Assembly: GCA_016124895.1 (NCBI GenBank)
Contig: WGMU01000064.1
Location: forward strand, 1-64,000
Direction: 5' to 3'
Origin: a bacterium
GTDB lineage: Bacteria > Planctomycetota > Planctomycetia > Planctomycetales > Planctomycetaceae
Length of the DNA: 64,000 nt
A model generated the notes under the pieces. It ran no database searches. It was not told the DNA's origin and worked only from the letters and a program-made list of their open reading frames with translations. Of the stretch, positions 1 through 64,000 are shown one piece after another (position 1 is the first letter of the stretch; each line of letters opens with the position of its first letter). A program made the translations under genes and the position numbers.

Positions 1-1
1 C

Positions 2-785
2 TGCTTTCGCCGCGTGGCGTGTCAGGCGGGCGGGTTTGCCGCCGATGAACGACTGGGGATTGACGGACGGTTCAGCATCGCCGTGCAGCGGCTGGCGTCT
101 CTGGCGGCAGCGAGCTGGTCGTACGCCATCTCGTCGCAGCGTCTGGCCGAGCTGTGCGGCCTGCAGATCAGTGAGAACACGATTCACGAGATCGCTCAGA
201 CACACGGTGCCGCGATGAACGCCTGGCAGAACACCGATCCCCAGGCGGCTCGTGAATTCCGTGCGGCTGCCGGTGAGGCGGAGTTCACGACCGACGGCAC
301 GAGTGTCAACACGACGGCCGGCGGGCGGGAAATGAAGGTCGGCGTGTTTGCGAAGCGTCCCGCAGGCGAACCCGCCACGCCGGAAGAATGGGCGACCCGC
401 TCGCTTCCGGCACCGGTGGCTCGCGTGGCCTTCGCAGCCATCGAACGCAGCGACCGTTTCGGCCACCGCCGGAAAGCGTGGTCCCGTCGCCTGGGACTGT
501 TCGACCAGTCCCGCATCACGCTGCTGGCCGATGGAGCGAAATGGATCCAGGAAGAGAAACGCAAGCACCTGACGCAGGCCGCTGGCGTGCTGGACATCTT
601 CCACAACCTGGAACACTTCGCCCCTGGAACACTTCGCCGCCGTGTCCCGGAGTCTCTACGGCGATGGCACAGGCGCCGCCACGGACTGGCTGGAGACCAG
701 CCGCCAGGTCGTGCTGCAGAGCGACTGGTCCGGGATCGAGCGACACCTCACTGCCACCCGTGAGTCCTTCAGCTCAGTTGGCTAG
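2..785 (+). pseudogene. ISKra4-family transposase remnant, frameshifted and truncated
   Basis: The reading frame is open to the left window edge, so the N-terminus lies outside. Residues such as FAADERLGIDGRFS, the stretch GEAEFTTDGTSVNTTAGG and LLADGAKWI...GVLDIFHNLEH match the central part of ISKra4-type DDE transposases as I know them. The frame breaks at 607-638, where a 16-bp segment is duplicated in tandem. Skipping one copy restores LEHFAAVSRSLYGDGTGAATDWLE, the expected next part, which then meets a TAG at 783-785 inside a tRNA-like fragment. The C-terminal half is missing. I infer a dead insertion-sequence copy; the family call is fairly secure and the subgroup is not known. Confidence 0.8.
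607..638 (+). repeat. 16-bp tandem duplication that breaks the transposase frame
   Basis: The unit cctggaacacttcgcc occurs at 607-622 and again at 623-638 with no spacer. Because 16 is not a multiple of three, the second copy shifts the transposase out of frame. The frame after the second copy continues the protein family sequence, so the duplication is the inactivating mutation rather than an old boundary. Confidence 0.9.
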
Positions 786-792
786 AGCGCTT
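771..792 (+). repeat. tRNA-like fragment, copy of the tRNA-Val D-arm region
   Basis: These 22 bases are identical to 838-859 of the adjacent tRNA-Val gene (the D arm and the start of the anticodon stem), but no full cloverleaf can be built around them. The fragment sits exactly where the transposase remnant loses its family sequence, so it marks a rearrangement junction at the tRNA locus. It could also be a badly decayed second tRNA, since 811-823 looks vaguely like an acceptor 3' strand. Confidence 0.65.
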
Positions 793-829
793 CCCCTACG
801 ACCACCAGGCCGGTACGATCGGAGTAATC

Positions 830-903
830 GGTCGCGTAGCTCAGTTGGCTAGAGCGCTTGCCTTACAAGCAAGATGTCAGGGGTTCGAGTCCCTTCGCGA
901 CCA
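830..903 (+). tRNA. tRNA-Val (anticodon TAC)
   Basis: A full cloverleaf of 74 nt folds by eye. The acceptor stem is GGTCGCG with CGCGACC, the D stem GCTC with GAGC, the anticodon stem CTTGC with GCAAG around loop CTTACAA (anticodon TAC), and the T arm has loop TTCGAGT. CCA is not encoded. Its last 19 bases (885-903) are the start of the 129-bp direct repeat that bounds the integrative element, so the gene serves as an integration target. The antisense strand of its 3' half also encodes the last residues of the integrase. Confidence 0.95.
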
Positions 904-2218
904 GTGGAAACGGTCGCGTGTTCTCGCACGTGGCCGTTTCTTTTTGTCTCGTCTCACGTTGCGTCGAGTGCCATTGGTCGGCCTGCGAGACGAAGCAAGA
1001 CGCGGCGGCATCAGACTGCACCGGATTCTGCACCGCTTTCACCGTTGCTTTCGAGAAGTGCTCGTCAGTGACTTGCAGATAGTGCCGGGCGGCCACGGCT
1101 TCGCTGTTTCCAAGCCATGAAACGACAACGTGAAGCGGAAACGATTCGGCCAGCTCTGTCTCCCTGCTTGACCGCAGATTCTGCCAGAGACGCGGCCACG
1201 GCTTCAGACCCGCCCGCTTGATGATTCGCTCGAATCGAGTTCGTAGATTCACTCCCTGCCAGTTACCAAAGTTGTTCCGCAGTGACGCGGGGCGGTTCTG
1301 AGTGATGACGAACTCGGCTCCGTCCTCAGTCAATTCCCAGACTTCCCTGAGAGGCTCAGCCAGTTCGGGGAAGATCGGAATCTCCCGAGTCTCTTTGCCG
1401 GGAAGGTGATGCGTCTTCGGAGCCGTGACCGTGATTCGCTGCCGATTCCAGTCGACGTCAGACCAACGCAGCGAGAGGGGCTCACTCGGCACTCTGAGGC
1501 CACCAAATCGAGCGAGAGCGATCAGCAGACGCCATTCTGAATCCGGAGCCGCTTCGATGACGCGGGCGATGGTATCTGCGTCGATGAACCGCTGGCGGGA
1601 TTCGTTCGATTTCTTGCCTGCCGAGATATCACGGAACGGATTCGATTCAATGAGGCGATGCCGGACCGCTACACGGAACCACGTCTTCGCGAGGCTGCAT
1701 CGTCGATTGACGGTGACTTCTGCAAGCTTCAAGTCTTTCAGGTATCGGCGGAAGTCATCTGCATCACCTTCCGTGATTTCTGGGAGAGGCTTGTCGGCTC
1801 CGAAGTAGGTAATCAGGTTGCGTTGCGTGTGGCTATAGAACGTCAAGGTGCTCTGAGAAACATCGGTTCGCTTGCTGATTTCGTTCGTCAGGAAGCCACC
1901 AAGCGTCGTGATGACGTCCGCTTCAGTGGTTTCCTCTGGTTCGACTGGAATTCGTCGCTCGCAGAGTCCGACTCTGGCGAGTTTCTCAACCATGACGTCG
2001 TCGAGGCTCGCCACCCATTCGGCAGTTTCGACTTCAACTCCCGTTCGCATGATTCGAGCCGTGTTGAGCTTGTCGACGTGGTGGCTGACGGTCCGGGCAA
2101 ACTTGATGGAAACCTTGCCGAGTCGGATGGACCGTCTCTTTCTGTCCCCGGCCTTGAACTGGATTGTCCGTCGGCCGGTCGTTTTCTCCGTGCTGATGCT
2201 GGCCATGTATCGTTGCAT
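863..2218 (-). CDS. Tyrosine recombinase/integrase of the tRNA-Val element
   Basis: A 451-residue site-specific recombinase that would insert and excise the element at tRNA-Val. A SAM-like core-binding region (about residues 110-200, with STLTFYSHTQRNL and YLKDLKLAEVTVNRR) is followed by a catalytic domain. Visible catalytic elements are the Arg in FGGLRVPSE, the Lys in APKTHH, the RSSRETELAE box that stands in for HxxR in many planctomycete integrases, and Tyr in ARHYLQV. The start may be the Met five codons in (MASIST). The gene reads toward and into the tRNA on the opposite strand; its last seven codons are antisense to tRNA-Val and the preceding residues come from the direct repeat. The C-terminus therefore depends on whether the element is integrated. 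Confidence 0.93.
   Translation of the reverse strand: MQRYMASISTEKTTGRRTIQFKAGDRKRRSIRLGKVSIKFARTVSHHVDKLNTARIMRTGVEVETAEWVASLDDVMVEKLARVGLCERRIPVEPEETTEADVITTLGGFLTNEISKRTDVSQSTLTFYSHTQRNLITYFGADKPLPEITEGDADDFRRYLKDLKLAEVTVNRRCSLAKTWFRVAVRHRLIESNPFRDISAGKKSNESRQRFIDADTIARVIEAAPDSEWRLLIALARFGGLRVPSEPLSLRWSDVDWNRQRITVTAPKTHHLPGKETREIPIFPELAEPLREVWELTEDGAEFVITQNRPASLRNNFGNWQGVNLRTRFERIIKRAGLKPWPRLWQNLRSSRETELAESFPLHVVVSWLGNSEAVAARHYLQVTDEHFSKATVKAVQNPVQSDAAASCFVSQADQWHSTQRETRQKETATCENTRPFPLVAKGLEPLTSCL
885..1013 (+). repeat. Left attachment-site direct repeat (attL)
   Basis: This 129-bp block is repeated without visible change at 6587-6715. It holds the last 19 bases of tRNA-Val, the tRNA terminator and about 70 bp more, and on the minus strand it encodes part of the integrase C-terminus. 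Bases just outside the block differ between the two copies. A tRNA 3' end at one boundary plus an adjacent integrase is the usual picture of att sites; the true strand-exchange core is probably a shorter part of the block. Confidence 0.85.
907..945 (+). terminator. Rho-independent terminator of tRNA-Val
   Basis: An outer stem GAAACGG (907-913) with CCGTTTC (934-940) and an inner stem CGTG (917-920) with CACG (927-930) are followed at once by TTTTT (941-945). It lies four bases after the tRNA and wholly within the attachment-site repeat, so integration leaves the tRNA with its terminator. An identical copy lies at 6609-6647. Confidence 0.8.
1017..1040 (+). repeat. Short repeat near attL with a partner at 6502-6525
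   Basis: A 24-bp sequence here (core GCACCG, five or six bases, GCACCG) recurs at 6502-6525, so one copy lies just inside each end of the element in the same orientation. Each copy contains two direct GCACCG units. They could be arm-type integrase binding sites flanking the core. However, the left copy also encodes the integrase stretch KAVQNPVQ, so common ancestry of the two ends is another explanation. Confidence 0.5.
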
Positions 2219-2361
2219 TCAATCTGAAAGAGGTCGTTCTGGAAGGGGCGACAAAGGGGGATACTTCACCTGTAGACGAAGCGAAATCAGACGCGACTCT
2301 GTCGAAAAAGTCTGCTCAGCGCAATCTCAGTTTGCCTGACCTTGAATCCCTTTTCGACTTC

Positions 2362-2462
2362 TCTGGGGGGGATGGAGGGAATGGAACCTTCTCAGATTGA
2401 AGCTTCACTGAGTCTTACAGGGTTTAATCTGAGAAGGTTCCAATGGTTCCACTCCCCCCAGA
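2362..2462. repeat. Long inverted repeat between integrase and primase genes
   Basis: Arms of 37 bases (2362-2398 and 2426-2462) are inverted copies of each other. The inner 16 bp, ggaaccttctcagatt and its complement, pair perfectly; the outer part, a G-rich run against a C-rich run, pairs with several mismatches. The loop is 27 bases. It fills most of the 361-bp space between the convergently placed end of the primase gene and the integrase start. It has no U-tract typical of a terminator. An origin or replication-initiation hairpin, or a site for integrase or excisionase, are plausible but unproven roles. Confidence 0.8.
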
Positions 2463-2579
2463 AAAACCTGCTTTTTAAGAGGTCAAGAGTGAACCTTATC
2501 AAAGGGGGTCGGCAAGAAATCAGAGGCAACGGGCGGTTTCTTAGACCGACTGGACAGTTTGGAACCGCCCCCCCCTGGG

Positions 2580-4073
2580 TCAGTCCACCCGATCATCGCC
2601 TTTCATTGGAGGTCGACGGTTTGGTCTGCGAGGGACAATCGGGCGAGTGGGGTCGAGCTTTGGATTCGGCGACTTCCCCTGTTTCAGCCGGAGCCCCCGA
2701 TAGCGAATGCCGTTGGAGTGAAACCGCTCGAATCCTTCCTGAGCGAGTCTCTGGCCGAACGCTCGTTGATTTGTCAGACCGTCCGGATTCCGGTTCGCTT
2801 CCACTGAGATGCGAAATCGGTCGTACAGTCGACTTGCTGATTCTGAAAACTCTGGCCCTTGCTCACAGTATTCCAGAAGGAATCGAGAGACGCTGTCTGC
2901 CTTCGCTCGGTACTCATTGATCTCGTCTATAATTGATTGCGGAATCTCCAACTCTCGCTCCTGCCAGTCACGACAGCCGATAACGAGCCAGTTGAGAATC
3001 CCAGACGCTTCCATCTTGAGCCTCTGAACGAGTCCCTTGTCTTGACGTCGGTTTGCTGGCCCGGATTCACCACGGTCTGGATTCCAGAACTGTCTGCCGA
3101 ACGAAACGAGTATCAGGCGACGCCGGAGAGCCTTGTCGTCTCCCGACAGACGTGGAAGATGATTCGTTGCCAGAATCAGCTTGTGAGTCGGTTTGAAGCG
3201 ACGATTGTTTTCCCGCATTCGACGCCCTGAAAGCTGATCCCCTCCGGTAAGTTGCTTGATCTTTACTTCGTCGAGTCGCTGACCTTTCGATGTCTCTGAA
3301 AAGGTTGCTAGCCTCCTTCCCTCAAGATCAATCATTGCCGTTGGATGAGTGTCACGAGGCGTTTCGACAATCAGGTCGTTTGGAACTGGCACACAAAAGT
3401 CCTCGCCGAACACATCACGAATGACTTCAAGCGACGTCGACTTTCCGTTGGCACCTGAACCACGGAAGATCAGGAAGCTTTGTTCCCGGACGTCTCCCGT
3501 GAGGCAGTAACCGAACCAGCGTTGAAGAAACTCGACCACATCGCTCGGAAGAATGCTGGCAAGAAACTTTCGCCAGCGTGGAGCATCAGCGTCGGGATCA
3601 AACGTTGTCGGACAGAGCTTTGTGATCAGCTTCTCTGGATGGTGAGGAAGCAGTTCTTGAGTTCTCAGGTCAAGCATTCCGTTCTGGCAATTCAGCAGAT
3701 ACGGGTCGCTGTCGAGATCGCTGGGCTGAATCACGATTTCAGAATGAGACTCTGCGACGCTGACCATCGCTTCGAGTCCCTTCTTGCTGTTCGACTGCTT
3801 GGCAAACTGCATCCCTTCCTTGAAGTCGGGAGTTGTCTTTGCCAGTTCGATCAGCCGAGCGGCAGTCTGTCGAGCCAGTTCGATGACTTGACCTCGCTCC
3901 TGAATCACCCAGCGTTTGCCATCCCAGACGAGCCACTTCTTGAAGGCCGGGCAGTACCGGGCTCGTTCGCCGTGTTCCTCAACAAATCGCCTCGCGTTGG
4001 CAGCATCAGTCCGGTTCTCTGGGGAGAGAAGTGAATCAGAGGGCTGTCGTCTTCTGGGAGTTCGCGAATTCAT
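2580..4073 (-). CDS. P4/D5-type helicase-primase C-terminal protein (SF3 helicase)
   Basis: A 497-residue protein expected to open the replication origin of the element. A D5_N-like region (about residues 120-200, with LLNCQNGMLDLRT and ITKLCPTTFDPDA) leads into an SF3 AAA+ helicase with Walker A in RGSGANGKST (about 204-213), a Walker-B-like region in EGRRLATFSET, sensor ILATNHLPR and LRRRLILVSF. No zinc-binding or TOPRIM primase domain is visible before it, so it may only be a helicase. The start is the ATG at 4073, which has GGAGGT six bases upstream and overlaps the stop of the HTH gene as ATGA. The longer upstream frame is that gene's shadow. Confidence 0.88.
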   Translation of the reverse strand: MNSRTPRRRQPSDSLLSPENRTDAANARRFVEEHGERARYCPAFKKWLVWDGKRWVIQERGQVIELARQTAARLIELAKTTPDFKEGMQFAKQSNSKKGLEAMVSVAESHSEIVIQPSDLDSDPYLLNCQNGMLDLRTQELLPHHPEKLITKLCPTTFDPDADAPRWRKFLASILPSDVVEFLQRWFGYCLTGDVREQSFLIFRGSGANGKSTSLEVIRDVFGEDFCVPVPNDLIVETPRDTHPTAMIDLEGRRLATFSETSKGQRLDEVKIKQLTGGDQLSGRRMRENNRRFKPTHKLILATNHLPRLSGDDKALRRRLILVSFGRQFWNPDRGESGPANRRQDKGLVQRLKMEASGILNWLVIGCRDWQERELEIPQSIIDEINEYRAKADSVSRFLLEYCEQGPEFSESASRLYDRFRISVEANRNPDGLTNQRAFGQRLAQEGFERFHSNGIRYRGLRLKQGKSPNPKLDPTRPIVPRRPNRRPPMKGDDRVD

Positions 4074-4282
4074 TTCGCACCTCCCTTCTGCCGTTCGATG
4101 AACGACGCAAGATCGTCGACCGAATAGCGAACGCTCCGACCGATTCGTACGGCTGGAATCGCCCCGGCTTTTGTGAGTCCCCAGAGTGTCCGTTCTGAGA
4201 TGCAGAGGCGTTGTGCTGCCTCCTGAGCAGTGACGAGCAACCGTTGCCCATCTGAGGGGGACATTCGTTGAAGCAGATTCAT
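4070..4282 (-). CDS. Excisionase-like helix-turn-helix protein
   Basis: A 70-residue DNA-binding protein of the HTH_17/excisionase class: LLVTAQEAAQRLCISERTLWGLTKAGAIPAVRIG followed by SVRYSVDDLASFIERQ, the typical winged MerR-like fold. I chose the ATG at 4282 because GGGAGGG lies eight bases before it; a longer frame to 4324 has no such site. It is the first gene of an operon with the helicase, joined by a 4-base ATGA overlap. In such elements this protein acts as recombination directionality factor or as repressor/activator of the replication gene. Confidence 0.85.
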   Translation of the reverse strand: MNLLQRMSPSDGQRLLVTAQEAAQRLCISERTLWGLTKAGAIPAVRIGRSVRYSVDDLASFIERQKGGAK

Positions 4283-4356
4283 GGCTGAACCCTCCCATCG
4301 AAGTTGGCAATCCGGAGCGGCCAATCCGTCCGGTTCGACGAGGGTTCTAAGCCTGC

Positions 4357-4380
4357 CTGCGACGTTCTGAATTGTCGCAG
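4357..4380. promoter_or_regulatory. Perfect inverted repeat upstream of the HTH-helicase operon
   Basis: CTGCGAC (4357-4363) and GTCGCAG (4374-4380) form a 7-bp dyad with a 10-base spacer. It lies about 75 bases upstream of the chosen HTH start and about 90 bases past the end of the next gene. The position suits an operator for the HTH protein. There is no T-run, so a terminator is less likely. Confidence 0.45.
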
Positions 4381-4472
4381 GTAATTGTCACAGGGCGTCA
4401 AATAAGTGATTCGACTCCTCAATGCCGTGAATCAGCGGGAAGAAAACTTTGCTCAGTTTTGAGCTATTACAA

Positions 4473-5420
4473 TTATTCTGACTTGCGACATTTGCGTTCG
4501 GCACGTCGCCACTTTCTGCGAATCCTCGCGACGATCCGTGAGAAGTCCTCTAGGCTCACATCCAAGTCTTCGTCGTCGATGAACTCCGACTTCTGCAGTC
4601 TCGGTTCTTTCTTCAGACGGTCGTCCCAACGCCTCACAATGGATTCTTCATTGCTCGCCTGTTCGCCGCGAATTCTGGCTTTCGCCTTCGGACCTCGCTT
4701 CTTCGGTCGCTTCAACTTGTCTGGAAGCTTCTCTTCTTCAATCAGCCAGTTGAGTGTTTCAAGTGACCGCTGCCATAGATCGAACTCGACAGCGTAACCT
4801 GACTTTAAGGGCTCTGGCTTCGTGTAAAGCCACACGTACCTGGCAACCTTCTCGAACCACGCCTTGAAGGAAACAGTCTGCCGCTGGAAGGGCCGTAGCT
4901 TCTGGGTGCGACGTTGTGATGAGCGAATCACAGCCCCGACAGACTGTGCGAACTTTAGATACGCTTCGTCGGCTGCTGTGCGATCTGAACCGGGGCGACT
5001 ATCCACGACAACTCCAACCTGTCCGACCTCGTCTTTGTCCGAAACGTCCACTAGGAAACTCACGACGTAACCGTGCGAGCCGCCAATGGATGCAGTCGGT
5101 TCATAGAGAAACCGCGACCCTACTCTTTTGGGCCGTAGCCTAGTGCCGACGTAAGGCACTTTGCCAAAGTCCCGTAGAGCGTCCTCAAGCGACCAGCCAA
5201 GCAGTTGAAGTGCCGGGACTTGAAGCAAGGCATCTGAGATCGGGATTAGGAGCAGTTGAAGTGAAAGTTGACTGCCGTCGACGGCAGACAACCAGTCGCG
5301 GCGAATCGTATTGAGATCTTCTGGCAGGCTCACGTTGAATGATCCATGTTCTCGTGACTTCGTCGTTCTCAGCAGGGCCATTCTGACACGAAGCGACGGC
5401 AGCCTGCCGATTCGCAGCAC
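4473..5420 (-). CDS. Unknown cargo protein of the integrative element
   Basis: I do not recognise this 315-residue protein. The first two thirds look globular and mixed alpha/beta; residues about 110-150 (GSRFLYEPTASIGGSHGYVVSFLVDVSD) could be a beta sheet. The C-terminal 90 residues are highly charged and basic, with KRPKKRGPKAKARIRG and RKWRRAERKCRKSE, which suggests nucleic-acid contact. The listed start is GTG at 5420; the frame runs on upstream as coding-like sequence to a stop near 5484 but without a standard start codon, and ATG at 5381 is an alternative. It is divergent from the gene at 5510 with about 90 bp between them, in the slot where such elements carry accessory genes. Confidence 0.7.
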   Translation of the reverse strand: MLRIGRLPSLRVRMALLRTTKSREHGSFNVSLPEDLNTIRRDWLSAVDGSQLSLQLLLIPISDALLQVPALQLLGWSLEDALRDFGKVPYVGTRLRPKRVGSRFLYEPTASIGGSHGYVVSFLVDVSDKDEVGQVGVVVDSRPGSDRTAADEAYLKFAQSVGAVIRSSQRRTQKLRPFQRQTVSFKAWFEKVARYVWLYTKPEPLKSGYAVEFDLWQRSLETLNWLIEEEKLPDKLKRPKKRGPKAKARIRGEQASNEESIVRRWDDRLKKEPRLQKSEFIDDEDLDVSLEDFSRIVARIRRKWRRAERKCRKSE

Positions 5421-5509
5421 AAAGGCTGGTTCGTTGCGATTGGCGTCAGCGATCGTATCCTGTATTCGCTCGAACAGTCAGCGATCTTCAGGAATTCGGA
5501 GCAACCCAG

Positions 5510-6328
5510 ATGGCCGTTTCGTCCCCAGTCTGTCCAGTCTGTTCAGGAACGAATCTCAGTTTTCAAAACATCTACGGTCCAAGCGAATACAAGGCAGTGG
5601 CTCAACGGGCCTTCTCGCAAATCGAACGCTGGGAACGAGTCCTGTACGACCAATTGGCCAATGCGTCTGCAAAGGTCGACGAGAAGCTCGCAGAGATCGA
5701 AACAGATGCAGCCGCTCGGATCGCTCGTTTGAAAGCATCAGAACCCGAGTTGATTTCGACGGCTGCAGAGCAACGGACACGATCAGATGAGGACCGGGCG
5801 GTTACCTTCCTCAATGGAGAAGATGAAGACGACGTTCTAGCTGCCCGAGTGAAAGACGACATCGGCAGAGAATGCGATGCAATCAGGCAGGACGCGCAGA
5901 ACCGTGTCCAGGCAGTTAGGAAGAAGGCATTGGCGTTCCGACAGGACGTTGGCAGTGACTTCGACGAGCTAGTCGAAGCCCAAAGTGACCACGTTGTTTC
6001 CGTGGTCTTCTGCGTCAACTGCGGACACGTCATCGGAACCGTAAGCTCGCCACATACATCACGTCTGGCATTCGATCGGCTGCTTGAGCGAGTTTGCAGT
6101 GAGATCGAATCTGTTACGTCTGACCTTTGCGAAGCGGTTCTTCAAATGTCCTCAGAGCTGACGGTAGAAAGCCGATTGACACGAGAGGAAGCACAGAAGG
6201 CAACTCTTGCAGCAAAGGAGGTCTCTGCAACGATTCGCTCGGTCTACAGTGAAGTGATGAAGACGGCCCGTCTGGTAAATCTCGGTTTTGGGATCAACAA
6301 CGCGGTTTCCGGCTACGAAGGTCAGTGA
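5510..6328 (+). CDS. Coiled-coil protein with a split zinc-ribbon, unknown cargo
   Basis: A 272-residue protein not matching a family I know. CPVC at residues 8-11 and CVNCGH at 168-173 could join into one four-cysteine zinc ribbon, with about 155 residues of mostly charged helix between them (residues 30-160, for example YDQLANASAKVDEKLAEIE), likely a coiled-coil hairpin. A second helical stretch follows to about residue 250 (SLVTREEAQKA-like heptads). No signal peptide or membrane helix is seen. A purine-rich GGAG precedes the ATG by about 11 bases. It is divergent from the 4473-5420 gene and sits next to attR. A role as a sensor or defence protein is only a guess from position. Confidence 0.75.
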   Translation: MAVSSPVCPVCSGTNLSFQNIYGPSEYKAVAQRAFSQIERWERVLYDQLANASAKVDEKLAEIETDAAARIARLKASEPELISTAAEQRTRSDEDRAVTFLNGEDEDDVLAARVKDDIGRECDAIRQDAQNRVQAVRKKALAFRQDVGSDFDELVEAQSDHVVSVVFCVNCGHVIGTVSSPHTSRLAFDRLLERVCSEIESVTSDLCEAVLQMSSELTVESRLTREEAQKATLAAKEVSATIRSVYSEVMKTARLVNLGFGINNAVSGYEGQ

Positions 6329-6369
6329 CTGGATTTCAACCTCCCCGAAGTGCTTAACGCCACAGAGCG

Positions 6370-6837
6370 TTACGGAACATCGACTCGCACTCTTGACTGA
6401 ACTGCGTTCTCAATCGACGTTTTGAGGTTTTCTGGGAGAGAATCCCAGACGGAAACGATCATCCTCAGCCGGGGATCGGTCGACAGCGAATGCCCGGCAA
6501 ATGCACCGGATTCTGCACCGCTTTCCGATTCCAAATCTGCCCCATCGTCGTAACTCACAGGCAGATCGTCAGTTCGGGAATCCGCGTCGAGTCCCTTCGC
6601 GACCAGTGGAAACGGTCGCGTGTTCTCGCACGTGGCCGTTTCTTTTTGTCTCGTCTCACGTTGCGTCGAGTGCCATTGGTCGGCCTGCGAGACGAAGCAA
6701 GACGCGGCGGCATCATCGTCTGCGAGTTCCCAGACTTCCCTGAGAGGATCAGCCAGTTCGGGAAAGATTGGAACCTCCCGAGATTCCTTGTCGGGATGGT
6801 GATGCGTCTTCGGAGCCGTGAACGGGGAGCTTGCCAA
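6370..6837 (-). pseudogene. Chimeric integrase remnant across the right attachment site
   Basis: A 155-codon open frame made of three parts. The first (TAPKTHHHPDKESREVPIFPELADPLREVWEL) is a diverged copy of the middle of the integrase at 863-2218 and lies outside the element. The second (CFVSQADQWHSTQRE...) is the direct repeat. The last 72 codons lie inside the element. The region holding the RxSRxTE box and Tyr nucleophile is deleted, so it cannot be an active recombinase. The outside part is probably left from an earlier integration at the same site. The inside 72 codons would become the integrase C-terminus in the excised circle. Confidence 0.8.
6587..6715 (+). repeat. Right attachment-site direct repeat (attR)
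   Basis: Identical to 885-1013 at a constant offset of 5702 bases, including the tRNA 3' end segment and the terminator hairpin (6609-6647). The 5' part of the tRNA is absent here, which identifies this as the distal boundary of an element inserted at tRNA-Val. Confidence 0.85.
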
Positions 6838-6887
6838 CCATCAGTTCTCTGTGGCTCCGCGGCTCTGCGTGAGATCAATCCGTTCTG

Positions 6888-8165
6888 TCACACCCGTTGA
6901 AATACGCTTCCGAACCTCTCCGGCGACGGGGCTTCGGAAGCGGCGAACTGGCGGCCGTTTGTTGTGTACTCGGAAATGTCGATGATGCCGCCGCCGGACT
7001 CCGCGCTCTCATAGCCGGCCATCAGAACGGCCATCGTGTCCCAGGCCATCAACGCTCCGGATTGCGGGTAACAGTCGGCGTCGACGGCGCAGCTAACCGC
7101 GTCACTCATCTCGCTGACGTACCCGTGCGCGTAAAACTGGTTCGGCCGCGGGAAACTCGTGCCCTGTGGCGTCGGCAGCTTCTCACGGAGCAGCAGGTTG
7201 CCGGCGTTCGCGGCGTTCGGCAGGAACAGTTCGTTCTCATTATTCGGGTTGACTCGCAGGTCGTACTGCGCGAAGTCGGTGATGACAGAGAACTCGTTGC
7301 GAATGCCGCTGATGCTCAGGTCGTAGCCGAGGACCTCGGCGACGGTCTGATCTTCAAACAGCACGGTGATGCGGCCGAAGTCGTCGACGTTCTGCATCAC
7401 CCGGAAAAACTCGCCGCAGCTTTCCGGCTGATGCTTGAGCACCTGCAGAGCGACGGCCGACACGCCAACCGGCCGAATGGGGTGTCCCGTCGCGAGGATG
7501 CCTTCGACCTGTTTGAGAAACAATGCCGGTCCCAGCGGATGACAGGCCTTGTTGAAGAGTGCTCCGCCGCCGGACTTCGACGGTGTGTCGTAGGCCGGCG
7601 CGTGCGAGCCCTGATGCGCGCACACGCCGTGCTGATACAGCACTTTGCCCTTCCCGTTCTTTCTCGCTGCGATGAGCAACTCGACGATACCCTTCATTCC
7701 GTCGAAGTAAACGAAGTCTTCGGCGTACAGCAGTTTCGATCCGGCAGTGCGAACGTCGTCGAGCACTTCGGCCAGAAACTTCATCGATTCACGTTTACGG
7801 GTCACAGCGTCGGCTTCACGGCCTTCCGGATAGCCTGGCCAGATGACGGGCGGCTTTTCGAGCACGATGACCGGCACTCCAGCCTGAGCCGCTTCCCTCG
7901 TGTACGGGCCGTGCGCGAAGTTCGCACAGCAGACGTTGTCGATGTCCGGCTTCACCGCGGCGAGCATCTCAACGTGCGACGCGAAGGCCTGCGACACGCC
8001 ATGCGATTCAGCAAACCGTTGTGCGTTTTCGAGTCTCCCGGAGACGACGCCCGCCAGTTCGATGGTCACTCCGTTGCGATGCGGTATCATCGCGTACGAC
8101 TTCGAGGTGTAGTCCGCCGCAAAGCCTGTCCCGTTAATGCCGACTCGAACGGTCCGCTGTGTCAT
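6888..8165 (-). CDS. Gfo/Idh/MocA family oxidoreductase
   Basis: A 425-residue NAD(P)-dependent dehydrogenase, probably acting on a sugar or inositol derivative in the cytoplasm. The N-terminal Rossmann fold shows VRVGINGTGFAADYT (glycine-rich loop near residue 10) and VIVLEKPPVIWPG (about 118-130), whose EKP lysine is the usual catalytic residue of the family. The C-terminal domain is the family's alpha/beta dimer domain, with KSGGGALFNKACHPLG containing the conserved His/Asp-like substrate region. No Tat or other signal is seen, unlike many planctomycete paralogues. It stands alone, followed by trmL on the same strand upstream. Substrate unknown. Confidence 0.88.
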   Translation of the reverse strand: MTQRTVRVGINGTGFAADYTSKSYAMIPHRNGVTIELAGVVSGRLENAQRFAESHGVSQAFASHVEMLAAVKPDIDNVCCANFAHGPYTREAAQAGVPVIVLEKPPVIWPGYPEGREADAVTRKRESMKFLAEVLDDVRTAGSKLLYAEDFVYFDGMKGIVELLIAARKNGKGKVLYQHGVCAHQGSHAPAYDTPSKSGGGALFNKACHPLGPALFLKQVEGILATGHPIRPVGVSAVALQVLKHQPESCGEFFRVMQNVDDFGRITVLFEDQTVAEVLGYDLSISGIRNEFSVITDFAQYDLRVNPNNENELFLPNAANAGNLLLREKLPTPQGTSFPRPNQFYAHGYVSEMSDAVSCAVDADCYPQSGALMAWDTMAVLMAGYESAESGGGIIDISEYTTNGRQFAASEAPSPERFGSVFQRV

Positions 8166-8237
8166 GGCTCCAGATCACTTTCGTTGAGTGGCTGCTGATT
8201 CCGGGTTGTTGACCAATGCAACGAGCCGGTGACTGTT

Positions 8238-8711
8238 TCAAAGCCCCGGCAGGCCGCCGAACTGCCGCACCGCTTCGTAGACGACCGTATTGACGGTACT
8301 CGCCAGATTCAGACTGCGGACTTCCGGGCGGGTCGGCAGGCGAATGTTGTGTTCGGGCTGCTCGTTCTTGATGGATTCGGGCAGCCCCTGCGATTCGCAG
8401 CCGAAAATCAGAATATCGCCGCGTCTGAACGGGGCATCCCACACAAGCCGCTCGGCAAACCGCGTCAGATACCAGGCGTTCGCGTCGGGCAGCCGGTCGC
8501 GAATTTCGGACCACGAATCGACGACTTCCAGATCGAGAAACTGCCAGTAATCGAGCCCTGCACGCAACAGGTACTTCTCTTCGAGGCTGAAGCCCAGCGG
8601 CCGGATCATCCACAGCTTCGCGCCGACCGCAACGCACGTCCGGCCAATGTTACCCGAGTTCTGCGGAATCTCCGGGTGGTAGAGAACGACGTTCAGCAGC
8701 GGCTCGGACAT
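8238..8711 (-). CDS. trmL: tRNA (cytidine/uridine-34-2'-O)-methyltransferase TrmL
   Basis: A 157-residue SPOUT methyltransferase that methylates the ribose of wobble base 34 in tRNA-Leu isoacceptors using S-adenosylmethionine. It has the full-family length and motifs: [20 protein letters not shown] at the N-terminus, [10 protein letters not shown] in the knot, and [20 protein letters not shown], the SAM-binding trefoil-knot end. The next gene on the strand is the oxidoreductase 72 bases downstream, but a functional link is not evident. Confidence 0.93.
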
Positions 8712-8772
8712 TCTGGGAGTCGATCAGCGGAATCGGACAGCGTGAAAGGACAGACGATAAGTTCGTGGATTT

Positions 8773-9156
8773 TTGCGATCGGCGTCTCGCTTCGCCAGGC
8801 CGCCGCTGAACGACGCACAGCTCGAACCGCTGATCGAAGCTGGTAAGGCAAACTGGTGGGAAGTCGAGCCGGCGATCTTCGGGACGTTGCTTGAACGGGC
8901 ACTCGACCAGGTCGAACGCCACAAGCTGGGGGGGCTCGCTGCACGCCGCGAGCCTGCGTCGAGCGAAGTCGCGTTGCTCACACGTCAAGCAATTCGCGAA
9001 ACCCTTGCACAAAGCTTGCATCAGCGGGCCATGCGGGGTGCAGAATACGTTCCTCGATTGCTACATGTAAGGTTGCTGACGCTGAAGCCCAGGCAGTTCG
9101 AGGTCCGCTCTTATGTGCATGGGCTTGTGAAAGCATTTGAGCGCCGAATCGCATAA
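8773..9156 (+). pseudogene. Remnant of an MmeI-like (type IIL) restriction-methylation gene
   Basis: Residues [37 protein letters not shown] match the segment of MmeI-like type IIG/IIL enzymes that normally runs straight into LGAHYTPRAYVERLV, the lead-in to the methyltransferase domain. Here a run of seven G near 8929-8935 shifts the frame. In the shifted frame the DNA still reads [15 protein letters not shown], with His and two Tyr replaced through A-to-G changes. Nothing of the nuclease, SAM-binding or specificity domains remains in the flanks. I infer a short decayed fragment; it is not an active gene. Confidence 0.7.
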
Positions 9157-9214
9157 CTCGACTGGAGGCAGACCTGGCGGTGGTAGAAGAATTGCCTGAA
9201 CCAGCGACTTCGGC

Positions 9215-11197
9215 TTACTGCTGTGTGCCGGCGCGTTGAAGTTCCGACAGGAAACGCCTTACATCAGTTTCCGTGAGGCGGTAGATGTGGACCGACCAGC
9301 CAATGCGTGCTTCGGGCTCGAAAAACCGCAGCCAGCCAAATTCGTCGAGGTCGGCCACCCGTCTTGTCCCGTCGGGCTGAACAATCGGCGTCGGACGCCC
9401 CTGTAGCAGGCAGACGCTGACTGCATGGATCCCGGGACGAGGCGGCTGAAACTCGCGCAGCGGCGATTTGATTTCAACGAAGTCAATGCCGACGTCCTGT
9501 GGCCTGGACGTACCGAACCAGGCAAGACGAGGTCTCTTGATATTGTTCCCGTCGAGCCACTTCTGCAGGCCGTACAGGTCCTGCCCCCAGTCAATGTTCG
9601 AGTCGGACAGCAGATACCAGCCGTTGCCGGGACCGCCAGCCAGCTCGTTGAAGTAGGCCAGATGGTGCGGGTGGAATCTCAGTGAGGCAAGCAGCGCCGC
9701 CACAGTCGCCAACGTCACGAGACCACGAATCGATCTCATGCGTTGCGACGCCGATTCAGCCAGCGGAGACGCAAACAGAAAGAGAAACGGCAGCACTGGA
9801 AGCACGTAACGAATGCCGAGCTGCATCCCTGAGCCACTCGCCAGGACCAGCAGCGCGACAACCGGCAACAGCAGTCCGCCGGCAGTTCGCAGCAGTTCGC
9901 TGTCAGAACGCGATAGCCATAACCGGCAAGCAGAGGCCAGCAGCAGACACTGCACAACGTGCGGCAGCTTGTACCACAGCACGTAAAGGTAGTAACCGCG
10001 AAAACCGCGCAGCGACCACTCACCGTTGAGATAGACCGGATGGTCCGCTTCCATCATCTGCCGCTGATGATCAATCCCCTGCAACCAGTCCAGCGGGACC
10101 GGTAACGGTAATCTGCCGAGTGGTCCGGCTGTCGACTGAATCGATTGCATGGCGCTGCTTGAGAACCGATAGTCAGCCAGTGACGTCCCGGTTCCGCGAA
10201 ACAGGTATCCGAGATTCAGCACCACAACGCTGATGGCAATCGCCGCGCACCAGCGAGTCAGCAGTGGCTTGAAGTAAGGTGGCTTCCCTCGCGAATCACC
10301 GCTGTCGGTTGATTTGTCACTGGTCTGGCCGGAGCCGGACGCTGCGAACAGAAAGTACCAGAAAAGACTCAGCGGCCAAAGGACGACCGACGTGTATTTC
10401 GCCAGTTGAGCCAGCCCGAGGCACACGCCGAGCCACCCGGAGTTGCGCCAGTTCGGCCGACGGGCAAACCGCCACACGCGCCAGCCGACGAGTGCAAAGA
10501 AGAACGCGGCGCCCAGGTCGGTCGTCACCAGCGATGCGCTCGCCAGGACGGTCGGACTGACGCACCACAGAAACAGGGCGAGTATCCCCGACCGAACACC
10601 GAACAGCTCCGTCGCCCAGCAGCCCAGCAGCAAGGCGGTCAGCAGTGACAGTGCGACGATCGGCATTCGCGCCTGAATCAGCAGCGATCGATAGTTGTCT
10701 CGATTAGCAGCAAACAGATCGTCGCCGTAGCTCCAGATCTGATCGGTCGGCTCGGTGATTTCGCCCACCTGAGCAGTCACTGTCAGCGGCGCCGCCGCGA
10801 GCATTCGGATCAGTGGCGGGTTGAGGTTCTCCCAGTCAAACCGTCCGCTCCGCCAATGCAGTAGCCCGACCGGAATATGCCAGTACTCGTCGTGCGTGAC
10901 CGAGCAGTAACGCGCGGTCTGCACCGCCAGCGTCCCGTGCAGCAGCAACAGGGCGATGACGAACACTCCGAGCCACTTCCGCTCTCGGCAGGTCCGCCAC
11001 AGAGACGGTCTGGCCTGAGTACATGCGGGTTCCTCAGTGCGCAGACCGGAATCTCTCACGGTATCGGAAGCGCCACCGTTCGAGCTTTTTCCGAGTTCAA
11101 CATCAGCCGTGAAATTCGCCGAGACTTTCGGCAGTACAAACCGAAACACTCTGCGACTTTCGCGACGACTGCTAAGCTCGACTTCTGCCATTTTCAT
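9215..11197 (-). CDS. Membrane glycosyltransferase, PMT/ArnT-like (GT-C fold)
   Basis: A 660-residue polytopic membrane protein. After a polar N-terminus (about 75 residues) come roughly ten hydrophobic helices beginning with LGVFVIALLLLHGTLAV. The first periplasmic loop holds THDEYWHIPVG, the acidic DE motif that binds the metal-phosphate lipid donor in GT-C enzymes, followed by NLNPPLIRMLAA. The last 150 residues are soluble, with SDSNIDWGQDLYGLQKWL, a common ending in bacterial members of this group. It should transfer a sugar from a polyprenyl-phosphate donor to a protein or envelope glycan. It is a single gene; donor and acceptor are unknown. Confidence 0.82.
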   Translation of the reverse strand: MKMAEVELSSRRESRRVFRFVLPKVSANFTADVELGKSSNGGASDTVRDSGLRTEEPACTQARPSLWRTCRERKWLGVFVIALLLLHGTLAVQTARYCSVTHDEYWHIPVGLLHWRSGRFDWENLNPPLIRMLAAAPLTVTAQVGEITEPTDQIWSYGDDLFAANRDNYRSLLIQARMPIVALSLLTALLLGCWATELFGVRSGILALFLWCVSPTVLASASLVTTDLGAAFFFALVGWRVWRFARRPNWRNSGWLGVCLGLAQLAKYTSVVLWPLSLFWYFLFAASGSGQTSDKSTDSGDSRGKPPYFKPLLTRWCAAIAISVVVLNLGYLFRGTGTSLADYRFSSSAMQSIQSTAGPLGRLPLPVPLDWLQGIDHQRQMMEADHPVYLNGEWSLRGFRGYYLYVLWYKLPHVVQCLLLASACRLWLSRSDSELLRTAGGLLLPVVALLVLASGSGMQLGIRYVLPVLPFLFLFASPLAESASQRMRSIRGLVTLATVAALLASLRFHPHHLAYFNELAGGPGNGWYLLSDSNIDWGQDLYGLQKWLDGNNIKRPRLAWFGTSRPQDVGIDFVEIKSPLREFQPPRPGIHAVSVCLLQGRPTPIVQPDGTRRVADLDEFGWLRFFEPEARIGWSVHIYRLTETDVRRFLSELQRAGTQQ

Positions 11198-11669
11198 CTG
11201 TGATTAGCGGAACCGACCTGCCCCCTGAAGCGGGATATCAGAAAATGACTCCCTGCCGACTCTGCAGTGGCTCTCAGGGGGCGATCGGACAGGAGACCAA
11301 CCAGACTGTTGCCGGTGAGTGCTGAGTCGTTGCTTATGGCGTTTGCGTCGGCATTCAGTCAACCCATGGTCGAGCAGAGGCTCAAGATCGATGGGCGAAC
11401 GGCTCTGCTTTCGCTCGGCGGATTGTGTCAGAACCCAGTCTTCCATCGCCGCCGCTGCCAGCGTCATTGGTGAGGTGTCTCAGACCAGCGGGAGGACATC
11501 ACGCTCTGTTATGCCGGGCGCGGTCAAAGCGTGCAGGCGTCTCACACAAAGGTGCGACGGCACCACGCCAGGGCAGACGAATGTGGCACGAGATCCGACC
11601 GAGTCTTTTTCATGCCCCGGTGTCTTCGCGTGAGAATCCCGTCGGCGCGGTGTCGCAGAGAGAGCCCTG
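11198..11669. other. 472-bp region without a supported gene
   Basis: It separates the end of the nqr operon from the glycosyltransferase start. A minus-strand frame of 87 codons at 11204-11467 has a plausible polar composition (MEDWVLTQSAERKQ) but no ribosome site, motif or family match that I can see. No clear terminator hairpin with a T-run follows nqrF. Confidence 0.5.
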
Positions 11670-12893
11670 TCAGCCGCCGAAGTCGTCGAAGCGGATGTTT
11701 TCGGGCTCGACGCCCAGTTCGGCGAGCATCTTCTGCACGGCGGAGTTCATCATGGGCGGTCCGCACATGTAGTACTCGATATCTTCGGGAGCAGGGTGAT
11801 CTTTCAGGTATTCGTCGTGCAGCACCTGATGAATAAAGCCCGTGTAGCCCGTCCAGTTGTCCTCGGGCAGCGGTTCGGACAGCGCGATGTTGAATTTAAA
11901 GTTCGGGAACTCGGCCTCGATGTCGCGGAAGTGGTCGACATAGAACAGTTCGCGGGAACTACGACCGCCGTACCAGTACGAGACCTTGCGATTCGTCTTC
12001 CGCTCCTTGAACAGTTCGAAGATGTGCGACCGCAGCGGAGCCATGCCGGCACCGCCGCCGATGTAGACCATTTCGGCGTCGCTGTCATTGATGAAGAACT
12101 CGCCATACGGACCGGAGATCGTCACTTTGTCGCCCGGCTTCAGGCTGAAGATGTACGACGACATCTTGCCTGGCGGCGTCCCTTCCGGAGCGCGTGGCGG
12201 CGGTGAGGCGACGCGGACGTTGAGCATGATGATGCCCTTCTCGCCCGGATAGTTGGCCATCGAGTAGGCCCGGATGACTTCTTCGTCAACTTTCGACACG
12301 TACCGCCAGACGTTGAACCGGTCCCAGTCCTCGTGGAACTTCGGATCAATATCGAAGTCCTTGTAAGCGACCGTGTGCGGCGGGCATTCGATCTGGATGT
12401 AGCCACCCGGCTTGAAGTTAACAGACTCGCCTTCTGGAAGCTTCAGCACCAGCTCTTTAATGAACGTCGCGACGTTGCGGTTCGAAGCGACTTCACATTC
12501 CCACTTCTTCGTTTCGAGTGCCTCGTGCGGCACTTCGATGGTCAAATCCTGCTTGACGGCGACCTGGCAGGACAGGCGGCAGCCTTCCCGGGCTTCGCGT
12601 TTGTTGATGTGGGATTTTTCGGTCGGCAGGATGTCGCCGCCGCCAGAGAAGACTTTCACACGGCACTGCGCACAGGTGCCGCCGCCGCCGCAGGCCGACG
12701 ACACAAAGATGCCTTCACTGGCCAGAGCGCCCAGCAGTTTGCCGCCCGCGGGGACGTGCAGCACCTTCTGCCCGTCGTTCACCGAGATCGTAACGTCGCC
12801 GCTGGCCACGAGCCATGCGCGTGCCCAGAGGATCAGTCCCACGAGGGCCAGCACCAGGCCGGTAAACATCACGACGCCGAGGACAATTTCCAT
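11670..12893 (-). CDS. nqrF: Na+-translocating NADH:quinone reductase subunit F
   Basis: A 407-residue subunit, the usual NqrF length, which takes electrons from NADH into the complex. One N-terminal membrane helix (about 5-27) is followed by a ferredoxin-type [2Fe-2S] domain with [13 protein letters not shown] and a later LSCQV cysteine, then a ferredoxin-reductase module with RAYSMANYP (FAD-binding RxYS), [14 protein letters not shown] (NADH-binding) and [10 protein letters not shown]. The C-terminal DDFGG is typical. Last gene of nqrABCDEF, 70 bases after nqrE. Confidence 0.97.
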
Positions 12894-12963
12894 CGTTCGA
12901 CCAGGAAACAGGATCGAGTGAGTTTGAAGTCAGTGAGCCGGGCTGCTCAGAGTGAAAGACCGC

Positions 12964-13578
12964 TCAAAGCTGAATCCCGCCGAGAGCCATAAAGGCCATC
13001 GCCATCAGTCCGACGACGATAAAGGTGATCCCCAGCCCGCGCAGACCTTCCGGAACGTCGCTGTATTTCAGCTTTTCGCGAATGCCGGCCAGCGCCGTGA
13101 TCGCCAGCGCCCAGCCGACGCCAGTGCCGAAACCGAAGACGACGCTTTCCGGGAAGTTGTAATCGCGTTCGACCATGAACAGTGTCCCGCCCAGGATTGC
13201 ACAGTTGACGGTGATCAGCGGCAGGAAGATGCCAAGTGTCGTGTACAGCGCCGGGATGTAGCGATCGAGAAACATTTCGAGGATCTGGACCATCGCGGCG
13301 ATCGTCCCGATGTAACTGATCAGGCCGACGAAGGTCAGGTCAACGTTTGCGAGGCTCGGGGAGATCCACGCAAAGCTGCCTTCTTTCAGCAGGTGCTGAT
13401 AGATCAGGTTGTTCATCGGCACGGTAATCGACTGCACGACGATAACCGCCAGGCCGAGCATGAAGGCGGTTTTGACGTTCTTCGACACGGCCAGAAATGT
13501 ACACATGCCGAGAAAGAACGCCAGCGCCATGTTCTCGACAAAACAGGCTTTCAGAAACAGGCTCAGATAGTGTTCCAT
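12964..13578 (-). CDS. nqrE: Na+-translocating NADH:quinone reductase subunit E
   Basis: A 204-residue integral membrane subunit with six predicted helices, starting [26 protein letters not shown]. It carries the conserved cysteine-bearing helices of the NqrE/RnfA family ([13 protein letters not shown] and [12 protein letters not shown]) that bind an intramembrane iron centre with NqrD. It lies between nqrD (75 bases upstream) and nqrF. Confidence 0.97.
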
Positions 13579-13653
13579 CTGAAAACGCTCGCGATCAGGT
13601 TCGCAGTCGAACGGAGAAAACGGCTGGCGGTCAGGCAGCCAGGTGAGGAAACA

Positions 13654-14274
13654 TCATTCCGCTTCGACCTGCTTGCGGTCGAAGGTGCGGATCGTCCAGA
13701 TGATGCAGCCGATCAGGAAGAACGCGCTGGGGGGCAGCAGCATCAGGCCATTGGGTGTGTAAATGCCATCATCGCCGGTCGACAACACCTGGAAGCCCAT
13801 CAACTGACCTTTCCCCAGCAGTTCACGGACGGTCGCAACAGTCAGCAGGATAAAGCTGTAACCGAGCCCGTTGCCGACGCCGTCCCAGAAACTGGCTGCA
13901 GGGTCGTTCTTCATGGCAAAGCCTTCGGCCCGGCCCATGACGATACAGTTTGTGATGATCAGCCCAACGAAGACCGACATCTGCTTGCTGATGCTGAAAA
14001 AGTAAGCTCGCAGAAACTGGTCGACGAGAATCACCAGCGTGGCGATCACCGTCATTTGAACGATGATGCGGATGCTGTTCGGAATGTAGTTGCGAATCAG
14101 CGCGATCGCGGCGCTCGACAGAGCGGTGACCATGGTCACGGCAATCGACATGACGAGGGCCGTTTCGAGCTTGGTCGTCACCGCCAGAGCCGAACAGATT
14201 CCGAGGATCTGCAGGGCGATCGGGTTCTCGCGGAAAATCGGTTTGGTCAGGATATCTTTGGTGGACTCAGCCAT
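13654..14274 (-). CDS. nqrD: Na+-translocating NADH:quinone reductase subunit D
   Basis: A 206-residue membrane subunit with six helices, homologous to Nqr[16 protein letters not shown] and [16 protein letters not shown] hold the half-helix regions with Cys residues for the intramembrane iron site. I chose the ATG at 14274 ([17 protein letters not shown]), which matches family length; the longer frame to 14403 is inside nqrC. The start overlaps the end of nqrC by eight bases, pointing to coupled translation. Confidence 0.96.
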
Positions 14275-15097
14275 TGGTGTCTCCCTCGTTCGAGGTGGAC
14301 TGCGAACTGTCTGCTGCCTGAGGACCAGCCGCGCGAAGATGTGCAAGGTACGGGCCGAAGCCGTCCGGCCCCAGCCAGTACTGCACGAGATCGGTGACGC
14401 CATTCGAAGTGATCGTCGCTCCGCTCAGTGCATCGATCTGATGATCGCCGCTGGCACCTTTGGCCACGGCGATGACGGGTGTCCTGCCGTCGCTACCGAA
14501 CGCCTTCTTGCCATTCCACTTCGCCTTCCAGGCAGGATTATCGACTTCGCCGCCGAGCCCCGGCGTCTCGCCGTGTTCGTAAAACGTGATGCCGCGAATC
14601 GTTTCGAGGTCGGCATCAATGGCCAGAAAACCGTACAGCGTCGACCACAGTCCTTTGCCGTAAATCGGCAGAATGATCTGGTCGAGCGATCCGTCTTCCT
14701 TTTTCAACTGATAGACGAAGGCGAATCGCTCGCGCCGGGAAATCTGCGGCAGGGCACCGGGCGGTTCGACCGGGTCACTGAATTCGGGCTGCTTCGCTGC
14801 CTTGCGCGGGTCGTATGTTTTGAGGTCCAGCTTTTCGTACTTTGCGTCCGCTGCGGTGACGACAGTCCCTTTTTCGAGCCAGATCAACTGCGGTTTGACA
14901 GCGGCGAACTGACTGGCGACCGACTTGTTCTCATCAAAGACACCGGCGACCTTCAGGATGTTCCTCTGAATGTCGAGCGTCTTGTTTTCCTGCTGCGTTG
15001 GACGCAGCACGACGGCAGCCGTTGACACCAGCACCGAGCACACCAGGCACAGGCATGCGGCAACGATCATCGTTTGCGTATTCGAGTCACGCTGCAT
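14267..15097 (-). CDS. nqrC: Na+-translocating NADH:quinone reductase subunit C
   Basis: A 276-residue subunit with one N-terminal membrane helix (about 9-30) and a periplasmic FMN domain. The covalent FMN attachment motif SGATIT is at about 225-230, its Thr being the flavin site. The ATG at 15097 is preferred because it gives the helix directly after MQRDSNTQT and overlaps nqrB by 11 bases; the frame to 15157 is nqrB shadow. ApbE, needed to attach FMN, is not encoded in this window. Confidence 0.96.
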
Positions 15098-16307
15098 TGC
15101 GGTTCTGCCTCCGTTTGATGTTCCGTGAGACGAACCAGTAGTCGATCGCCGGGGCAAAAACGTTACCGAAGAGAATCGCCAGCATGATGCCTTCCGGATA
15201 GGCCGGGTTAATGACTCGAATGACGATCGTCAGCATCCCGATCAGCAGGCCGTAAACCCACTTACCGCCTTCGGTCATGGCGGCTGACACTGGATCGGTC
15301 GCCATGAAGACTGTCCCGAAGGCAAAGCCGCCGACCACCATGTGCCAGTACCACGGCATCAGAAACATCGGGTTGGTTTTGCTGCCGACGCCGTGCAGGA
15401 ACATCGCCAGGCCGGCCGCTCCGATGACGACGCTGACCATGATTCGCCATGAACCGACGCCGGTTCCGATCAGAATCGCCGCGCCAATCAGGCAGGCCAG
15501 CGTTGAAGTTTCGCCCATCGATCCCTGCATCGTGCCGAGGAACGCCTGCATCCAGTCTTCACTGATGGCAGCCATTCCATGAGCAACGTCAGCGGTCGCC
15601 AGTGCCCCGAGCGGAGTGGCTCCGGAGAAACCATCGCACGCAGTCCAGACGGCATCGCCAACGATCGCGGAGGGGTAGGCGAAATACAGAAACGCCCGTG
15701 CGGTCAAAGCCGGGTTCAGGAAGTTGCGGCCAGTGCCACCAAAGACTTCCTTACCGATGACAACTCCGAAGCTGATACCAACCGCGACCTGCCAGAGCGG
15801 AATCGTCGGCGGCAGCGTCAACGGAAACAGCATCCCGGTGACCAGGAAACCTTCATTGACTTCATGCTTGCGGACGGTGGCAAACAGAACTTCCCACAGG
15901 CCACCGGCGATATTGGTCACGATGTACGCGGGGATGAAATACAGAGCGCCGTGAAGCAGGCAGGCGAAGAAACTGTTTGCGGAATACCCGACTCCCAGGG
16001 AATCCAGGACTCCGTAGCGCCAGTTGGCGGCGACGTCGGGCGCCACACCGAGGGCCTCGATCGCAAGATTCGCCTGGCGGCCGGTGTTCCACATCGCCAT
16101 GAAGATACACGGCAGGAGAGCGACGACGACGGTCGTCATCATGCGTTTCAGATCCATGCTGTCGCGCACGTGCGACGGCCCTTTTGTGACCTCGCCCGGC
16201 GTATACAGGAACGTATCGAGCGCTTCATAAAGCGGATACGCCCAGCGCAGTTTCCCTTCTTTGAACTGCGGCTCGATGGAATCAAGTAACCGTCTCAGCG
16301 GTTTCAT
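15087..16307 (-). CDS. nqrB: Na+-translocating NADH:quinone reductase subunit B
   Basis: A 406-residue subunit with about ten membrane helices that forms the Na+ channel. The FMN-binding motif SGATPL sits at about 228-233 in [14 protein letters not shown], its Thr being the covalent flavin site. [17 protein letters not shown] and [16 protein letters not shown] are conserved riboflavin/quinone-side signatures shared with RnfD. The gene follows nqrA by 99 bases and overlaps nqrC. Confidence 0.97.
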
Positions 16308-16406
16308 GACAGACTTTCGATTATCGGCAACTCTGAATGCTCAGATGGTGGGCTCTTCATTCTGTGGATCTGGCTGCTGAGTGAACGCGGTCTGGCAGCC
16401 GGCGGG

Positions 16407-17753
16407 TTAACCTTCACGCTCGATCGTGGTCAGACACTTGCGCAGCATCGGACCGTATTCGTATTTCCCCGGACACGCGAAGGTGCAGAGCGCGAGGTCT
16501 TCCTCGTCGAGTTCCATGGCTCCCAGACTGGTGGCCTGTTCGGTATCACCAGTGATTAGAGCACGCAGCAGGAACGTCGGCAGGATGTCGAGCGGCATGA
16601 CGTCTTCGTACATCCCGATCGGCACCATCGCGCGGCGACTTCCGCCGGTCGACGTCGTCATCGGGAGCGGTTCGCCGCGTCGCAGGAATGCGGACGCAAA
16701 CACGCGTTTGATGGAGAACCTGTCGAGGCCCGGCCTCTGCCAGCCGAGGAATTCACGTTCGCGGCCTTCGGCGATCACTGACACCTGAAGGTGATAACGG
16801 CCCAGCCACTGATTGACATCGTCTCGGGTCCGGCCGGAAAGAACCGAACCGGAGATCACCCGCAGTTCACCGTCACACAGTTCGTCAGCCGTTAGACTGT
16901 CAATCGACGCGCCGCGGACCGTGCGGATCAGTCGCGGGTTTTTGACGCCTGGACCAGCCAGCGAAATGACGCGCGTCGGGTCGAGCCTGCCCGTTCGGAA
17001 CAGATGTCCGACTTCAATGACGTCCTGATAGCCGATATGCCAGACCGTTTTCGATGGTCCGACCGGATCAAGAAAATGAATATGCGTGCCGACGAGGCCG
17101 GCCGGATGCGGTCCCTCAAATTCGACGTCGGTGATGCCGGACAGCTCTTCGCCCGGCAAAGTGACCCCCGGAGAGCTGACCAGATAGACGGCTCCGTCGG
17201 TCAACTTCCGTAGAACCTGCACACCGAACCGGAAATCGTCCGGCCGCTGATTGATGACAACTTCCGGAACCGGACACAGCGGGTTGGTATCGGTCGCGGT
17301 AATGAACAGCGAATGCGGAGCATCTTCTGACGACGGAACCCTGCTGAATGGACGCGTCCGCAGCGACGTCCAGAGCCCTGATTCAGCGAGTGTGCTGACG
17401 ACTTCGTCGCGGGACAGCGAGGTCACGTCACGATTGCCCAGCTTGGGGAACTCGACCGCGTCATCGCCAGCGGGTTCGATCACGACGGACTGAAACGCAC
17501 GTCTGGCGCCGCGATTGACGGCTGTCACTGTACCGGCAACCGGAGCGGTGAAACGAACGCCAGCCGTTTTCTTGTCGGTAAACAGGAGCTGGCCGCACTT
17601 GACGACATCACCTTCGCTGACATCCATCGTTGGCTTCATGCCAATAAAGTCAGCTCCTAGCAGCGCGACACTCTGTACTTCCGGCCCGTCGTAAATCTTC
17701 TGCTCGGGCGGATTCGCAATCGGGATGTTGAGGCCTTTGGTGATCCGCTTCAT
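16407..17753 (-). CDS. nqrA: Na+-translocating NADH:quinone reductase subunit A
   Basis: A 448-residue soluble subunit, the usual length, that contributes to the quinone site. [18 protein letters not shown] is the characteristic start, so ATG 17753 was taken over the longer frame to 17933. Family landmarks include [41 protein letters not shown] and [12 protein letters not shown] near the end. First gene of the operon; 308 bp of mostly non-coding sequence before it should hold the promoter. Confidence 0.97.
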
Positions 17754-18061
17754 TGCTCGCGGAAGTCCTTCTCTGGCAGGCACGTCGAGCTGAAATCGCG
17801 CGGAGTGTATCGGCTGAGGGTTGAATTGGTAGTTAGGCGTTTCTGAGGGGCCAGGTCGTTCCCACCTCTGAGAACCACAGTCCCACGGGCTCTGTGCAGC
17901 GATCTGCAGCCGTGCAAGAAGCAGTCCACACATGCCTGCTTCTCAAGTGCCTTTAACTAAGCCTGAGAGAGCCTCTGCAACGAATTGCAGAGACTCATGC
18001 TCGACCAGTCAGAGCGATCGCAAAGCGATTCAGTCTGCAGAAACTGCCGATCTGAACGGGA
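17754..18061. other. Intergenic region upstream of nqrA, with a small hairpin
   Basis: Between the nqrA start and the scpB stop on the same strand. CTCTGCAA (17973-17980), loop CGAA, and TTGCAGAG (17985-17992) form a perfect 8-bp hairpin. No T-run follows on either strand, so it may be an mRNA 3'-end structure of scpB or a regulatory site of nqrA. No gene is supported. Confidence 0.5.
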
Positions 18062-19030
18062 TCACTTGAATGCCAGTTCGTCGGCCTGCGGCAGTTCGTC
18101 GATGCTGCCGATTCCGAAAACTGACAGAAACCGTCGCGTCGTCGAATACGTGACGCGTTTGCGGTCCTGTGCGTCGCGTACCAGCTCAATCAATTGTCGT
18201 CGCAGGAGCTGTCGCAGAACACTTCCGGGATTCGATTTCCCGAGTGCGGCGATTTCTTCCTGCGTGATCGGCTGCCGATAGGCCACGAGGGCCAGCACTT
18301 CGAGCGCGTCCTGCGAAAGTTTCACTTCGCGAGGTCCGATCCCGAAAACACGATTCCGCACGGAATTGAATTCGTCCCGCAGCACAACGCGGTATCCGCC
18401 CTCGCCAAGCCGGATTTCGTAGGGTCGACCCTCGTCGATGTATTTTCGGTTAAGTTCCTCAATCGCCTGTTCAATGGCATCAAGGTCGTAATCGCCTTTG
18501 AGCATGTAGCACAGCCGTTTCGACGTCAGGGGCTCGCCGCCGACAAACAGCGCAGCCTCGACCACCTGTGCCATGCGAATCCGCTGTGGCGGAACATCCG
18601 ACGTGCGTTGCACCGACGACAGATTGTCCGGGTCCGACGCCGCTTCTGTGTTCGCCGATTCGCTCGCGACACCGCCGGTCGCTGCCGGTCCACCAGCGTC
18701 GCCATCGGACTCGTCAGAGAAGCCTGCAGACTGACTGCCTTCCGTGCCGTCCTGAACAGCGGACTCGCCAGCGTAATGACTGAAGTCCCACTCGACGGCA
18801 TCGTTCGCTTTCAGAGCCCGACGATAGGCCGACTCCAGGTCCTCAGCCGGCCAGTCGTTTTCATCAGCGCCGGCTGCCGCTTCTGTATCCCAGGAGGATT
18901 GCGCCAGACGTTGAAACGATGCGGCGAAGTCTGCTTCCTCGTCTGGCATCGTCGAATGCAGATCGTTCGGCAGATCAACACGCTCTTCACTCGGCGGTTG
19001 GGCATCCGGATCAGGCAGCGAGTCGCTCAT
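18062..19030 (-). CDS. scpB: Segregation and condensation protein B
   Basis: The C-terminal half (about residues 150-310) is ScpB, the winged-helix kleisin partner of the SMC-ScpA condensin that compacts chromosomes: VVEAALFVGGEPLTSKRL, then LSQDALEVLALVAYRQPITQEEI and LLRRQLIELV...RVTYSTTRRFLSVFGI. The first 150 residues are an acidic, low-complexity extension unusual for the roughly 190-residue family; they lack motifs. The ATG overlaps the stop of the upstream mce gene by four bases (ATGA). No scpA or smc is nearby. The extension could be a planctomycete feature or a regulatory tail. Confidence 0.92.
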   Translation of the reverse strand: MSDSLPDPDAQPPSEERVDLPNDLHSTMPDEEADFAASFQRLAQSSWDTEAAAGADENDWPAEDLESAYRRALKANDAVEWDFSHYAGESAVQDGTEGSQSAGFSDESDGDAGGPAATGGVASESANTEAASDPDNLSSVQRTSDVPPQRIRMAQVVEAALFVGGEPLTSKRLCYMLKGDYDLDAIEQAIEELNRKYIDEGRPYEIRLGEGGYRVVLRDEFNSVRNRVFGIGPREVKLSQDALEVLALVAYRQPITQEEIAALGKSNPGSVLRQLLRRQLIELVRDAQDRKRVTYSTTRRFLSVFGIGSIDELPQADELAFK

Positions 19031-20148
19031 TCCGGCTCCTTAAACCCGGCCTGACGGACCTCGTCGTCGCGCAGTCCGGAACTCGGACGCAATGCTCCGC
19101 CAACGCCCAGCACTTCCGGATGCCGCGCCACCTTGTCCGAGAACTCCCGCAGATCCTGAACGACCGGCTGCAGATTCCGGAGCAGGATCGACAGCGACGT
19201 TGCCGAGTTCTCCAGGTCGTCATACAGCGACGGATCAGATAGGAAACGCTTGAGCGAGCCGTCCGACTTCGCCGCAATCTGCGCGACGTCACGCAGCTCG
19301 CCGGTCAGTTCTTCCAGATTGGCAAGGCTGCGGTCAAGCCGCACAACGATCGACGTTGTGTGCTTCGCGAGTGGCTGAGTGACGCCTTCCATGTTTTTCA
19401 GATTGCCGTTGATCGACGCGACGGTTTGCCGCATCGCCGTAATCGTCTGCTGCGTCTCGGTCACGATCTGCGGCAGTCCGGCAAATGCCTTGCGGAGATT
19501 CTGCACTGTCTGCGGATCGCCGATAACTCGATTGGCGGTATCAAACGTCTGCGCCGCCCGCTGCATTGTCAGCGAAAAGGCATCGAGCGATTTCGCTGTC
19601 CGTTCGACCACGACGTTCAGATTGCCGCGGTTTGTCTCGACCAGTCCGTTGAGATTTTTCGCGACAAGCTGCCATTCGCGGCTGGTCGCCTCGAACGACT
19701 CCATTGTCATTTCGAGCTGTCGGTCCATCTTCTGCACCATTGCCGTCATGTCGAACGGCGGCTTGCCATGCAGGATGCTGCGGCGGTCAAACTCAGCGTC
19801 GCTGCGCCCAGGGCTGATCTCGACGACGGTATCTCCGAGCAGTGACTGCTGCAGAAACGGCTGCGAGTCAGCACGCAGGTGATACTTCTGTTCGACATTC
19901 AGCGTGAGCAGGACACCGCCACTGTTCTGATCGAGATGGATATTTCCAACAGTTCCGATCTGCACGCCGTTGATCCGCACAGGCGAGCCAACGAGGACTC
20001 CGGGCGCCGACTCGAAATGAACGAGCACCTCGTACCGTTCTGTCAGCAGGTCGCGCACCTCGCCGAACTGAAAGATCAGCACGCCGACAACGCTCAACGC
20101 CGCGATGACAAACAGCCCGACTCGAAACTGAAGCTGTCGCTCGTTCAT
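19027..20148 (-). CDS. MlaD-like MCE-domain lipid transport protein
   Basis: A 373-residue protein with one N-terminal membrane helix (about 10-28, RVGLFVIAALSVVGVLIF) and a single MCE domain (about 38-115), with VRINGVQIGTVGNI and QQSLLGDTVVEISPG. A long helical tail (about 130-340) with heptad-like spacing (MVQKMDRQLEMTMESFEATS, NLNGLVETNRGNLNVVVERT) should form the needle or tether of an MCE tunnel. It follows the MlaE-like permease and MlaF-like ATPase on the same strand and is translationally coupled to scpB. Confidence 0.88.
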   Translation of the reverse strand: MNERQLQFRVGLFVIAALSVVGVLIFQFGEVRDLLTERYEVLVHFESAPGVLVGSPVRINGVQIGTVGNIHLDQNSGGVLLTLNVEQKYHLRADSQPFLQQSLLGDTVVEISPGRSDAEFDRRSILHGKPPFDMTAMVQKMDRQLEMTMESFEATSREWQLVAKNLNGLVETNRGNLNVVVERTAKSLDAFSLTMQRAAQTFDTANRVIGDPQTVQNLRKAFAGLPQIVTETQQTITAMRQTVASINGNLKNMEGVTQPLAKHTTSIVVRLDRSLANLEELTGELRDVAQIAAKSDGSLKRFLSDPSLYDDLENSATSLSILLRNLQPVVQDLREFSDKVARHPEVLGVGGALRPSSGLRDDEVRQAGFKEPE

Positions 20149-20205
20149 GGAATTGCTCGTTCAATCCTTTGTCAGAGCCCTCTGCACGTTCTCACTTCCC
20201 GGGAC

Positions 20206-20253
20206 GTGTGCCACTGCCTCTGCCCGGACGCACTGGCAGGGCCGGTGGCACAC
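20206..20253. repeat. Palindromic REP-like element, copy 1
   Basis: Two 19-base arms (20206-20224 and 20235-20253) are inverted copies with 16 matching positions and a 10-base loop. The arm begins gtgtgccac, as does a second element at 45384-45445. It lies between the ATPase and MCE genes of the lipid-transport operon and might shape the transcript there. Confidence 0.75.
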
Positions 20254-20280
20254 GATTTCTGTGGTGCCGCGAGACGTTTC

Positions 20281-21135
20281 TCACGCTGCAAACTCCTGCA
20301 TTCGTTCGCCGGCCTCGCCGTACACGAACTGCCAGACGCGCGGGTCGCTCGAATCGAATGCCTGTTCCGGCGTCCCTTCGAACACAATCTGCGATTCACC
20401 GGGCTGCAACCGGCTGAGCGGGTAAAACATGACGACGCGGTCCGCGACTTTGCGCACCGTCGTCATTTCGTGCGTCACAACGACGCTGGTCACCGGTCGC
20501 CGCTTTCGTGTTTTCAGAATCAGATTGTTAATCACGTCGATCATGATCGGATCGAGCCCGGTCGTCGGTTCGTCGTACAGAATGATGTCCGGCATCAGCG
20601 CAAGTGTTCTCGCCAGTCCGACGCGCTTCTTCATTCCGCCCGACAGTTCCGAGGGCATCTTGTCTGCGGTCGCTGGCGTCAGCCCAACATCCATCAGACG
20701 TTGTGCGACAATGTCCCGCATGAACGTCTCGGACATCTTCGTATTCTGCCGCAGTCCAAAGGCCACGTTCTCGAACACGTTCATGCTGTCGAAGAGGGCT
20801 GCCCCCTGAAACAGGTATCCAAACCTCAGTCGATCCCGCACCAGTTCCTCGTCAGAGCGTTCGTCGATGGGCACTTCGTCCCACAGAACGTGCCCGGATG
20901 TCGGTTTCAGCAGACTGGCCATCAGCTTCATCGTGACACTCTTGCCGCAGCCACTCTCCCCGATCAGACAGACGGTGTCGCCAGCACGGATCGTCAACGA
21001 AATGTCGCGCAGCACCTCGTGGCCCCCGAACTGCTTCGAGACTCCATCCAGGCGGATGATCGGCTGCCCGAATTCGTCGCCGGTAAACGGATGGTCGAAG
21101 GGTTCGTGCTGAGTTGTGGCTGATGGTGATGTCAT
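20281..21135 (-). CDS. MlaF-like ABC transporter ATP-binding protein
   Basis: A 284-residue ATPase for retrograde or anterograde phospholipid transport across the envelope. Walker A is GESGCGKS, the Q-loop is in [16 protein letters not shown], the signature is [13 protein letters not shown], Walker B is [12 protein letters not shown], and the switch His is in VVTHEM. The [10 protein letters not shown] pattern is typical of MlaF. ATG 21135 was chosen; the frame to 21357 overlaps the permease gene in a non-family stretch. It lies 53 bases after the permease. Confidence 0.93.
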
Positions 21136-21188
21136 GAGGTCGAAGCAGGATTCCGCCGTGAGAAGAGGTTGCGTGACAGCGCGCCGCG

Positions 21189-22025
21189 TCAGACAAAAGA
21201 CGCTGGTCCGGGCCAGATCGTCCGGTACAGCTCGTTGAGAAACATGCCGAGGAAGAAATCGAGGACGAGGATTGCGACGAACGACAGCACAAACGCGCTC
21301 GTCGCCGCGCGGCCGACGCCCTCCGCACCGGCTCCGCAATGAAATCCCTGGTAGCACGCGATCATCGAAATTGCTGCGCCGAAGAACATGCTCTTGAGTA
21401 GCCCCGTCCAGACATCCCAGGCCGTGACATACGCCTTCGAGTGATGCCAGTAATAGGTGCTGTCGATATCGAGCGAGGTTGTGCTCAGCAGCCAGCCGCC
21501 AACGACGCCGATCCCGTCGGCGATTGCGGTCAGCATCGGAATCAGCAGAAAGCAGGCGAGAAATCGCGGGACAACCAGATACTGAATCGGGTTGGCGCCC
21601 AGCGCCCGCAACGCGTCGATCTGCTCAGTCACGCGCATGGTGCCGAGTTCCGCTGCCATCGCGCTGCCAACTCGGCCAGCGAGCATCGTCGCGGCGAGCG
21701 TCGGGCCGAGTTCCGCGACAAGGGCCATATTGATGACCGCTCCGAGCCGCGTTTCCATCTTCAGCAGCGCGAACTGAGCATACCCCTGAATCGCCAGCAC
21801 CATGCCGATAAACAGGCCGGTGATCAGCACGACCGGAATGCTGCGCACGCCGACTTCGTACATGTTCTGCAGCACGACCGAACGTCGCGGCAGGCCGCGC
21901 AGCAGCCAGCGCAGCATCTCCAGCGAAAACAGCACGAGATCGCCGACCGTCCCCACAAAGCCAATCGTGGACCGACCGACTGCGTGAACGATCGAGGCTC
22001 GCGGTGGCACCGTGGCCGTCGACAT
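21189..22025 (-). CDS. MlaE-like ABC transporter permease
   Basis: A 278-residue inner-membrane protein of the MlaE/YrbE family with about five to six helices. Landmarks are [46 protein letters not shown] and [21 protein letters not shown]. It forms the membrane part of the MCE transporter with the following ATPase and MlaD-like protein. ATG 22025 begins [11 protein letters not shown]; the frame to 22067 adds only a few codons without support. First gene of the operon. Confidence 0.93.
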
Positions 22026-22335
22026 GACTTCCCTGTCCCTGATTCTCGAAACGCGAACGTCCCTCACCGCCCGCTCATTTCGCCGCGGAGCCTACCGAAT
22101 GTCCGCAAACCGGAGCGATAGCAGTTCAGAGGCCCCTCCTGAACAACGAATTCCTCATCAGGAATCTGATGGAAAGTGGCCGTGAAACGGCGACCCGGTC
22201 CGGACACCGGGCACAGGATGTGCAGTCGCGCTTTTGTTTCCGTCCGTCGCGCGAGCGGCCCGTGATTGTCTGAAGTGGACGTTTCCTCGGTCAACGGCAC
22301 TGTCATCTGTCACTTTGTGGTAAAGGCAGGTTCCC
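22026..22335. other. Divergent intergenic region
   Basis: It separates the lipid-transport operon (minus) from the phosphatase gene (plus) and should hold both promoters. An 80-codon minus-strand frame (22064-22306) overlaps the permease start and has no recognisable motif, so I do not call it. Confidence 0.45.
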
Positions 22336-23532
22336 ATGTTTTCCCCGGCTCCTCACGCAGCCAGTGCTCATCCTGTATCGGCGACCGCCGTTAAGCATTT
22401 GCCGCAACTGCTGCGCGCAGCGCTCGAATCCGCGGGTGAGGCTGTTGTCGTCACCGACCTCGCCGGACGGATCGCCTTCGCGAATCCGGCGTTCGAGCGA
22501 ATTACCGGATGGGACTGCTCGGAAGCCATCGGCCGGAATCCGCGAATCCTGAAGAGTGGCGACGAGCCAGCAGCGCTGTACGAAGAACTCTGGCGGACGA
22601 TCTCATCGGGTCAGACATGGCACGGGTCGTTCACGAATCGGCGCAAAGACGGAACGACCTATCGCGTCGAGCAGACGATCGCTCCGGTGCTCGACGAAAC
22701 GGGGCACCGCCTGGGCTACGTTTCGGTCCATCAGGACGTCACCGACCGGTTTGAACTCGAACGTCGCCTGCACGAGGCCACGGAGCAAAAGCTGCAACTG
22801 CTGCAGAAGGAAGCCGATACAGCGCGAGCCATCCAGCAGCACCTGTATCCGGAGACAGCGCCGCAACTGAGTGGTCTCGATATCGCCGGCCGTACGGTGA
22901 CGGCCAGCGAACTCGGCGGCGACTACTTCGACTATATCCCGCTGTCGGAGGGCCGACTGGCAGTGACGGTCGGCGATGTTTCGGGCCACGGCATCGGTCC
23001 GGCACTGGTGATGACCGCAACGCGCGCCTGGCTGCGTTCGTCGCTCGAAGCCGGACTGCCGCTCCACGAAGCTCTGGCACGTGTGAACCGGGCGCTGCAC
23101 AACGATCTGCAGCGCGGCATGTTCGTGACGCTGTTTGTCGCGCTGATCGAACCGCAGAGTCGGACCGTCATCAGTGCCGGAGCCGGACACGTCGCCCATC
23201 TTGTACGTGCCGACGGACGACTCGAAACGCTGCCGAGCACGGGACTGCTGCTCGGGATGTCGGACGACGTCTGCTATGCCCCGCTGACCGAACAGAAACT
23301 CCAGCCCGGCGATACGCTGCTTCTGACGACCGACGGACTGGTCGAATCGGAATCTCGCGAGAGCGAACGGTTCGGCGTCCAGCGCGTCGCGGAAATTGTC
23401 CGGTCGAGCAGCAGTGCGGGGTTTTCGGCTGCCGAACTGATCGCGGCACTCCACGAGGCGGCATTGATATTCGCCGACCGTTCGCGCCCGGCTGACGACA
23501 TCACGGTCGTGGCCGTCCGCTGCACCGACTGA
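22336..23532 (+). CDS. PAS domain-containing PP2C-type phosphatase (RsbU/SpoIIE-like)
   Basis: A 398-residue cytoplasmic signalling protein. A PAS domain (about 25-145: ALESAGEAVVVTDLAGRI, FERITGW, HGSFTNRRKDGTTY, GYVSVHQDVTDR) is joined by a coiled coil to a SpoIIE/PP2C domain (about 165-397). Metal-binding acids are visible in GGDYFDYIPL, VGDVSGHGIGPAL, TDGLVES and ADDITVVAV. Such proteins dephosphorylate an anti-sigma-factor antagonist in partner-switching stress control. A STAS antagonist is encoded at 51063-51428, but no partner kinase is next to either gene. GCAGG ahead of the ATG is a modest ribosome site. Confidence 0.9.
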   Translation: MFSPAPHAASAHPVSATAVKHLPQLLRAALESAGEAVVVTDLAGRIAFANPAFERITGWDCSEAIGRNPRILKSGDEPAALYEELWRTISSGQTWHGSFTNRRKDGTTYRVEQTIAPVLDETGHRLGYVSVHQDVTDRFELERRLHEATEQKLQLLQKEADTARAIQQHLYPETAPQLSGLDIAGRTVTASELGGDYFDYIPLSEGRLAVTVGDVSGHGIGPALVMTATRAWLRSSLEAGLPLHEALARVNRALHNDLQRGMFVTLFVALIEPQSRTVISAGAGHVAHLVRADGRLETLPSTGLLLGMSDDVCYAPLTEQKLQPGDTLLLTTDGLVESESRESERFGVQRVAEIVRSSSSAGFSAAELIAALHEAALIFADRSRPADDITVVAVRCTD

Positions 23533-23656
23533 CCGGACTCAGCCCTCCCGGTTGGCAACTGTAATGACGAGGCTTTCGTTTAACGCCCAGACACAGACGC
23601 TCTCAAAGCAGGCAGGCTGCGTTTCAGGCTTGGCGACCGTCTCCCGGTGACGCACT

Positions 23657-24730
23657 TCAACAGATCCGTGGCAGTAGAATGCCGGAGGGTTCGTCGAGCG
23701 GCTGTTCGCGGCCGAGGGCGCGGACCACAGTGACAGGAGCAACCCCGCGCTGGCCGAGGCGACCAATGACGGTCGCCTCGCGGGAAATGGCAGAGCCCTG
23801 AAGCGCAGCGACTGCGGCGGCTCCAGTGCCTTGCGGCACAGCGATCAGCATCGTGCCTTCGTTCGCGATGTGCAGCGGATCGAGGCCGAGCAGTTCGGCG
23901 GCGCCGCGAACATCCGGCGTTGTCGGAATTGCTATCGCATCGATTGTCAACGTGTGGCCGCTTGCCGCCGCCCACTCATGCAGAACCGCTGTGACGCCGC
24001 CACGCGTGGCGTCGCGCATCGCTCGCACTGGGATCGCAGCGTCGCGCAGACACCGCGCCGGCTCGCGGAGACAGGCGCAGTCGGTCTCTGGCGACGGAGT
24101 CAGGCCAAGTTGCTCTCGCGCGGCGAGAATCGCAATTCCGTGACGCCCGATCGGCCCGGAGATGATCAGTTCGTCGCCCGGCTGCAGTGACTCTGGTCCC
24201 GGTGGCGCAGGTTCGAGAATGCGCCCAACGCCGCTTGTATTGAGAAACAGTCCGTCGGCGGCGCCGCGTGGCACGACCTTCGTATCCCCAGTAACAATCC
24301 GCACTCCGGCTTCGACCGCCGCCGCCGCCGCGCTGTCGAGCACACGTTCGAGCACTGCGACTGGAAGCCCCTCTTCAATGATCAGCGACAGGCTGAGCCA
24401 CAACGGCTCGGCACCAGCGACGACAAGATCATTGACCGTCCCGAACACCGCCAGTCGGCCGACGTCTCCACCCGGAAAAAACAGCGGCGAGGCGACAAAA
24501 CTGTCCGTCGTCAGAGCGAGCCCGGAATCGATCGCCGGCAGCAGCGCGGCGTCACCAGGCGACCGAACCGCGTCCCCGGAGTCTCGAAATCGCGGCAGAA
24601 TCTGCTCCTCAATCAGCCGCCGCATCAACCGTCCGCCCTCGCCATGCGCCAGCGAAATCCGGTCGGAGTCGGCAGGGATGGGAATCGGGCAGTGAAGTTG
24701 CCAGGACTCGTCAGCCATGTTGCTCTGCAA
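23657..24730 (-). CDS. hypE: Hydrogenase maturation factor HypE
   Basis: A 357-residue enzyme that dehydrates the thiocarbamoyl group on its C-terminal Cys to thiocyanate, the source of cyanide ligands for the [NiFe] site. The C-terminus PRIC is the required carrier. The ATP-binding AIR-synthase-like fold is shown by LAHGEGGRLMRRLI, FVASPLFFPGGDVGRLAV, GTVNDLVVAGAEP, GDTKVVPRGAADGLFLNT and MRDATRGGV. Last gene of the hyp operon, 115 bases after hypD, the only sizeable gap in it. Confidence 0.96.
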   Translation of the reverse strand: MQSNMADESWQLHCPIPIPADSDRISLAHGEGGRLMRRLIEEQILPRFRDSGDAVRSPGDAALLPAIDSGLALTTDSFVASPLFFPGGDVGRLAVFGTVNDLVVAGAEPLWLSLSLIIEEGLPVAVLERVLDSAAAAAVEAGVRIVTGDTKVVPRGAADGLFLNTSGVGRILEPAPPGPESLQPGDELIISGPIGRHGIAILAAREQLGLTPSPETDCACLREPARCLRDAAIPVRAMRDATRGGVTAVLHEWAAASGHTLTIDAIAIPTTPDVRGAAELLGLDPLHIANEGTMLIAVPQGTGAAAVAALQGSAISREATVIGRLGQRGVAPVTVVRALGREQPLDEPSGILLPRIC

Positions 24731-24845
24731 CTCAAAGTGACAGTAGAGAAAGTTACGCAGACTTTCGGGCCATCGCGATTCGACTGGCGGTCCGACTGAA
24801 ACTCTGGGTGCGTCTCGCGATGTGAAAACGGAGGGGCCAGTTCGC

Positions 24846-25964
24846 TCAGCGGCCAGCCTGAGATTGATATCGGAAATACGCGGAGCACGCTCCCTCGGAG
24901 GAAACCATCGGCGCGCCCAGCGGTGACTCTGGAGTGCAGCGGGTTCCGAACGCGGGGCACTCGATTGGCCGCAGTCGACCGCTCAGAACTTCGCCGCTGT
25001 GACACTCGCTGCTCCCGCTATTGCCGACACTGCTGTTCGTGACCTGCTGGCTCGCGACGTCAGCAAACCGGTACGCGGCATCAAACATCTGGAACTCCGG
25101 ACGCAACCGGTAACCACCTGCCGGGATGACTCCGAGCCCGCGCCACGGCGTGTCAGCAATCTCGTAAACCTGACCGACGACATCCTGCGAGGCCACGTTG
25201 CCGCTTCGCTGCACGCTGCGAGCGTACTGGTTCGTCACTTCGGCGCGACCCTCTTCAAGTTGCGTGACGCAGTCGAGAATTCCACCGAGCAGATCAACGG
25301 GTTCGAACCCTGTCACAACCACCGGCGTTCGATGTCGCCGTACAAAGTCGTCGTACTCTTCGAAGCCGGTGACCGTGCAGACGTGCCCGGCCGCGAGGAA
25401 GCCCTGAACACGGCAACCAGGCGCCGCCATCAATGCTTCCATCGCCGGAAGCACGCGAACGTGCGCCACCAGCAGACTGAAATTGTCGAGCCCCAGCGCC
25501 GCCGCCTGCAGCACTGCGAGCGCCGTTGCCGGAGCGGTCGTCTCGAATCCCACCGCGAAGAAGACGACGTGCCGGTCCGACTTCTTCCTTGCCAGTTCAA
25601 TCGCGTCAAGCGGCGAGTAAACAATCCGCACGTTGCCGCCGGCTCCGCGCACGTCGGCGAGACTGCGTGTCGAACCCGGCACGCGCAGCATGTCGCCGAA
25701 GCTCGCCACAACGACGTCCGGCTGCAACGCGAGTTCCTGCGCGAAATTAATCGCCTCGGCGGGCGTCACGCGGACCGGGCAACCGGGACCATGAATCAGT
25801 TCGACGTTGCCCTGCAGTTCGGTCTCGATGCCATAGCGCAGCAGTGAGTGCGTCTGTCCGCCGCAGACTTCCATCAGCACGCGCGGCCGAGTGACTCGCT
25901 CGCGAATCTCGTCAAGCAGTCGTCGCGCCAGTACCGGATCGCGAAACTCATCGAGATACTTCAC
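24846..25964 (-). CDS. hypD: Hydrogenase maturation factor HypD
   Basis: A 372-residue Fe-S scaffold on which the Fe(CN)2CO unit is built together with HypC. Conserved cysteine motifs are VCGGQTHSLLRYG, HGPGCPVRVTP, FAVGFETTAPAT, GHVCTVTGF and the C-terminal CPAFGTRCTPESPLGAPMVSSEGAC region, which binds the [4Fe-4S] cluster. Its ATG overlaps the stop of hypC by four bases. A non-family insert of about 15 residues (SQQVTNSSVGNSGS) precedes ECHSGEV. Confidence 0.96.
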   Translation of the reverse strand: MKYLDEFRDPVLARRLLDEIRERVTRPRVLMEVCGGQTHSLLRYGIETELQGNVELIHGPGCPVRVTPAEAINFAQELALQPDVVVASFGDMLRVPGSTRSLADVRGAGGNVRIVYSPLDAIELARKKSDRHVVFFAVGFETTAPATALAVLQAAALGLDNFSLLVAHVRVLPAMEALMAAPGCRVQGFLAAGHVCTVTGFEEYDDFVRRHRTPVVVTGFEPVDLLGGILDCVTQLEEGRAEVTNQYARSVQRSGNVASQDVVGQVYEIADTPWRGLGVIPAGGYRLRPEFQMFDAAYRFADVASQQVTNSSVGNSGSSECHSGEVLSGRLRPIECPAFGTRCTPESPLGAPMVSSEGACSAYFRYQSQAGR

Positions 25965-26215
25965 AGCGACGGCTCCTGGTCAGCGTCAAGGCCGTTCAGA
26001 CGTGACAGGTCGGCCAGCGTCCGTTCCGCTTCGGCCGCGTTGACACGGCTGATCGCCACGCCTGCGTGAACGATGACGTAGTCGTCGGTCTCGACATCCG
26101 GCACGCAGGCCATATGGCACACCCGGCGCACGCCGTCGAATTCGACTTCCGCCCGCGCGAACGTCGCGTCGCGGTTCAGCCAGCGAATCACGCGACCCGG
26201 AATGGCCAGACACAT
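25961..26215 (-). CDS. hypC: Hydrogenase maturation chaperone HypC
   Basis: An 84-residue HypC/HupF protein. MCLAIPGRV has the essential Cys2, which after Met removal carries iron with HypD and docks to the large-subunit precursor. ARAEVEFDGVRRVCHMACVPDVETDDYVIVHAGVAISRV is the family OB-fold. It starts one base after hypF ends and overlaps hypD by four bases. Confidence 0.96.
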   Translation of the reverse strand: MCLAIPGRVIRWLNRDATFARAEVEFDGVRRVCHMACVPDVETDDYVIVHAGVAISRVNAAEAERTLADLSRLNGLDADQEPSL

Positions 26216-26216
26216 T

Positions 26217-28589
26217 TCAGCACCTCTTTTCCTGCCGCTTCGGATTTTCGAATCGGTTCAGCCACGCCAGTCCGATCGCCAGTTGCCCGGCTGCCAGTCC
26301 GCCATCGTTGGGCGGGATACTCGTATGACGCCCGACTTCCCGCGGCAGCTTCGCAAGTTCGTCGAGCACCCGTTCGGTCAGCAGCCTGTTTTGAAAGACG
26401 CCTCCGGTCAACACGACTGGCAGTTCGAACCGCTGAGCCACGTCCGCGATTGCCCTCGCCAGACTGTGATGAAACTTCGCAGCCATGAGGCCCGTTGAGC
26501 ACTGTTGCTGCCGATCTGCGAGCAACTGCCGCACCATCGGCCGCCAGTCGATTTGCAGCGGTGAGGTCTCTGAAATCTCAAATCCACAGGCATCGGCATT
26601 TGAGATGTCCGCAGCCGATTCCAGCAGCATCGCCGGCTGCCCTTCAAAATCTGCGGACTCGACGTCGAGAATCAAAGACGCGACGCCATCAAACAATCGT
26701 CCGGCACTGGTTGTCAGCGGTGCGAGCTGACTTTCGACGAGCGCAGCGACCGCAGCCGGGTCACGCACGCGGCTCGTGTTCAAACCGCGCGGCGCACTAA
26801 GAAACTCGACGACGGACTCCAGCCCGGAAGTCTCATACAACAACGAGGCAGCGGCGCGCCACGGCTCACGAACGGCCGTTTCACCGCCGGGCAATCGAAA
26901 TGGACGCAGGTGCGCAACGCGCTCAAAGCCGTGAACCGTCGCCCGCAGAAACTCACCGCCCCAGACCGTGCCGTCCGGCCCGTAACCCGTTCCATCAAAC
27001 GCAACACCGAGCACTTCGCGGTCGAGCCAGTCGTTGTCGATCATCGCAGTGACGACGTGCGCATGATGATGCTGCACGGCGAGCGTCTCAGTTCCGCTGG
27101 CTTCAGCCCACCGCGTTGTGAAGTAGTCCGGATGCCGGTCATGCACGATCAGCCTGGCGTCGCAGCGGAACAACGACTGGAGCTGCTCGACCTGTTGAAC
27201 AAACCGCTGGCGCGACGCGAGCGAATCGAGATCGCCGAGGTGCGGTCCCAGTACGGCCTGCTGCCCGTTGAACAGAGCCAGTGCCTGCTTCTGATGGCCG
27301 CCGACCGCCAGAACGGATGGCCGTTCTTCGTGCTCCCTGCAGAACTGTCGCGTGAACCGTTCAATTGCCGGCAGCGGCACCGGCGCAAGACCGCGGGCAT
27401 TACGAATGGTGACGGGGCGATTCGCGATGACGCGCACAACGCTGTCGTCGATTGGCCGGACGATCGGTCGATCGTGATGCAGCCAGACGTCCGCCACGCC
27501 GCTCAGGTCGCGTTCGGCAGCGGAGGGCTCGACTGCGAGCGGGTCGCCATCGACGTTGCCACTTGTCACGACCAGCGGTCCGCCAACTCGCTCAAGCAGC
27601 AGCCGGTGCAGCGGAGTCGTCGGCAGAAACAGTCCCAGCTCGCGCAGCCCCGGATGGATGCCTTCGTCAAGTTTTGTTTGTCGGTCGCTTCGCGCCGTCA
27701 CCAGGACAATCGGATTGGAAGGGGCCGCCAGAGTTTCGCATTCTGCCTCGGACAGCACTGCCAGCTCGCCTGCGTCGGCAAGGGACCGCACCATCACCGC
27801 CAGCGGCTTCAACGGTCGCCGTTTGCGTTCCCGCAGTCGAGCGTTCGCAGCCGGGTTCGTCGCGTCCACGATGAGCTGATACCCGCCGAGCCCGCGCAGC
27901 GCGAGCACTTTGCCAGCGAGCACAGCTTCCGCAGCAATCGCGACCGCATCCTTGTCACCGGCAGATGCGTATGGCCGAACGTCGCCACAACCATCCGGCC
28001 GGGAAAGGGCCAATGATGGGCCGCAGGCCAGGCAGGCGTTTGTCTGCGCGTGAAACCGGCGATCGCCGGGACTGGTGAATTCATCACAGCAGGCCGGACA
28101 CAGATCGAACGCAGTCATGCTCGTGCGACAGCGATCGTACGGCAGCGCGTCGATGATCGAATAACGCGGCCCGCAGTTCGTGCAGCTTGCAAAGGGATAG
28201 CCACTCCGCCGGTCTGCCTCGCTCAACACATCCTGCAGACACGCCGGGCAAGCGGCCAGGTCGCGCGGTACGCGCGTTGCCAACGGGCCACTCGTCAGCG
28301 ACGCGACGATCTGGAAAGTCCCGGCTCCAGATGCTTCACACGAAGTCACGTCGGCGATCGAAACGCGAGCGATCGATGCCAGGTGCTCGGAAAGCTCCCG
28401 CTGAAAACGATCAACGGCAACGGCGTCACCTTCCACCTGTAACTGCACGCCGTCAGCCGCGTTGCGGACAAACCCGGAGAGCTGCAGTTCCTCCGCCAGC
28501 CGAACGACCGCGGGACGTAGACCGACACCCTGCACCTGGCCGTGCAGCGTCATACGCAGAGCAGTGGTCGGCACGCAGGTTTTCCTCAT
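26217..28589 (-). CDS. hypF: Carbamoyltransferase HypF
   Basis: A 790-residue enzyme that makes carbamoyl-AMP from carbamoyl phosphate and passes the carbamoyl group to HypE. The domains are in normal order: acylphosphatase-like (about 10-95, HGQVQGVGLRPAVVRLA), two zinc fingers (CPACLQDV...CTNCGPRYS and CPACCDEF...CLACGPS), YrdC-like (about 215-390, KVLALRGLGGYQLIVDA, KPLAVMVR), and Kae1-like (about 410-785, VQHHHAHVVTAMIDN, GVAFDGTGYGPDGTVWGGEFL, TGGVFQNRLLTE). Its start overlaps the end of hypB by four bases. Confidence 0.97.
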   Translation of the reverse strand: MRKTCVPTTALRMTLHGQVQGVGLRPAVVRLAEELQLSGFVRNAADGVQLQVEGDAVAVDRFQRELSEHLASIARVSIADVTSCEASGAGTFQIVASLTSGPLATRVPRDLAACPACLQDVLSEADRRSGYPFASCTNCGPRYSIIDALPYDRCRTSMTAFDLCPACCDEFTSPGDRRFHAQTNACLACGPSLALSRPDGCGDVRPYASAGDKDAVAIAAEAVLAGKVLALRGLGGYQLIVDATNPAANARLRERKRRPLKPLAVMVRSLADAGELAVLSEAECETLAAPSNPIVLVTARSDRQTKLDEGIHPGLRELGLFLPTTPLHRLLLERVGGPLVVTSGNVDGDPLAVEPSAAERDLSGVADVWLHHDRPIVRPIDDSVVRVIANRPVTIRNARGLAPVPLPAIERFTRQFCREHEERPSVLAVGGHQKQALALFNGQQAVLGPHLGDLDSLASRQRFVQQVEQLQSLFRCDARLIVHDRHPDYFTTRWAEASGTETLAVQHHHAHVVTAMIDNDWLDREVLGVAFDGTGYGPDGTVWGGEFLRATVHGFERVAHLRPFRLPGGETAVREPWRAAASLLYETSGLESVVEFLSAPRGLNTSRVRDPAAVAALVESQLAPLTTSAGRLFDGVASLILDVESADFEGQPAMLLESAADISNADACGFEISETSPLQIDWRPMVRQLLADRQQQCSTGLMAAKFHHSLARAIADVAQRFELPVVLTGGVFQNRLLTERVLDELAKLPREVGRHTSIPPNDGGLAAGQLAIGLAWLNRFENPKRQEKRC

Positions 28590-29290
28590 TGAGCAGTCGA
28601 ATGCGGATCAGTGGTCCAAAGCGGAGATAACAGCGACTGTCGACACTCGTCGAGATAGTCGCACCAGTCAGCGATGCCGTCGCCGTTCAGCGAGCAGACA
28701 GAAATCGTTGTCAGCTCCGGCTGAATCAGTCGCGCGTCCTCGATCGCCGCGTCGACAGAAAACGGTACGTGTGGAAGCAGATCGAGCTTGCTGATCACCA
28801 TCGTCTGGCTGGTGCGGAACATTTTCGGGTACTTGCCCGGCTTGTCGTCGCCCTCGGTCACACTCAGCAGAACAACGCGCAGATGCTCGGCCAGATCGTG
28901 CGACGCCGGGCAGACAAGATTGCCGACGTTTTCAATGAACAGAAAGTCGAAGTCGTCGCTGCCGAGTTTCTCCAGTCCCTGTTTCACGAGCGGGATTTCC
29001 AGATGACACGCGCCGCCAGTCGTCAGTTGCTCGACGGGACAATGCGGAGCCAGTCGCTGTGCATCACGGTCGGTTGCGAGATCGCCAACGAGCACCGCCA
29101 TCTTCCGCTGCCCGGCCCAGTGCTTTGCGGTCGCTTCGAGCAGGGCGGTTTTCCCGGCTCCGGGCGACGACAAAACGTTAATGACCAGCGTACCGTGACG
29201 CGCGAACTGCTGCCGCAGTTCCTCGGCCTGTCGGCGCAGTTCCGCTTTCACATCGCGGTTGACGGGGATGGTTTTCGTGGCTGCGTTCAT
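28586..29290 (-). CDS. hypB: Hydrogenase nickel incorporation GTPase HypB
   Basis: A 234-residue G3E GTPase that helps deliver nickel to the hydrogenase large subunit. The P-loop is VLSSPGAGKTALLEAT, switch regions include VLVGDLATDRDAQRL and GGACHLE, G3 is in FLFIENVGNLVCP, and SKLDLLP is the NKxD-type base motif. There is no N-terminal His-rich nickel store. The ATG at 29290 overlaps the stop of hypA as ATGA; the longer frame to 29440 is shadow of hypA. Confidence 0.96.
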   Translation of the reverse strand: MNAATKTIPVNRDVKAELRRQAEELRQQFARHGTLVINVLSSPGAGKTALLEATAKHWAGQRKMAVLVGDLATDRDAQRLAPHCPVEQLTTGGACHLEIPLVKQGLEKLGSDDFDFLFIENVGNLVCPASHDLAEHLRVVLLSVTEGDDKPGKYPKMFRTSQTMVISKLDLLPHVPFSVDAAIEDARLIQPELTTISVCSLNGDGIADWCDYLDECRQSLLSPLWTTDPHSTAQ

Positions 29291-29664
29291 GGCTGCTCCC
29301 GTGAAACGGATTCGGTTTGCGGCTGGCGGATTTCGATGTCGAGCAATCGAAACTCCTCGCCGCTGATCACTCGCACGCGAGTCGACTCGCACGCCGGGCA
29401 GACAAACCGAAACCGCTCGATGTCGAATTCGTTGCCGCACTCGCGACAGATTGCCGACAGCGGCACTTCCTCGACCTTCAGTTCCGCGCCGCGGCAGGGC
29501 GTCGAGTCAACCTGCTCGGCAAACGCAATCTCGACAAGCGGCCGCTCGACGCCCGACAGCGGCCCCATCTCGACGCGAATCGTGACAATGGACTCACCAC
29601 CGTGTTCGACGAGCAACTCGCCAACCTGTCGCAGCAGCGAACGAACCAGCGACGCTTCATGCAC
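29287..29664 (-). CDS. hypA: Hydrogenase nickel metallochaperone HypA
   Basis: A 125-residue protein when started at GTG 29664, giving M(V)HEASLVRSLL; HypA needs His at position 2 for nickel, so this start is preferred over the longer ATG frame to 29736, whose first 24 codons do not resemble the family. A zinc site is visible in CRECGNEF (about 82-89) and CPACEST. First gene of hypABFCDE and coupled to hypB by a four-base overlap. Confidence 0.92.
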   Translation of the reverse strand: MHEASLVRSLLRQVGELLVEHGGESIVTIRVEMGPLSGVERPLVEIAFAEQVDSTPCRGAELKVEEVPLSAICRECGNEFDIERFRFVCPACESTRVRVISGEEFRLLDIEIRQPQTESVSREQP

Positions 29665-29779
29665 GACAAGTATCCTCGCTGTAAGTGAAGTCGGCTGCTG
29701 CGTCGTCTGGTTGCAGGCCGTAGCGACGGTTCCCACCGGCCGGATTTCACAGGAGTGATACCCGGATCTCTGAATGTTC

Positions 29780-30739
29780 TCAGCGGCTTTTTATCAGAAA
29801 GACGCTTGTCGCTTCGCCGCCGGACAGAACGGCGGCGACGTCGCGGCAGACGGTTTCGACGACGCGTTCCTGAGCCTCGTGAGTGAACGCTCCGATGTGC
29901 GGTGTCAGGATGACGTTGTCGAGCTTCTCGAACTCTCCGATCGCTGGAGGCTCGGACGTGCGAACGTCGAGCGCGGCACCGGCAATCCGACGGTCACGCA
30001 GAGCTGCAAGCAGGTCGATCTCGCTGACGGTTTCGCCGCGCGAGGCGTTGATAAAAAATGCGGATAGCTTCATCTGACCGAAGAGCTGTGAGTTGAACAT
30101 CGCACGCGTCTGGTCTGTCAGCGGCACGTGGGCCGAAACGAAGTCGCTGGCTGCCAGCAGTTCGGGAAGCGAAACCAGTTCGACGTTCAACTCGCGAATC
30201 TGCGGGCTTGCGGAATCGACGAAGTCGTCATGCGCGATCAGCCTCATGCCGAACGCGGCTGCCCGCTGAGCGACGAGACGGCCGATCCGTCCCAGACCAA
30301 CGATGCCCAGCGTCTTCTGAAACAGTTCGCCGCCCGTGAAGCCGATTCGGTCCCAGCCACCGTTTCGCGTGTCCTGCCACGCAGCGGGAAGACGTCGGAC
30401 AAGACTGAGCATCAGACCGAGTACGAGTTCAGCAACCGAAACCGAATTCTCACTCGGAGCGTAACTGACGACGACGCCAGCCTCCGCGGCGGCGCGAGTG
30501 TCGACATTGTCGAGTCCCGCTCCGGCCCGCGCAATGATCCTCAGTTGGGACGCCTGCTGAATCAGTTCACGAGTCACTTGCGTCTGGTTGCGGACGATGA
30601 TCGCTTTTGCGGTCTGCAGCGCCGCAGCAAGATCGTCGGGCCGGTTCCATAGAGTTGGTTCAAACCGGACGTCGTGAGTCTCACACAGTCGCTGCATCGC
30701 GACGCCGACGATGTCTTCCGTAACAACGATCTCGCTCAC
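29780..30739 (-). CDS. D-isomer 2-hydroxyacid dehydrogenase (phosphoglycerate dehydrogenase-like)
   Basis: A 319-residue NAD-dependent dehydrogenase without the C-terminal ACT or ASB domains of full SerA. The NAD-binding loop is LGIVGLGRIGRLVAQ (about 143-157). Catalytic residues appear in order: Arg in FFINASRGETVSE, Glu in LDVRTSEPPA, His in LTPHIGAFTHEA. It could oxidise 3-phosphoglycerate or another D-2-hydroxyacid. It is 16 bases downstream of the secreted-protein gene on the same strand, without an evident functional link. Confidence 0.9.
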   Translation of the reverse strand: MSEIVVTEDIVGVAMQRLCETHDVRFEPTLWNRPDDLAAALQTAKAIIVRNQTQVTRELIQQASQLRIIARAGAGLDNVDTRAAAEAGVVVSYAPSENSVSVAELVLGLMLSLVRRLPAAWQDTRNGGWDRIGFTGGELFQKTLGIVGLGRIGRLVAQRAAAFGMRLIAHDDFVDSASPQIRELNVELVSLPELLAASDFVSAHVPLTDQTRAMFNSQLFGQMKLSAFFINASRGETVSEIDLLAALRDRRIAGAALDVRTSEPPAIGEFEKLDNVILTPHIGAFTHEAQERVVETVCRDVAAVLSGGEATSVFLIKSR

Positions 30740-30755
30740 GCGATGGCTCCTGCTC

Positions 30756-31445
30756 TTATTTCTTTGATGGCTTCTCTGCTGGCCGCGGACGGGAATGCAC
30801 GGCGGTCACGGCGTCGAGGTCAAAGCCAGCAGCGCCGTCATCGCCGCCAAAAGACTGCACGTCGGTAATCCGGACGAAGCGGACGACTTTAATTCCGATC
30901 TCTTTCAAATCGAACGCGTCGCCACCTGCGATTTTCGGGTTGGTCGGATCAATCTCGTTCTTTTCAGCGTTGGCCAGTACGGGATGGTGCCCCGCACAAC
31001 CTTTGCGTGACGCCGTGTCATAAGGAAATCCGGTCCAGGTCTCGCCGTCAAAGCTGACCTCAACTTTAGCTAGTTCAAAGAAGCCGAAGTCCGGATCGTT
31101 GCCTGGCGCGGCGAGGAATGGATTCTCGAAAACGATGAAGTCCGGACCGGGGCCATCGAAGACTTCGTTATCGACGAACTCGACCGTGATGCTGCCGCCT
31201 TCGCCCAGCGAGAGCACATCGCGGCCGGCTTCCAGCCTGCCTCCCCCCTGTGGCGGGCCGAGCACGATGTCCGGCAGTTTGTCCTCGCCATTACCGCCAC
31301 CCGAGCCGCGTTGAAACATGACAACACGGTCAATGAACGGCGTCGGCTTCTTGGGATGCTCAATGTCTGCTGGCCCGGCAAGCTGCGCGATCAGTGACTG
31401 GCCGATGGTCAACAGTGTGAGCAGGAGGCAAAACAGTTTATTCAT
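30756..31445 (-). CDS. Secreted protein of unknown function
   Basis: A 229-residue exported protein. MNKLFCLLLTLLTIGQSLIA is a clear signal peptide, which fixes the start at ATG 31445. The mature part has beta-rich sequence (GGSITVEFVDNEVFDGPGPDFIVFENPF, KVEVSFDGETWTGFPYD, VVRFVRITDVQSFGG) like bacterial cell-surface proteins with a galactose-binding-type fold. No catalytic motif is evident. The start overlaps the last eight bases of uvrC, so the two are probably cotranscribed by position only. Confidence 0.78.
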   Translation of the reverse strand: MNKLFCLLLTLLTIGQSLIAQLAGPADIEHPKKPTPFIDRVVMFQRGSGGGNGEDKLPDIVLGPPQGGGRLEAGRDVLSLGEGGSITVEFVDNEVFDGPGPDFIVFENPFLAAPGNDPDFGFFELAKVEVSFDGETWTGFPYDTASRKGCAGHHPVLANAEKNEIDPTNPKIAGGDAFDLKEIGIKVVRFVRITDVQSFGGDDGAAGFDLDAVTAVHSRPRPAEKPSKK

Positions 31446-32784
31446 CAAACGTCGACTTCTTTCGCAGCAGGTGGTGGTAGTGCTGAGCAAACCGGTGAGC
31501 TTCGTCACGGACGTACTGCAGCAGTCGCAGAGCGAACGAATGGCGGCTCAGGCGGTGAGGTTCGGATTCGCCGGGCAGGAAGACTTCTTCTTCGCGTTTC
31601 GCCAGCGACAACGTAAACGGCGGTTCGACGTCCAGGCTGCGAAGTGCATCCATTGCCGCATTGAGCTGCCCCTTACCCCCGTCGATCAGCAGCAGGTCGG
31701 GAAACGATTCACCTTCCTGAGCCAGCCGTTTGAAGCGTCGCAGAATAACCTCGTGAATCGAGGCGAAGTCATCGACACCGTCGACCGTCCGGATTTTGAA
31801 TCGCTTGTAACCGTGCTTGAACGGCAGGCCGTCGATGAACTGGACAAGGCTGGCAACAGTCTCGCCGCCCTGCAGATGCGCGATATCAACGCCCTCAATG
31901 CGGCGTGGAGGAGCCGGGAGTTTGAAGGCACGCCGCAGACCTTCAACGCCCTTTTTCGGATCGATAAAGAAGACTTCCGGCTGCACGTCTTCGTTGAGAT
32001 CGCCCCGCAGGCTGAGATCATCCAGCGCCTTGATCTCGTCGCGGATTCGCGCGGCGCGTTCAAACTTCAGTTCGGCCGCGGCTGTCTGCATTTCGTCACG
32101 CAGTTCTTTAAGCAGTCGCGACTTCTTCCCGTCGAGGAACAGCCGCAGACGATGGATGTCGCGGCGGTAATCTTCCTTACTGATTCGCAGATTACACGGA
32201 GCGGTACACTGGTTGATACTTGCCAGCAGGCACGGCCGGTACCAGCGCCACTTTTCGTCGCCGTCTTCGATGTCCAGCGAGCAGTTGCGGAAACGGAAGA
32301 TCTTCTGCAGCACCGAGATCGTCGCCCGCAGCTTCTTCGCACTGGTAAACGGTCCGTAAAGTTTGACGCCCTTCGATTCCGGTTTCCGGGTGAACTCGAC
32401 GCGCGGGAAGTCTTCGTGCGTCGTAATCTGCAGGTACGGAAACGACTTGTCGTCTTTCAGTTCAGTATTGAACCGCGGTTGAATGTCCTTGATGAGCCGC
32501 GCTTCGAGCAGCAGAGCGTCGACCTCGCTGTCCGTCGGAACAAAGTCGATGTCGCGGATCTCCAGTACGAGGTCCGCGGTGCGACGATCCGCAGCGGCAG
32601 CCTCCGTGAAGTAGCTGCCCGCCCGGCTGCGCAGATTGACGGCCTTGCCGACATAGATCACCCGGCCAAGCGCGTCCTTCATCAGATACACGCCGGACGT
32701 CGTCGGAAACGTGCGCACTTTCTCATGCGGCGGCGTTTCAACGTCCGAAGCAGGCGGTTGCGGGCTGGTCGGCGAGTCACTCAT
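31438..32784 (-). CDS. uvrC: Excinuclease ABC subunit C, short form
   Basis: A 448-residue UvrC that makes the incisions in nucleotide excision repair. An N-terminal GIY-YIG nuclease (about 20-100: TSGVYLMKDALGRVIYVGKAVNLRSR), Cys-rich CLLASINQCTAPCN, a UVR helical hairpin (AELKFERAARIRDEIKAL) and the RNase-H-like nuclease (IEGVDIAHLQGGETVASLVQF, LLIDGGKGQLNAA, SFALRLLQYVRDEAHRFA) are present. The sequence stops at HYHHLLRKKSTFDE, so the C-terminal HhH2 DNA-binding domain found in the roughly 600-residue E. coli protein is missing. The ATG at 32784 is chosen over an upstream one ten codons away. Confidence 0.93.
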   Translation of the reverse strand: MSDSPTSPQPPASDVETPPHEKVRTFPTTSGVYLMKDALGRVIYVGKAVNLRSRAGSYFTEAAAADRRTADLVLEIRDIDFVPTDSEVDALLLEARLIKDIQPRFNTELKDDKSFPYLQITTHEDFPRVEFTRKPESKGVKLYGPFTSAKKLRATISVLQKIFRFRNCSLDIEDGDEKWRWYRPCLLASINQCTAPCNLRISKEDYRRDIHRLRLFLDGKKSRLLKELRDEMQTAAAELKFERAARIRDEIKALDDLSLRGDLNEDVQPEVFFIDPKKGVEGLRRAFKLPAPPRRIEGVDIAHLQGGETVASLVQFIDGLPFKHGYKRFKIRTVDGVDDFASIHEVILRRFKRLAQEGESFPDLLLIDGGKGQLNAAMDALRSLDVEPPFTLSLAKREEEVFLPGESEPHRLSRHSFALRLLQYVRDEAHRFAQHYHHLLRKKSTFDE

Positions 32785-32871
32785 GGCGGGAGTGTAGACC
32801 GGACGCGGCTGCAATTCCGGTTCGCGAGTGAATTTCTGGTCGCAGCCGAGTCGGGATCGTCAACCTGTCAA

Positions 32872-33285
32872 TCAGCCCTTGCGTGGTCGCACAACAAGCT
32901 GGCTGATCACGTTCTCGACTGCGGCAACCTGGCGAACCAGACGCGCAAAGTCCGGTTCCTCATCGCAGGTTTCGACGACACCCTGCAGACACAGGCCGTT
33001 GTTCATCCGACGGACGATCAATGATGAGAACGCCAGGTCGGATTGCCCGAGCAGATGCCGATGGACCTGCAATTCGGTTGTGTGGGGCAGTTCGTGGCAC
33101 CCCGAGCCAGCGGCGTCCTCTTCAAACGGCAACCGGCTGCCAGCTCGGCTTCGCTGCGCCGGCAATGCCGTTTCTGCCCCGGCTGACGTTTCAGCGGCAG
33201 CCGCTTCGGCCAGTTGGCGAGCCAGCCGCGGTGCCGGCACACGCGCCACATGCGGCCCTTCAGTTCGTTTCGTTTTCTGAGCCAT
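32872..33285 (-). CDS. BON-domain protein
   Basis: A 137-residue protein with a disordered basic/Ala-rich N-terminal half and a C-terminal BON-like module (about 85-135: DLAFSSLIVRRMNNGLCLQGVVETCDEEPDFARLVRQVAAVENVISQLVV cut into its strands and helices). No signal peptide is seen. AAGGAGGGG lies about six bases before ATG 33285, a strong ribosome site that decides the start over an earlier ATG. BON modules bind membranes or ligands; the role here is not known. Confidence 0.75.
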   Translation of the reverse strand: MAQKTKRTEGPHVARVPAPRLARQLAEAAAAETSAGAETALPAQRSRAGSRLPFEEDAAGSGCHELPHTTELQVHRHLLGQSDLAFSSLIVRRMNNGLCLQGVVETCDEEPDFARLVRQVAAVENVISQLVVRPRKG

Positions 33286-33439
33286 CGCACCCCTCCTTGA
33301 ACGCCCTGGAGACGTCACGGAGTTTATCCACCAATCAGCTATTGTGAATCAGTTTTTCGCACAACTGCTTGCGGCTTCCCGCCTGTGGGATTGCTCGCAA
33401 AGTGGCGTCAGATTCGCAAGACGGCGTTCAGCCCGAAAT

Positions 33440-33820
33440 CTATTTTTCGTAAACCTGTTTCGGGTCGAAGACGCGTTCGCCGACGACGTCTGTTTCTCCC
33501 GTGGCCGGGTCAAGCTTGCGGAAGAAGCAGCTTTTGTAACCTTCGTGACAGGCGGCTCCGCCGATCTGGTTGACGCGGATCAGCAGCGTGTCGGCATCGC
33601 AGTCATAGAAGATGCTCTTCACTTCCTGGACGTTGCCGCTTTCTTCGCCTTTTCGCCACAGCTTCTGGCGACTGCGGCTGTAATAGCAGACGCGGCCCGA
33701 CTTCAGCGTCTCCTGCCAGGCTTCCTTGTTCATATAAGCCAGCATCAGGACGTCGCCGGTTACATCGTCCTGAGCGATGACGGGAATCAGTTCCATCTTT
33801 TCAAAGTTGGGACCGCTCAC
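33440..33820 (-). CDS. hisI: Phosphoribosyl-AMP cyclohydrolase
   Basis: A 126-residue HisI that opens the adenine ring of phosphoribosyl-AMP in the third step of histidine synthesis. Family motifs are all present: [46 protein letters not shown] and the metal-binding [11 protein letters not shown]. There is no fused HisE domain and no other his gene nearby. Confidence 0.96.
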
Positions 33821-33936
33821 GGCAGTGTCTCCCTGGGTCGAATGTTGCAGACGATCGCGTCGCGTGAAATTCGAGCGTGACGGCGTTCGGCTTCAGCGGG
33901 TTCGCGATACGAGCCGGCAGCGCAAACCATTCTGAA

Positions 33937-33980
33937 AAACGAAAAACCGCTCAGCCCCAGACGCCGGGCACTGAGCGGTT
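33937..33980 (-). terminator. Rho-independent terminator after tRNA-Cys
   Basis: On the minus strand, AACCGCTCAG (33980-33971) pairs perfectly with CTGAGCGGTT (33954-33945), with a further GCCC/GGGC pairing in the loop, and is followed by TTTTTCGTTTTTC. It lies six bases beyond the tRNA-Cys 3' end. Confidence 0.85.
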
Positions 33981-33985
33981 CAAAG

Positions 33986-34057
33986 AGGCGCCGCCCGGAT
34001 TCGAACCGGGGATGACGGATTTGCAATCCGTTGCCTTAGCCACTTGGCCACGGCGCC
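33986..34057 (-). tRNA. tRNA-Cys (anticodon GCA)
   Basis: On the minus strand a 72-nt cloverleaf folds: acceptor GGCGCCG with CGGCGCC, anticodon stem ACGGA with TCCGT around loop TTGCAAA (anticodon GCA), and T arm CCCGG-TTCGAAT-CCGGG. The discriminator base is T(73), the identity element of tRNA-Cys. CCA is not encoded. It lies 165 bases upstream of hisI on the same strand, with its own terminator between them. Confidence 0.95.
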
Positions 34058-34690
34058 CAGATGTCAGGCCGAAGCCTGCGTGTTTCAACCGTTTGAGTGC
34101 AGGTTGCGGAGACTGTGAAATCGGGCCAGCTCTGCGAAATCCTGCGGTCTGGGGCAATTTGGAGCGGATCGTAGTCCGCTCTCAGAACACCTGCAAGGCT
34201 CGCTATTGAGTCCTCAAATCACCGGTTTCCCCCGGTAAATCTGCACAAAAGCCGCGGCCAAACCACGGATTGATCTGTTCTGAAAAAGCCCCATAGAATT
34301 GCTACAGACCTGCTATCGGCATCAGACGATAGAATCTTGACTTTCAGTGCAATCGTGACGCGACAGTCGAGTCTGTCCTCGTGGGCACTTCGGCTGTCGT
34401 TGCACGGCTGCATCCGGACTCACTGGATCCCGGGCTGGGACAACGTCAGGCCCTGGCGAGTTCGGAGACGTGGAACCGCGTCAGAATCTTCAGTGCTGCT
34501 CCTCAGCAGCGACCGGCGACGTGATTCCGGCGGGGTGGCTGCGGCCCTCCCGTCAGCTCCGGCGGAGACGATCTGTCGGCGGTGACAGATCAATCCAGAA
34601 GGCGGCTGCAACACTCAAACAGAAAGACTTCAACAGCCGCGACAACTCGTCAGAGGGCTCCTGACCCGGACTTCCGAGAAAGGAGCACAC
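34058..34690. other. 633-bp region without a supported gene
   Basis: Between tRNA-Cys (minus) and the gene at 34691 (plus). Only frames below 85 codons occur, on both strands, without family resemblance. The last 20 bases hold a ribosome site (AAAGGAG) for the next gene. Promoters of tRNA-Cys and of the next gene must lie here, but I cannot place them. Confidence 0.5.
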
Positions 34691-35248
34691 ATGATTCCAT
34701 TGATGACTGGGGAAGAGGCGCTGCGGCGACTGTTTGCAGCACTCACCGAGCAGACTTTCCAGACCGAACTGGGTGTCGCTGATCCTGCGCTCACGGACTA
34801 CCTGGTCGACCTGCTGGTCCGCTTTGCCCGTTCAGAAGCCGTAACCGGCTATCGCGACGCCGAAGGCCGCCGTCTGACTCAGGTCGTCGACATGCTCCAG
34901 GAAGCCGAGCATCGTCAGGCAAAGCCGCGACGCGAACTGCTCCGCCACATCGGCGACTATACGCTCTTCTGGACCGGCGTTTTCCCCGAAGCTCTTCCAC
35001 GACTGCAGGCCCCCGACCGCAAGGACTACCTGATCAGTTACGAGCAGCACGGCCGGAAGTCGTACCTCATCGCCAGCCGGTTTGAGGAGCAGCCGTTCGA
35101 GAATGAAGCTCCGGTTCTGCGACGTCTTGCCGAGGAATACGACCTCTGCCGTCAGGGTCTCAGTCTCGTCCGACAGGAATGGGACCGTCTCCCCGCCGAA
35201 GAACTCACCCGTTATGGCATGGCAGAAGACGGCAGTGACACAGACTGA
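34691..35248 (+). CDS. Conserved hypothetical protein, planctomycete type
   Basis: A 185-residue soluble, mostly helical, acidic protein that I recognise only as a type common in planctomycetes without assigned function. No signal peptide or membrane helix. Notable stretches are RRELLRHIGDYTLFWTGVFPEAL and RKDYLISYEQHGRKSYLIAS. GAAAGGAG seven bases before ATG 34691 supports the start. Confidence 0.75.
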   Translation: MIPLMTGEEALRRLFAALTEQTFQTELGVADPALTDYLVDLLVRFARSEAVTGYRDAEGRRLTQVVDMLQEAEHRQAKPRRELLRHIGDYTLFWTGVFPEALPRLQAPDRKDYLISYEQHGRKSYLIASRFEEQPFENEAPVLRRLAEEYDLCRQGLSLVRQEWDRLPAEELTRYGMAEDGSDTD

Positions 35249-35506
35249 AAACGATCATCGCCGAGCCCATCATCGACCAGAAACCCTCATGACTTGCAGA
35301 CGACTTTTCGGGGGATCCCACTGCGCTGACGACATCTGTTTTTTCAGTGACAGCGACAGGTTGGTGGACACCGACGGTGTTGCCGCGGAACCTTTGAGAG
35401 TGGCGGCCAGGTTCAGGCTGCCATGGTTATTCGCCGAGCGGGCTTCTCTGTCATGATCGGCGATCAGTCTCCCCTGTCTGTCCGAGTTTTTCTGAGAGGA
35501 TCTGAC

Positions 35507-36505
35507 ATGAACAATTCCGCGCAACGCATGTGTCCGGACTGTGACTCTGATGTCACTCGACGGCGCTTTCTCCAGCAGGTCGGAGCGGGAGCTTTTGCTC
35601 TCGGGGCTGTTCCGTTCCTGGCGGGCGGTCGAGACGCCCTGGCAGCTCCGACTGCAACCAGTGCCGCTGAAACTGCTGTCAAGCGGCTTTACGAATCGCT
35701 GAACGAGAAGCAGTCGTCGGTCGTGTGCCTGCCGTTCAACCACGCTCTGCGGAAGAAGATCAACGCGAACTGGCGAATCACGGAGGCACGGATCAGCTCG
35801 GAATTTCTCTCGAACGAGCAGCTCGCGATTGTTGATGACGTCCTCAAAGGCATCACGAGCGAAGAGGGTTATGACAAGCTTCAGCGTCAGATGAAGGCGG
35901 ACGCTGGCGGCCTGCCGGGGTACTCGTTTGCGATCTTTGGCCTGCCGGGCACGGATCAATTCGAGTTCGAACTGACTGGTCGGCATCTGACGCTGCGAGC
36001 CGATGGCAACAGCGTACCTGGTGCTGCGTTCGGTGGCCCGATCGTTTACGGCCACGGCGTCGGAAAGCCGAGCCAGAACCTGTTTTTCAATCAGACGCAG
36101 CAGGTCAACAAAGTGTTTCAGGCACTCGATCCCGCGCAGGCAAAGCAGGCGCTTGTCGAATTCTCGCCGACAGAAGACGCAGTCGCTCTGCAGGGGCAAA
36201 AAGGAAAGTTCCCCGGCCTGGCTGTGTCTGACATGAGCAGCGATCAGCAGGAACTGGTTGAGCAGACGCTGAAGTCACTGCTGGGTGTTTACCGACCGGA
36301 AGACGTCGATGAGGCGCTGGCAGTGCTCAAGCAGGGCGGTGGCCTGAAGACGCTGCACATGGCCTACTATCAGGACAGCGATCTCGAAGACGACAAGGTC
36401 TGGGACGTGTGGCGCATCGAAGGTCCGTCGTTTGTCTGGCACTTCCGCGGTGATCCGCACGTTCACGCCTACATCAATATCGGGCTGAAAGAGCAGCAGG
36501 TCTGA
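35507..36505 (+). CDS. Tat-exported DUF3500 family protein
   Basis: A 332-residue exported protein. DVTRRRFLQQVGAGAFALGAVPFLAGG is a twin-arginine signal, so it probably folds in the cytoplasm before export. The mature part matches DUF3500 (YESLNEKQSSVVCLPFNH, GPIVYGHG, VWDVWRIEGPSFVWHFRGDPHVHAYIN). A CPDC pair precedes the Tat motif. ATG 35507 is taken because AGAGGA lies just before it; the frame to 35423 has no such site. A strong terminator follows. Confidence 0.85.
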   Translation: MNNSAQRMCPDCDSDVTRRRFLQQVGAGAFALGAVPFLAGGRDALAAPTATSAAETAVKRLYESLNEKQSSVVCLPFNHALRKKINANWRITEARISSEFLSNEQLAIVDDVLKGITSEEGYDKLQRQMKADAGGLPGYSFAIFGLPGTDQFEFELTGRHLTLRADGNSVPGAAFGGPIVYGHGVGKPSQNLFFNQTQQVNKVFQALDPAQAKQALVEFSPTEDAVALQGQKGKFPGLAVSDMSSDQQELVEQTLKSLLGVYRPEDVDEALAVLKQGGGLKTLHMAYYQDSDLEDDKVWDVWRIEGPSFVWHFRGDPHVHAYINIGLKEQQV

Positions 36506-36533
36506 CTGCGATCTTCCGCAATCCGCACTACTG

Positions 36534-36570
36534 CAACGTCGCGCGAGACAGTCTCACGCGACGTTGTTTT
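36534..36570 (+). terminator. Rho-independent terminator after the DUF3500 gene
   Basis: CAACGTCGCG (36534-36543) pairs with CGCGACGTTG (36557-36566), with GAGA/TCTC pairing inside, followed by TTTT and then GTTT. It lies 28 bases after the stop codon at 36505. Confidence 0.88.
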
Positions 36571-36641
36571 GTTTCGCGACGCGCATTTGCCCGCCATGCT
36601 GTGCCTCATGGAAACTTGCCACGGGAATCAGGAGACGATTG

Positions 36642-38021
36642 ATGCGTCGAAAAAACGTCACGGTCCGCAGCCTCTCACCACTGTTCGCGCTGCTGACTCT
36701 GGCAGGAACAGCGAACACCGTACTCGCGGCAGACGGGAAGTTCGACGTGCAATCGAACCTGCGGGCCGGCGCTGCAAAGGTCGACATCACCCCGGACAAG
36801 GTCGAGCAGTTTCCCGTCGTCGGCCATCGACGCAATGTGACCGGAGTTCGCGATCCACTGCGGGCAGGCGTGCTGATCCTCGATGACGGCGAAACGCGAG
36901 CCGCCATCGTGACGCTCGATACCATCAGTGCCTGGAACGATCTGGTAAAGCTCGCACGACAGCGGATTGAACGCGAAGCCGGTGTTCCGACGGGAAATAT
37001 TCTGATCGCCGCCTCGCATAATCATTCCGGGCCGGGATTCGATCCCGAGTCGCCCTGGGGTCGATCACTGCTCGACAGGCTGGGGACCGCAGCGAAGCAG
37101 GCGGCGGCGGACATGCGGGTTGTGAATGTCGGGTATGGTGAGGATCAAATCTCGTTCAGCATCAACCGCCGCAAGGTGATCAATGGCCGGGCCGTTGTGC
37201 GGCTCAATCCAGATGGTCCGAACGATCCGCGTGTCAAAGTGCTGCGGTTCGACGACGGCCAGTCGCTGACGCCAGTGGCCGTTGTGATGCACGCCGTCTG
37301 CCACCCGTGCTTTTTTACCTGGGGAGACAAAGGTTCGCCGCCTTATCCGAATGGCTATCCGCGAATGAGTGCGGACTTTCCCGGCGAAGCTCAATCGTTT
37401 GTCGAAATGTGCTACGGCGGCCAGACCCGGTCGCTGTTTCTGCAGGGCTGTGCGGGAGACATTCGGCCGAACCTTCCCGGTTATCCGTACCGCTGCGCTG
37501 ACGAAGCCGACATTCAGTGGGCCGGACGCGATCTGGGTGGAGCAGTCGTGCGAGCACTGGCCCGTAACGTCACTCGAGAAGAACTCCAGACGCGCGGCGA
37601 CTTCTACCCGATTCGCGTCGCGAGTTCTGTCGTCTCGCTGCCCGGCAAGACGGGGCGGATCGAGGCCGAACTGCAGGCGCTGAAAATCGGACCGTATCTG
37701 CTGCTGACGATGCCGGGCGAGCCGATGGTCGAATACGGCTTCAAACTGGAACGGGCTATTGCCGACCGCGCGGTCCCGATCATCGTCGGCTACGCAAACG
37801 GGCACGTCGGCTATATTGCGACGGCGGGAGCGTACGAAGTCGGCGGGTACGAACCGAACACGTCGAAGCTGGCCCCCGAAGCGGAAGAGATCATCCTGAC
37901 CGAATTGAGCCGCCTGGCCGATCGTGTTGTCGGCGACGTCTTCGAGTCATTCTCGAAGCACCCGAAGGACGTGAAGAAACGCGAAGCGATTGAGAAGGCA
38001 CGGCTCGACACGTCACAGTAG
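36642..38021 (+). CDS. Exported neutral/alkaline ceramidase-like hydrolase
   Basis: A 459-residue protein with an N-terminal signal peptide (SPLFALLTLAGTANTVLAAD). AGAAKVDITPDKVEQFPV is the opening of the neutral/alkaline non-lysosomal ceramidase N-terminal domain, and ILIAASHNHSGPGFD has the zinc-binding His residues; MHAVCHPCFF, FLQGCAGDIRPN and MPGEPMVEYGF continue the family. Planctomycetes have many such paralogues, some used on sulfated or other polymers, so the true substrate is uncertain. CAGGAGA before ATG 36642 supports the start. Confidence 0.88.
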   Translation: MRRKNVTVRSLSPLFALLTLAGTANTVLAADGKFDVQSNLRAGAAKVDITPDKVEQFPVVGHRRNVTGVRDPLRAGVLILDDGETRAAIVTLDTISAWNDLVKLARQRIEREAGVPTGNILIAASHNHSGPGFDPESPWGRSLLDRLGTAAKQAAADMRVVNVGYGEDQISFSINRRKVINGRAVVRLNPDGPNDPRVKVLRFDDGQSLTPVAVVMHAVCHPCFFTWGDKGSPPYPNGYPRMSADFPGEAQSFVEMCYGGQTRSLFLQGCAGDIRPNLPGYPYRCADEADIQWAGRDLGGAVVRALARNVTREELQTRGDFYPIRVASSVVSLPGKTGRIEAELQALKIGPYLLLTMPGEPMVEYGFKLERAIADRAVPIIVGYANGHVGYIATAGAYEVGGYEPNTSKLAPEAEEIILTELSRLADRVVGDVFESFSKHPKDVKKREAIEKARLDTSQ

Positions 38022-38119
38022 AGCGTCTTCCAGTGTTACGTTTCAGGTCCGCCTGACTCGTTTTTCGTATTTCCGCCGCGATCGTCGGCAGCAACCGGCT
38101 GCCGCGTCCAGGCTCTGCC

Positions 38120-39469
38120 ATGAATCGTCGAACCACCCTCAAAACCGGATTGCTGAGCTGGACTCCGTTCGCGCTGCCGTCGCTGGTTGCCAGCGTCGAG
38201 CCACCGTTTTCGACGCCGCGTGCCCGAGCCTGCCTGCTGCTCTACATGGACGGAGGCCCCAGCCACGTCGACCTGCTGGATATGAAGCCCCAGGCACCGG
38301 CGGAAATCCGCGGTCCGTTTCTGCCAATCGCGACCAGCGTGCCGGGTATTGCGGTCAGCGAACTGATGCCGAACCTCGCGCTGCAGATGCACCACGTCGT
38401 GCAGATTCGCTCCGTGCGTCATCAGGAGACGGTTCACGATCCAGCGGTTTATCAGACGCTGACCGGGTTCAAGCACTTCAGTTCGGCCGGCGGACTGAAA
38501 GTCGAAGACTCCGATCTGCCGCACATGGGCAGTGCGTTTCGGCGAGCGGATCCGCGGCCCGCGGTAATGCCGCCACTCGTCGAGATTCCCGGTCGGATGA
38601 AAATGCAGGACCGCGTACTTCCCGGTCAGAGTTCCGGCATTCTCGGCCCTTTCTGGGATCCGTTTCAGGTGGAAGTGACGCCGGCTGGTGATGTGATCCC
38701 GCCGCAATTCGACAGGTTGCAGGATGTCACTGACGGACGGCTGAAGGATCGCCGGTCACTGCTGGAAAAAGTGCAGTACGCGTCGGACGTCGAGTCGCGC
38801 GACGCCTCTCGGTTTCTGTCACTGCAGGAGCAGGCACTGAGCATTCTCGAACGGCCGTCGATGCAGACGGCGTTTGACCTCGATCGGGAATCGCCCGCCA
38901 CGCGCGACCGGTACGGGCGGCATCGGCACGGAACCTCGGTGCTGCTGGCACGCCGACTGCTCGAAGCCGGCGCGAGATTCGTCACCGTCTACTGGGGCAA
39001 AGAAGAACAGGACTGGGCGGACGGGAAACCACCACGGCTGGCCAACAATCCCTGGGATACGCACCGCAATCATTTTCCACTGGTGCGGGAGAGTCTGGTT
39101 CCACGGGCCGATCAGACACTCACGGCGCTGCTTGCCGACATGCACGACCGCGGCCTGCTCGACGAAACTCTGATCGTCTGGATGGGTGAGTTCGGCCGCA
39201 CGCCGCGCATCAACCGCCAGTGGGCCAGCCGCGATCACTGGCCGCACGCGTACACGGTCCTGATGGCTGGAGCGAAAACGCAAGGCGGCTCCGCCTTTGG
39301 TCGCACGGATCGGTACGCCGAATCTGTTGTCGACGATCCGGTTTCGCCAGCCGACCTGACGGCGACGATTTTCCAGACGCTGGGAGTCGATCCACGAACC
39401 GAAGTCCCCGCGTCCGACGGATCACCGTACCGCCTCTCGAACGGGCAACCAATCGAGGCGATCTTCTGA
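38120..39469 (+). CDS. DUF1501 exported protein
   Basis: A 449-residue protein of the DUF1501 (sulfatase-like fold) family. MNRRTTLKTGLLSWTPFALPSLVAS is a Tat-like signal with an RRTTLK pair. Family motifs: CLLLYMDGGPSHVDLLDMKP, VRHQETVHD, LLARRLLEAGARFVTVYWG and VWMGEFGRTPRIN. It lies 98 bases after the ceramidase-like gene on the same strand. In planctomycetes these genes usually pair with a DUF1553/cytochrome partner, which is absent here. Confidence 0.9.
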   Translation: MNRRTTLKTGLLSWTPFALPSLVASVEPPFSTPRARACLLLYMDGGPSHVDLLDMKPQAPAEIRGPFLPIATSVPGIAVSELMPNLALQMHHVVQIRSVRHQETVHDPAVYQTLTGFKHFSSAGGLKVEDSDLPHMGSAFRRADPRPAVMPPLVEIPGRMKMQDRVLPGQSSGILGPFWDPFQVEVTPAGDVIPPQFDRLQDVTDGRLKDRRSLLEKVQYASDVESRDASRFLSLQEQALSILERPSMQTAFDLDRESPATRDRYGRHRHGTSVLLARRLLEAGARFVTVYWGKEEQDWADGKPPRLANNPWDTHRNHFPLVRESLVPRADQTLTALLADMHDRGLLDETLIVWMGEFGRTPRINRQWASRDHWPHAYTVLMAGAKTQGGSAFGRTDRYAESVVDDPVSPADLTATIFQTLGVDPRTEVPASDGSPYRLSNGQPIEAIF

Positions 39470-39648
39470 CGATTGCAGCGTTGATCGGCCGAAGGTTCGC
39501 AATCGCAGTGTCGTAGCCGAACTCACCAGAGTTTGGACTTGCAATGATCTTCGGGTCGCTGGCCAAAGCCTCACGACTTCGGCTACCGCAGACCTGGAAC
39601 TGCTGACTGGCACCTGCTGCCACTTCCGACCCGAAATCACGACTCCTG

Positions 39649-40887
39649 CTACCGGTCGATTTCGCCCATCACGATATCAAGCGAACCGACGATGGCCGGG
39701 ATGTCGGCCAGCAGGAAGCCCTCGCACAGCGGAGCGGTCGGCGAGAGGTTGCAGAAGCAGGAACTCTTCGCCCGAGCACGCAGCGGTTCTGCCTGATCGT
39801 TACCGACAAAGTAAAAGCCCATCGCACCGCGGGGACATTCCGTTTCGAGATAGACCTCGTCCTTCGGCAGCTTCGTACTCATCTTGAACGGCACGCGGTA
39901 CTCGCCTTTAGCTGCCGGGTACTTCTCGATGGCCTGACGAACCAGGCGGATCGACTGCACGACTTCCATCATGCGGACAAAAAAGCGGCACCAGTTGTCA
40001 CCGAGCACGGCTTCACGTGGAGCGTCCTTGAACGGGGCGAACTGGACGTCAAACGAGTAACCGTCGTACATCCGCGTGTAGATCGGGTCGCCGTCGCGAC
40101 GAAGGTCGAAGTCAACGCCGCTGCCACGCAGGACCGGGCCGGTGCAGCCGTAATCGATGGCCATCTCGCGATCCATGATGCCCAGACCGGCGGTTCGTTT
40201 AATGAAGATGTGATTGCGGGTCAGAAGTGTGTGGTACTCCTTGATCCGCGGTTCGAGCCAGTTAAGAAACATCGTCACGGCGTCAAGCCATGAAACCTGT
40301 TCGTCCTGGCGGCGACCGGTCAGCGAGGCGAGGCCGGGCGGAATCGGAATCGACGTCGGCAGGTCGTGCGTCGCACCGCCAATGGTCAGGTAGCTGTAAG
40401 TCAGACGGGCACCGCAGACTTCCTCAAACAGGTCGAGGATGATTTCCCGCTCACGGAACGCGTACAGGAACGGGCTGAACGTGCCGAGGTCGAGACCATA
40501 AGCCCCCATGCCGACGAGATGACTGGCAATCCGGTTCAGTTCGGCGATGAGCACGCGTAGAACCATCGCCTTTTCCGGGACTTCCATACCGACGAGTTTT
40601 TCGACGGCCAGCGACATACCGAGATTCATATTCATCCCGGCGAGGTAGTCCATACGGTCGGTGTAAGGTATCCACTGAACCGGCGAGAGGTTCTCGCCAA
40701 TCTTTTCGGCACAGCGATGCAGGTACCCGAGATGCGGCGTCACTTCGTGAATGATCTCGCCATCAGTCCGCAGCAGCAGGCGGAGTACGCCATGCGTACT
40801 CGGGTGCTGCGGTCCCATATTCACCAGCATTTCGTCCGTACGGACGTCGAATTCGACAATGCGGGGGTCTTCGACTGTGACGCTCAT
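39649..40887 (-). CDS. nuoD: NADH-quinone oxidoreductase subunit D
   Basis: A 412-residue peripheral subunit of complex I at the quinone site. VNMGPQHPSTHGVLRLLL (His pair for quinone), HLGYLHRCAEKIGENL, ELNRIASHLVGMGAYGLDLG, CTGPVLRGSGVDFDLR and the C-terminal DIVMGEIDR are classic. The gene follows nuoC by 96 bases and is the last of this cluster. Confidence 0.97.
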   Translation of the reverse strand: MSVTVEDPRIVEFDVRTDEMLVNMGPQHPSTHGVLRLLLRTDGEIIHEVTPHLGYLHRCAEKIGENLSPVQWIPYTDRMDYLAGMNMNLGMSLAVEKLVGMEVPEKAMVLRVLIAELNRIASHLVGMGAYGLDLGTFSPFLYAFREREIILDLFEEVCGARLTYSYLTIGGATHDLPTSIPIPPGLASLTGRRQDEQVSWLDAVTMFLNWLEPRIKEYHTLLTRNHIFIKRTAGLGIMDREMAIDYGCTGPVLRGSGVDFDLRRDGDPIYTRMYDGYSFDVQFAPFKDAPREAVLGDNWCRFFVRMMEVVQSIRLVRQAIEKYPAAKGEYRVPFKMSTKLPKDEVYLETECPRGAMGFYFVGNDQAEPLRARAKSSCFCNLSPTAPLCEGFLLADIPAIVGSLDIVMGEIDR

Positions 40888-40983
40888 GAGACTGTCCGTT
40901 GAGCGGGTCGAGCCCGCGTGGATCAGGAATTTGTCTGTCTTGCGAAACGGCGTGCAGAACTTTGCAAGCAGGCAGCCGGTGCC

Positions 40984-41517
40984 TTACTTGCCGCGGATAC
41001 CGTGATACTCAAGCGGGAACTCGTAGTCCTTCCGCAGCGGATGGCCGACCCAGTCTTCTGCACACAGAATGCGGACCAGATTCGGATGTCCGACGAAGTT
41101 GATGCCGACAAGGTCGAACGCTTCCCGCTCGTGCCAGTCAGCGATTTTCCAGACACCGGAAACGGTCGGCACTTCCGGCAGTGAACCGACCTGGCCGTCC
41201 TTCCATCGTGCCAGGACGACTTTGACAGTGATCTTGTGCTTCAGGTTGTAGCTCGTCAGGTGGTAAACAACCTCGATGTGCGGCTCGTGACCGAACTTCT
41301 TCTGCTTCTTTTCGTCCGGCTCACAGTAGTCGACACCGCAGAGATTATTGAGGTGGTCGAACTGAGTTCGCTCGTCGGTCTTCAGAAACCGGGCGACATC
41401 GGCGATCGCATCCGGAGAGACTTCGACCCACGGGTCAATGGCTTCGAGATTTGCCCCGGCGATACGTTCTTTGCCGAACTGTTCAACAAGCAGGTTGAGA
41501 ATTTCTTCAGCTGTCAT
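40984..41517 (-). CDS. nuoC: NADH-quinone oxidoreductase subunit C
   Basis: A 177-residue separate NuoC (not fused to NuoD). [30 protein letters not shown] and the family hallmark [40 protein letters not shown] region are present. It follows nuoA after 152 bases; nuoB, which normally sits between them, is absent. Confidence 0.96.
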
Positions 41518-41669
41518 TGATTGATTACCTGGCTGGCCGGGTATTGGACGAGTCCGGCTCGGATGGACTTCTCAGGTTGTTTCGAGTCACGGTTATGAGC
41601 GGGGCCTGCACAAGGCGTCGCATCGTTTCAGTGAGATCAGGCGACGAGTTTGAATGCGACAGACGTGAG

Positions 41670-42200
41670 CTATTCAGCAGTTCGGCCACTGTGTGGCGCT
41701 CGCTGAGCGCCGACGGAACGGACCCAATTCAGATCGCCACGTTTCCAGACATAGGCGAAGCCGACCAGCAGCACGCCAAAAAATACAAGGATATCCGCAA
41801 ATCCGACCCAACTGAGCGTTGTTGCAGTCTCGGCGGAAATGGCGGTCGCGGCGTCTGCCGTGCCCGGCGCCAGATTCAGTACCTTATCTGTCAGCTCAAT
41901 CCGCGCGGAATCGCTAAGCTGGCTGTCCGCAAGCTGAGTCGCTCCGCCGTACAGCGTGGCCCACGGGAAGAAGAACGCGACTTCAACATCGAACACAATG
42001 AACAGCAGCGCGACAGTGTAAAAACGCAGGTCAAACTGGACGTAGCTGGAACCGATCGTCGGCTCACCACATTCGTAAATCGCGTCTTTTTCCGGCGTGT
42101 GGTTGGTCGGGCGAACCAGGCGGCCGAGCAGCAGCGGAAGCATGACAAGCACCGTGCCGGCAAGACCGAACAAAACAAAGTGAAGCACCAGATCAGACAT
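41670..42200 (-). CDS. nuoA: NADH-quinone oxidoreductase subunit A
   Basis: A 176-residue membrane subunit with three helices: the first at 8-28, the second in FYTVALLFIVFDVEVAFFFPWA, the third near 125-147 (GFADILVFFGVLLVGFAYVW). DAIYECGEPTIGSS holds the conserved cysteine loop. The segment between helices 2 and 3 has an insertion of about 50 residues (LADSQLSDSARIELTDKVLNLAPG) compared with the roughly 120-147-residue family. Confidence 0.95.
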   Translation of the reverse strand: MSDLVLHFVLFGLAGTVLVMLPLLLGRLVRPTNHTPEKDAIYECGEPTIGSSYVQFDLRFYTVALLFIVFDVEVAFFFPWATLYGGATQLADSQLSDSARIELTDKVLNLAPGTADAATAISAETATTLSWVGFADILVFFGVLLVGFAYVWKRGDLNWVRSVGAQRAPHSGRTAE

Positions 42201-42250
42201 GAAAGCTCACCCTTCCGTCGGGGTGTTGGAGTTGTGTTCCAGAAAGCCGG

Positions 42251-42727
42251 TCAGGCGAGTGATTCTCCATCGAGCGAATCTGTGCCGCTGACCGATTCGG
42301 CCATCAGCGACTGTCGGCCAGCGAAGCCAGCGTCGAGTTCGTGCCAGAAATGCACGTCAGGTTCGCCGAGCTGCCAGCAGAGATAAACGACGCGGTCATC
42401 GAGCATCGCGGGAAAGTCGACGAGGCCACGAACCGGATCTTTGAAGTCGAGCCCCAGTTCCTGCAGCTCCTGAATGAACCCGGCCAACCGGCGTTCGTCA
42501 TTCCGCAGGTCCAGTTCGACCTGTTCCAGCTCATCCGAGTACAGCCGACCGGGTGAGGAGTTACCACGGAGTTTCCGCACGTGGTGCAATCGCGCGCGGC
42601 GGTCTTCGATGTCGCGATTCAGATCGACGATGTCCCGCACAATCGCCCGGACCAGCGGCAGACGCTGGTTAGCTTCTTCAACGGTGAACAGCTTGCGGAG
42701 GTTCTGATCAGCCGACATGGCAGACAT
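42251..42727 (-). CDS. DUF2203 family protein
   Basis: A small soluble protein of the DUF2203 family: KLFTVEEANQRLPLVRAIVRDIV, a helical middle, GLDFKDPVRGLVDFPAMLDDRVVYLCWQLGEPDVHFWHELDAGF. Function unknown. I place the start at ATG 42727 (MSAMSADQN), with ATG 42718 possible; a longer frame from a TTG at 42787 overlaps nuoI by four bases. It sits between nuoI and nuoA on the same strand, an uncommon position. Confidence 0.85.
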   Translation of the reverse strand: MSAMSADQNLRKLFTVEEANQRLPLVRAIVRDIVDLNRDIEDRRARLHHVRKLRGNSSPGRLYSDELEQVELDLRNDERRLAGFIQELQELGLDFKDPVRGLVDFPAMLDDRVVYLCWQLGEPDVHFWHELDAGFAGRQSLMAESVSGTDSLDGESLA

Positions 42728-42783
42728 CGCTTCAAAAAACTGACCAGTCGGCGCCCCGGCGCGGGGCAGCGGCCGACAGAGAT

Positions 42784-43320
42784 TCAAACTTCAAACGGAC
42801 TCGGTTCACCTTTCACCCACACCGGCTGATCGAGCACTTTCGATTCAGCCACTGCGGCCGGATTCAGCGTCGCGCGGCCCCACGCGACCTGCAGCGGCAG
42901 CTTCGCGTAATCAACAATACATCCATCACGGCTGAAGCAACTCAGGTCGTAATTCGAGCCCATGAAAATACAGTCGACGGGACACGGTTCGACGCACAGC
43001 GCACAAAACATGCACTTCGTATAATCAATGGCGAAGCCGTCAATACGGAACCCCTTGCCGACGGGGCTCTTCTCTTTCTCAATATAGATACAGTCAACCG
43101 GACAGGCTGCCGCGCACTTCTCACAGCCGATGCAGGTCGTCAGGTCGAAACGATGAAAGCCCCGGTAGCGAGCCTTCACCGGGACCGGAGTCTCAGGGTA
43201 CTCGTAGACTTCAGTAAACGTCCGACGGCGGTACGTCTTGATCATCGTCCACAGCGTGACCCACATGCCGTGAGCTACAGTGGCGATCGCTCGGTAGACG
43301 TCCAGAAACCAGTTAATCAT
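42784..43320 (-). CDS. nuoI: NADH-quinone oxidoreductase subunit I
   Basis: A 178-residue ferredoxin-like subunit carrying clusters N6a and N6b: [12 protein letters not shown] and [12 protein letters not shown] each give the CxxCxxCxxxCP pattern for a [4Fe-4S] cluster. An amphipathic N-terminal helix ([22 protein letters not shown]) anchors it to the membrane arm. First gene of this nuo fragment. Confidence 0.96.
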
Positions 43321-43898
43321 GTCGGCCTCTAAGGGTGTTTCGACCGAGTCATCGGGCAGGGAATACCGAGTACCGGCCCGGAAAATCCGCGCAGCAGCAC
43401 TCCGCTCTCGTGAGAGAGGGCAGGATTATATGAGGCCCCCCCGACCACGCAAGGCACCGGAAATCACGGCAGCACAATACTTTTCCGCCTTCAGGAAGCC
43501 GCATTCCCGATGTCACGCCGACTCTGAAATTGAGGACTGCAGGACTTTCTTGCCGGGCATATTCCGTTGGCCAGGTCCGAAAAGTGCGCAAGTCCAGAAC
43601 AGCAGGGATCGGAATCAACCGCTCCGCCTGCTGACCTCGCCGATTACGCCTCTATGGCAACCGTATCTCAACACTTGCACCGATCAGTCCGGGAACTGCA
43701 GCTTTTCTGTCGCAAGTCGATTTCAGCCAGCACTTGACTCCCGACACATCTGACACATCAATGGAACAACGCACGGCCTCACGTTGAGGCAGGCACCTGG
43801 ACGACGATACGATTGGACGCGGTAAATCAAACAACCGCGGCGCGGAACTGGCCGGCAGCGGAATCTGGCTTCGTCCGAAATGGATGACGAGGTGTGTG
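43321..43898. other. 578-bp divergent intergenic region
   Basis: Between nuoI (minus) and a DUF1501 gene (plus). Frames on both strands (for example 43349-43618 minus, 43319-43753 plus) show no family resemblance and look like chance frames. Both promoters should lie here; I cannot place them. Confidence 0.5.
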
Positions 43899-45281
43899 AT
43901 GCTGAGAATCAATGGGGAATCCACAGGAAAATACTGCGACGGCCACAGCCGGCGGAGCTTTCTGCAGGTGGGCATGAGCGGCCTGGGGACTCTGAGTCTC
44001 TCGCAGATTCTGCGGGCCAAAGAGGCTTCCGCGGCGGTAGCCGGCAGCTCGCAACGCGACACGTCTGTGATCCTGATCTGGCTCGACGGAGGACCCAGTC
44101 AGCACGACACCTACGATCCAAAACCGGACGCACCACCCGAGTATGCCGGCATCTGGCGCCCGATCAACACCTGCGTTCCGGGAATGGACATCACTGAAAT
44201 GTTCCCGCTGCAGGCACGTGTCGCGGATAAGTTTTCTCTGCTTCGCTCGGTCCATCACAACACGGGCGACCATTTTACCGGTGGCCACTGGATGCTGACT
44301 GGCCGTGGCGGAGTCAGCGGCGCTGCGAATGCTGGCAAGTACCCGTTCTTCGGCAGCGTCGCGACCAAACTGTCCGGACCTCGGCATCCGGGAATGCCGC
44401 CGCTGGTCGGAGTGCCTTACGGCATGAGCATCGGCCTGCGTCCCGGCTACTTCGGTGGTAACTATCTTGGTGTGCAGCACAATCCGTTTGAAGTCGGCAG
44501 CGATCCGAACTCGGACCGTTTCCAGGTGCAGAATCTCAATCTGCCGAAAGACCTGACAGTCAAGCGACTCGAAGATCGACGGCTGCTGCAGTCGGGGCTT
44601 GATACGCTCCGCCGAGAAGCTGACCAGTCAGGGATGCTCGCAGCGATGGACCGTTTCGATCTGCAGGCTTTCGATATGGTCTCCGGCGAGCGTGCCCGTA
44701 AGGCATTCGACATTTCAAGTGAAGATCCAAAGCTTCGCGATCGCTACGGCCGCAACTCGTGGGGCCAGAGTGTGTTACTTGCACGTCGACTCGTCGAAGC
44801 CGGAACGACGTTTGTGGCCTGCCACTTCGGCGGCTGGGACAGCCACTGGAACCATCAGACCACAATGGAGCGACATCTGCCGAACGTCGACATGGCGGTC
44901 AGTTCGCTGTTCGAGGATCTCGAACTGCGCGGAATGCTCGACAACGTTCTTGTCATGGTCATGGGTGAGTTCGGTCGTACGCCTAAGATGAACGACGGGG
45001 GCAACGGTGGCCCGCCACTCAGCCAGGGGACGCCCGGCCGCGACCACTGGGGCAACGCGATGTCGGTCCTGATGGGCGGCGGTGGACTGAAAGGTGGCCA
45101 GGTCGTCGGTTCCACAAACCGACTCGGCGAAGTTCCGCAGGACCGACCGCTGCGTCCCGGCGATATCCATCACACCGTCTTCCGCGTGCTCGGCGTCGAT
45201 CCGCACGTCGCCTTTCTCGACCACGCGGGGCGACCGGTTCCCGGGGTCGATCACGGCGCCGTGATCAGCGAGCTGATCTGA
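43899..45281 (+). CDS. DUF1501 Tat-exported protein
   Basis: A 460-residue DUF1501 protein. HSRRSFLQVGMSGLGTLSLS is a twin-arginine signal. ILIWLDGGPSQHDTYDPKPD, SVHHNTGDHFTGGHWMLTG, LLARRLVEAGTTFVACHFGGWDSH and VMVMGEFGRTPKMN are strongly conserved in the planctomycete family. ATG 43899 is chosen because ACGAGG lies eight bases before it; an upstream ATG at 43884 has no site. No partner DUF1553/1549 gene is adjacent. Role unknown, often proposed in polymer degradation. Confidence 0.9.
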   Translation: MLRINGESTGKYCDGHSRRSFLQVGMSGLGTLSLSQILRAKEASAAVAGSSQRDTSVILIWLDGGPSQHDTYDPKPDAPPEYAGIWRPINTCVPGMDITEMFPLQARVADKFSLLRSVHHNTGDHFTGGHWMLTGRGGVSGAANAGKYPFFGSVATKLSGPRHPGMPPLVGVPYGMSIGLRPGYFGGNYLGVQHNPFEVGSDPNSDRFQVQNLNLPKDLTVKRLEDRRLLQSGLDTLRREADQSGMLAAMDRFDLQAFDMVSGERARKAFDISSEDPKLRDRYGRNSWGQSVLLARRLVEAGTTFVACHFGGWDSHWNHQTTMERHLPNVDMAVSSLFEDLELRGMLDNVLVMVMGEFGRTPKMNDGGNGGPPLSQGTPGRDHWGNAMSVLMGGGGLKGGQVVGSTNRLGEVPQDRPLRPGDIHHTVFRVLGVDPHVAFLDHAGRPVPGVDHGAVISELI

Positions 45282-45383
45282 GGTGCCATCCTCCGATCGA
45301 CGCCGTGATGAGCCGCGCAGCGAAACTCGCGCAGAGTTTCGACGCAACGTTGAGGCTGCCGATTTCGTCTCGATCAGAAGACT

Positions 45384-45445
45384 GTGTGCCACTGGCTCTG
45401 CCAGTGAATGAGGGGACTTAAGCGCCGGCAAAGCCAGCGACACAC
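45384..45445. repeat. Palindromic REP-like element, copy 2
   Basis: The arms 45384-45406 and 45423-45445 are inverted copies matching at 18 of 23 positions; the left arm itself contains a hairpin, CACTGG-ctctg-CCAGTG. The arm begins gtgtgccactg, as in copy 1 at 20206. It lies between two convergent genes (DUF1501 and the FAD/Fe-S protein), a usual place for REP elements. Confidence 0.75.
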
Positions 45446-45492
45446 GACGACTCTGAACTGACACAGCGACCTGCACCAGGCCGTGACTTTCG

Positions 45493-48480
45493 CTACTGCT
45501 GTAAGAGAATCGGCAGTTTGATCAGGCCATACGCGGCGGCCAGCAGCTTCAGCGGGTGGACGCTTGGTGTTGCCGTACTCTGTTCCATCTGCAGACGGCA
45601 ACTGCTGCATTCGCTCGTGCCGAGAATCAGGTCCGGCTGCTGCATGCGTTCGATCAGGTCGCGGCCGATTTCCAGCGATTCAGCGAACGTGTTCCGTGAC
45701 AGTCCGAAGGTTCCTGCCATCCCGGAACAGCCTTTGTCGAGACTAACCACCTCCAGTTCCGGAATCAGGTTGAGCAGGTCATGCAGTGGTTCGCCGCGTC
45801 GCAGCGCCTTCAGGTGACACGGAGTGTGATAGCCGACTCGCAGCGGGAGCGGGCCGAAGTCGGTTTTCAGTTTTCCGTCGCGATACAGCGACCGGAGAAA
45901 GTCGCCAGCTTCGACCGTCTGCTGTGCGACGACCGGTACGTCCGGGTGATCGAGCAGCATCGGATAGTCCTGCGTCAGACACAGAGCAGCGGCAGGCTCC
46001 GTGCAGACGATCGTCAGTCCCTCGCGTGCCAGACTCGCCAGTTCGCGGATGTTGTCTTCGGCGACTGAACGTGCGGCATCAAGATCGCCGGCCGAGACGA
46101 GCGCCATTCCTGCGCCGATCTGCGCATCCGGAATGTGAACGGGAATCCGATTGTGCTCCAGAATCGCCAGGAAGGCCGACGCAATCTCCGGGTCATAAAA
46201 GTTGGCAAAGTGATCGACGAAATAGACGACTGCTCCACGTTCAATCGCCTGCGACGGGTTCGTCTGTTCGCGTGTCAGCGTGCTGAGAAACGGACGGCTG
46301 GCGAACGTCGGCAGGTGCCGGTCGCGATGAATGCCGACCGTCTTTTCGAGGAACCATCGACCAGAACGCGTCGCGAGCAGCCTGTTGATCAGCCATGAGA
46401 AACGGCATCCCAGTCGTCCAAAGGTATGCACGCGCGACAGAGCCCACGTGGCCCGGTCGAGCCCCGAGGCGTCGATCGCCTGCGCCTTTGCTTCGATCAT
46501 CAGATGCGGGATGCGCACGGCTGTCGGACATTCGAGTTCGCACTGCCGGCAGTTGAAACACGTCTGTGTGAGCTGGTGAAACTCGGGCGAGGCCAGCGTC
46601 GTCGGCCCAACCTGACCGCCGAGCAATGCCCGGAACACGTTGACACTCGACCGCGGACTGCACTCTTCCGAAGGCTCCTTGCGAAAGAACGGGCACATCC
46701 GCAGTTCGTTGCGCTGCGTGCGACAGGCTCCGCAACCGTTGCAGGCGTCTGTCACATCTGCCAGGTCCTGCGAAGTCCACTGCAGTTGAAGCTGAACAAG
46801 GTCCGAATCCCGTGGCGTGAGCGGCCGGAAATACACGGCGGGAATCTCAGACTGTTCGGTGACGATCCGACCTGGATTCATCAGGTTATGGGGATCGAAG
46901 ATTTCCTTGATCTGACGAAACACGCCATACAGCGGCCCGTACTGCCGCTCGACAAAACACGAACGCGACATCCCGTCGCCGTGTTCGCCACTGATCGTTC
47001 CTCCGAGTGACCAGACCAGTTCGCTGAGCTGCTCCGCCAGCGCCGTCATGCGCGGGCCGTCGGCCGTAACCGGCAACGGCAGGAACGGTCGGATGTGAAT
47101 CTGCCCGGAAGCCGCGTGCGAATAGACCGAGGCTGTCAGGTCATTCTTCTGCAGCAGTTCCCGGCCGCGGGCGAAAAACTCAGCGAGTGCTTCCGGCGGA
47201 ACTGCAACATCCTCGACAAACGGCAGCGGACGCGTTGCGCCCTTCATCCGCGACAGCATGGGAACTACCTGACGCGGCAGTTCCCAGAGAAACTCAACGC
47301 CGTCGTAATCGTACGCTTCGACGGAAACGTCGACGTCAGACACAACGTCTCTGGCGGCGTGAATCGCCATCGCGATCCGGTCACGGCACTGCTGTTCGCT
47401 GAAGCCCGTTTGTTCGATCAGCAGTCCGGCTTCCGCTCCGGCCGGAATGAAGCGTTCAAACCGTGAGTCACTTTCGCGGCCGAGCGTCATCAGACGCCGG
47501 TCCAGCAGGTCGCAGGCGCTGGGCTGCTGCGGAGCGACCGCCTGAACGACTTCGATAGCCTGCTCCATTTTCCCAAAGGTGAGCAGCACGACGCCGCGAT
47601 GCTCAGGTAACGGCAGCGTGTTGAGCGTCGCTGACGTAAACAAGCCGAGTGTTCCCTCCGAGCCGACCAGCATCCGCGGCAGATTCAGTTCCGTCAGGCG
47701 ATGCACTCCGCGCAGCAGATAGCCGCAGGTGTTGCGAATCAGCGACGGCTGGTGCTTGCGAATCAGGTCACGATTGTCGGAGAGCAGCTTCGCCAGCTTG
47801 CTGACAATCGTGTGCTTCAGTTCGCAGTCACTGCTGTCGGCACCGTCTCTGACGACGCCGGGCAGTACGGCGAAGTCATCGCTGGCGTGACTGGCCACGG
47901 CACCGCTGTTCGCACCGGATCGGCGCTGCAGAAAAGTCAACTGCTCGATCCCACACTGGATCACGTTTCCGCCAGCGAGCACAACTTCGAGACTGCGGAC
48001 GTAGTCACGGGTCGAACCGACTCGGGCTGCTCTCGAACCTGCAGAGTCGACGCCGAGCATTCCGCCGATCGTCGTTACCGCAGCCGTCGACGGATCCGGT
48101 GCGAAGTAACGTCCGGTCGGCCGCAGCGTCTCGTTTAGTCGATCGAGTACGACGCCAGGCTGTACGGTGACCGTTTTCTCGTCGACGTGTTCAATCGCCC
48201 GCATGTGTCGCGAGAAGTCGACAATCAATCCGGCGCCGATAGCCGAACCCGTCAGATTGGTCCCGGCTCCACGTGCGATCAGCGGGATCCCGGACTCTGA
48301 CGAGTAGCGAGCCAGAGTGACGACATCGTCACGTGTACGAGGAAAGGCGATGCCCAGCGGTCGGACCTGGAACAGGCTCGCGTCCGACGCGTACATCGCC
48401 ACCGCGACGTCGTCGCAACGAACGTCGCCGCTGAGCGTACCAGTCAGGTCTTCGACAATGCGTTGACGCTGCTCGTCCAA
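45493..48480 (-). CDS. FAD-linked and Fe-S oxidoreductase fusion (GlcD-GlcF/D-lactate dehydrogenase type)
   Basis: A 995-residue fusion. Residues about 20-470 are a FAD-linked oxidase (PP-loop PLIARGAGTNLTGSAIGAG; IGGMLGVDSAGSRAARVG; C-terminal ISGEHGDGMSRS). About 560-680 is a double-cluster Fe-S domain (CNGCGACRTQ...CPFF and CFNCRQCELECP). About 715-990 holds CCG-type heterodisulfide-reductase repeats (HTPCHLKALRRG, GCSGMAGTFG, GTSECSSCRLQME). It probably oxidises D-lactate, glycolate or another 2-hydroxyacid and passes electrons to the membrane pool. Single gene, no transporter or regulator nearby. Confidence 0.9.
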   Translation of the reverse strand: MDEQRQRIVEDLTGTLSGDVRCDDVAVAMYASDASLFQVRPLGIAFPRTRDDVVTLARYSSESGIPLIARGAGTNLTGSAIGAGLIVDFSRHMRAIEHVDEKTVTVQPGVVLDRLNETLRPTGRYFAPDPSTAAVTTIGGMLGVDSAGSRAARVGSTRDYVRSLEVVLAGGNVIQCGIEQLTFLQRRSGANSGAVASHASDDFAVLPGVVRDGADSSDCELKHTIVSKLAKLLSDNRDLIRKHQPSLIRNTCGYLLRGVHRLTELNLPRMLVGSEGTLGLFTSATLNTLPLPEHRGVVLLTFGKMEQAIEVVQAVAPQQPSACDLLDRRLMTLGRESDSRFERFIPAGAEAGLLIEQTGFSEQQCRDRIAMAIHAARDVVSDVDVSVEAYDYDGVEFLWELPRQVVPMLSRMKGATRPLPFVEDVAVPPEALAEFFARGRELLQKNDLTASVYSHAASGQIHIRPFLPLPVTADGPRMTALAEQLSELVWSLGGTISGEHGDGMSRSCFVERQYGPLYGVFRQIKEIFDPHNLMNPGRIVTEQSEIPAVYFRPLTPRDSDLVQLQLQWTSQDLADVTDACNGCGACRTQRNELRMCPFFRKEPSEECSPRSSVNVFRALLGGQVGPTTLASPEFHQLTQTCFNCRQCELECPTAVRIPHLMIEAKAQAIDASGLDRATWALSRVHTFGRLGCRFSWLINRLLATRSGRWFLEKTVGIHRDRHLPTFASRPFLSTLTREQTNPSQAIERGAVVYFVDHFANFYDPEIASAFLAILEHNRIPVHIPDAQIGAGMALVSAGDLDAARSVAEDNIRELASLAREGLTIVCTEPAAALCLTQDYPMLLDHPDVPVVAQQTVEAGDFLRSLYRDGKLKTDFGPLPLRVGYHTPCHLKALRRGEPLHDLLNLIPELEVVSLDKGCSGMAGTFGLSRNTFAESLEIGRDLIERMQQPDLILGTSECSSCRLQMEQSTATPSVHPLKLLAAAYGLIKLPILLQQ

Positions 48481-48765
48481 GGCGGCCGAACCTCGGCAGA
48501 AATTGAACGGTTCAGTCGTCAGAATGACGAGCGATCCCGTTACAGATGGCGATGCTGGAATCAGCGGCTGTTCCCGTTCCTCAACCGTCGATCGGAAAAC
48601 GGACCGGTCACTTCAGGGAAATGATCATGTCGCACACTCGGCCGAACGATTGGCCGACGAACCCGACGGTCGTCATGATGAAACCCGCCGTTCGGACACG
48701 CAAGCGGCAGGCTGGCCCGGCCCACATTCGACCTGAGTGCGTCTTTCCCATCAGCGAATCCTGCG

Positions 48766-49113
48766 ATGCCCGACCCACGCGACTATCTGACACTCTGCCG
48801 GCTCGGAGTTCCAGGCCTGAGCTTACTCGTGCTGGGCCTCGCTGGTGTCATGATTCAGAAATCGGCGTTGCGTCGAGCCCTTTCATTCGCCGTCCTGATC
48901 ACCGGAGCCCTGGCGCTGTTCGATGCCGCCGCCCGTTTTCACCGTCTCGCTCCCGCACCGACACGATCAATGACTCTGTTGACGATCACCCTGGCTCCGC
49001 TTGTTTTTACCGTGGCCCGCTCACTGACGGCGACGAAGCCTGCATCATTCGATTCAGAGAACGCCAGCGTGAGCAACGGCAACCAGCAGATCGGGAGTGA
49101 AATCGATCACTGA
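48766..49113 (+). CDS. Small membrane protein, possibly NuoK/MrpC-like
   Basis: A 115-residue frame with three hydrophobic segments (LGVPGLSLLVLGLAGVMI, LSFAVLITGALALFDAAA, MTLLTITLAPLVFTVARS) and a polar tail. The three-helix layout and RALSFAVLITGAL loosely resemble NuoK/MrpC subunits, but no acidic residue sits within a helix as needed for proton transfer. No strong ribosome site is seen before the ATG. It could also be a chance frame; coding status is open. The 285 bp before it hold no supported gene. Confidence 0.4.
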   Translation: MPDPRDYLTLCRLGVPGLSLLVLGLAGVMIQKSALRRALSFAVLITGALALFDAAARFHRLAPAPTRSMTLLTITLAPLVFTVARSLTATKPASFDSENASVSNGNQQIGSEIDH

Positions 49114-49264
49114 TCAACCGGCGAGAGACTCAGACCGGCATCCAACCAGTTCGTCCCTCGACGTCTGATCGCCGGACTCTCCAGTTTTGCAGTTCACCTC
49201 GTTAGTCTGACAAACGATTGCTGATCAACGACGGTCCCTGGACTTCTGATTTGGATTCTCTGCC

Positions 49265-50176
49265 ATGAAAAAGAACCTTGCTCTGTTTCTCGTCTTCGTC
49301 TTCAACAGTTGGGTCGCCGCTCAGGACCAGCCCAGCGACGCTCCAACTCACGCAAATGTTTCGTATGGCCCGTTCAAGTCCAACGTGCTGGATATCTGGA
49401 TTGCGGAAGGCCAGAAGCCGCGTCCGTTGCATGTCTATATTCACGGAGGTGGCTGGACCGGCGGCGACAAGTTTCAGAAAGGCAATCCGCAGAAATACTG
49501 GCTCGACAAAGGGATTTCGTACGCGGCGATCAATTACCGCCACACTCCGGAAGCTCCGTTGCCGGCACCGGTCCATGACGCGGCGCGAGCGATTCAGTTT
49601 CTGCGTTCGAAAGCCAGCGACTGGAACATCGACACGAACCGTATCTGCCTGACCGGTGGAAGCGCGGGGGCCTGTACGTCGATGTGGCTGCTGTGCCATG
49701 ACGATCTGGCCGATCCAGACGCAGATGATCCTGTCCTGCGCGAATCGACTCGCGTCGCTGGAGCAGCCGTTTCCGCAGGTCAGACGTCAATCGATCCGAA
49801 ACAGATTGAGCCGTGGCTCGGCCCGATGGTTCTGCAGCATCGCATGATCAATATGGCCGTCGGCGAACCGACGATCGAAGGTGCCCTGAAGAATTACGAA
49901 AAGCACAAGGCGCTGTATCACGAGTTTTCGGCGTACAACCACGTCAGTCAGGACGATCCGCCGCTGTTCATGACTTACGGTGGCGACATGACGCTGCCGT
50001 CGAAGAATGCCGGACACGGAATTCATCATCCGGTCTACGGCGTCAAAATGAAGGAAAAGGCGGACAGCGTCGGCATGGAGTGTCACCTGCTGATTGGCGA
50101 CGGAACGGCTTCAAGATCCGACAGGTACAGGAACGCGAACGAATTCATCGAAGCGATCCTGCTCGGCGGCAAGTGA
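49265..50176 (+). CDS. Exported alpha/beta-hydrolase (esterase, BD-FAE type)
   Basis: A 303-residue hydrolase with a signal peptide (MKKNLALFLVFVFNSWVAAQD). VYIHGGGWTGGDK is the oxyanion-hole HGGG motif and LTGGSAGACTSMWL the nucleophile elbow (Ser in GGSAG). An Asp/His pair is likely in the region around residues 240-290, although the last His is not obvious: the end reads MECHLLIGDGTASR. It probably cleaves esters of plant or algal polysaccharides. Transcribed alone. Confidence 0.85.
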   Translation: MKKNLALFLVFVFNSWVAAQDQPSDAPTHANVSYGPFKSNVLDIWIAEGQKPRPLHVYIHGGGWTGGDKFQKGNPQKYWLDKGISYAAINYRHTPEAPLPAPVHDAARAIQFLRSKASDWNIDTNRICLTGGSAGACTSMWLLCHDDLADPDADDPVLRESTRVAGAAVSAGQTSIDPKQIEPWLGPMVLQHRMINMAVGEPTIEGALKNYEKHKALYHEFSAYNHVSQDDPPLFMTYGGDMTLPSKNAGHGIHHPVYGVKMKEKADSVGMECHLLIGDGTASRSDRYRNANEFIEAILLGGK

Positions 50177-50360
50177 ACCACAGCGATCGCACGTCGCTGG
50201 ATTTGTAGAAATGCAGTCGGGATACCGAAACGGCTGAATCCCTGCGAATCCAGCGGCAGTCCATGTGCAACGCTCAATTCGGCGATCAGCCAGCGTCGCG
50301 GCGCTTGGGGTTAAGCGAGGATTTCTCAGCAATCCCGTGGCAGATGAATCGAACGCGTTC

Positions 50361-51032
50361 TTACGTCAGCAGACTGAGGACCCGCCCAACGTCTGAGAAA
50401 TCCTCGACGAGATAATCGGGCTCTGTCGCCGCCAGTTGCTCGGTCGAATACAGCCCGGTGGCGACGGCAAGCACCGACGCTCCAATTGCGCGACCGCACT
50501 GGACATCAGCGGGAGTGTCACCGATGACCCAGAGGTTGTCGGGCAGCGCGTCCGGCACGATGCGTTGCAGGTCGTCCAGGGCCGCACGGGCAACATCGTC
50601 GCGGTGTCTGTGATCGTCGCCAAAACCGCCACATTTGAAGTGCTGAATCAGCTCAAAATGCGTGAGTTTCAATTCCGCGCCGCGACGCAGGTTTCCCGTC
50701 AGCAGACCAAGATGCGTGTCTGCCTGCGAACTCAGACAGTTCAGCAGTTCGATCACGCCAGGCAGGATCAGACCGTGTCGTGCGGCCAGTTCCGTCGGCA
50801 GGTGCGCAAGATACTCATCAATGATCCGCCGCCGGTTTTCGGCGGTTGGTTCGATGGAGTGATAATCCAGCAGGTCGGTGATGATTGCGAAGTCGGTGCG
50901 TCCAGCGACGGAGATACCTTCTGTCGGCGCGGTGATGCCAAACGCGCGAGCCAGTCCCACTTCCATCGCGGCCTGCCCGGCACCACCGCTGCTCAACAGC
51001 GTTCCATCAATATCAAACAGATAAGCGAACAC
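50361..51032 (-). CDS. HAD-family hydrolase (phosphoglycolate phosphatase-like)
   Basis: A 223-residue phosphatase. Motif I FDIDGTLLSS (about 5-14), motif II LGLLTGNLRRG, motif III Lys in LKLTHFELIQHFKCGGFGDD, motif IV VIGDTPADVQCGRAIGA. The helical cap between motifs I and II fits class C1, near phosphoglycolate phosphatases. Substrate not known. It is 30 bases downstream of the STAS gene and likely in one transcript. Confidence 0.9.
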   Translation of the reverse strand: MFAYLFDIDGTLLSSGGAGQAAMEVGLARAFGITAPTEGISVAGRTDFAIITDLLDYHSIEPTAENRRRIIDEYLAHLPTELAARHGLILPGVIELLNCLSSQADTHLGLLTGNLRRGAELKLTHFELIQHFKCGGFGDDHRHRDDVARAALDDLQRIVPDALPDNLWVIGDTPADVQCGRAIGASVLAVATGLYSTEQLAATEPDYLVEDFSDVGRVLSLLT

Positions 51033-51062
51033 AACTCTGCCCCTGTTGAAGTTCTGTCGGCG

Positions 51063-51428
51063 TCAGCTCACGACAAACGTCAGCGCTTCGTCACGCGTTT
51101 CAAACGACGGCCAGAGCTTGCCGAGTTTGATGCACTTGAGCAGTTCCTGCATGTTTTCTGAGGCGCAGCAGAAGACTGACTTGCCTCGCTTCTGTTTGAC
51201 CTTCGTCAGGCAGCGAAGAATTGAGCTGATTATCACCGAGTCAACATAGTCAACGTCGCTTAGATCAACGATGACGTGGGCAATGGCCGGTTCGTCCAGG
51301 CAGCGGTACAGGGCACTCGATTCGATATGAACTTCGTTATGCTGAAAATGCAGCGCCGGCCCCTGCGGCAGAACAATCAGTGCCCCACCGGCACGCTCAA
51401 CTTTGAAGACTTTCTGAGGATCTGGCAT
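51063..51428 (-). CDS. STAS-domain protein (anti-sigma factor antagonist-like)
   Basis: A 121-residue protein that is almost entirely a STAS domain: VIVDLSDVDYVDSVIISSILRCLTKVKQKRGKSVFCCASENMQELL split over the usual strands and helices. The phosphorylation loop reads VDSVIIS where typical antagonists have DSSG, so the phosphorylatable serine may be displaced or lost. In partner switching it would bind an anti-sigma kinase; a PP2C phosphatase is encoded at 22336, but no kinase is nearby. Confidence 0.85.
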   Translation of the reverse strand: MPDPQKVFKVERAGGALIVLPQGPALHFQHNEVHIESSALYRCLDEPAIAHVIVDLSDVDYVDSVIISSILRCLTKVKQKRGKSVFCCASENMQELLKCIKLGKLWPSFETRDEALTFVVS

Positions 51429-51556
51429 CAGTTTGAATTCCGAAACAGCGATGAACAGACAGACCCGAATCCGGGCCGATCAGGAAAAGCGGAGCAGCGT
51501 ATCAGACAGTCTTCGGCAGGTCGAACCCCTGACTCTGATGATCGACTGACACCGCT

Positions 51557-52186
51557 TCAGTTCAGAGTCAGCTCCAGTACGAGCACTGCGACCAGAAGAC
51601 CAGCGACAACGGACACATGTCGCCACGCAACGGTGTCGGCATTCGGGCCAAATCCGAACGCTCGGCCCTGTCCATTCCAGAGCCCAAAACCCACGACCGA
51701 GGTCAGGAACCCGAAAAGCCAGAGCTGCCAGGACTCCGCTCCGGAACGCAGGAGGTCGCCCGCATCACCGACGCGATCAAATGAGCCGACGCCGAGATAA
51801 AGGCCGTTGGCCACGGCGCAAAAGCCGGCAAAGAAGCGCAGCAGAAATGTCTCGGGCCGCTGGAACAGCGCGAACATCCTCCAGATGCCGATGGGCACGA
51901 GAACGCCGACAACCGGACCGGCCCAGACGACGAAATGCGGACGCGGATTCGGCTCGACGTCGGTCCTCGAAATCGCCAGAGGATGCAGCACGACGCTGGT
52001 GACTTTGCCGCCGGTCAGCCAGGCTCCGACCACGTGCCCGGCTTCGTGAACGATCATCATTCCGAACCAGCACAGTGGCAGCAGCGCGATGACGAGGAAG
52101 AATCCGGGCGACCGACAGTCAGCCGGCGCAGCAATGGCAGACGACGGCCCGGCATCTGTTGTCTGCTGTCCCAGTGAACCCGACAT
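51557..52186 (-). CDS. M50-like membrane metalloprotease
   Basis: A 209-residue integral membrane protein with about five helices. MMIVHEAGHVVGAWLTGG contains the HExxH zinc motif within a membrane segment, as in site-2 proteases. A second motif may be FDRVGDAGDLLRSG near residue 145, matching the D-containing helix of M50B proteins. It lacks a PDZ domain and is shorter than RseP. Substrate unknown. Confidence 0.78.
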   Translation of the reverse strand: MSGSLGQQTTDAGPSSAIAAPADCRSPGFFLVIALLPLCWFGMMIVHEAGHVVGAWLTGGKVTSVVLHPLAISRTDVEPNPRPHFVVWAGPVVGVLVPIGIWRMFALFQRPETFLLRFFAGFCAVANGLYLGVGSFDRVGDAGDLLRSGAESWQLWLFGFLTSVVGFGLWNGQGRAFGFGPNADTVAWRHVSVVAGLLVAVLVLELTLN

Positions 52187-52262
52187 GACGATTTGCTTTC
52201 GCTAGACTCGACACGCGGCAGAATGCCGCCTGACTGAACTCGACTGACCTCTGGAGGCTCTG

Positions 52263-52964
52263 ATGCGACACGCTCTGATTCTCACCGCTCTGACAACGCT
52301 CGCGACTTCCAGCACGCTGGCTGCGGACGACGCGTGTTCTGAACCTGGGGGCAAAGCCATCACCGATCTTCCTCTGATCTTCTGCGACGATTTTGAATCC
52401 GGGGCGGACTCCTGGGAACCGGCTGACCCGAAAGCATGGAAGCTCGAAACTATCAGTGGCAATACGGTGTTCTCGCAGTTCACTCAGAGCAAGGTTGAGA
52501 ATCCTGTTCGCTCTCCTTTCAACCGCTGCATCCGCAAGGGAGATACAGTTGGCAGCTTCGTGCTCGATGTGAGGTTTCAATCCACGAAGAAGGACTACCC
52601 GCACCGGGACTTGTGCCTGTTCTTCGGCTATCAGGATCCCTCCCATCTGTACTACGTCCACTTTGGAAAACGCACCGACGACCACGCCAATCAGATTTTC
52701 ATCGTCAATGAGCAGCCGCGCACGAAGATCTCAACAAAGGCAACGTCGGGAACCGACTGGGACGACGAGTGGCATCACGCCCGCATCAGACGCAACGTGA
52801 CGAGTGGCTCGATCGAGATTTACTTCGACGATATGAAAACGCCCGTGATGACCGCGACGGACAAGACGTTTCAGTGGGGGCGAGTCGGCATCGGTTCGTT
52901 CGACGATACCGGTCGTTTTGACAACATCGCTTTGTTTGGCCAGAAAGTCGAACCACCGCAGTAG
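52263..52964 (+). CDS. Secreted concanavalin/LamG-like protein
   Basis: A 233-residue exported protein with a clear signal peptide (MRHALILTALTTLATSSTLAAD). The mature part has a jelly-roll pattern: LIFCDDFESGADSWEP, SFVLDVRFQST, LYYVHFGKRTDDHANQIFIVN, EWHHARIRRNVTSGSIEIYFDD, WGRVGIGSFDDTGRFDNIALFG. It resembles DUF1080-type domains and glycoside-binding folds. No catalytic pair is obvious. ACCTCTGGAGG lies before the ATG. Confidence 0.82.
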   Translation: MRHALILTALTTLATSSTLAADDACSEPGGKAITDLPLIFCDDFESGADSWEPADPKAWKLETISGNTVFSQFTQSKVENPVRSPFNRCIRKGDTVGSFVLDVRFQSTKKDYPHRDLCLFFGYQDPSHLYYVHFGKRTDDHANQIFIVNEQPRTKISTKATSGTDWDDEWHHARIRRNVTSGSIEIYFDDMKTPVMTATDKTFQWGRVGIGSFDDTGRFDNIALFGQKVEPPQ

Positions 52965-52975
52965 TAGCGCCGCCA

Positions 52976-54379
52976 TCAGTCTGCTGCGTCTTCGTCTGAC
53001 GCCAGGCCCAGCGTTTCCAGCTTGCGATACAGGCTCGGCCGCGAGATGCCGAGCAGCTTTGCAGCTTTGGCCCGGCTGCCTCGCGCTCGTTCCAGTGCGG
53101 CGAGAACGTGCTCGCGCTCAACGCGGGCCAGCAGCGTGTCGAGCGGTTCGAGCGCAGTGTCCGGCGATGGACCGAGGCTCTGCGCATCCATGCCGTTGCG
53201 AAACCGGAATGGCAGATGAGCCGTCGAAATGATGCTGCTCTCGCAGGCTCGATGCGCAGCCTGCACGATGTCACGCAGTTCGTCCAGATTGCCCGGCCAG
53301 TTGTACGCCTCAAACTGCCGCCAGACATCTTCGGAGACTCCTGTCACCTGATGACTGCTGCCACGGTTCGCCTGTTCGACGAAACTCTGGCCCAGCACGC
53401 GCAGATCAACCAGCCGCGAGCGGAGCGGCGGCAGTTCAATCTGCAGCGCCGTGATCAGATAAAAGAGGCCTTCGGTGAGACGTTCGACAGCCAGCAGCGA
53501 CTCTGGAGCCCGGACCGATGAGGTCATCAGTCGACACCGCGCGCGAAAGGCCGCTCCGCGTTCTGAATTCAGAAACGTGTCCAGTCGTGACTGCAGATCG
53601 CGCGACAGGTGATCGACTTCGGCGAGAAAAATGGCGCCCGGCTGCAGCGTTGCGCTCCCTGTTGCCTCGGACCAGCCGGTTTCGACGAGCCTGTGAATCG
53701 CGCCTTCCAGCTCTGCCAGTGAGAGGTCGCGGCAGTTGAGTGGCACGAACGGCCGTTGCCCGAACTCGCCGGCATAGTGGATGGCGCGGGCGATATGCTC
53801 GCGTCCTGTGCCGACCTCGCCAGTGCAATGCACGCTGGAAGTCGAGCTCGTGGCGATCTCAATCTGCTCGAACACGCGGCGCAACTGTGGAGCCCGACTG
53901 ACGATCGAATCGCGTCCGTAGCGCTGCCGCAGTTCGTGACGCAGCGCGGCCAGTTCCGCGTGAACCTCGGTGACAATCGATGAACTGCCCGCAGCCTTTG
54001 CCGACGGCACGTCGGTCACGATGCCCAGGACGAGCAGCACGTCTTCCTCATCCTTCAGTGGAAAAAAGTGAATCAGTCGCGCGACTGAGCGGGCAGTCTC
54101 CCGATGCACGAAGTAACGCGGCACCTGCAATCGCTGTCCGGCCATGACTTCCTGTGGCGGCGCAAGGCTCGCGGTCGCTGCGTCCGGATCCTTCGCGGCC
54201 AGTCCCGATGTCAATTCGCATTTTCGGCCAGTCAGATCGCTCGCCGCCCAGCCGGTCAATTGTTCGCAGCCGGAATTTGCGAAGACCAGCCGGCGGTCCG
54301 CGTCAATCACGAAACACGGCGAGACGACCAGATTCAGCATCGAATCCAGCCGCTGTTTGCGCGAGATTCGTCGAGCCAC
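52976..54379 (-). CDS. PAS-AAA+-Fis regulator lacking the sigma-54 contact loop
   Basis: A 467-residue NtrC-like regulator. PAS is at about 15-110 (CFVIDADRRLVFANSGCEQLTGW), AAA+ at about 170-385 and a Fis-type HTH at about 425-460 (AALERARGSRAKAAKLLGISRPSLYRKLETLGL). Key AAA+ motifs are changed: Walker A GEVGTGRE has Arg for Lys, Walker B FLAEVDHL has Ala for the catalytic Asp, and the GAFTGA loop is missing between them. It should bind DNA but not hydrolyse ATP or open sigma-54 promoters. The GTG start at 54379 has GAGGAG seven bases before it. Confidence 0.85.
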   Translation of the reverse strand: MARRISRKQRLDSMLNLVVSPCFVIDADRRLVFANSGCEQLTGWAASDLTGRKCELTSGLAAKDPDAATASLAPPQEVMAGQRLQVPRYFVHRETARSVARLIHFFPLKDEEDVLLVLGIVTDVPSAKAAGSSSIVTEVHAELAALRHELRQRYGRDSIVSRAPQLRRVFEQIEIATSSTSSVHCTGEVGTGREHIARAIHYAGEFGQRPFVPLNCRDLSLAELEGAIHRLVETGWSEATGSATLQPGAIFLAEVDHLSRDLQSRLDTFLNSERGAAFRARCRLMTSSVRAPESLLAVERLTEGLFYLITALQIELPPLRSRLVDLRVLGQSFVEQANRGSSHQVTGVSEDVWRQFEAYNWPGNLDELRDIVQAAHRACESSIISTAHLPFRFRNGMDAQSLGPSPDTALEPLDTLLARVEREHVLAALERARGSRAKAAKLLGISRPSLYRKLETLGLASDEDAAD

Positions 54380-54560
54380 GCGGCGTCTCCTCAGGTTTTC
54401 AACAATGGCTGACGCAAAGGCGCGAAACCGCAAAGGAACGCGAAGAGATTCTGCCCTGACGGAAACGCCTTGCGGCACAAACTCCAGATCCAGGAAGCGT
54501 CTCCCCGAACTATTCTTTGCGAAACGTTGTGCCTCAGCGTCTTTGCGTCAGTTGGTTTCA

Positions 54561-55937
54561 CTACTCGTTCGGATACGCAGCCACTCGGATATTCCGGAAC
54601 GCGAGATTCGTCGTCGGATCGTGTCCCTGCAGACTGATCGGGCCGGCGGCGGTTTTGCTGCCGCGACGCGGGTTCTCGTCCGGTTCGCGAGTGTCCTGCC
54701 AGTCGGTGACCTGAAAACCGTTGACCCAGGCCGCGATGCGCGGGCCATGCGCGATCAGCGTCGTCGTGAACCACTCGTGATCATTCGGCACGACCCAGCG
54801 GGCCTGAGTTCGCCGGAAGATTGCTCCGGTCCCGGCGTTGTCTTTCGGCTGTCGGCGATCGCCGTTCAGGAAGACGTTTTCAATCTGCAGTTCGTAGCCG
54901 TTCGACGGAGCCTCTTCCGTTCCAGGCATCAAACGAAAGAAGACGCCGCTGTTGAGCCCATCCCCGTTGACCTGTGCTTCGAACTGCAGCGCAAAGTCCG
55001 CCCAGGCCGATTCCGTTTCCAGAAAGCCGGGACCGTTTTTCGCGACAATCGCTCCGTCCACGACGGTGAATTCGCTCTTCGATCCCGGCACGACGCGCCA
55101 ACCGCCGAGGTCCGCGCCGTTGAACTGCTCGACCGTGCCGAGAGGCTTGAGAAAGACATTCCGGAACCGAATCCGGCCCACGTTCTTCTGCAGCCCGATC
55201 AGGCCGCCACGACGGAAGCCGGATGTCTCATCCGTATGGTCGAGCACGACCTCGCCGTCGACCGACACTGTAAAGCGATTGCGGTCAACAAGGCCCCGCA
55301 TCGATTTCCAGACTTCCTCGCCCGCAACTTCCTTCGTCGGCTGGGCGCGCCCAACCAGGCTCGCCGTTTTGAACTCGGGGTGCGAGTCGCAGATGTTGAG
55401 TTCGTAGCAGTCCGCAGTGACGACTTTCGGTTCGGCCAGCGTCCGCAGAAAGACGCCGCTGTTGCCACCTTTGGCCATCCAGTAGTCAAACCGCAGTTCG
55501 TAATCGGCGAACGGAACAGTCGTCAGCAGCAGCCCGATGTCACCCTCGCTGGCTTCAATTTCACCGTCCGCGTTGACATGCCAGTTCGCGTTGCTGCCCG
55601 GAGTCCAGCCAGCCAGCGTCTGGCCATCGAAGAGCTGGATCCAGCCCTCACGGATTTCTTCCGGCGAGAGCAGCAGTTGTGGTTCGCCAGCGAGCGGCAG
55701 CGTCGGAAGTGCAGGCTTCTTCGGTTTCCCATCCGGCTTGTTACTGTCCTTCGAGGTTACCGTCGCATCTGCCGGGCTCTTCGTGGCTGCGCTCGCGTCG
55801 GCATCACTCTTCCTGGAAGCAACTGGCGATGCGGAGGGCGATGTCGCGGAGTCAGCACGTTCAGTTTCCTTGCTTCCACATCCGGAGACCGCAAACAGGC
55901 ACAGCAGCAACAGACTGACAGACAGCAGACGCATCAC
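54561..55937 (-). CDS. Lipoprotein with two DUF1080 domains
   Basis: A 458-residue exported lipoprotein: LLSVSLLLLCLFAVSGC is a lipobox signal with Cys at about 20. A Ser/Thr/Lys-rich linker of about 60 residues leads to two DUF1080 (3-keto-disaccharide hydrolase, LamG-like) domains, opening EGWIQLFDGQTLAGWTPG (about 95) and VEQFNGADLGGWRVVPG (about 265). Each ends with the family's WQDTREPDEN / FRNIRV or FRNVFL strand. DUF1080 proteins are abundant in planctomycetes and linked to glycan breakdown. Confidence 0.9.
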   Translation of the reverse strand: MMRLLSVSLLLLCLFAVSGCGSKETERADSATSPSASPVASRKSDADASAATKSPADATVTSKDSNKPDGKPKKPALPTLPLAGEPQLLLSPEEIREGWIQLFDGQTLAGWTPGSNANWHVNADGEIEASEGDIGLLLTTVPFADYELRFDYWMAKGGNSGVFLRTLAEPKVVTADCYELNICDSHPEFKTASLVGRAQPTKEVAGEEVWKSMRGLVDRNRFTVSVDGEVVLDHTDETSGFRRGGLIGLQKNVGRIRFRNVFLKPLGTVEQFNGADLGGWRVVPGSKSEFTVVDGAIVAKNGPGFLETESAWADFALQFEAQVNGDGLNSGVFFRLMPGTEEAPSNGYELQIENVFLNGDRRQPKDNAGTGAIFRRTQARWVVPNDHEWFTTTLIAHGPRIAAWVNGFQVTDWQDTREPDENPRRGSKTAAGPISLQGHDPTTNLAFRNIRVAAYPNE

Positions 55938-56179
55938 AGTGACTCCGGCAGGGACACAGATCGTTTCTCACAGAGCGGACAGGACTGTAGCGTCCCGCTG
56001 CGCTGCTTGACAAAGAATCCCGACCCCGTCACAACGCTCGCCGCGCGAGGCGGTCGCGACATCCGTTGACGGCCTGCTCTGCATCACGTTTGCATGTTCT
56101 CAGTCGGCCGGAATCCGCAGCGCGTCGAATCCGTCGGCTCTCTCTGTTTCCCTGATTGAATCAATGTGAGGAGTGACTG

Positions 56180-56410
56180 ATGAGTGGTCCGATTGTCCGC
56201 ACCGGGACGACGCCGGAATTCTGGAAAAACTACGACCGCGCGTTCGGCGAAGCGGCCAGCGGCAAAAAGAAGGCAGCGACGAAAAAAGCCGCCAGCGGGA
56301 AGCCCGCGGCCAAACAGGCTACATCGAAGAAGGCAACCGTAAAGAAAGCGGTGACAAAGAAGGCTGCTGTGAAGAAGAGCGGCAAGAAGAAGGCCGCGAA
56401 AAAGAAATAG
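56180..56410 (+). CDS. Small histone H1-like Lys/Ala-rich protein
   Basis: A 76-residue protein with an ordered start (MSGPIVRTGTTPEFWKNYDRAFG) and a 50-residue tail of Lys-Ala repeats (KKAATKKAAS, KKAVTKKAAVKK, KKKAAKKK). I recall similar short planctomycete proteins with the same opening. The tail should bind DNA or RNA. A GGAG lies nine bases before the ATG and a terminator follows. Function unknown; nucleoid or ribosome association is an inference from composition. Confidence 0.8.
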   Translation: MSGPIVRTGTTPEFWKNYDRAFGEAASGKKKAATKKAASGKPAAKQATSKKATVKKAVTKKAAVKKSGKKKAAKKK

Positions 56411-56451
56411 ACCGCAGCGTCCTTCAGTTGGTCGTCGACGCTCCAGCCACA

Positions 56452-56486
56452 AACGCTCCCGTTGAATTTCGGCGGGAGCGTTTTCC
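56452..56486 (+). terminator. Rho-independent terminator after the H1-like gene
   Basis: AACGCTCCCG (56452-56461) pairs perfectly with CGGGAGCGTT (56473-56482) and is followed by TT, CC, TTTT. It lies about 40 bases past the stop at 56410. Confidence 0.85.
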
Positions 56487-56629
56487 TTTTGACCTCACCA
56501 TTCAGGCAGCCTTTCTGCACAAAGCAACCTGCCGTGCTGCGCAAACTGTGCGTGACTGACGACGGCAACCTGAGACTGACGGCGGCAAACATTGCCTGTC
56601 CGGCTTGTCCAGTCAGAACCCCACAACGC

Positions 56630-56893
56630 TCAATCGACGGGAGTGATGTCTGCCTCGACGCGTACGCTGTGAGCGACAGCTTCGAGTTCTTCCTGCTCGA
56701 ACTGCTGCTGAGCCGCCTGGTAAATGTTGTCCCAGTCGAGCCCGGCGTGATGCGCGACGTGCATGGCATCGCTGAGAATCTGCTGCAGAGCGACTGACAC
56801 TTCATCACCACCCAGCCCTTCGGCAATCCATGTGTAGTGCCGCGAGCGGATGATCTCTTCGATGCGATGCTGCCATCGGGGATGAGCGACCAT
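56630..56893 (-). CDS. Small conserved hypothetical protein
   Basis: An 87-residue helical protein (MVAHPRWQHRIEEIIRSRHYTWIAEGLGG, then LSDAMHVAHHAGLDWDNIYQAAQQQFEQEE). AGGAGGTCTGTC runs into ATG 56893, a near-ideal ribosome site that fixes the start over a longer frame to 57097. It has no membrane segment or known motif. It is convergent with the H1-like gene. Confidence 0.75.
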   Translation of the reverse strand: MVAHPRWQHRIEEIIRSRHYTWIAEGLGGDEVSVALQQILSDAMHVAHHAGLDWDNIYQAAQQQFEQEELEAVAHSVRVEADITPVD

Positions 56894-57105
56894 GACAGAC
56901 CTCCTGCTTCTGAACGAGCCAACGCAAACCGAACAAATCACACACAGGCATCCGCATTTCTGAATCGTACGCGCCGGCCGATTCACGTCGATGGGAAATC
57001 TCCCGAGCAACATCTGGTCACTGACGATACTGCAGCCAGCAAAATGAGCGAGACGCTGCCACGCTGCGTGAAGAACACTCTCGAACAGCGATGGCACGAT
57101 TCGTT

Positions 57106-58377
57106 CTATTTTCCGGAACCGTGGTTCGACGAAACGTTCGACAGGAAATGTCGAGTCACCATCCGCCCATAACGAGCCTCATTGATCATGACCGCGCCGA
57201 TGTGAGGACAGTGGCGTTCAATGTCCAAACTGCTGTTCCTGCACGCAGCGTCGAGTTCATACGCCTGCGCAACCGGCACAATATGGTCATCGTCGCCGTG
57301 AATGATCAGGGTTGGCACATCGACATTCTGCAATACTCTGGCGGGAACGAGCGAGTTGATGTCGGCGCCGATTTCGTTCCATCCGAAGCCGCGAGCGACC
57401 TCCGTCAGCGCGGGACGGACGAATTCCGGAGCGAAGCGAAACTGATAGCGGACCATCGATGGCAGACTGGCAAAGGCTGAATCAAGGACGACAGCTTTGA
57501 CTTGCGGCATCTCTGGAAGCGCCATCGCCAGTGACGCTCCACCCATTGAGACTCCAAGTGCGAAGACCCGCTCAGGATCGACATCAGGCCGCGCGAGACA
57601 CGCGTCGTACGCTCCCAGGACGTCGAGTCGCTCGTTCAGACCATACGTGATCGTGTGACCGTCGCTGTGACCGTGTCCGCGGAAGTCAAACGTCAACACT
57701 TGAAAACCGGATTCAACCAGCACCAGATGGATGTCTTCGATGTCTGCGTGATTCGCTCCGACACCGTGGCAGACAATGACCGTTCCACGCGGCGACTTTG
57801 GTTTGAGAAACACGCCGCGTAACGTGGTCGTGCCGTCACGGCTAAGAAACTCAATCGGCTCAATCTGTCCGGCCGGAATGCCAGTCATCGGCGTCGGCAG
57901 CAGCTTCGGCCGATGGACTGCAAAGACCACCAGAATGTACGGAATGAGAACAGCATAGAACGCGATTCGCGATCCAATCATCAGTGGCAGATGCCAGTGT
58001 TTGCTGACGCGCTGCCGCATGCGGTCGAGCAGAGATTCCTGAAACTGAAACACGTACAGCAGACTCAGCTCAAACGACACACCGAAGAAGTAGCTGATCA
58101 CCAGCAGCTCGCGCCACGACCAGATTGAACCGGTCACTCGCACCAGAAAGCCGTAGTAGGCCAGTGGAAAAAGGGCGAGTACCACGATCGCGCTGACTCG
58201 TCCGACACGTGACTTCGAGTTCAGTCGCGGTGGCGGAAGCACGTTCAAACCGCGAGTTCCGATCAGGACGATCAGAGGCCAGGCGAGCCAGAAGGCTTCC
58301 GACGTTGAGCCGACCAGTTCGCGCAGTCCGAGAACAACACCGATGCCAATGGCCAGAAACGCCATGAGTCGAGGCAT
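57106..58377 (-). CDS. Membrane-anchored alpha/beta-hydrolase
   Basis: A 423-residue protein with about four N-terminal membrane helices (to about residue 165) and a C-terminal serine hydrolase: GTVIVCHGVGANHAD (oxyanion region), FDFRGHGHSDG, ALGVSMGGASLAMA (nucleophile Ser in GVSMGG), TLIIHGDDDHIVP (acid), with His in CPHIGAVM. It starts 52 bases after the end of the reverse transcriptase gene on the same strand, so the two may share a transcript. It may be a normal host esterase or an accessory protein of the retron-like locus; the sequence does not decide. Confidence 0.85.
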   Translation of the reverse strand: MPRLMAFLAIGIGVVLGLRELVGSTSEAFWLAWPLIVLIGTRGLNVLPPPRLNSKSRVGRVSAIVVLALFPLAYYGFLVRVTGSIWSWRELLVISYFFGVSFELSLLYVFQFQESLLDRMRQRVSKHWHLPLMIGSRIAFYAVLIPYILVVFAVHRPKLLPTPMTGIPAGQIEPIEFLSRDGTTTLRGVFLKPKSPRGTVIVCHGVGANHADIEDIHLVLVESGFQVLTFDFRGHGHSDGHTITYGLNERLDVLGAYDACLARPDVDPERVFALGVSMGGASLAMALPEMPQVKAVVLDSAFASLPSMVRYQFRFAPEFVRPALTEVARGFGWNEIGADINSLVPARVLQNVDVPTLIIHGDDDHIVPVAQAYELDAACRNSSLDIERHCPHIGAVMINEARYGRMVTRHFLSNVSSNHGSGK

Positions 58378-58429
58378 CGCATTCCCCTGTGTTGCGGAAA
58401 CGTTCCGGCGCGACGCACCCGCCGACTGG

Positions 58430-59404
58430 TTACGGACGTCGCTGTTCGACCATCTGCAGCAATGCCTTCCAGCCGGCGAGTTGTTCGCGCGTCATGGTCG
58501 CAGAGCGGCCGGTGTTAAGACGATGCTCGACTGCGCGCAGCTTGCGCCGGATGTGGCGCGGCACATTGACGCAGTCGTTAACGACCAGGCCGGTGACTCG
58601 CTGCTGCTGGTGCTGCCGCAGAATCCGAATCTTGGAACGGTTCAGCGCATAGCCGTCGCAACGCAGACGTCGGGCAATGAACTGAACAACGACACGAATC
58701 CTCCGTGGATAATCCTTCGGGAAACTGATCGTCAGATCGTCGGCGTAGCGTGTGTAGACGCCGCGCCGCCTGTCGCAGACAAACCGCTCGATGGCTCGAT
58801 CGAGACCGAAATTGACGAGGCTGCTGAGCCGCGGACTGGTCGGTGCGCCCTGTGGCAGGCCGTCCTCATGAGTTGTCACTCTCGTGAGCAACGCCGCGCA
58901 TTCAGCATCCCAGCCGACGCGACGGAAGTAAGCGTCGATCCGATCGGCACGAGTACTCGGGAAAAAGTCGGTCACATCGAGTTTGATGACGACCGCCTGC
59001 CCAACGTGCGGCGCGGCATTCTCAACGATCGACAGCCCACGCTCGAATCCAGTCACGGCGTCGTGGGTTCGCAGCCTCCCGAGCAGTCGCCGCAGGATCG
59101 TCCGCTGCAGACGTTTGAGTTCAGAATTCGGGATCAGCAACCGCCTCGAACCGCCGCTGCGTTTTGAAATGAAAGCTTCGCGGTAACCGACGTCGACGCT
59201 TCGCAGTTCGTCTTCAGAAACGTCAAGCCGTCTCGCCAGTTCGTCGATGCCGAGTCCCTGCCCGCGACGGGCTCGCAGCCAGTGACGGAGATTGCTGTTA
59301 GTTACTCGCCGGTACCGGATGTGCAGACAGACGCCGACACCAAACAGGCAGGCGACAACGAGAGCGAAGGAGACAAGTTGAGACAGAAGATTGAATGCAA
59401 GCAT
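58430..59404 (-). CDS. Retron-type reverse transcriptase with N-terminal membrane helix
   Basis: A 324-residue RNA-directed DNA polymerase. Residues 5-28 (LLSQLVSFALVVACLFGVGV...) form a membrane helix that ordinary retron RTs lack. Then LGIDELARRLDVSEDEL and FISKRSGGSRRLLIP open the RT fold. Hallmarks: NAxxH at 129-133 (NAAPH), KLDVTDFFPS (141-150, catalytic Asp), LPQGAPTSP (183-191), catalytic YADD (220-223) and VTG at 270-272 (RVTGLVVND), the last two regions with NAxxH being the retron-specific X and Y motifs. ATG 59404 gives family length; upstream frame holds the RNA gene. See the ncRNA at 59452-59574. Confidence 0.92.
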   Translation of the reverse strand: MLAFNLLSQLVSFALVVACLFGVGVCLHIRYRRVTNSNLRHWLRARRGQGLGIDELARRLDVSEDELRSVDVGYREAFISKRSGGSRRLLIPNSELKRLQRTILRRLLGRLRTHDAVTGFERGLSIVENAAPHVGQAVVIKLDVTDFFPSTRADRIDAYFRRVGWDAECAALLTRVTTHEDGLPQGAPTSPRLSSLVNFGLDRAIERFVCDRRRGVYTRYADDLTISFPKDYPRRIRVVVQFIARRLRCDGYALNRSKIRILRQHQQQRVTGLVVNDCVNVPRHIRRKLRAVEHRLNTGRSATMTREQLAGWKALLQMVEQRRP

Positions 59405-59420
59405 CACGCCGCCTGATGGG

Positions 59421-59449
59421 AAAACGGGCACCGGAAGACCGGTGCCCGT
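59421..59449 (-). terminator. Terminator-like hairpin between the RNA gene and the RT gene
   Basis: On the minus strand, ACGGGCACCGG-TCTT-CCGGTGCCCGT is a perfect 11-bp stem (59449-59424), followed by TTT (the last stem base is T, giving TTTT). It starts three bases after the a2 arm and ends 17 bases before the RT start codon. It may end most transcripts after the RNA, making RT synthesis depend on read-through, or protect the RNA 3' end. Confidence 0.8.
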
Positions 59450-59451
59450 CA

Positions 59452-59574
59452 CATCCTGCTTCGTGTCGGGAATTTCGGCACGAAATTGTCTGACACGAAC
59501 GCGCGAGTCTGAAGCCGTCACAAAACGGCCGGACCGACGAAACATCGGTCTGTGCCTGAGGCACCGCCAGGATG
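59452..59574 (-). ncRNA. Candidate retron msr-msd RNA
   Basis: Read on the minus strand, 5' to 3': arm a1 CATCCTG (59574-59568); hairpins GTGCC-TCA-GGCAC (59564-59552), GACCGA-7-TCGGTC (59550-59532) and GCCGT-6-ACGGC (about 59529-59514), fitting msr; then a long hairpin TTCGTGTC/GACACGAA (59499-59492 with 59467-59460) continued by AATTTCG-triloop-CGAAATT (59487-59471), fitting msd; then arm a2 CAGGATG (59458-59452), fully complementary to a1 and extendable by one G-U pair. This order is that of known retrons and it ends about 50 bases before the RT start. The branching guanosine cannot be assigned by eye. Confidence 0.75.
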
Positions 59575-59630
59575 CCGCTGCAGTCTATCCCGTGCGTTTT
59601 GCGAATCCGAGTCAGCTTCAACTGCCGCGC

Positions 59631-59669
59631 AGAAAACCGCCCCGGCCACGCTGTGCGGCCGAGGCGGTT
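59631..59669 (-). terminator. Terminator of the hibernation-factor gene
   Basis: AACCGCC (59635-59641) pairs with GGCGGTT (59663-59669), extended after one mismatch by five more pairs (59643-59647 with 59657-59661). On the minus strand it is followed by TTTTC (to 59632). It lies 50 bases past the stop of the gene at 59719-60039 and so separates it from the retron-like unit. Confidence 0.75.
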
Positions 59670-59718
59670 CAGTGAGAAGAAGTCTTCGATCGTCGGAAAC
59701 CTGAATGTGGCTTCTATC

Positions 59719-60039
59719 TTACCGCGGCTTGATCGGTCGTCGATCCACTCGGCGTTCGACGCGGCGCCCGATGCTGCGGGTCAACTGCCGCACAGCGCCG
59801 GAGACGGCTTCATGCACGCTTTGTCTACGGGCATCGACAACGACGGTCCCCAGCGGGCCAAGACTCGCAGCGATATGACAGCGAGTCTCCACGGGGCCGT
59901 GACCGCTTTCAGTCAGACTGATCACGAGGCGGTGAATGCGACTCGAAAAGTGTTCTAGCTGCTGCTCGATCCGATCCATAATGAATCGTTCACGACGCTG
60001 ATTGCTGTTCAACACGTTGTCATGCACAAGAACCTGCAT
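59719..60039 (-). CDS. Ribosome hibernation promoting factor-like protein (HPF/RaiA)
   Basis: A 106-residue protein of the HPF/RaiA (S30AE) type: MQVLVHDNVLNSNQRRERFIMDRIEQQLEHFSSRIHRLVISL is the beta-alpha-beta opening, with VETRCHIAASLGPLGTVVVDARRQSVHEAVSGAVRQLTRSI as the second half. Short form without the C-terminal dimerisation domain. It would bind the ribosome A/P sites in stress. AGGAAGAGG before the ATG supports the start. Upstream on the same strand are the CBS and coiled-coil genes. Confidence 0.82.
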   Translation of the reverse strand: MQVLVHDNVLNSNQRRERFIMDRIEQQLEHFSSRIHRLVISLTESGHGPVETRCHIAASLGPLGTVVVDARRQSVHEAVSGAVRQLTRSIGRRVERRVDRRPIKPR

Positions 60040-60249
60040 AGCCTCTTCCTTTACTCACTGAGAGGAACGACAACGACGGACCCAACGAACGCGTCAGTCC
60101 GTCCTCACTGCAATCGCCAGACGTACGGCCAATGGACGCTGTCCGGAATTCCGCAAGGATCTCCTGTTGAGAAAACAGACGGGGAAGACGCGGATCTCGC
60201 CGCGGCTGAGACAGTTTACGAGACAGCTCCGGACAGGATCGCGTTCTCA

Positions 60250-61197
60250 TCAGCCCAGGACGGAAGCAAAGACGCTTTCCGTTGCGCTGAGATAGAGCGG
60301 CTGACGAATTGGCTCGACTTCCGGAAACATGTGCCGAACTGCACTCAGGACATCCCGGCGACTGACCTGCCCAACGAGCCGCCCGTCCGTCACAACGGGA
60401 AAACGGCGGCCGGACGATCGATGAAACTTCTGAGTCATCGTCAGCAGGTCGGTGTCTTCGGTAATCGTAGCGGCCGCAGCGTTCATGAAGTTCTGAACCT
60501 GCCACTGCTCGCGGCGTACCAGCGGTGCGACTTCGGGCATTCGCAGAGAGCCGGGGCTGATTTCATAACAACCAACGAGGTGATCCAGCTCAGAACGCAG
60601 CACATCGCGGCGACTGATCTGACCAACCAGTCTGCCATCGTTAACAACCGGCAGACGACGATAATGCGTCTCGCTGAATTGACGCCGGATTTCCTCCAGC
60701 GTCGTTGTTTCATTGATGATCCGTTTCTGGTCATGGTCCATCCAGGCGGAAACGGGCGCATCGGAAATCTGATGCCAGGCGAGATCGATGACGACACGCA
60801 TGGCAGCATGTTCGGAAAAGATGCCAAGAAATTCACCGCGGCAGTTGATGACAGGCAGGCCGGAAACCTGTTTTTCCAGCAGTAGCTGGATCGCCGCGAA
60901 CGCGTCGGCATCCGGGGACACAGTAAACAGAGAACGCGTCATAATGTCGCCGGCGCAGATGTGCTCGAAGGTTTCGTCACAACGCCGCTCTCGCTCTTCG
61001 CTGAAAACGCTGAGGGCAATAATGCAGGACTTTTCCGAAAAGGTGCCGAGGAATCTGCGTTCGCAATCAATGACGGGAGCACCGGAAATGCTGTTTTCCA
61101 GCAGTCGGTCGATGCCGTCCAGAACGTCATCTTCCGGAGCCAGCGTCGTCAGCCGTGTGACCATGATATCGCGTGCGCAGATTTCAAATGCCTGCAT
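60250..61197 (-). CDS. Four-CBS-domain protein
   Basis: A 315-residue cytoplasmic protein made of two CBS pairs. Repeats open at about residues 10 (ARDIMVTRLTTLAPEDDVLDGIDRLLEN), 85 (AGDIMTRSLFTVSPDADAFAAIQLLLEK), 155 (VSAWMDHDQKRIINETTTLEEIRRQF) and 235 (VQNFMNAAAATITEDTDLLTMTQKF). Repeat ends carry RLPVVNDGRLVGQISRRDVL and RFPVVTDGRLVGQVSRRDVL, the adenine-nucleotide-binding pattern. It may sense AMP/ATP or another nucleotide. GAGGTTCCCC precedes ATG 61197. The 210 bp after it hold no gene. Confidence 0.9.
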   Translation of the reverse strand: MQAFEICARDIMVTRLTTLAPEDDVLDGIDRLLENSISGAPVIDCERRFLGTFSEKSCIIALSVFSEERERRCDETFEHICAGDIMTRSLFTVSPDADAFAAIQLLLEKQVSGLPVINCRGEFLGIFSEHAAMRVVIDLAWHQISDAPVSAWMDHDQKRIINETTTLEEIRRQFSETHYRRLPVVNDGRLVGQISRRDVLRSELDHLVGCYEISPGSLRMPEVAPLVRREQWQVQNFMNAAAATITEDTDLLTMTQKFHRSSGRRFPVVTDGRLVGQVSRRDVLSAVRHMFPEVEPIRQPLYLSATESVFASVLG

Positions 61198-61312
61198 GGG
61201 GAACCTCGATTCAAAGAGATGACGATCAGGCAGGTGCAGCGACCGAACGGTCTGGAGAGAAGATAAACACCTGACTGACGGCGGCGGTTGACATTGAGCG
61301 GGAAACTCGAAG

Positions 61313-61753
61313 TCAGCCTTCGCCGCCGATTTCCGTGTACCAGACGGCCTGCAGCAACTCACGCTCACGTCGTGCGTTGTCGACCATCCACTGTACCCAC
61401 TCCGCAAGATCAGCCTGCAGGTTCTGAACGAGTCGCGTCACGCTCTGTCGCAGTTCGAGTCGCGCCCGTAACTCCTTGAGCCGGCGGCACAGCCGCGAAT
61501 GCTCACATTGAATGATCTCGACCTGCGGTGACAGTTCCGGGCAGGGTTCGAGAACGTCTTCAAAGTAGTCGGGCGAATTTTCCAGTTCGTTCAATTCCGC
61601 CATGGATTCGATCAGCGCGTCAAGAACCGGACGCAGCCAGCGAACTGCATCCAGATCAAGATGGTCGTGCAGCATCTCGCGGATGTCGCCGACAAGCAGC
61701 CACGTCATTGTGCTGCAGCTTTGAGTGCCTGAGTTAATCTGAAGTGTGGACAT
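61313..61753 (-). CDS. Hypothetical coiled-coil protein in the stress cluster
   Basis: A 146-residue acidic, helical protein; TWLLVGDIREMLHDHLDLDAVRWLRPVLDALIE and a heptad-rich middle (IIQCEHSRLCRRLKELRARLELRQS) point to a helical bundle. No known catalytic motif. GGGAG precedes ATG 61753 by about ten bases; the longer frame to 61996 is not supported. It lies 115 bases upstream of the CBS gene on the same strand as the hibernation factor, so the three may be co-regulated. Confidence 0.7.
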   Translation of the reverse strand: MSTLQINSGTQSCSTMTWLLVGDIREMLHDHLDLDAVRWLRPVLDALIESMAELNELENSPDYFEDVLEPCPELSPQVEIIQCEHSRLCRRLKELRARLELRQSVTRLVQNLQADLAEWVQWMVDNARRERELLQAVWYTEIGGEG

Positions 61754-62394
61754 GAGGACGTCTCCCTGACAGGTTGGAACGCTGTCCGAAGCGAGGACGC
61801 AAGACGGGAAGTTCTGAACGGAGTACGCAACAGGCCGCCACTGAAATCTGCCCGGAACCAACGAGCGACGTGTCAGAATGTGAAACATTGACACCTGGAT
61901 CCAGTGCCCGGAATCGGGAACCGGCGAGTGAACCGCGGCAGCAGTGCCGCACAGGTCGTGGTCCCGGGCAGCGACTCGGGACAGAAGAAACAGCATCCTG
62001 TGGCTGCCTGGTGCAGCGAGGATGCTTCAGTAACCGACCGGCGTGATACGAGTTTGACACCCGGCCATCAACGACTCTGTCCCGGTTTCTGACGACCAAT
62101 GCTCGCACGATTGCGGCTCCTGTCGCGTACCCGTTCAGAACAGCCATGAAGATCTCAGCCTGCAGACTGCGATTCCCCGGCGACGAGCTTTCCCATCGCC
62201 ATCGTTCTCCATGGCTAGCTTAGCTCAGATCGAGGAAGCCCTCGGTACAGGCTGAAGCAGCGGGGAGAATTCTACCTGCGAAATCCAGAATCGCGCCGCC
62301 AATATCAGGGATTGCCCTAACGGTCCGTGATTGATTGAAAATACGGAAAAAAGTGCTTGACGGAGAATTCGTCAACTCGGCTTGTGCCCGACAT
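61754..62394. other. 641-bp region without a supported gene
   Basis: Between the coiled-coil gene start and the end of the DUF885 gene, both minus strand. Frames on both strands (for example 61734-62147 minus, 61774-62046 plus) lack family resemblance. The stretch 62325-62360 is A/T-richer than its surroundings with a TTGACGG, a possible promoter element, but its partner is unclear. Confidence 0.45.
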
Positions 62395-64000
62395 TCACCG
62401 CGAGGCCCGGATGCTCTGCCGGGTTTCGATGATCCACTCGTCAACGATTCTCTCCAGAATGTCGAGCGTCACGGCGCCGTTACTCAGCACCGTGTCGTGG
62501 AAGGCGCGGATGTCAAAACGGTCGCCCAGTTCATTCTCGGCGCGACGCCGCAGTTCCTGAATCTTCAGCTCACCGATCTTGTAAGCGAGTGCCTGGCCTG
62601 GCCACGCGATGTAGCGGTCGATTTCGTTTTCGATGTCGAGCATTGTCTTCGCAGTATTATCCGCGAAGAAGTCGATCGCCTGCTGACGCGTCCAGCCGAA
62701 TGCGTGTATTCCTGTATCAACGACGAGCCGCACTGCACGCCACATCTCGTACGTGAGCTGCCCGAATCGCGAATAAGGATCCTGATAGAGCCCCAGCTCC
62801 TGACCGAGACTCTCTGAGTAAAGCCCCCACCCTTCAATGAACGCGGTATAGCCGCCGTAGCGCCGGAACAGCGGGATACCTTCGAGTTCCTGCGCCAGCC
62901 CGATCTGCAGATGATGGCCGGGCACTGATTCGTGGACCGAGAGCACTTCGATTTCGTACTTCGGGCGAACTTCCGGACGGTACAGATTGACGAAGTACGT
63001 CCCCGCCCGGAGTCCGTCGCCCGACGGCGGGCGGTAGTATGCTGTCGTCGTATCGGGAGCGAGGTGTTCGGGAATCGGTTCAATGCCGTAGGGCACGCGC
63101 GGGAGGTGACGAAACAGTTTCACGAGCTGCGGGTTGATTCGCATACAGACTTCGCGATACGCAACCAGCAGGTCGTTCGGGTCTTTGAAGTAGAACTTCG
63201 GATTTGTACGCAGATCGGCAAGGAACTCATGAAACGTACCGTCGAACCTGACGTCGCGGACGATCTGCTCCATCTCAGTTCGGATCCGCTTGACCTCGGC
63301 AAGTCCGATTTCGTGGATTTCTTTCGGGGTGAGGCCTGTCGTCGTGAACTCGCGACACCGCTGCGCATAGAACTTCTGCCCCTCCGGGAACTGCCAGACG
63401 CCAACGCGCTCATAACACGACGGCAGATATTCGTCAGTGATGAACTTCAGCAGTTTGCGGAAGCCCGGCACGACGTGCCTGGTGATGGCCGCCGCAGCTT
63501 CCTCGCGCAGTCGCTGTTGCTCCGCCTCGGAAATCGACGCGTCGATATTCCGCAGCGGCTTGTAAAACAGGCTCTGTGTCGGATCATCGACAATCTGTCG
63601 CTCGATCTGCGCCGGCACGCGCTGCATGACGACTTTCGCATGAACGATCTTCCGACGAATGCCTTCGCGCATCAGAGCAATCGTCTGGTCCATGTAGACG
63701 GGAAAGGCGCACAGCCGGGCAATCCAGTCTTCATAGTCCCTGACCGCCGAGAACGACATCGCGTCGGCGAGTGAGTTCTCGTCCTGAATTCCCCCGCGCT
63801 GATTCAGCGGAACGAGATACCAGCCGAAGCGAAACCCGTCGACGCGATCCTGATATTCACGGCGAAACAGTTCGAAGCTGATCCGGTCCTGACCTTTGAA
63901 CTGCGTCTCGTCGGTCTGCTTCAGCTTTTCGAGGACCGCCTGATCCTGCTCATGCCGCTGCCGGATCGCGTCGAGGCTGACGTCCTGCCAGCGGTTATTG
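62395..64000 (-). CDS. DUF885 family peptidase-like protein, N-terminus cut by the window edge
   Basis: The frame is open from the stop at 62395 to the right edge; 535 codons are visible and the start lies outside. The first visible residues (NNRWQDVSLDAIRQRHEQDQAVLEKLK) and QFKGQDRISFELFRREYQ are typical of DUF885. The HExxxGH-like motif SVHESVPGHHLQIGLAQE, plus GWGLYSESLGQELGLY with Glu, form the presumed zinc site, and RQQAIDFFADNT is conserved. Related proteins act as dipeptidases or carboxypeptidases; exact substrate unknown. The Met at 63759 is internal, not the start. Confidence 0.92.
   Translation of the reverse strand, partial: NNRWQDVSLDAIRQRHEQDQAVLEKLKQTDETQFKGQDRISFELFRREYQDRVDGFRFGWYLVPLNQRGGIQDENSLADAMSFSAVRDYEDWIARLCAFPVYMDQTIALMREGIRRKIVHAKVVMQRVPAQIERQIVDDPTQSLFYKPLRNIDASISEAEQQRLREEAAAAITRHVVPGFRKLLKFITDEYLPSCYERVGVWQFPEGQKFYAQRCREFTTTGLTPKEIHEIGLAEVKRIRTEMEQIVRDVRFDGTFHEFLADLRTNPKFYFKDPNDLLVAYREVCMRINPQLVKLFRHLPRVPYGIEPIPEHLAPDTTTAYYRPPSGDGLRAGTYFVNLYRPEVRPKYEIEVLSVHESVPGHHLQIGLAQELEGIPLFRRYGGYTAFIEGWGLYSESLGQELGLYQDPYSRFGQLTYEMWRAVRLVVDTGIHAFGWTRQQAIDFFADNTAKTMLDIENEIDRYIAWPGQALAYKIGELKIQELRRRAENELGDRFDIRAFHDTVLSNGAVTLDILERIVDEWIIETRQSIRASR

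Follow-up and report, generated by a model that had tools for sequence, protein, structure and literature searches.

Retrons are bacterial systems known for phage defense. Their enzyme reverse-transcribes a small RNA, and they are usually described as three-part systems with a separate or fused effector that does the killing. The locus described here raises the question of whether it is a retron at all and, if it is, what its reverse transcriptase (RT) works with when that RT appears to be fixed in the membrane. It lies in a stretch of 64,000 nucleotides that we analyzed as a whole (hereafter, the window; positions 1 to 64,000 of contig WGMU01000064.1, assembly GCA_016124895.1, from a member of the Planctomycetaceae), where a first-pass annotation had described an RT with an N-terminal transmembrane helix preceded by a matching msr-msd RNA. 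We put the probability that the locus is a retron with a membrane-anchored RT at roughly 0.8, and we read the group to which it belongs as a new retron clade, so far in Planctomycetota, that is solo, usually membrane-anchored and found at fixed sites within two genera.

The reverse transcriptase and its upstream RNA

The gene at 58430..59404 (minus strand) encodes a retron-type RT of 324 amino acids with a catalytic YADD motif and a Pfam match to RVT_1, and its nearest PDB entries by both sequence and fold are retron RTs. The motifs that had been listed for it, NAxxH (residues 129-133, here as NAAPH), LPQGAPTSP, YADD and VTG (residues 270-272), are all present. The likely start is the ATG at 59404-59402, with the GTG immediately before it as a possible alternative, RT start codons being predictions throughout this work. 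An AlphaFold2 model of the RT, for which 26 proteins were supplied, has a mean pLDDT of 93.2, and the window's own genome carries one copy of the RT. Across nine pairs of RTs, dN/dS is about 0.08-0.25, pointing to strong purifying selection; dS is 0.76 or more in these pairs and thus near saturation in several of them.

Upstream of the RT, on the same strand, the RNA runs in the order a1 arm, three short hairpins, long hairpin and a2 arm, all of which were found at the places first claimed for them, and a terminator-like hairpin follows. The a1 arm of the msr (GCATCCTG, 59568..59575) is complementary to the a2 arm (CAGGATGT, 59451..59458) through seven Watson-Crick pairs and one G-U pair, in agreement with the first-pass annotation; its length of 123 nt for the RNA becomes 125 nt when counted from the start of a1 to the end of a2. 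Between the arms lie msr hairpin 1 (59552..59564), msr hairpin 2 (59532..59550; eight pairs, a conserved GATGTTTCGTC core and a UUU loop), msr hairpin 3 (59512..59530, a local fold in the window) and the long msd hairpin (59460..59499), which is the template of the predicted msDNA and has a counterpart before a2 in the folds of the 27 RNAs compared below. The G immediately 3' of a1 is invariant in all 27 and is likely to be the branch G.

These 27 RNAs come from a first set of 26 loci, one of which has two RNAs. Close relatives of the RT at E 1e-60 are present in 24 of the 170 genomes of the taxonomic family (the search of the order covered the same 170 genomes and returned the same 24), and the remaining two loci were taken from named records, of a Gemmataceae and a Phycisphaeraceae bacterium. 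In the resulting alignment, A1, the a1/a2 arms of four loci (L061, L068, L052 and L056) were anchored by hand.

A 237-nt region of the window folds to -116 kcal/mol (z -5.3), and none of 200 shuffles is as low. The minimum free-energy fold of the window RNA has no a1/a2 stem, and a1 pairs instead with bases just upstream; for this reason the case for the retron fold is made here from comparison and covariation. The hairpin-2 motif lies upstream of the RT in 26 of 26 first-set loci. For the named structure (a1/a2 with hairpins 1 and 2), 94.8% of cells are paired in the 27 RNAs versus 82.1% after shuffling, and two-sided changes occur at 15 of the 20 pairs, comprising seven of eight in a1/a2, four of four counted in hairpin 1, and four of eight in hairpin 2, where 100% of cells are paired. 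The covariation score is 0.444 versus 0.199 for shuffled alignments, and controls with a slid partner reach at most 0.126. Further pair types are no more numerous than after shuffling (85 of 500 shuffles are as high), and the two outermost a1/a2 pairs fail to form in 11 and 10 RNAs, respectively, of the 27. RNAalifold, run unaided, returned the same three helices with six of the eight a1/a2 pairs.

Hairpin 3 and the msd hairpin, for which there is no alignment, stand outside this pair counting and were only folded one RNA at a time. The segment that holds them has a median z of -3.3 in the 27 RNAs, with z below -2 in 18 of them and a value of -1.8 in the window itself; by eye, hairpin 3 is present at or near the same place in most of the 27. 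From one genus to another the msd sequences diverge strongly; within genus g56 they resemble one another. In 24 newly found RNAs, described below, the same structure has a covariation score of 0.473 versus 0.228 shuffled, in an alignment that was fitted to the model and is hence biased towards it. Covariation among homologues had been proposed as the check on the retron reading, and the reading survived it, with a strong signal for a1/a2 and for two of the three msr hairpins. Rfam returned no retron match in positions 50000-64000 of the window, and none at six loci that included the Ec86 locus; because it misses Ec86 too, its silence is uninformative.

Between the ncRNA and the RT gene, a GC-rich terminator-like hairpin with a T run, absent from the first-pass annotation, lies at 59421..59449 (minus strand). 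Defined as a stem of at least seven pairs with a T-rich tail behind it, directly after a2, such a hairpin was found in 26 of the 27 first-set RNAs versus 2.0% of base-shuffled copies, and in 8 of the 24 second-set RNAs versus 1.0% of shuffled ones, many others of the second set having a hairpin without the T run. The RNA of the first set would therefore be its own transcription unit, which suggests that it is made in excess of the RT message. A further GC-rich hairpin with a T run, at 59631-59666 on the minus strand, is perhaps the terminator of the upstream gene at 59719-60039, whose match to Ribosomal_S30AE falls just under the cut-off.

Linkage of RNA and RT, and the place of the RT among retrons

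A covariance model built from A1 was run on 392 genomes of the phylum, using the stricter filters for large sets, and it matched 28 of them at E 0.001. Six of these genomes had supplied training sequences, leaving 22 (with 24 RNAs) that were independent, and in all 22 of these genomes absent from model building, the RT family lies beside the RNA, within the fetched flank. The RT profile at E 1e-85 retrieved 29 of the 392 genomes, among which are all 28 RNA-positive genomes; the 29th, G277, has a partial RNA match over hairpins 1 and 2, and its RT has, by eye, hydrophobic N-terminal stretches. The profile scores fall from 298 bits to 271, and then to 260 and less. Other RTs are found at E 1e-40 or better in 58 further genomes, none of them among the 28. 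At a threshold of E 1, the RNA model matched none of 40 RT loci outside the family, Ec86 included; the fetched loci of 23 other planctomycete RTs (L008-L030) do not match it. The covariance model finds such retrons straight from sequence. Among viral contigs, 80 RT loci were kept from 365 relatives; the 53 of these to which the RNA model was applied gave no match at E 1 or better, and an exact 18-base pattern had none in the viral contigs either. Separately, we observed that many planctomycetes carry other retron-type RTs, often in frames that run more than 100 residues upstream of the RT part.

By sequence, the PDB entry nearest to the window RT is Ec86 (139 bits), followed by Ec67, Kva2 and other retron RTs, with a group II RT at 23.5, and in Foldseek the first 18 matches are all retrons, with group II after them. 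The best NCBIfam model is the retron St85 RT, at 200 bits and below its cut-off of 235. Sixty PADLOC families match the window RT, led by RT_XIII (229 bits) in a near tie with III-A (222) and II-A (216), and the RT of L058 likewise has no clear best type (245, 236 and 235 bits to the same three models). Five comparison RTs reach 347-662 bits to their own best PADLOC model, type labels that, Ec86 apart, come from the same scan; we therefore read the window RT, at 229 bits at most, as a member of an unmodelled clade. It had been proposed that the RT should fall among retrons, and its nearest relatives by sequence and fold are indeed retron RTs and not group II intron, DGR or DRT enzymes, to none of which it is closer than to retrons. 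That the locus holds one of these other bacterial RTs beside an unrelated structured RNA is hardly credible: the predicted structure does find RT folds of all these kinds, but with retron RTs far ahead of the rest, and RNA and RT go closely together throughout the phylum sample. We regard the retron identity as secure at the level of sequence.

The trees place the family next to other retrons. In a tree of 85 RTs, all 16 references other than group II and 18 other planctomycete RTs group together (92/99), apart from the family; one group II row, with a branch length of 4.22, comes out within the family, a position that is not trustworthy. In this tree the family needs two changes; a single origin appears in 9% of bootstrap trees, and the bootstrap is unsettled. 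A second tree, with 66 rows, unites the family and three long-branch planctomycete RTs in a supported group (100/99). The family is thus not cleanly one clade in the trees; it adjoins other retron RTs in both, and given midpoint rooting and the group II branch of 4.22, the trees do not prove the outer rooting. Both exclude L084, whose RT frame is cut short, and the short L022 and L029, and the second also excludes L008, L009, L013 and every reference except Ec86. In both trees, the long branches of three planctomycete RTs (L012, L018 and L019) come out close to the family or within it; the RNA was absent from these loci (best match 11.6 bits, E 5.6), and they were left out of the family. They are possibly retrons with a changed RNA.

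Ec86 (Eco1), of type II-A, is the closest solved relative of the window RT by sequence and fold. The Ec86 ncRNA used for the comparison matches E. coli genomes exactly, letter for letter. Like the window locus, it has NAxxH and VTG in its RT and an upstream ncRNA with a1/a2 arms, msr hairpins and an msd hairpin. Unlike the window locus, it carries its effector as a separate gene directly upstream, its RT has no membrane helix, its locus has no match to the window RNA model, and its RT scores 402 bits against RT_II-A, where the window RT scores 216. Type XIII retrons were compared through the score to the RT_XIII model; the window family has no partner at a constant place in the 46 loci clustered below.

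The N-terminal helix

The hydrophobic helix claimed for the N-terminus of the RT is present in the sequence. Its Kyte-Doolittle (KD) maximum over 19 residues is 2.44, the hydrophobic segment spans residues 1-31, and the structure prediction has one confident helix at residues 2-35; the predicted transmembrane helix, at residues 2-31, corresponds to 59312..59401 (minus strand). In the first set, 25 of 26 RTs have an N-terminal 19-residue window at KD 2.16 or more, L055 being the exception, and the sequence of the helix varies among members. The later 22 genomes divide into 8 at KD 2.10 or more and 13 at 1.40 or less, with L084 cut short; L088, whose likely start is immediately preceded by 19 masked residues, was scored as having no helix. 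Among 40 RTs outside the family, one, from Bacteroides, reaches KD 1.9, and at KD 1.6 two more (L010 and L119) qualify, with such a stretch close to the N-terminal end of their open frame; hydropathy at the 80 viral RT loci revealed one weak helix, at KD 1.62. Of the two flanks, the one on the RT side has the greater positive charge in 19 of 25 members, and the two are equal in 6, which by the established positive-inside rule suggests an N-out, C-in orientation. In nine of nine pairs, dN of the first 30 residues is above that of the whole protein, if barely in two, which suits an anchor.

Could the helix be an artefact of start-codon choice? The starts are predictions, and in the window the frame continues upstream of the chosen one, but high hydropathy is kept in 25 of 26 first-set members despite the varying sequence, the model has one confident helix there, and only 1 of 40 other RTs reaches KD 1.9, so that we consider an artefact very improbable and a membrane anchor, judging from these predictions, very likely.

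On the second tree, 14 of the 47 family members have no helix, and the 33 rows with one all lie inside one group of 39 (92/98), which also holds one supported helix-less subgroup of six (100/98), and the simplest account of this distribution is one gain and one loss. An N-terminal amphipathic helix (such as MGLFDFIGKFLG) was considered for the helix-less members and rejected, their hydrophobic moments being not above those of interior windows (the fraction of interior windows as high is 0.10-0.98 in the 14 members).

The first-pass annotation had suggested that a membrane-anchored retron RT would be new. The anchor is typical of this clade, and to that extent the suggestion holds; however, 14 of 47 members are without it, and it is not unique to the family, as the Bacteroides RT L109 (WP_004301840.1; L109:1017-2352 in the Bacteroides finegoldii plasmid record NZ_OY725931.1), a retron RT whose best PADLOC model is RT_III-A, shares an N-terminal membrane helix. 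It has no same-strand annotated gene directly after the RT, and a 209-nt stretch upstream folds with long end-pairing arms. Unlike the window family, L109 groups with other retrons outside it and has no match to the RNA model. A near relative of L109 (90%) occurs in a phage record from human feces. In the open-access literature searched, including PMC8867640, PMC12548924, PMC13158370, PMC8989520 and PMC12904381, we found no planctomycete or membrane-anchored retron RT, and an earlier notice in the main retron classification or census is possible.

Neighboring genes and possible roles

A linked or fused effector is usual in retrons, though it does not define all of them. We clustered all open frames at least 60 residues long that lie outside the RT at 46 loci, with flanks of a median 5.3 kb upstream and 4.1 kb downstream (the shortest being 0.7 kb and 19 bases), and no cluster kept a constant place; the widest covers 7 of the 46 loci at scattered distance and strand. 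Two smaller clusters coincide with the RNA itself; they belong to genus g56 and a relative. Earlier clusterings had used a longest-ORF rule that displaced the RT frame in 8 of 46 GC-rich loci, so that a partner could have been missed, and the all-frame clustering gave the same outcome. No linked or fused effector emerged from these 46 loci, and the membrane helix is the sole extra part. The six neighbors tested are metabolic or general (PEP hydrolase-like, DHDPS, Fe-ADH, 6PGD, DUF1559 and DUF1501). The window's genus mate has the same CBS gene upstream (protein 85% identical) and the same hydrolase downstream (73%), and in genus g32 an upstream gene is common to five of five loci and downstream genes to four of five.

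The most economical reading is a solo retron, the RT of which would hold the RNA-DNA particle at the membrane. A short RNA would be transcribed, ending at the terminator-like hairpin if that hairpin functions as one, and its a1 and a2 ends would pair. The RT would bind the three-hairpin msr part, prime on the guanosine next to a1 and copy the long msd hairpin into an msDNA of perhaps 50-60 nt. The N-terminal helix would keep the RT in the cytoplasmic membrane with its catalytic part in the cytoplasm, thereby placing the particle of RT, RNA and msDNA at the membrane, and no effector gene would travel along. Such a membrane-held particle would most likely be a sensor of phage attack, and the killing step would fall either to the membrane-bound complex or to a host protein whose gene lies elsewhere.

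Two lines of evidence sit uneasily with defense. The metabolic or general neighbors, together with the lack of a carrier among the viral contigs tested, fit a defense element poorly; and a review calls the effector essential for antiphage function (PMC13158370), whereas a solo retron would lack one. Retron-Bth1 is reported to have no obvious effector and an unclassified RT (PMC12548924). The window retron resembles that description in having no obvious effector, and a solo retron as such is thus not without precedent. A bolder reading, which we hold at clearly less than even odds, is a self-contained retron that can do without an effector protein, in which the RNA-DNA particle of the anchored RT acts at the membrane, either as a one-gene phage sensor and executor or in a vertically inherited role other than defense, and in which some genomes feed one RT with two msDNAs. 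A clade spread over the phylum that maintains RT and RNA under strong selection without a linked effector, with the RT mostly fixed to the membrane, would break the three-part rule or point to a shared host effector, and it offers a test of the role of msDNA when no toxin travels along.

A housekeeping or regulatory msDNA, whose particle has a chromosomal function at the membrane and no part in phage defense, is somewhat unlikely. The fixed position within two genera, the metabolic or general nature of the identified neighbors, the strong purifying selection on the RT and the lack of a carrier among the viral contigs tested all agree with such a role. Presence is patchy, however, at 24 of 170 genomes of the taxonomic family (E 1e-60) and 29 of 392 of the phylum (E 1e-85), which argues against an essential role.

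More doubtful is the proposal that the N-terminal helix is itself a membrane-disrupting effector built into the RT, the single-gene counterpart of the two-helix effector of Ec48 (Eco6), a type IV retron. In Ec48 the membrane protein is a separate accessory, whereas the window family has the helix on the RT and no accessory gene. Eco6 is described as having a predicted two-transmembrane accessory protein (PMC8989520), active on RecBCD inhibition (PMC12904381), which speaks for the parallel. PADLOC models single-gene retrons with fused parts (Toprim, protease and TIR), and some members of the window family (L064-L066 and L068) have a long hydrophobic stretch with room for two helices. Against the proposal, the raised dN of the first 30 residues is anchor-like, and the helix is missing in more than a quarter of the members (14 of 47).

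It is improbable that the locus is an ordinary tripartite retron with the downstream gene as its effector. This gene, at 57106-58377 on the minus strand, encodes an alpha/beta hydrolase with a hydrophobic N-terminal region, lies 52 bp downstream of the RT in the same orientation and is retained by the only other genome of its genus, but among the loci compared only that genus mate has it, its PADLOC scan was empty, and it matches general hydrolase families; we therefore rejected it as an effector.

In the bolder reading above, the self-contained retron would, in some genomes, serve more than one RNA. Tandem pairs of ncRNAs lie beside one RT in three genomes, at L055:1153-1481 (G109), L123:4981-5354 (G296) and L140:5033-5317 (G265). 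In two of these genomes, the members of a pair are 79% and 84% alike over the first 75 alignment columns, which are mostly msr, and 49% and 35% alike over the rest, and in the third the values are 65% and 60%. Being alike in the msr and unlike beyond it, such pairs suggest that one RT may make two different msDNAs.
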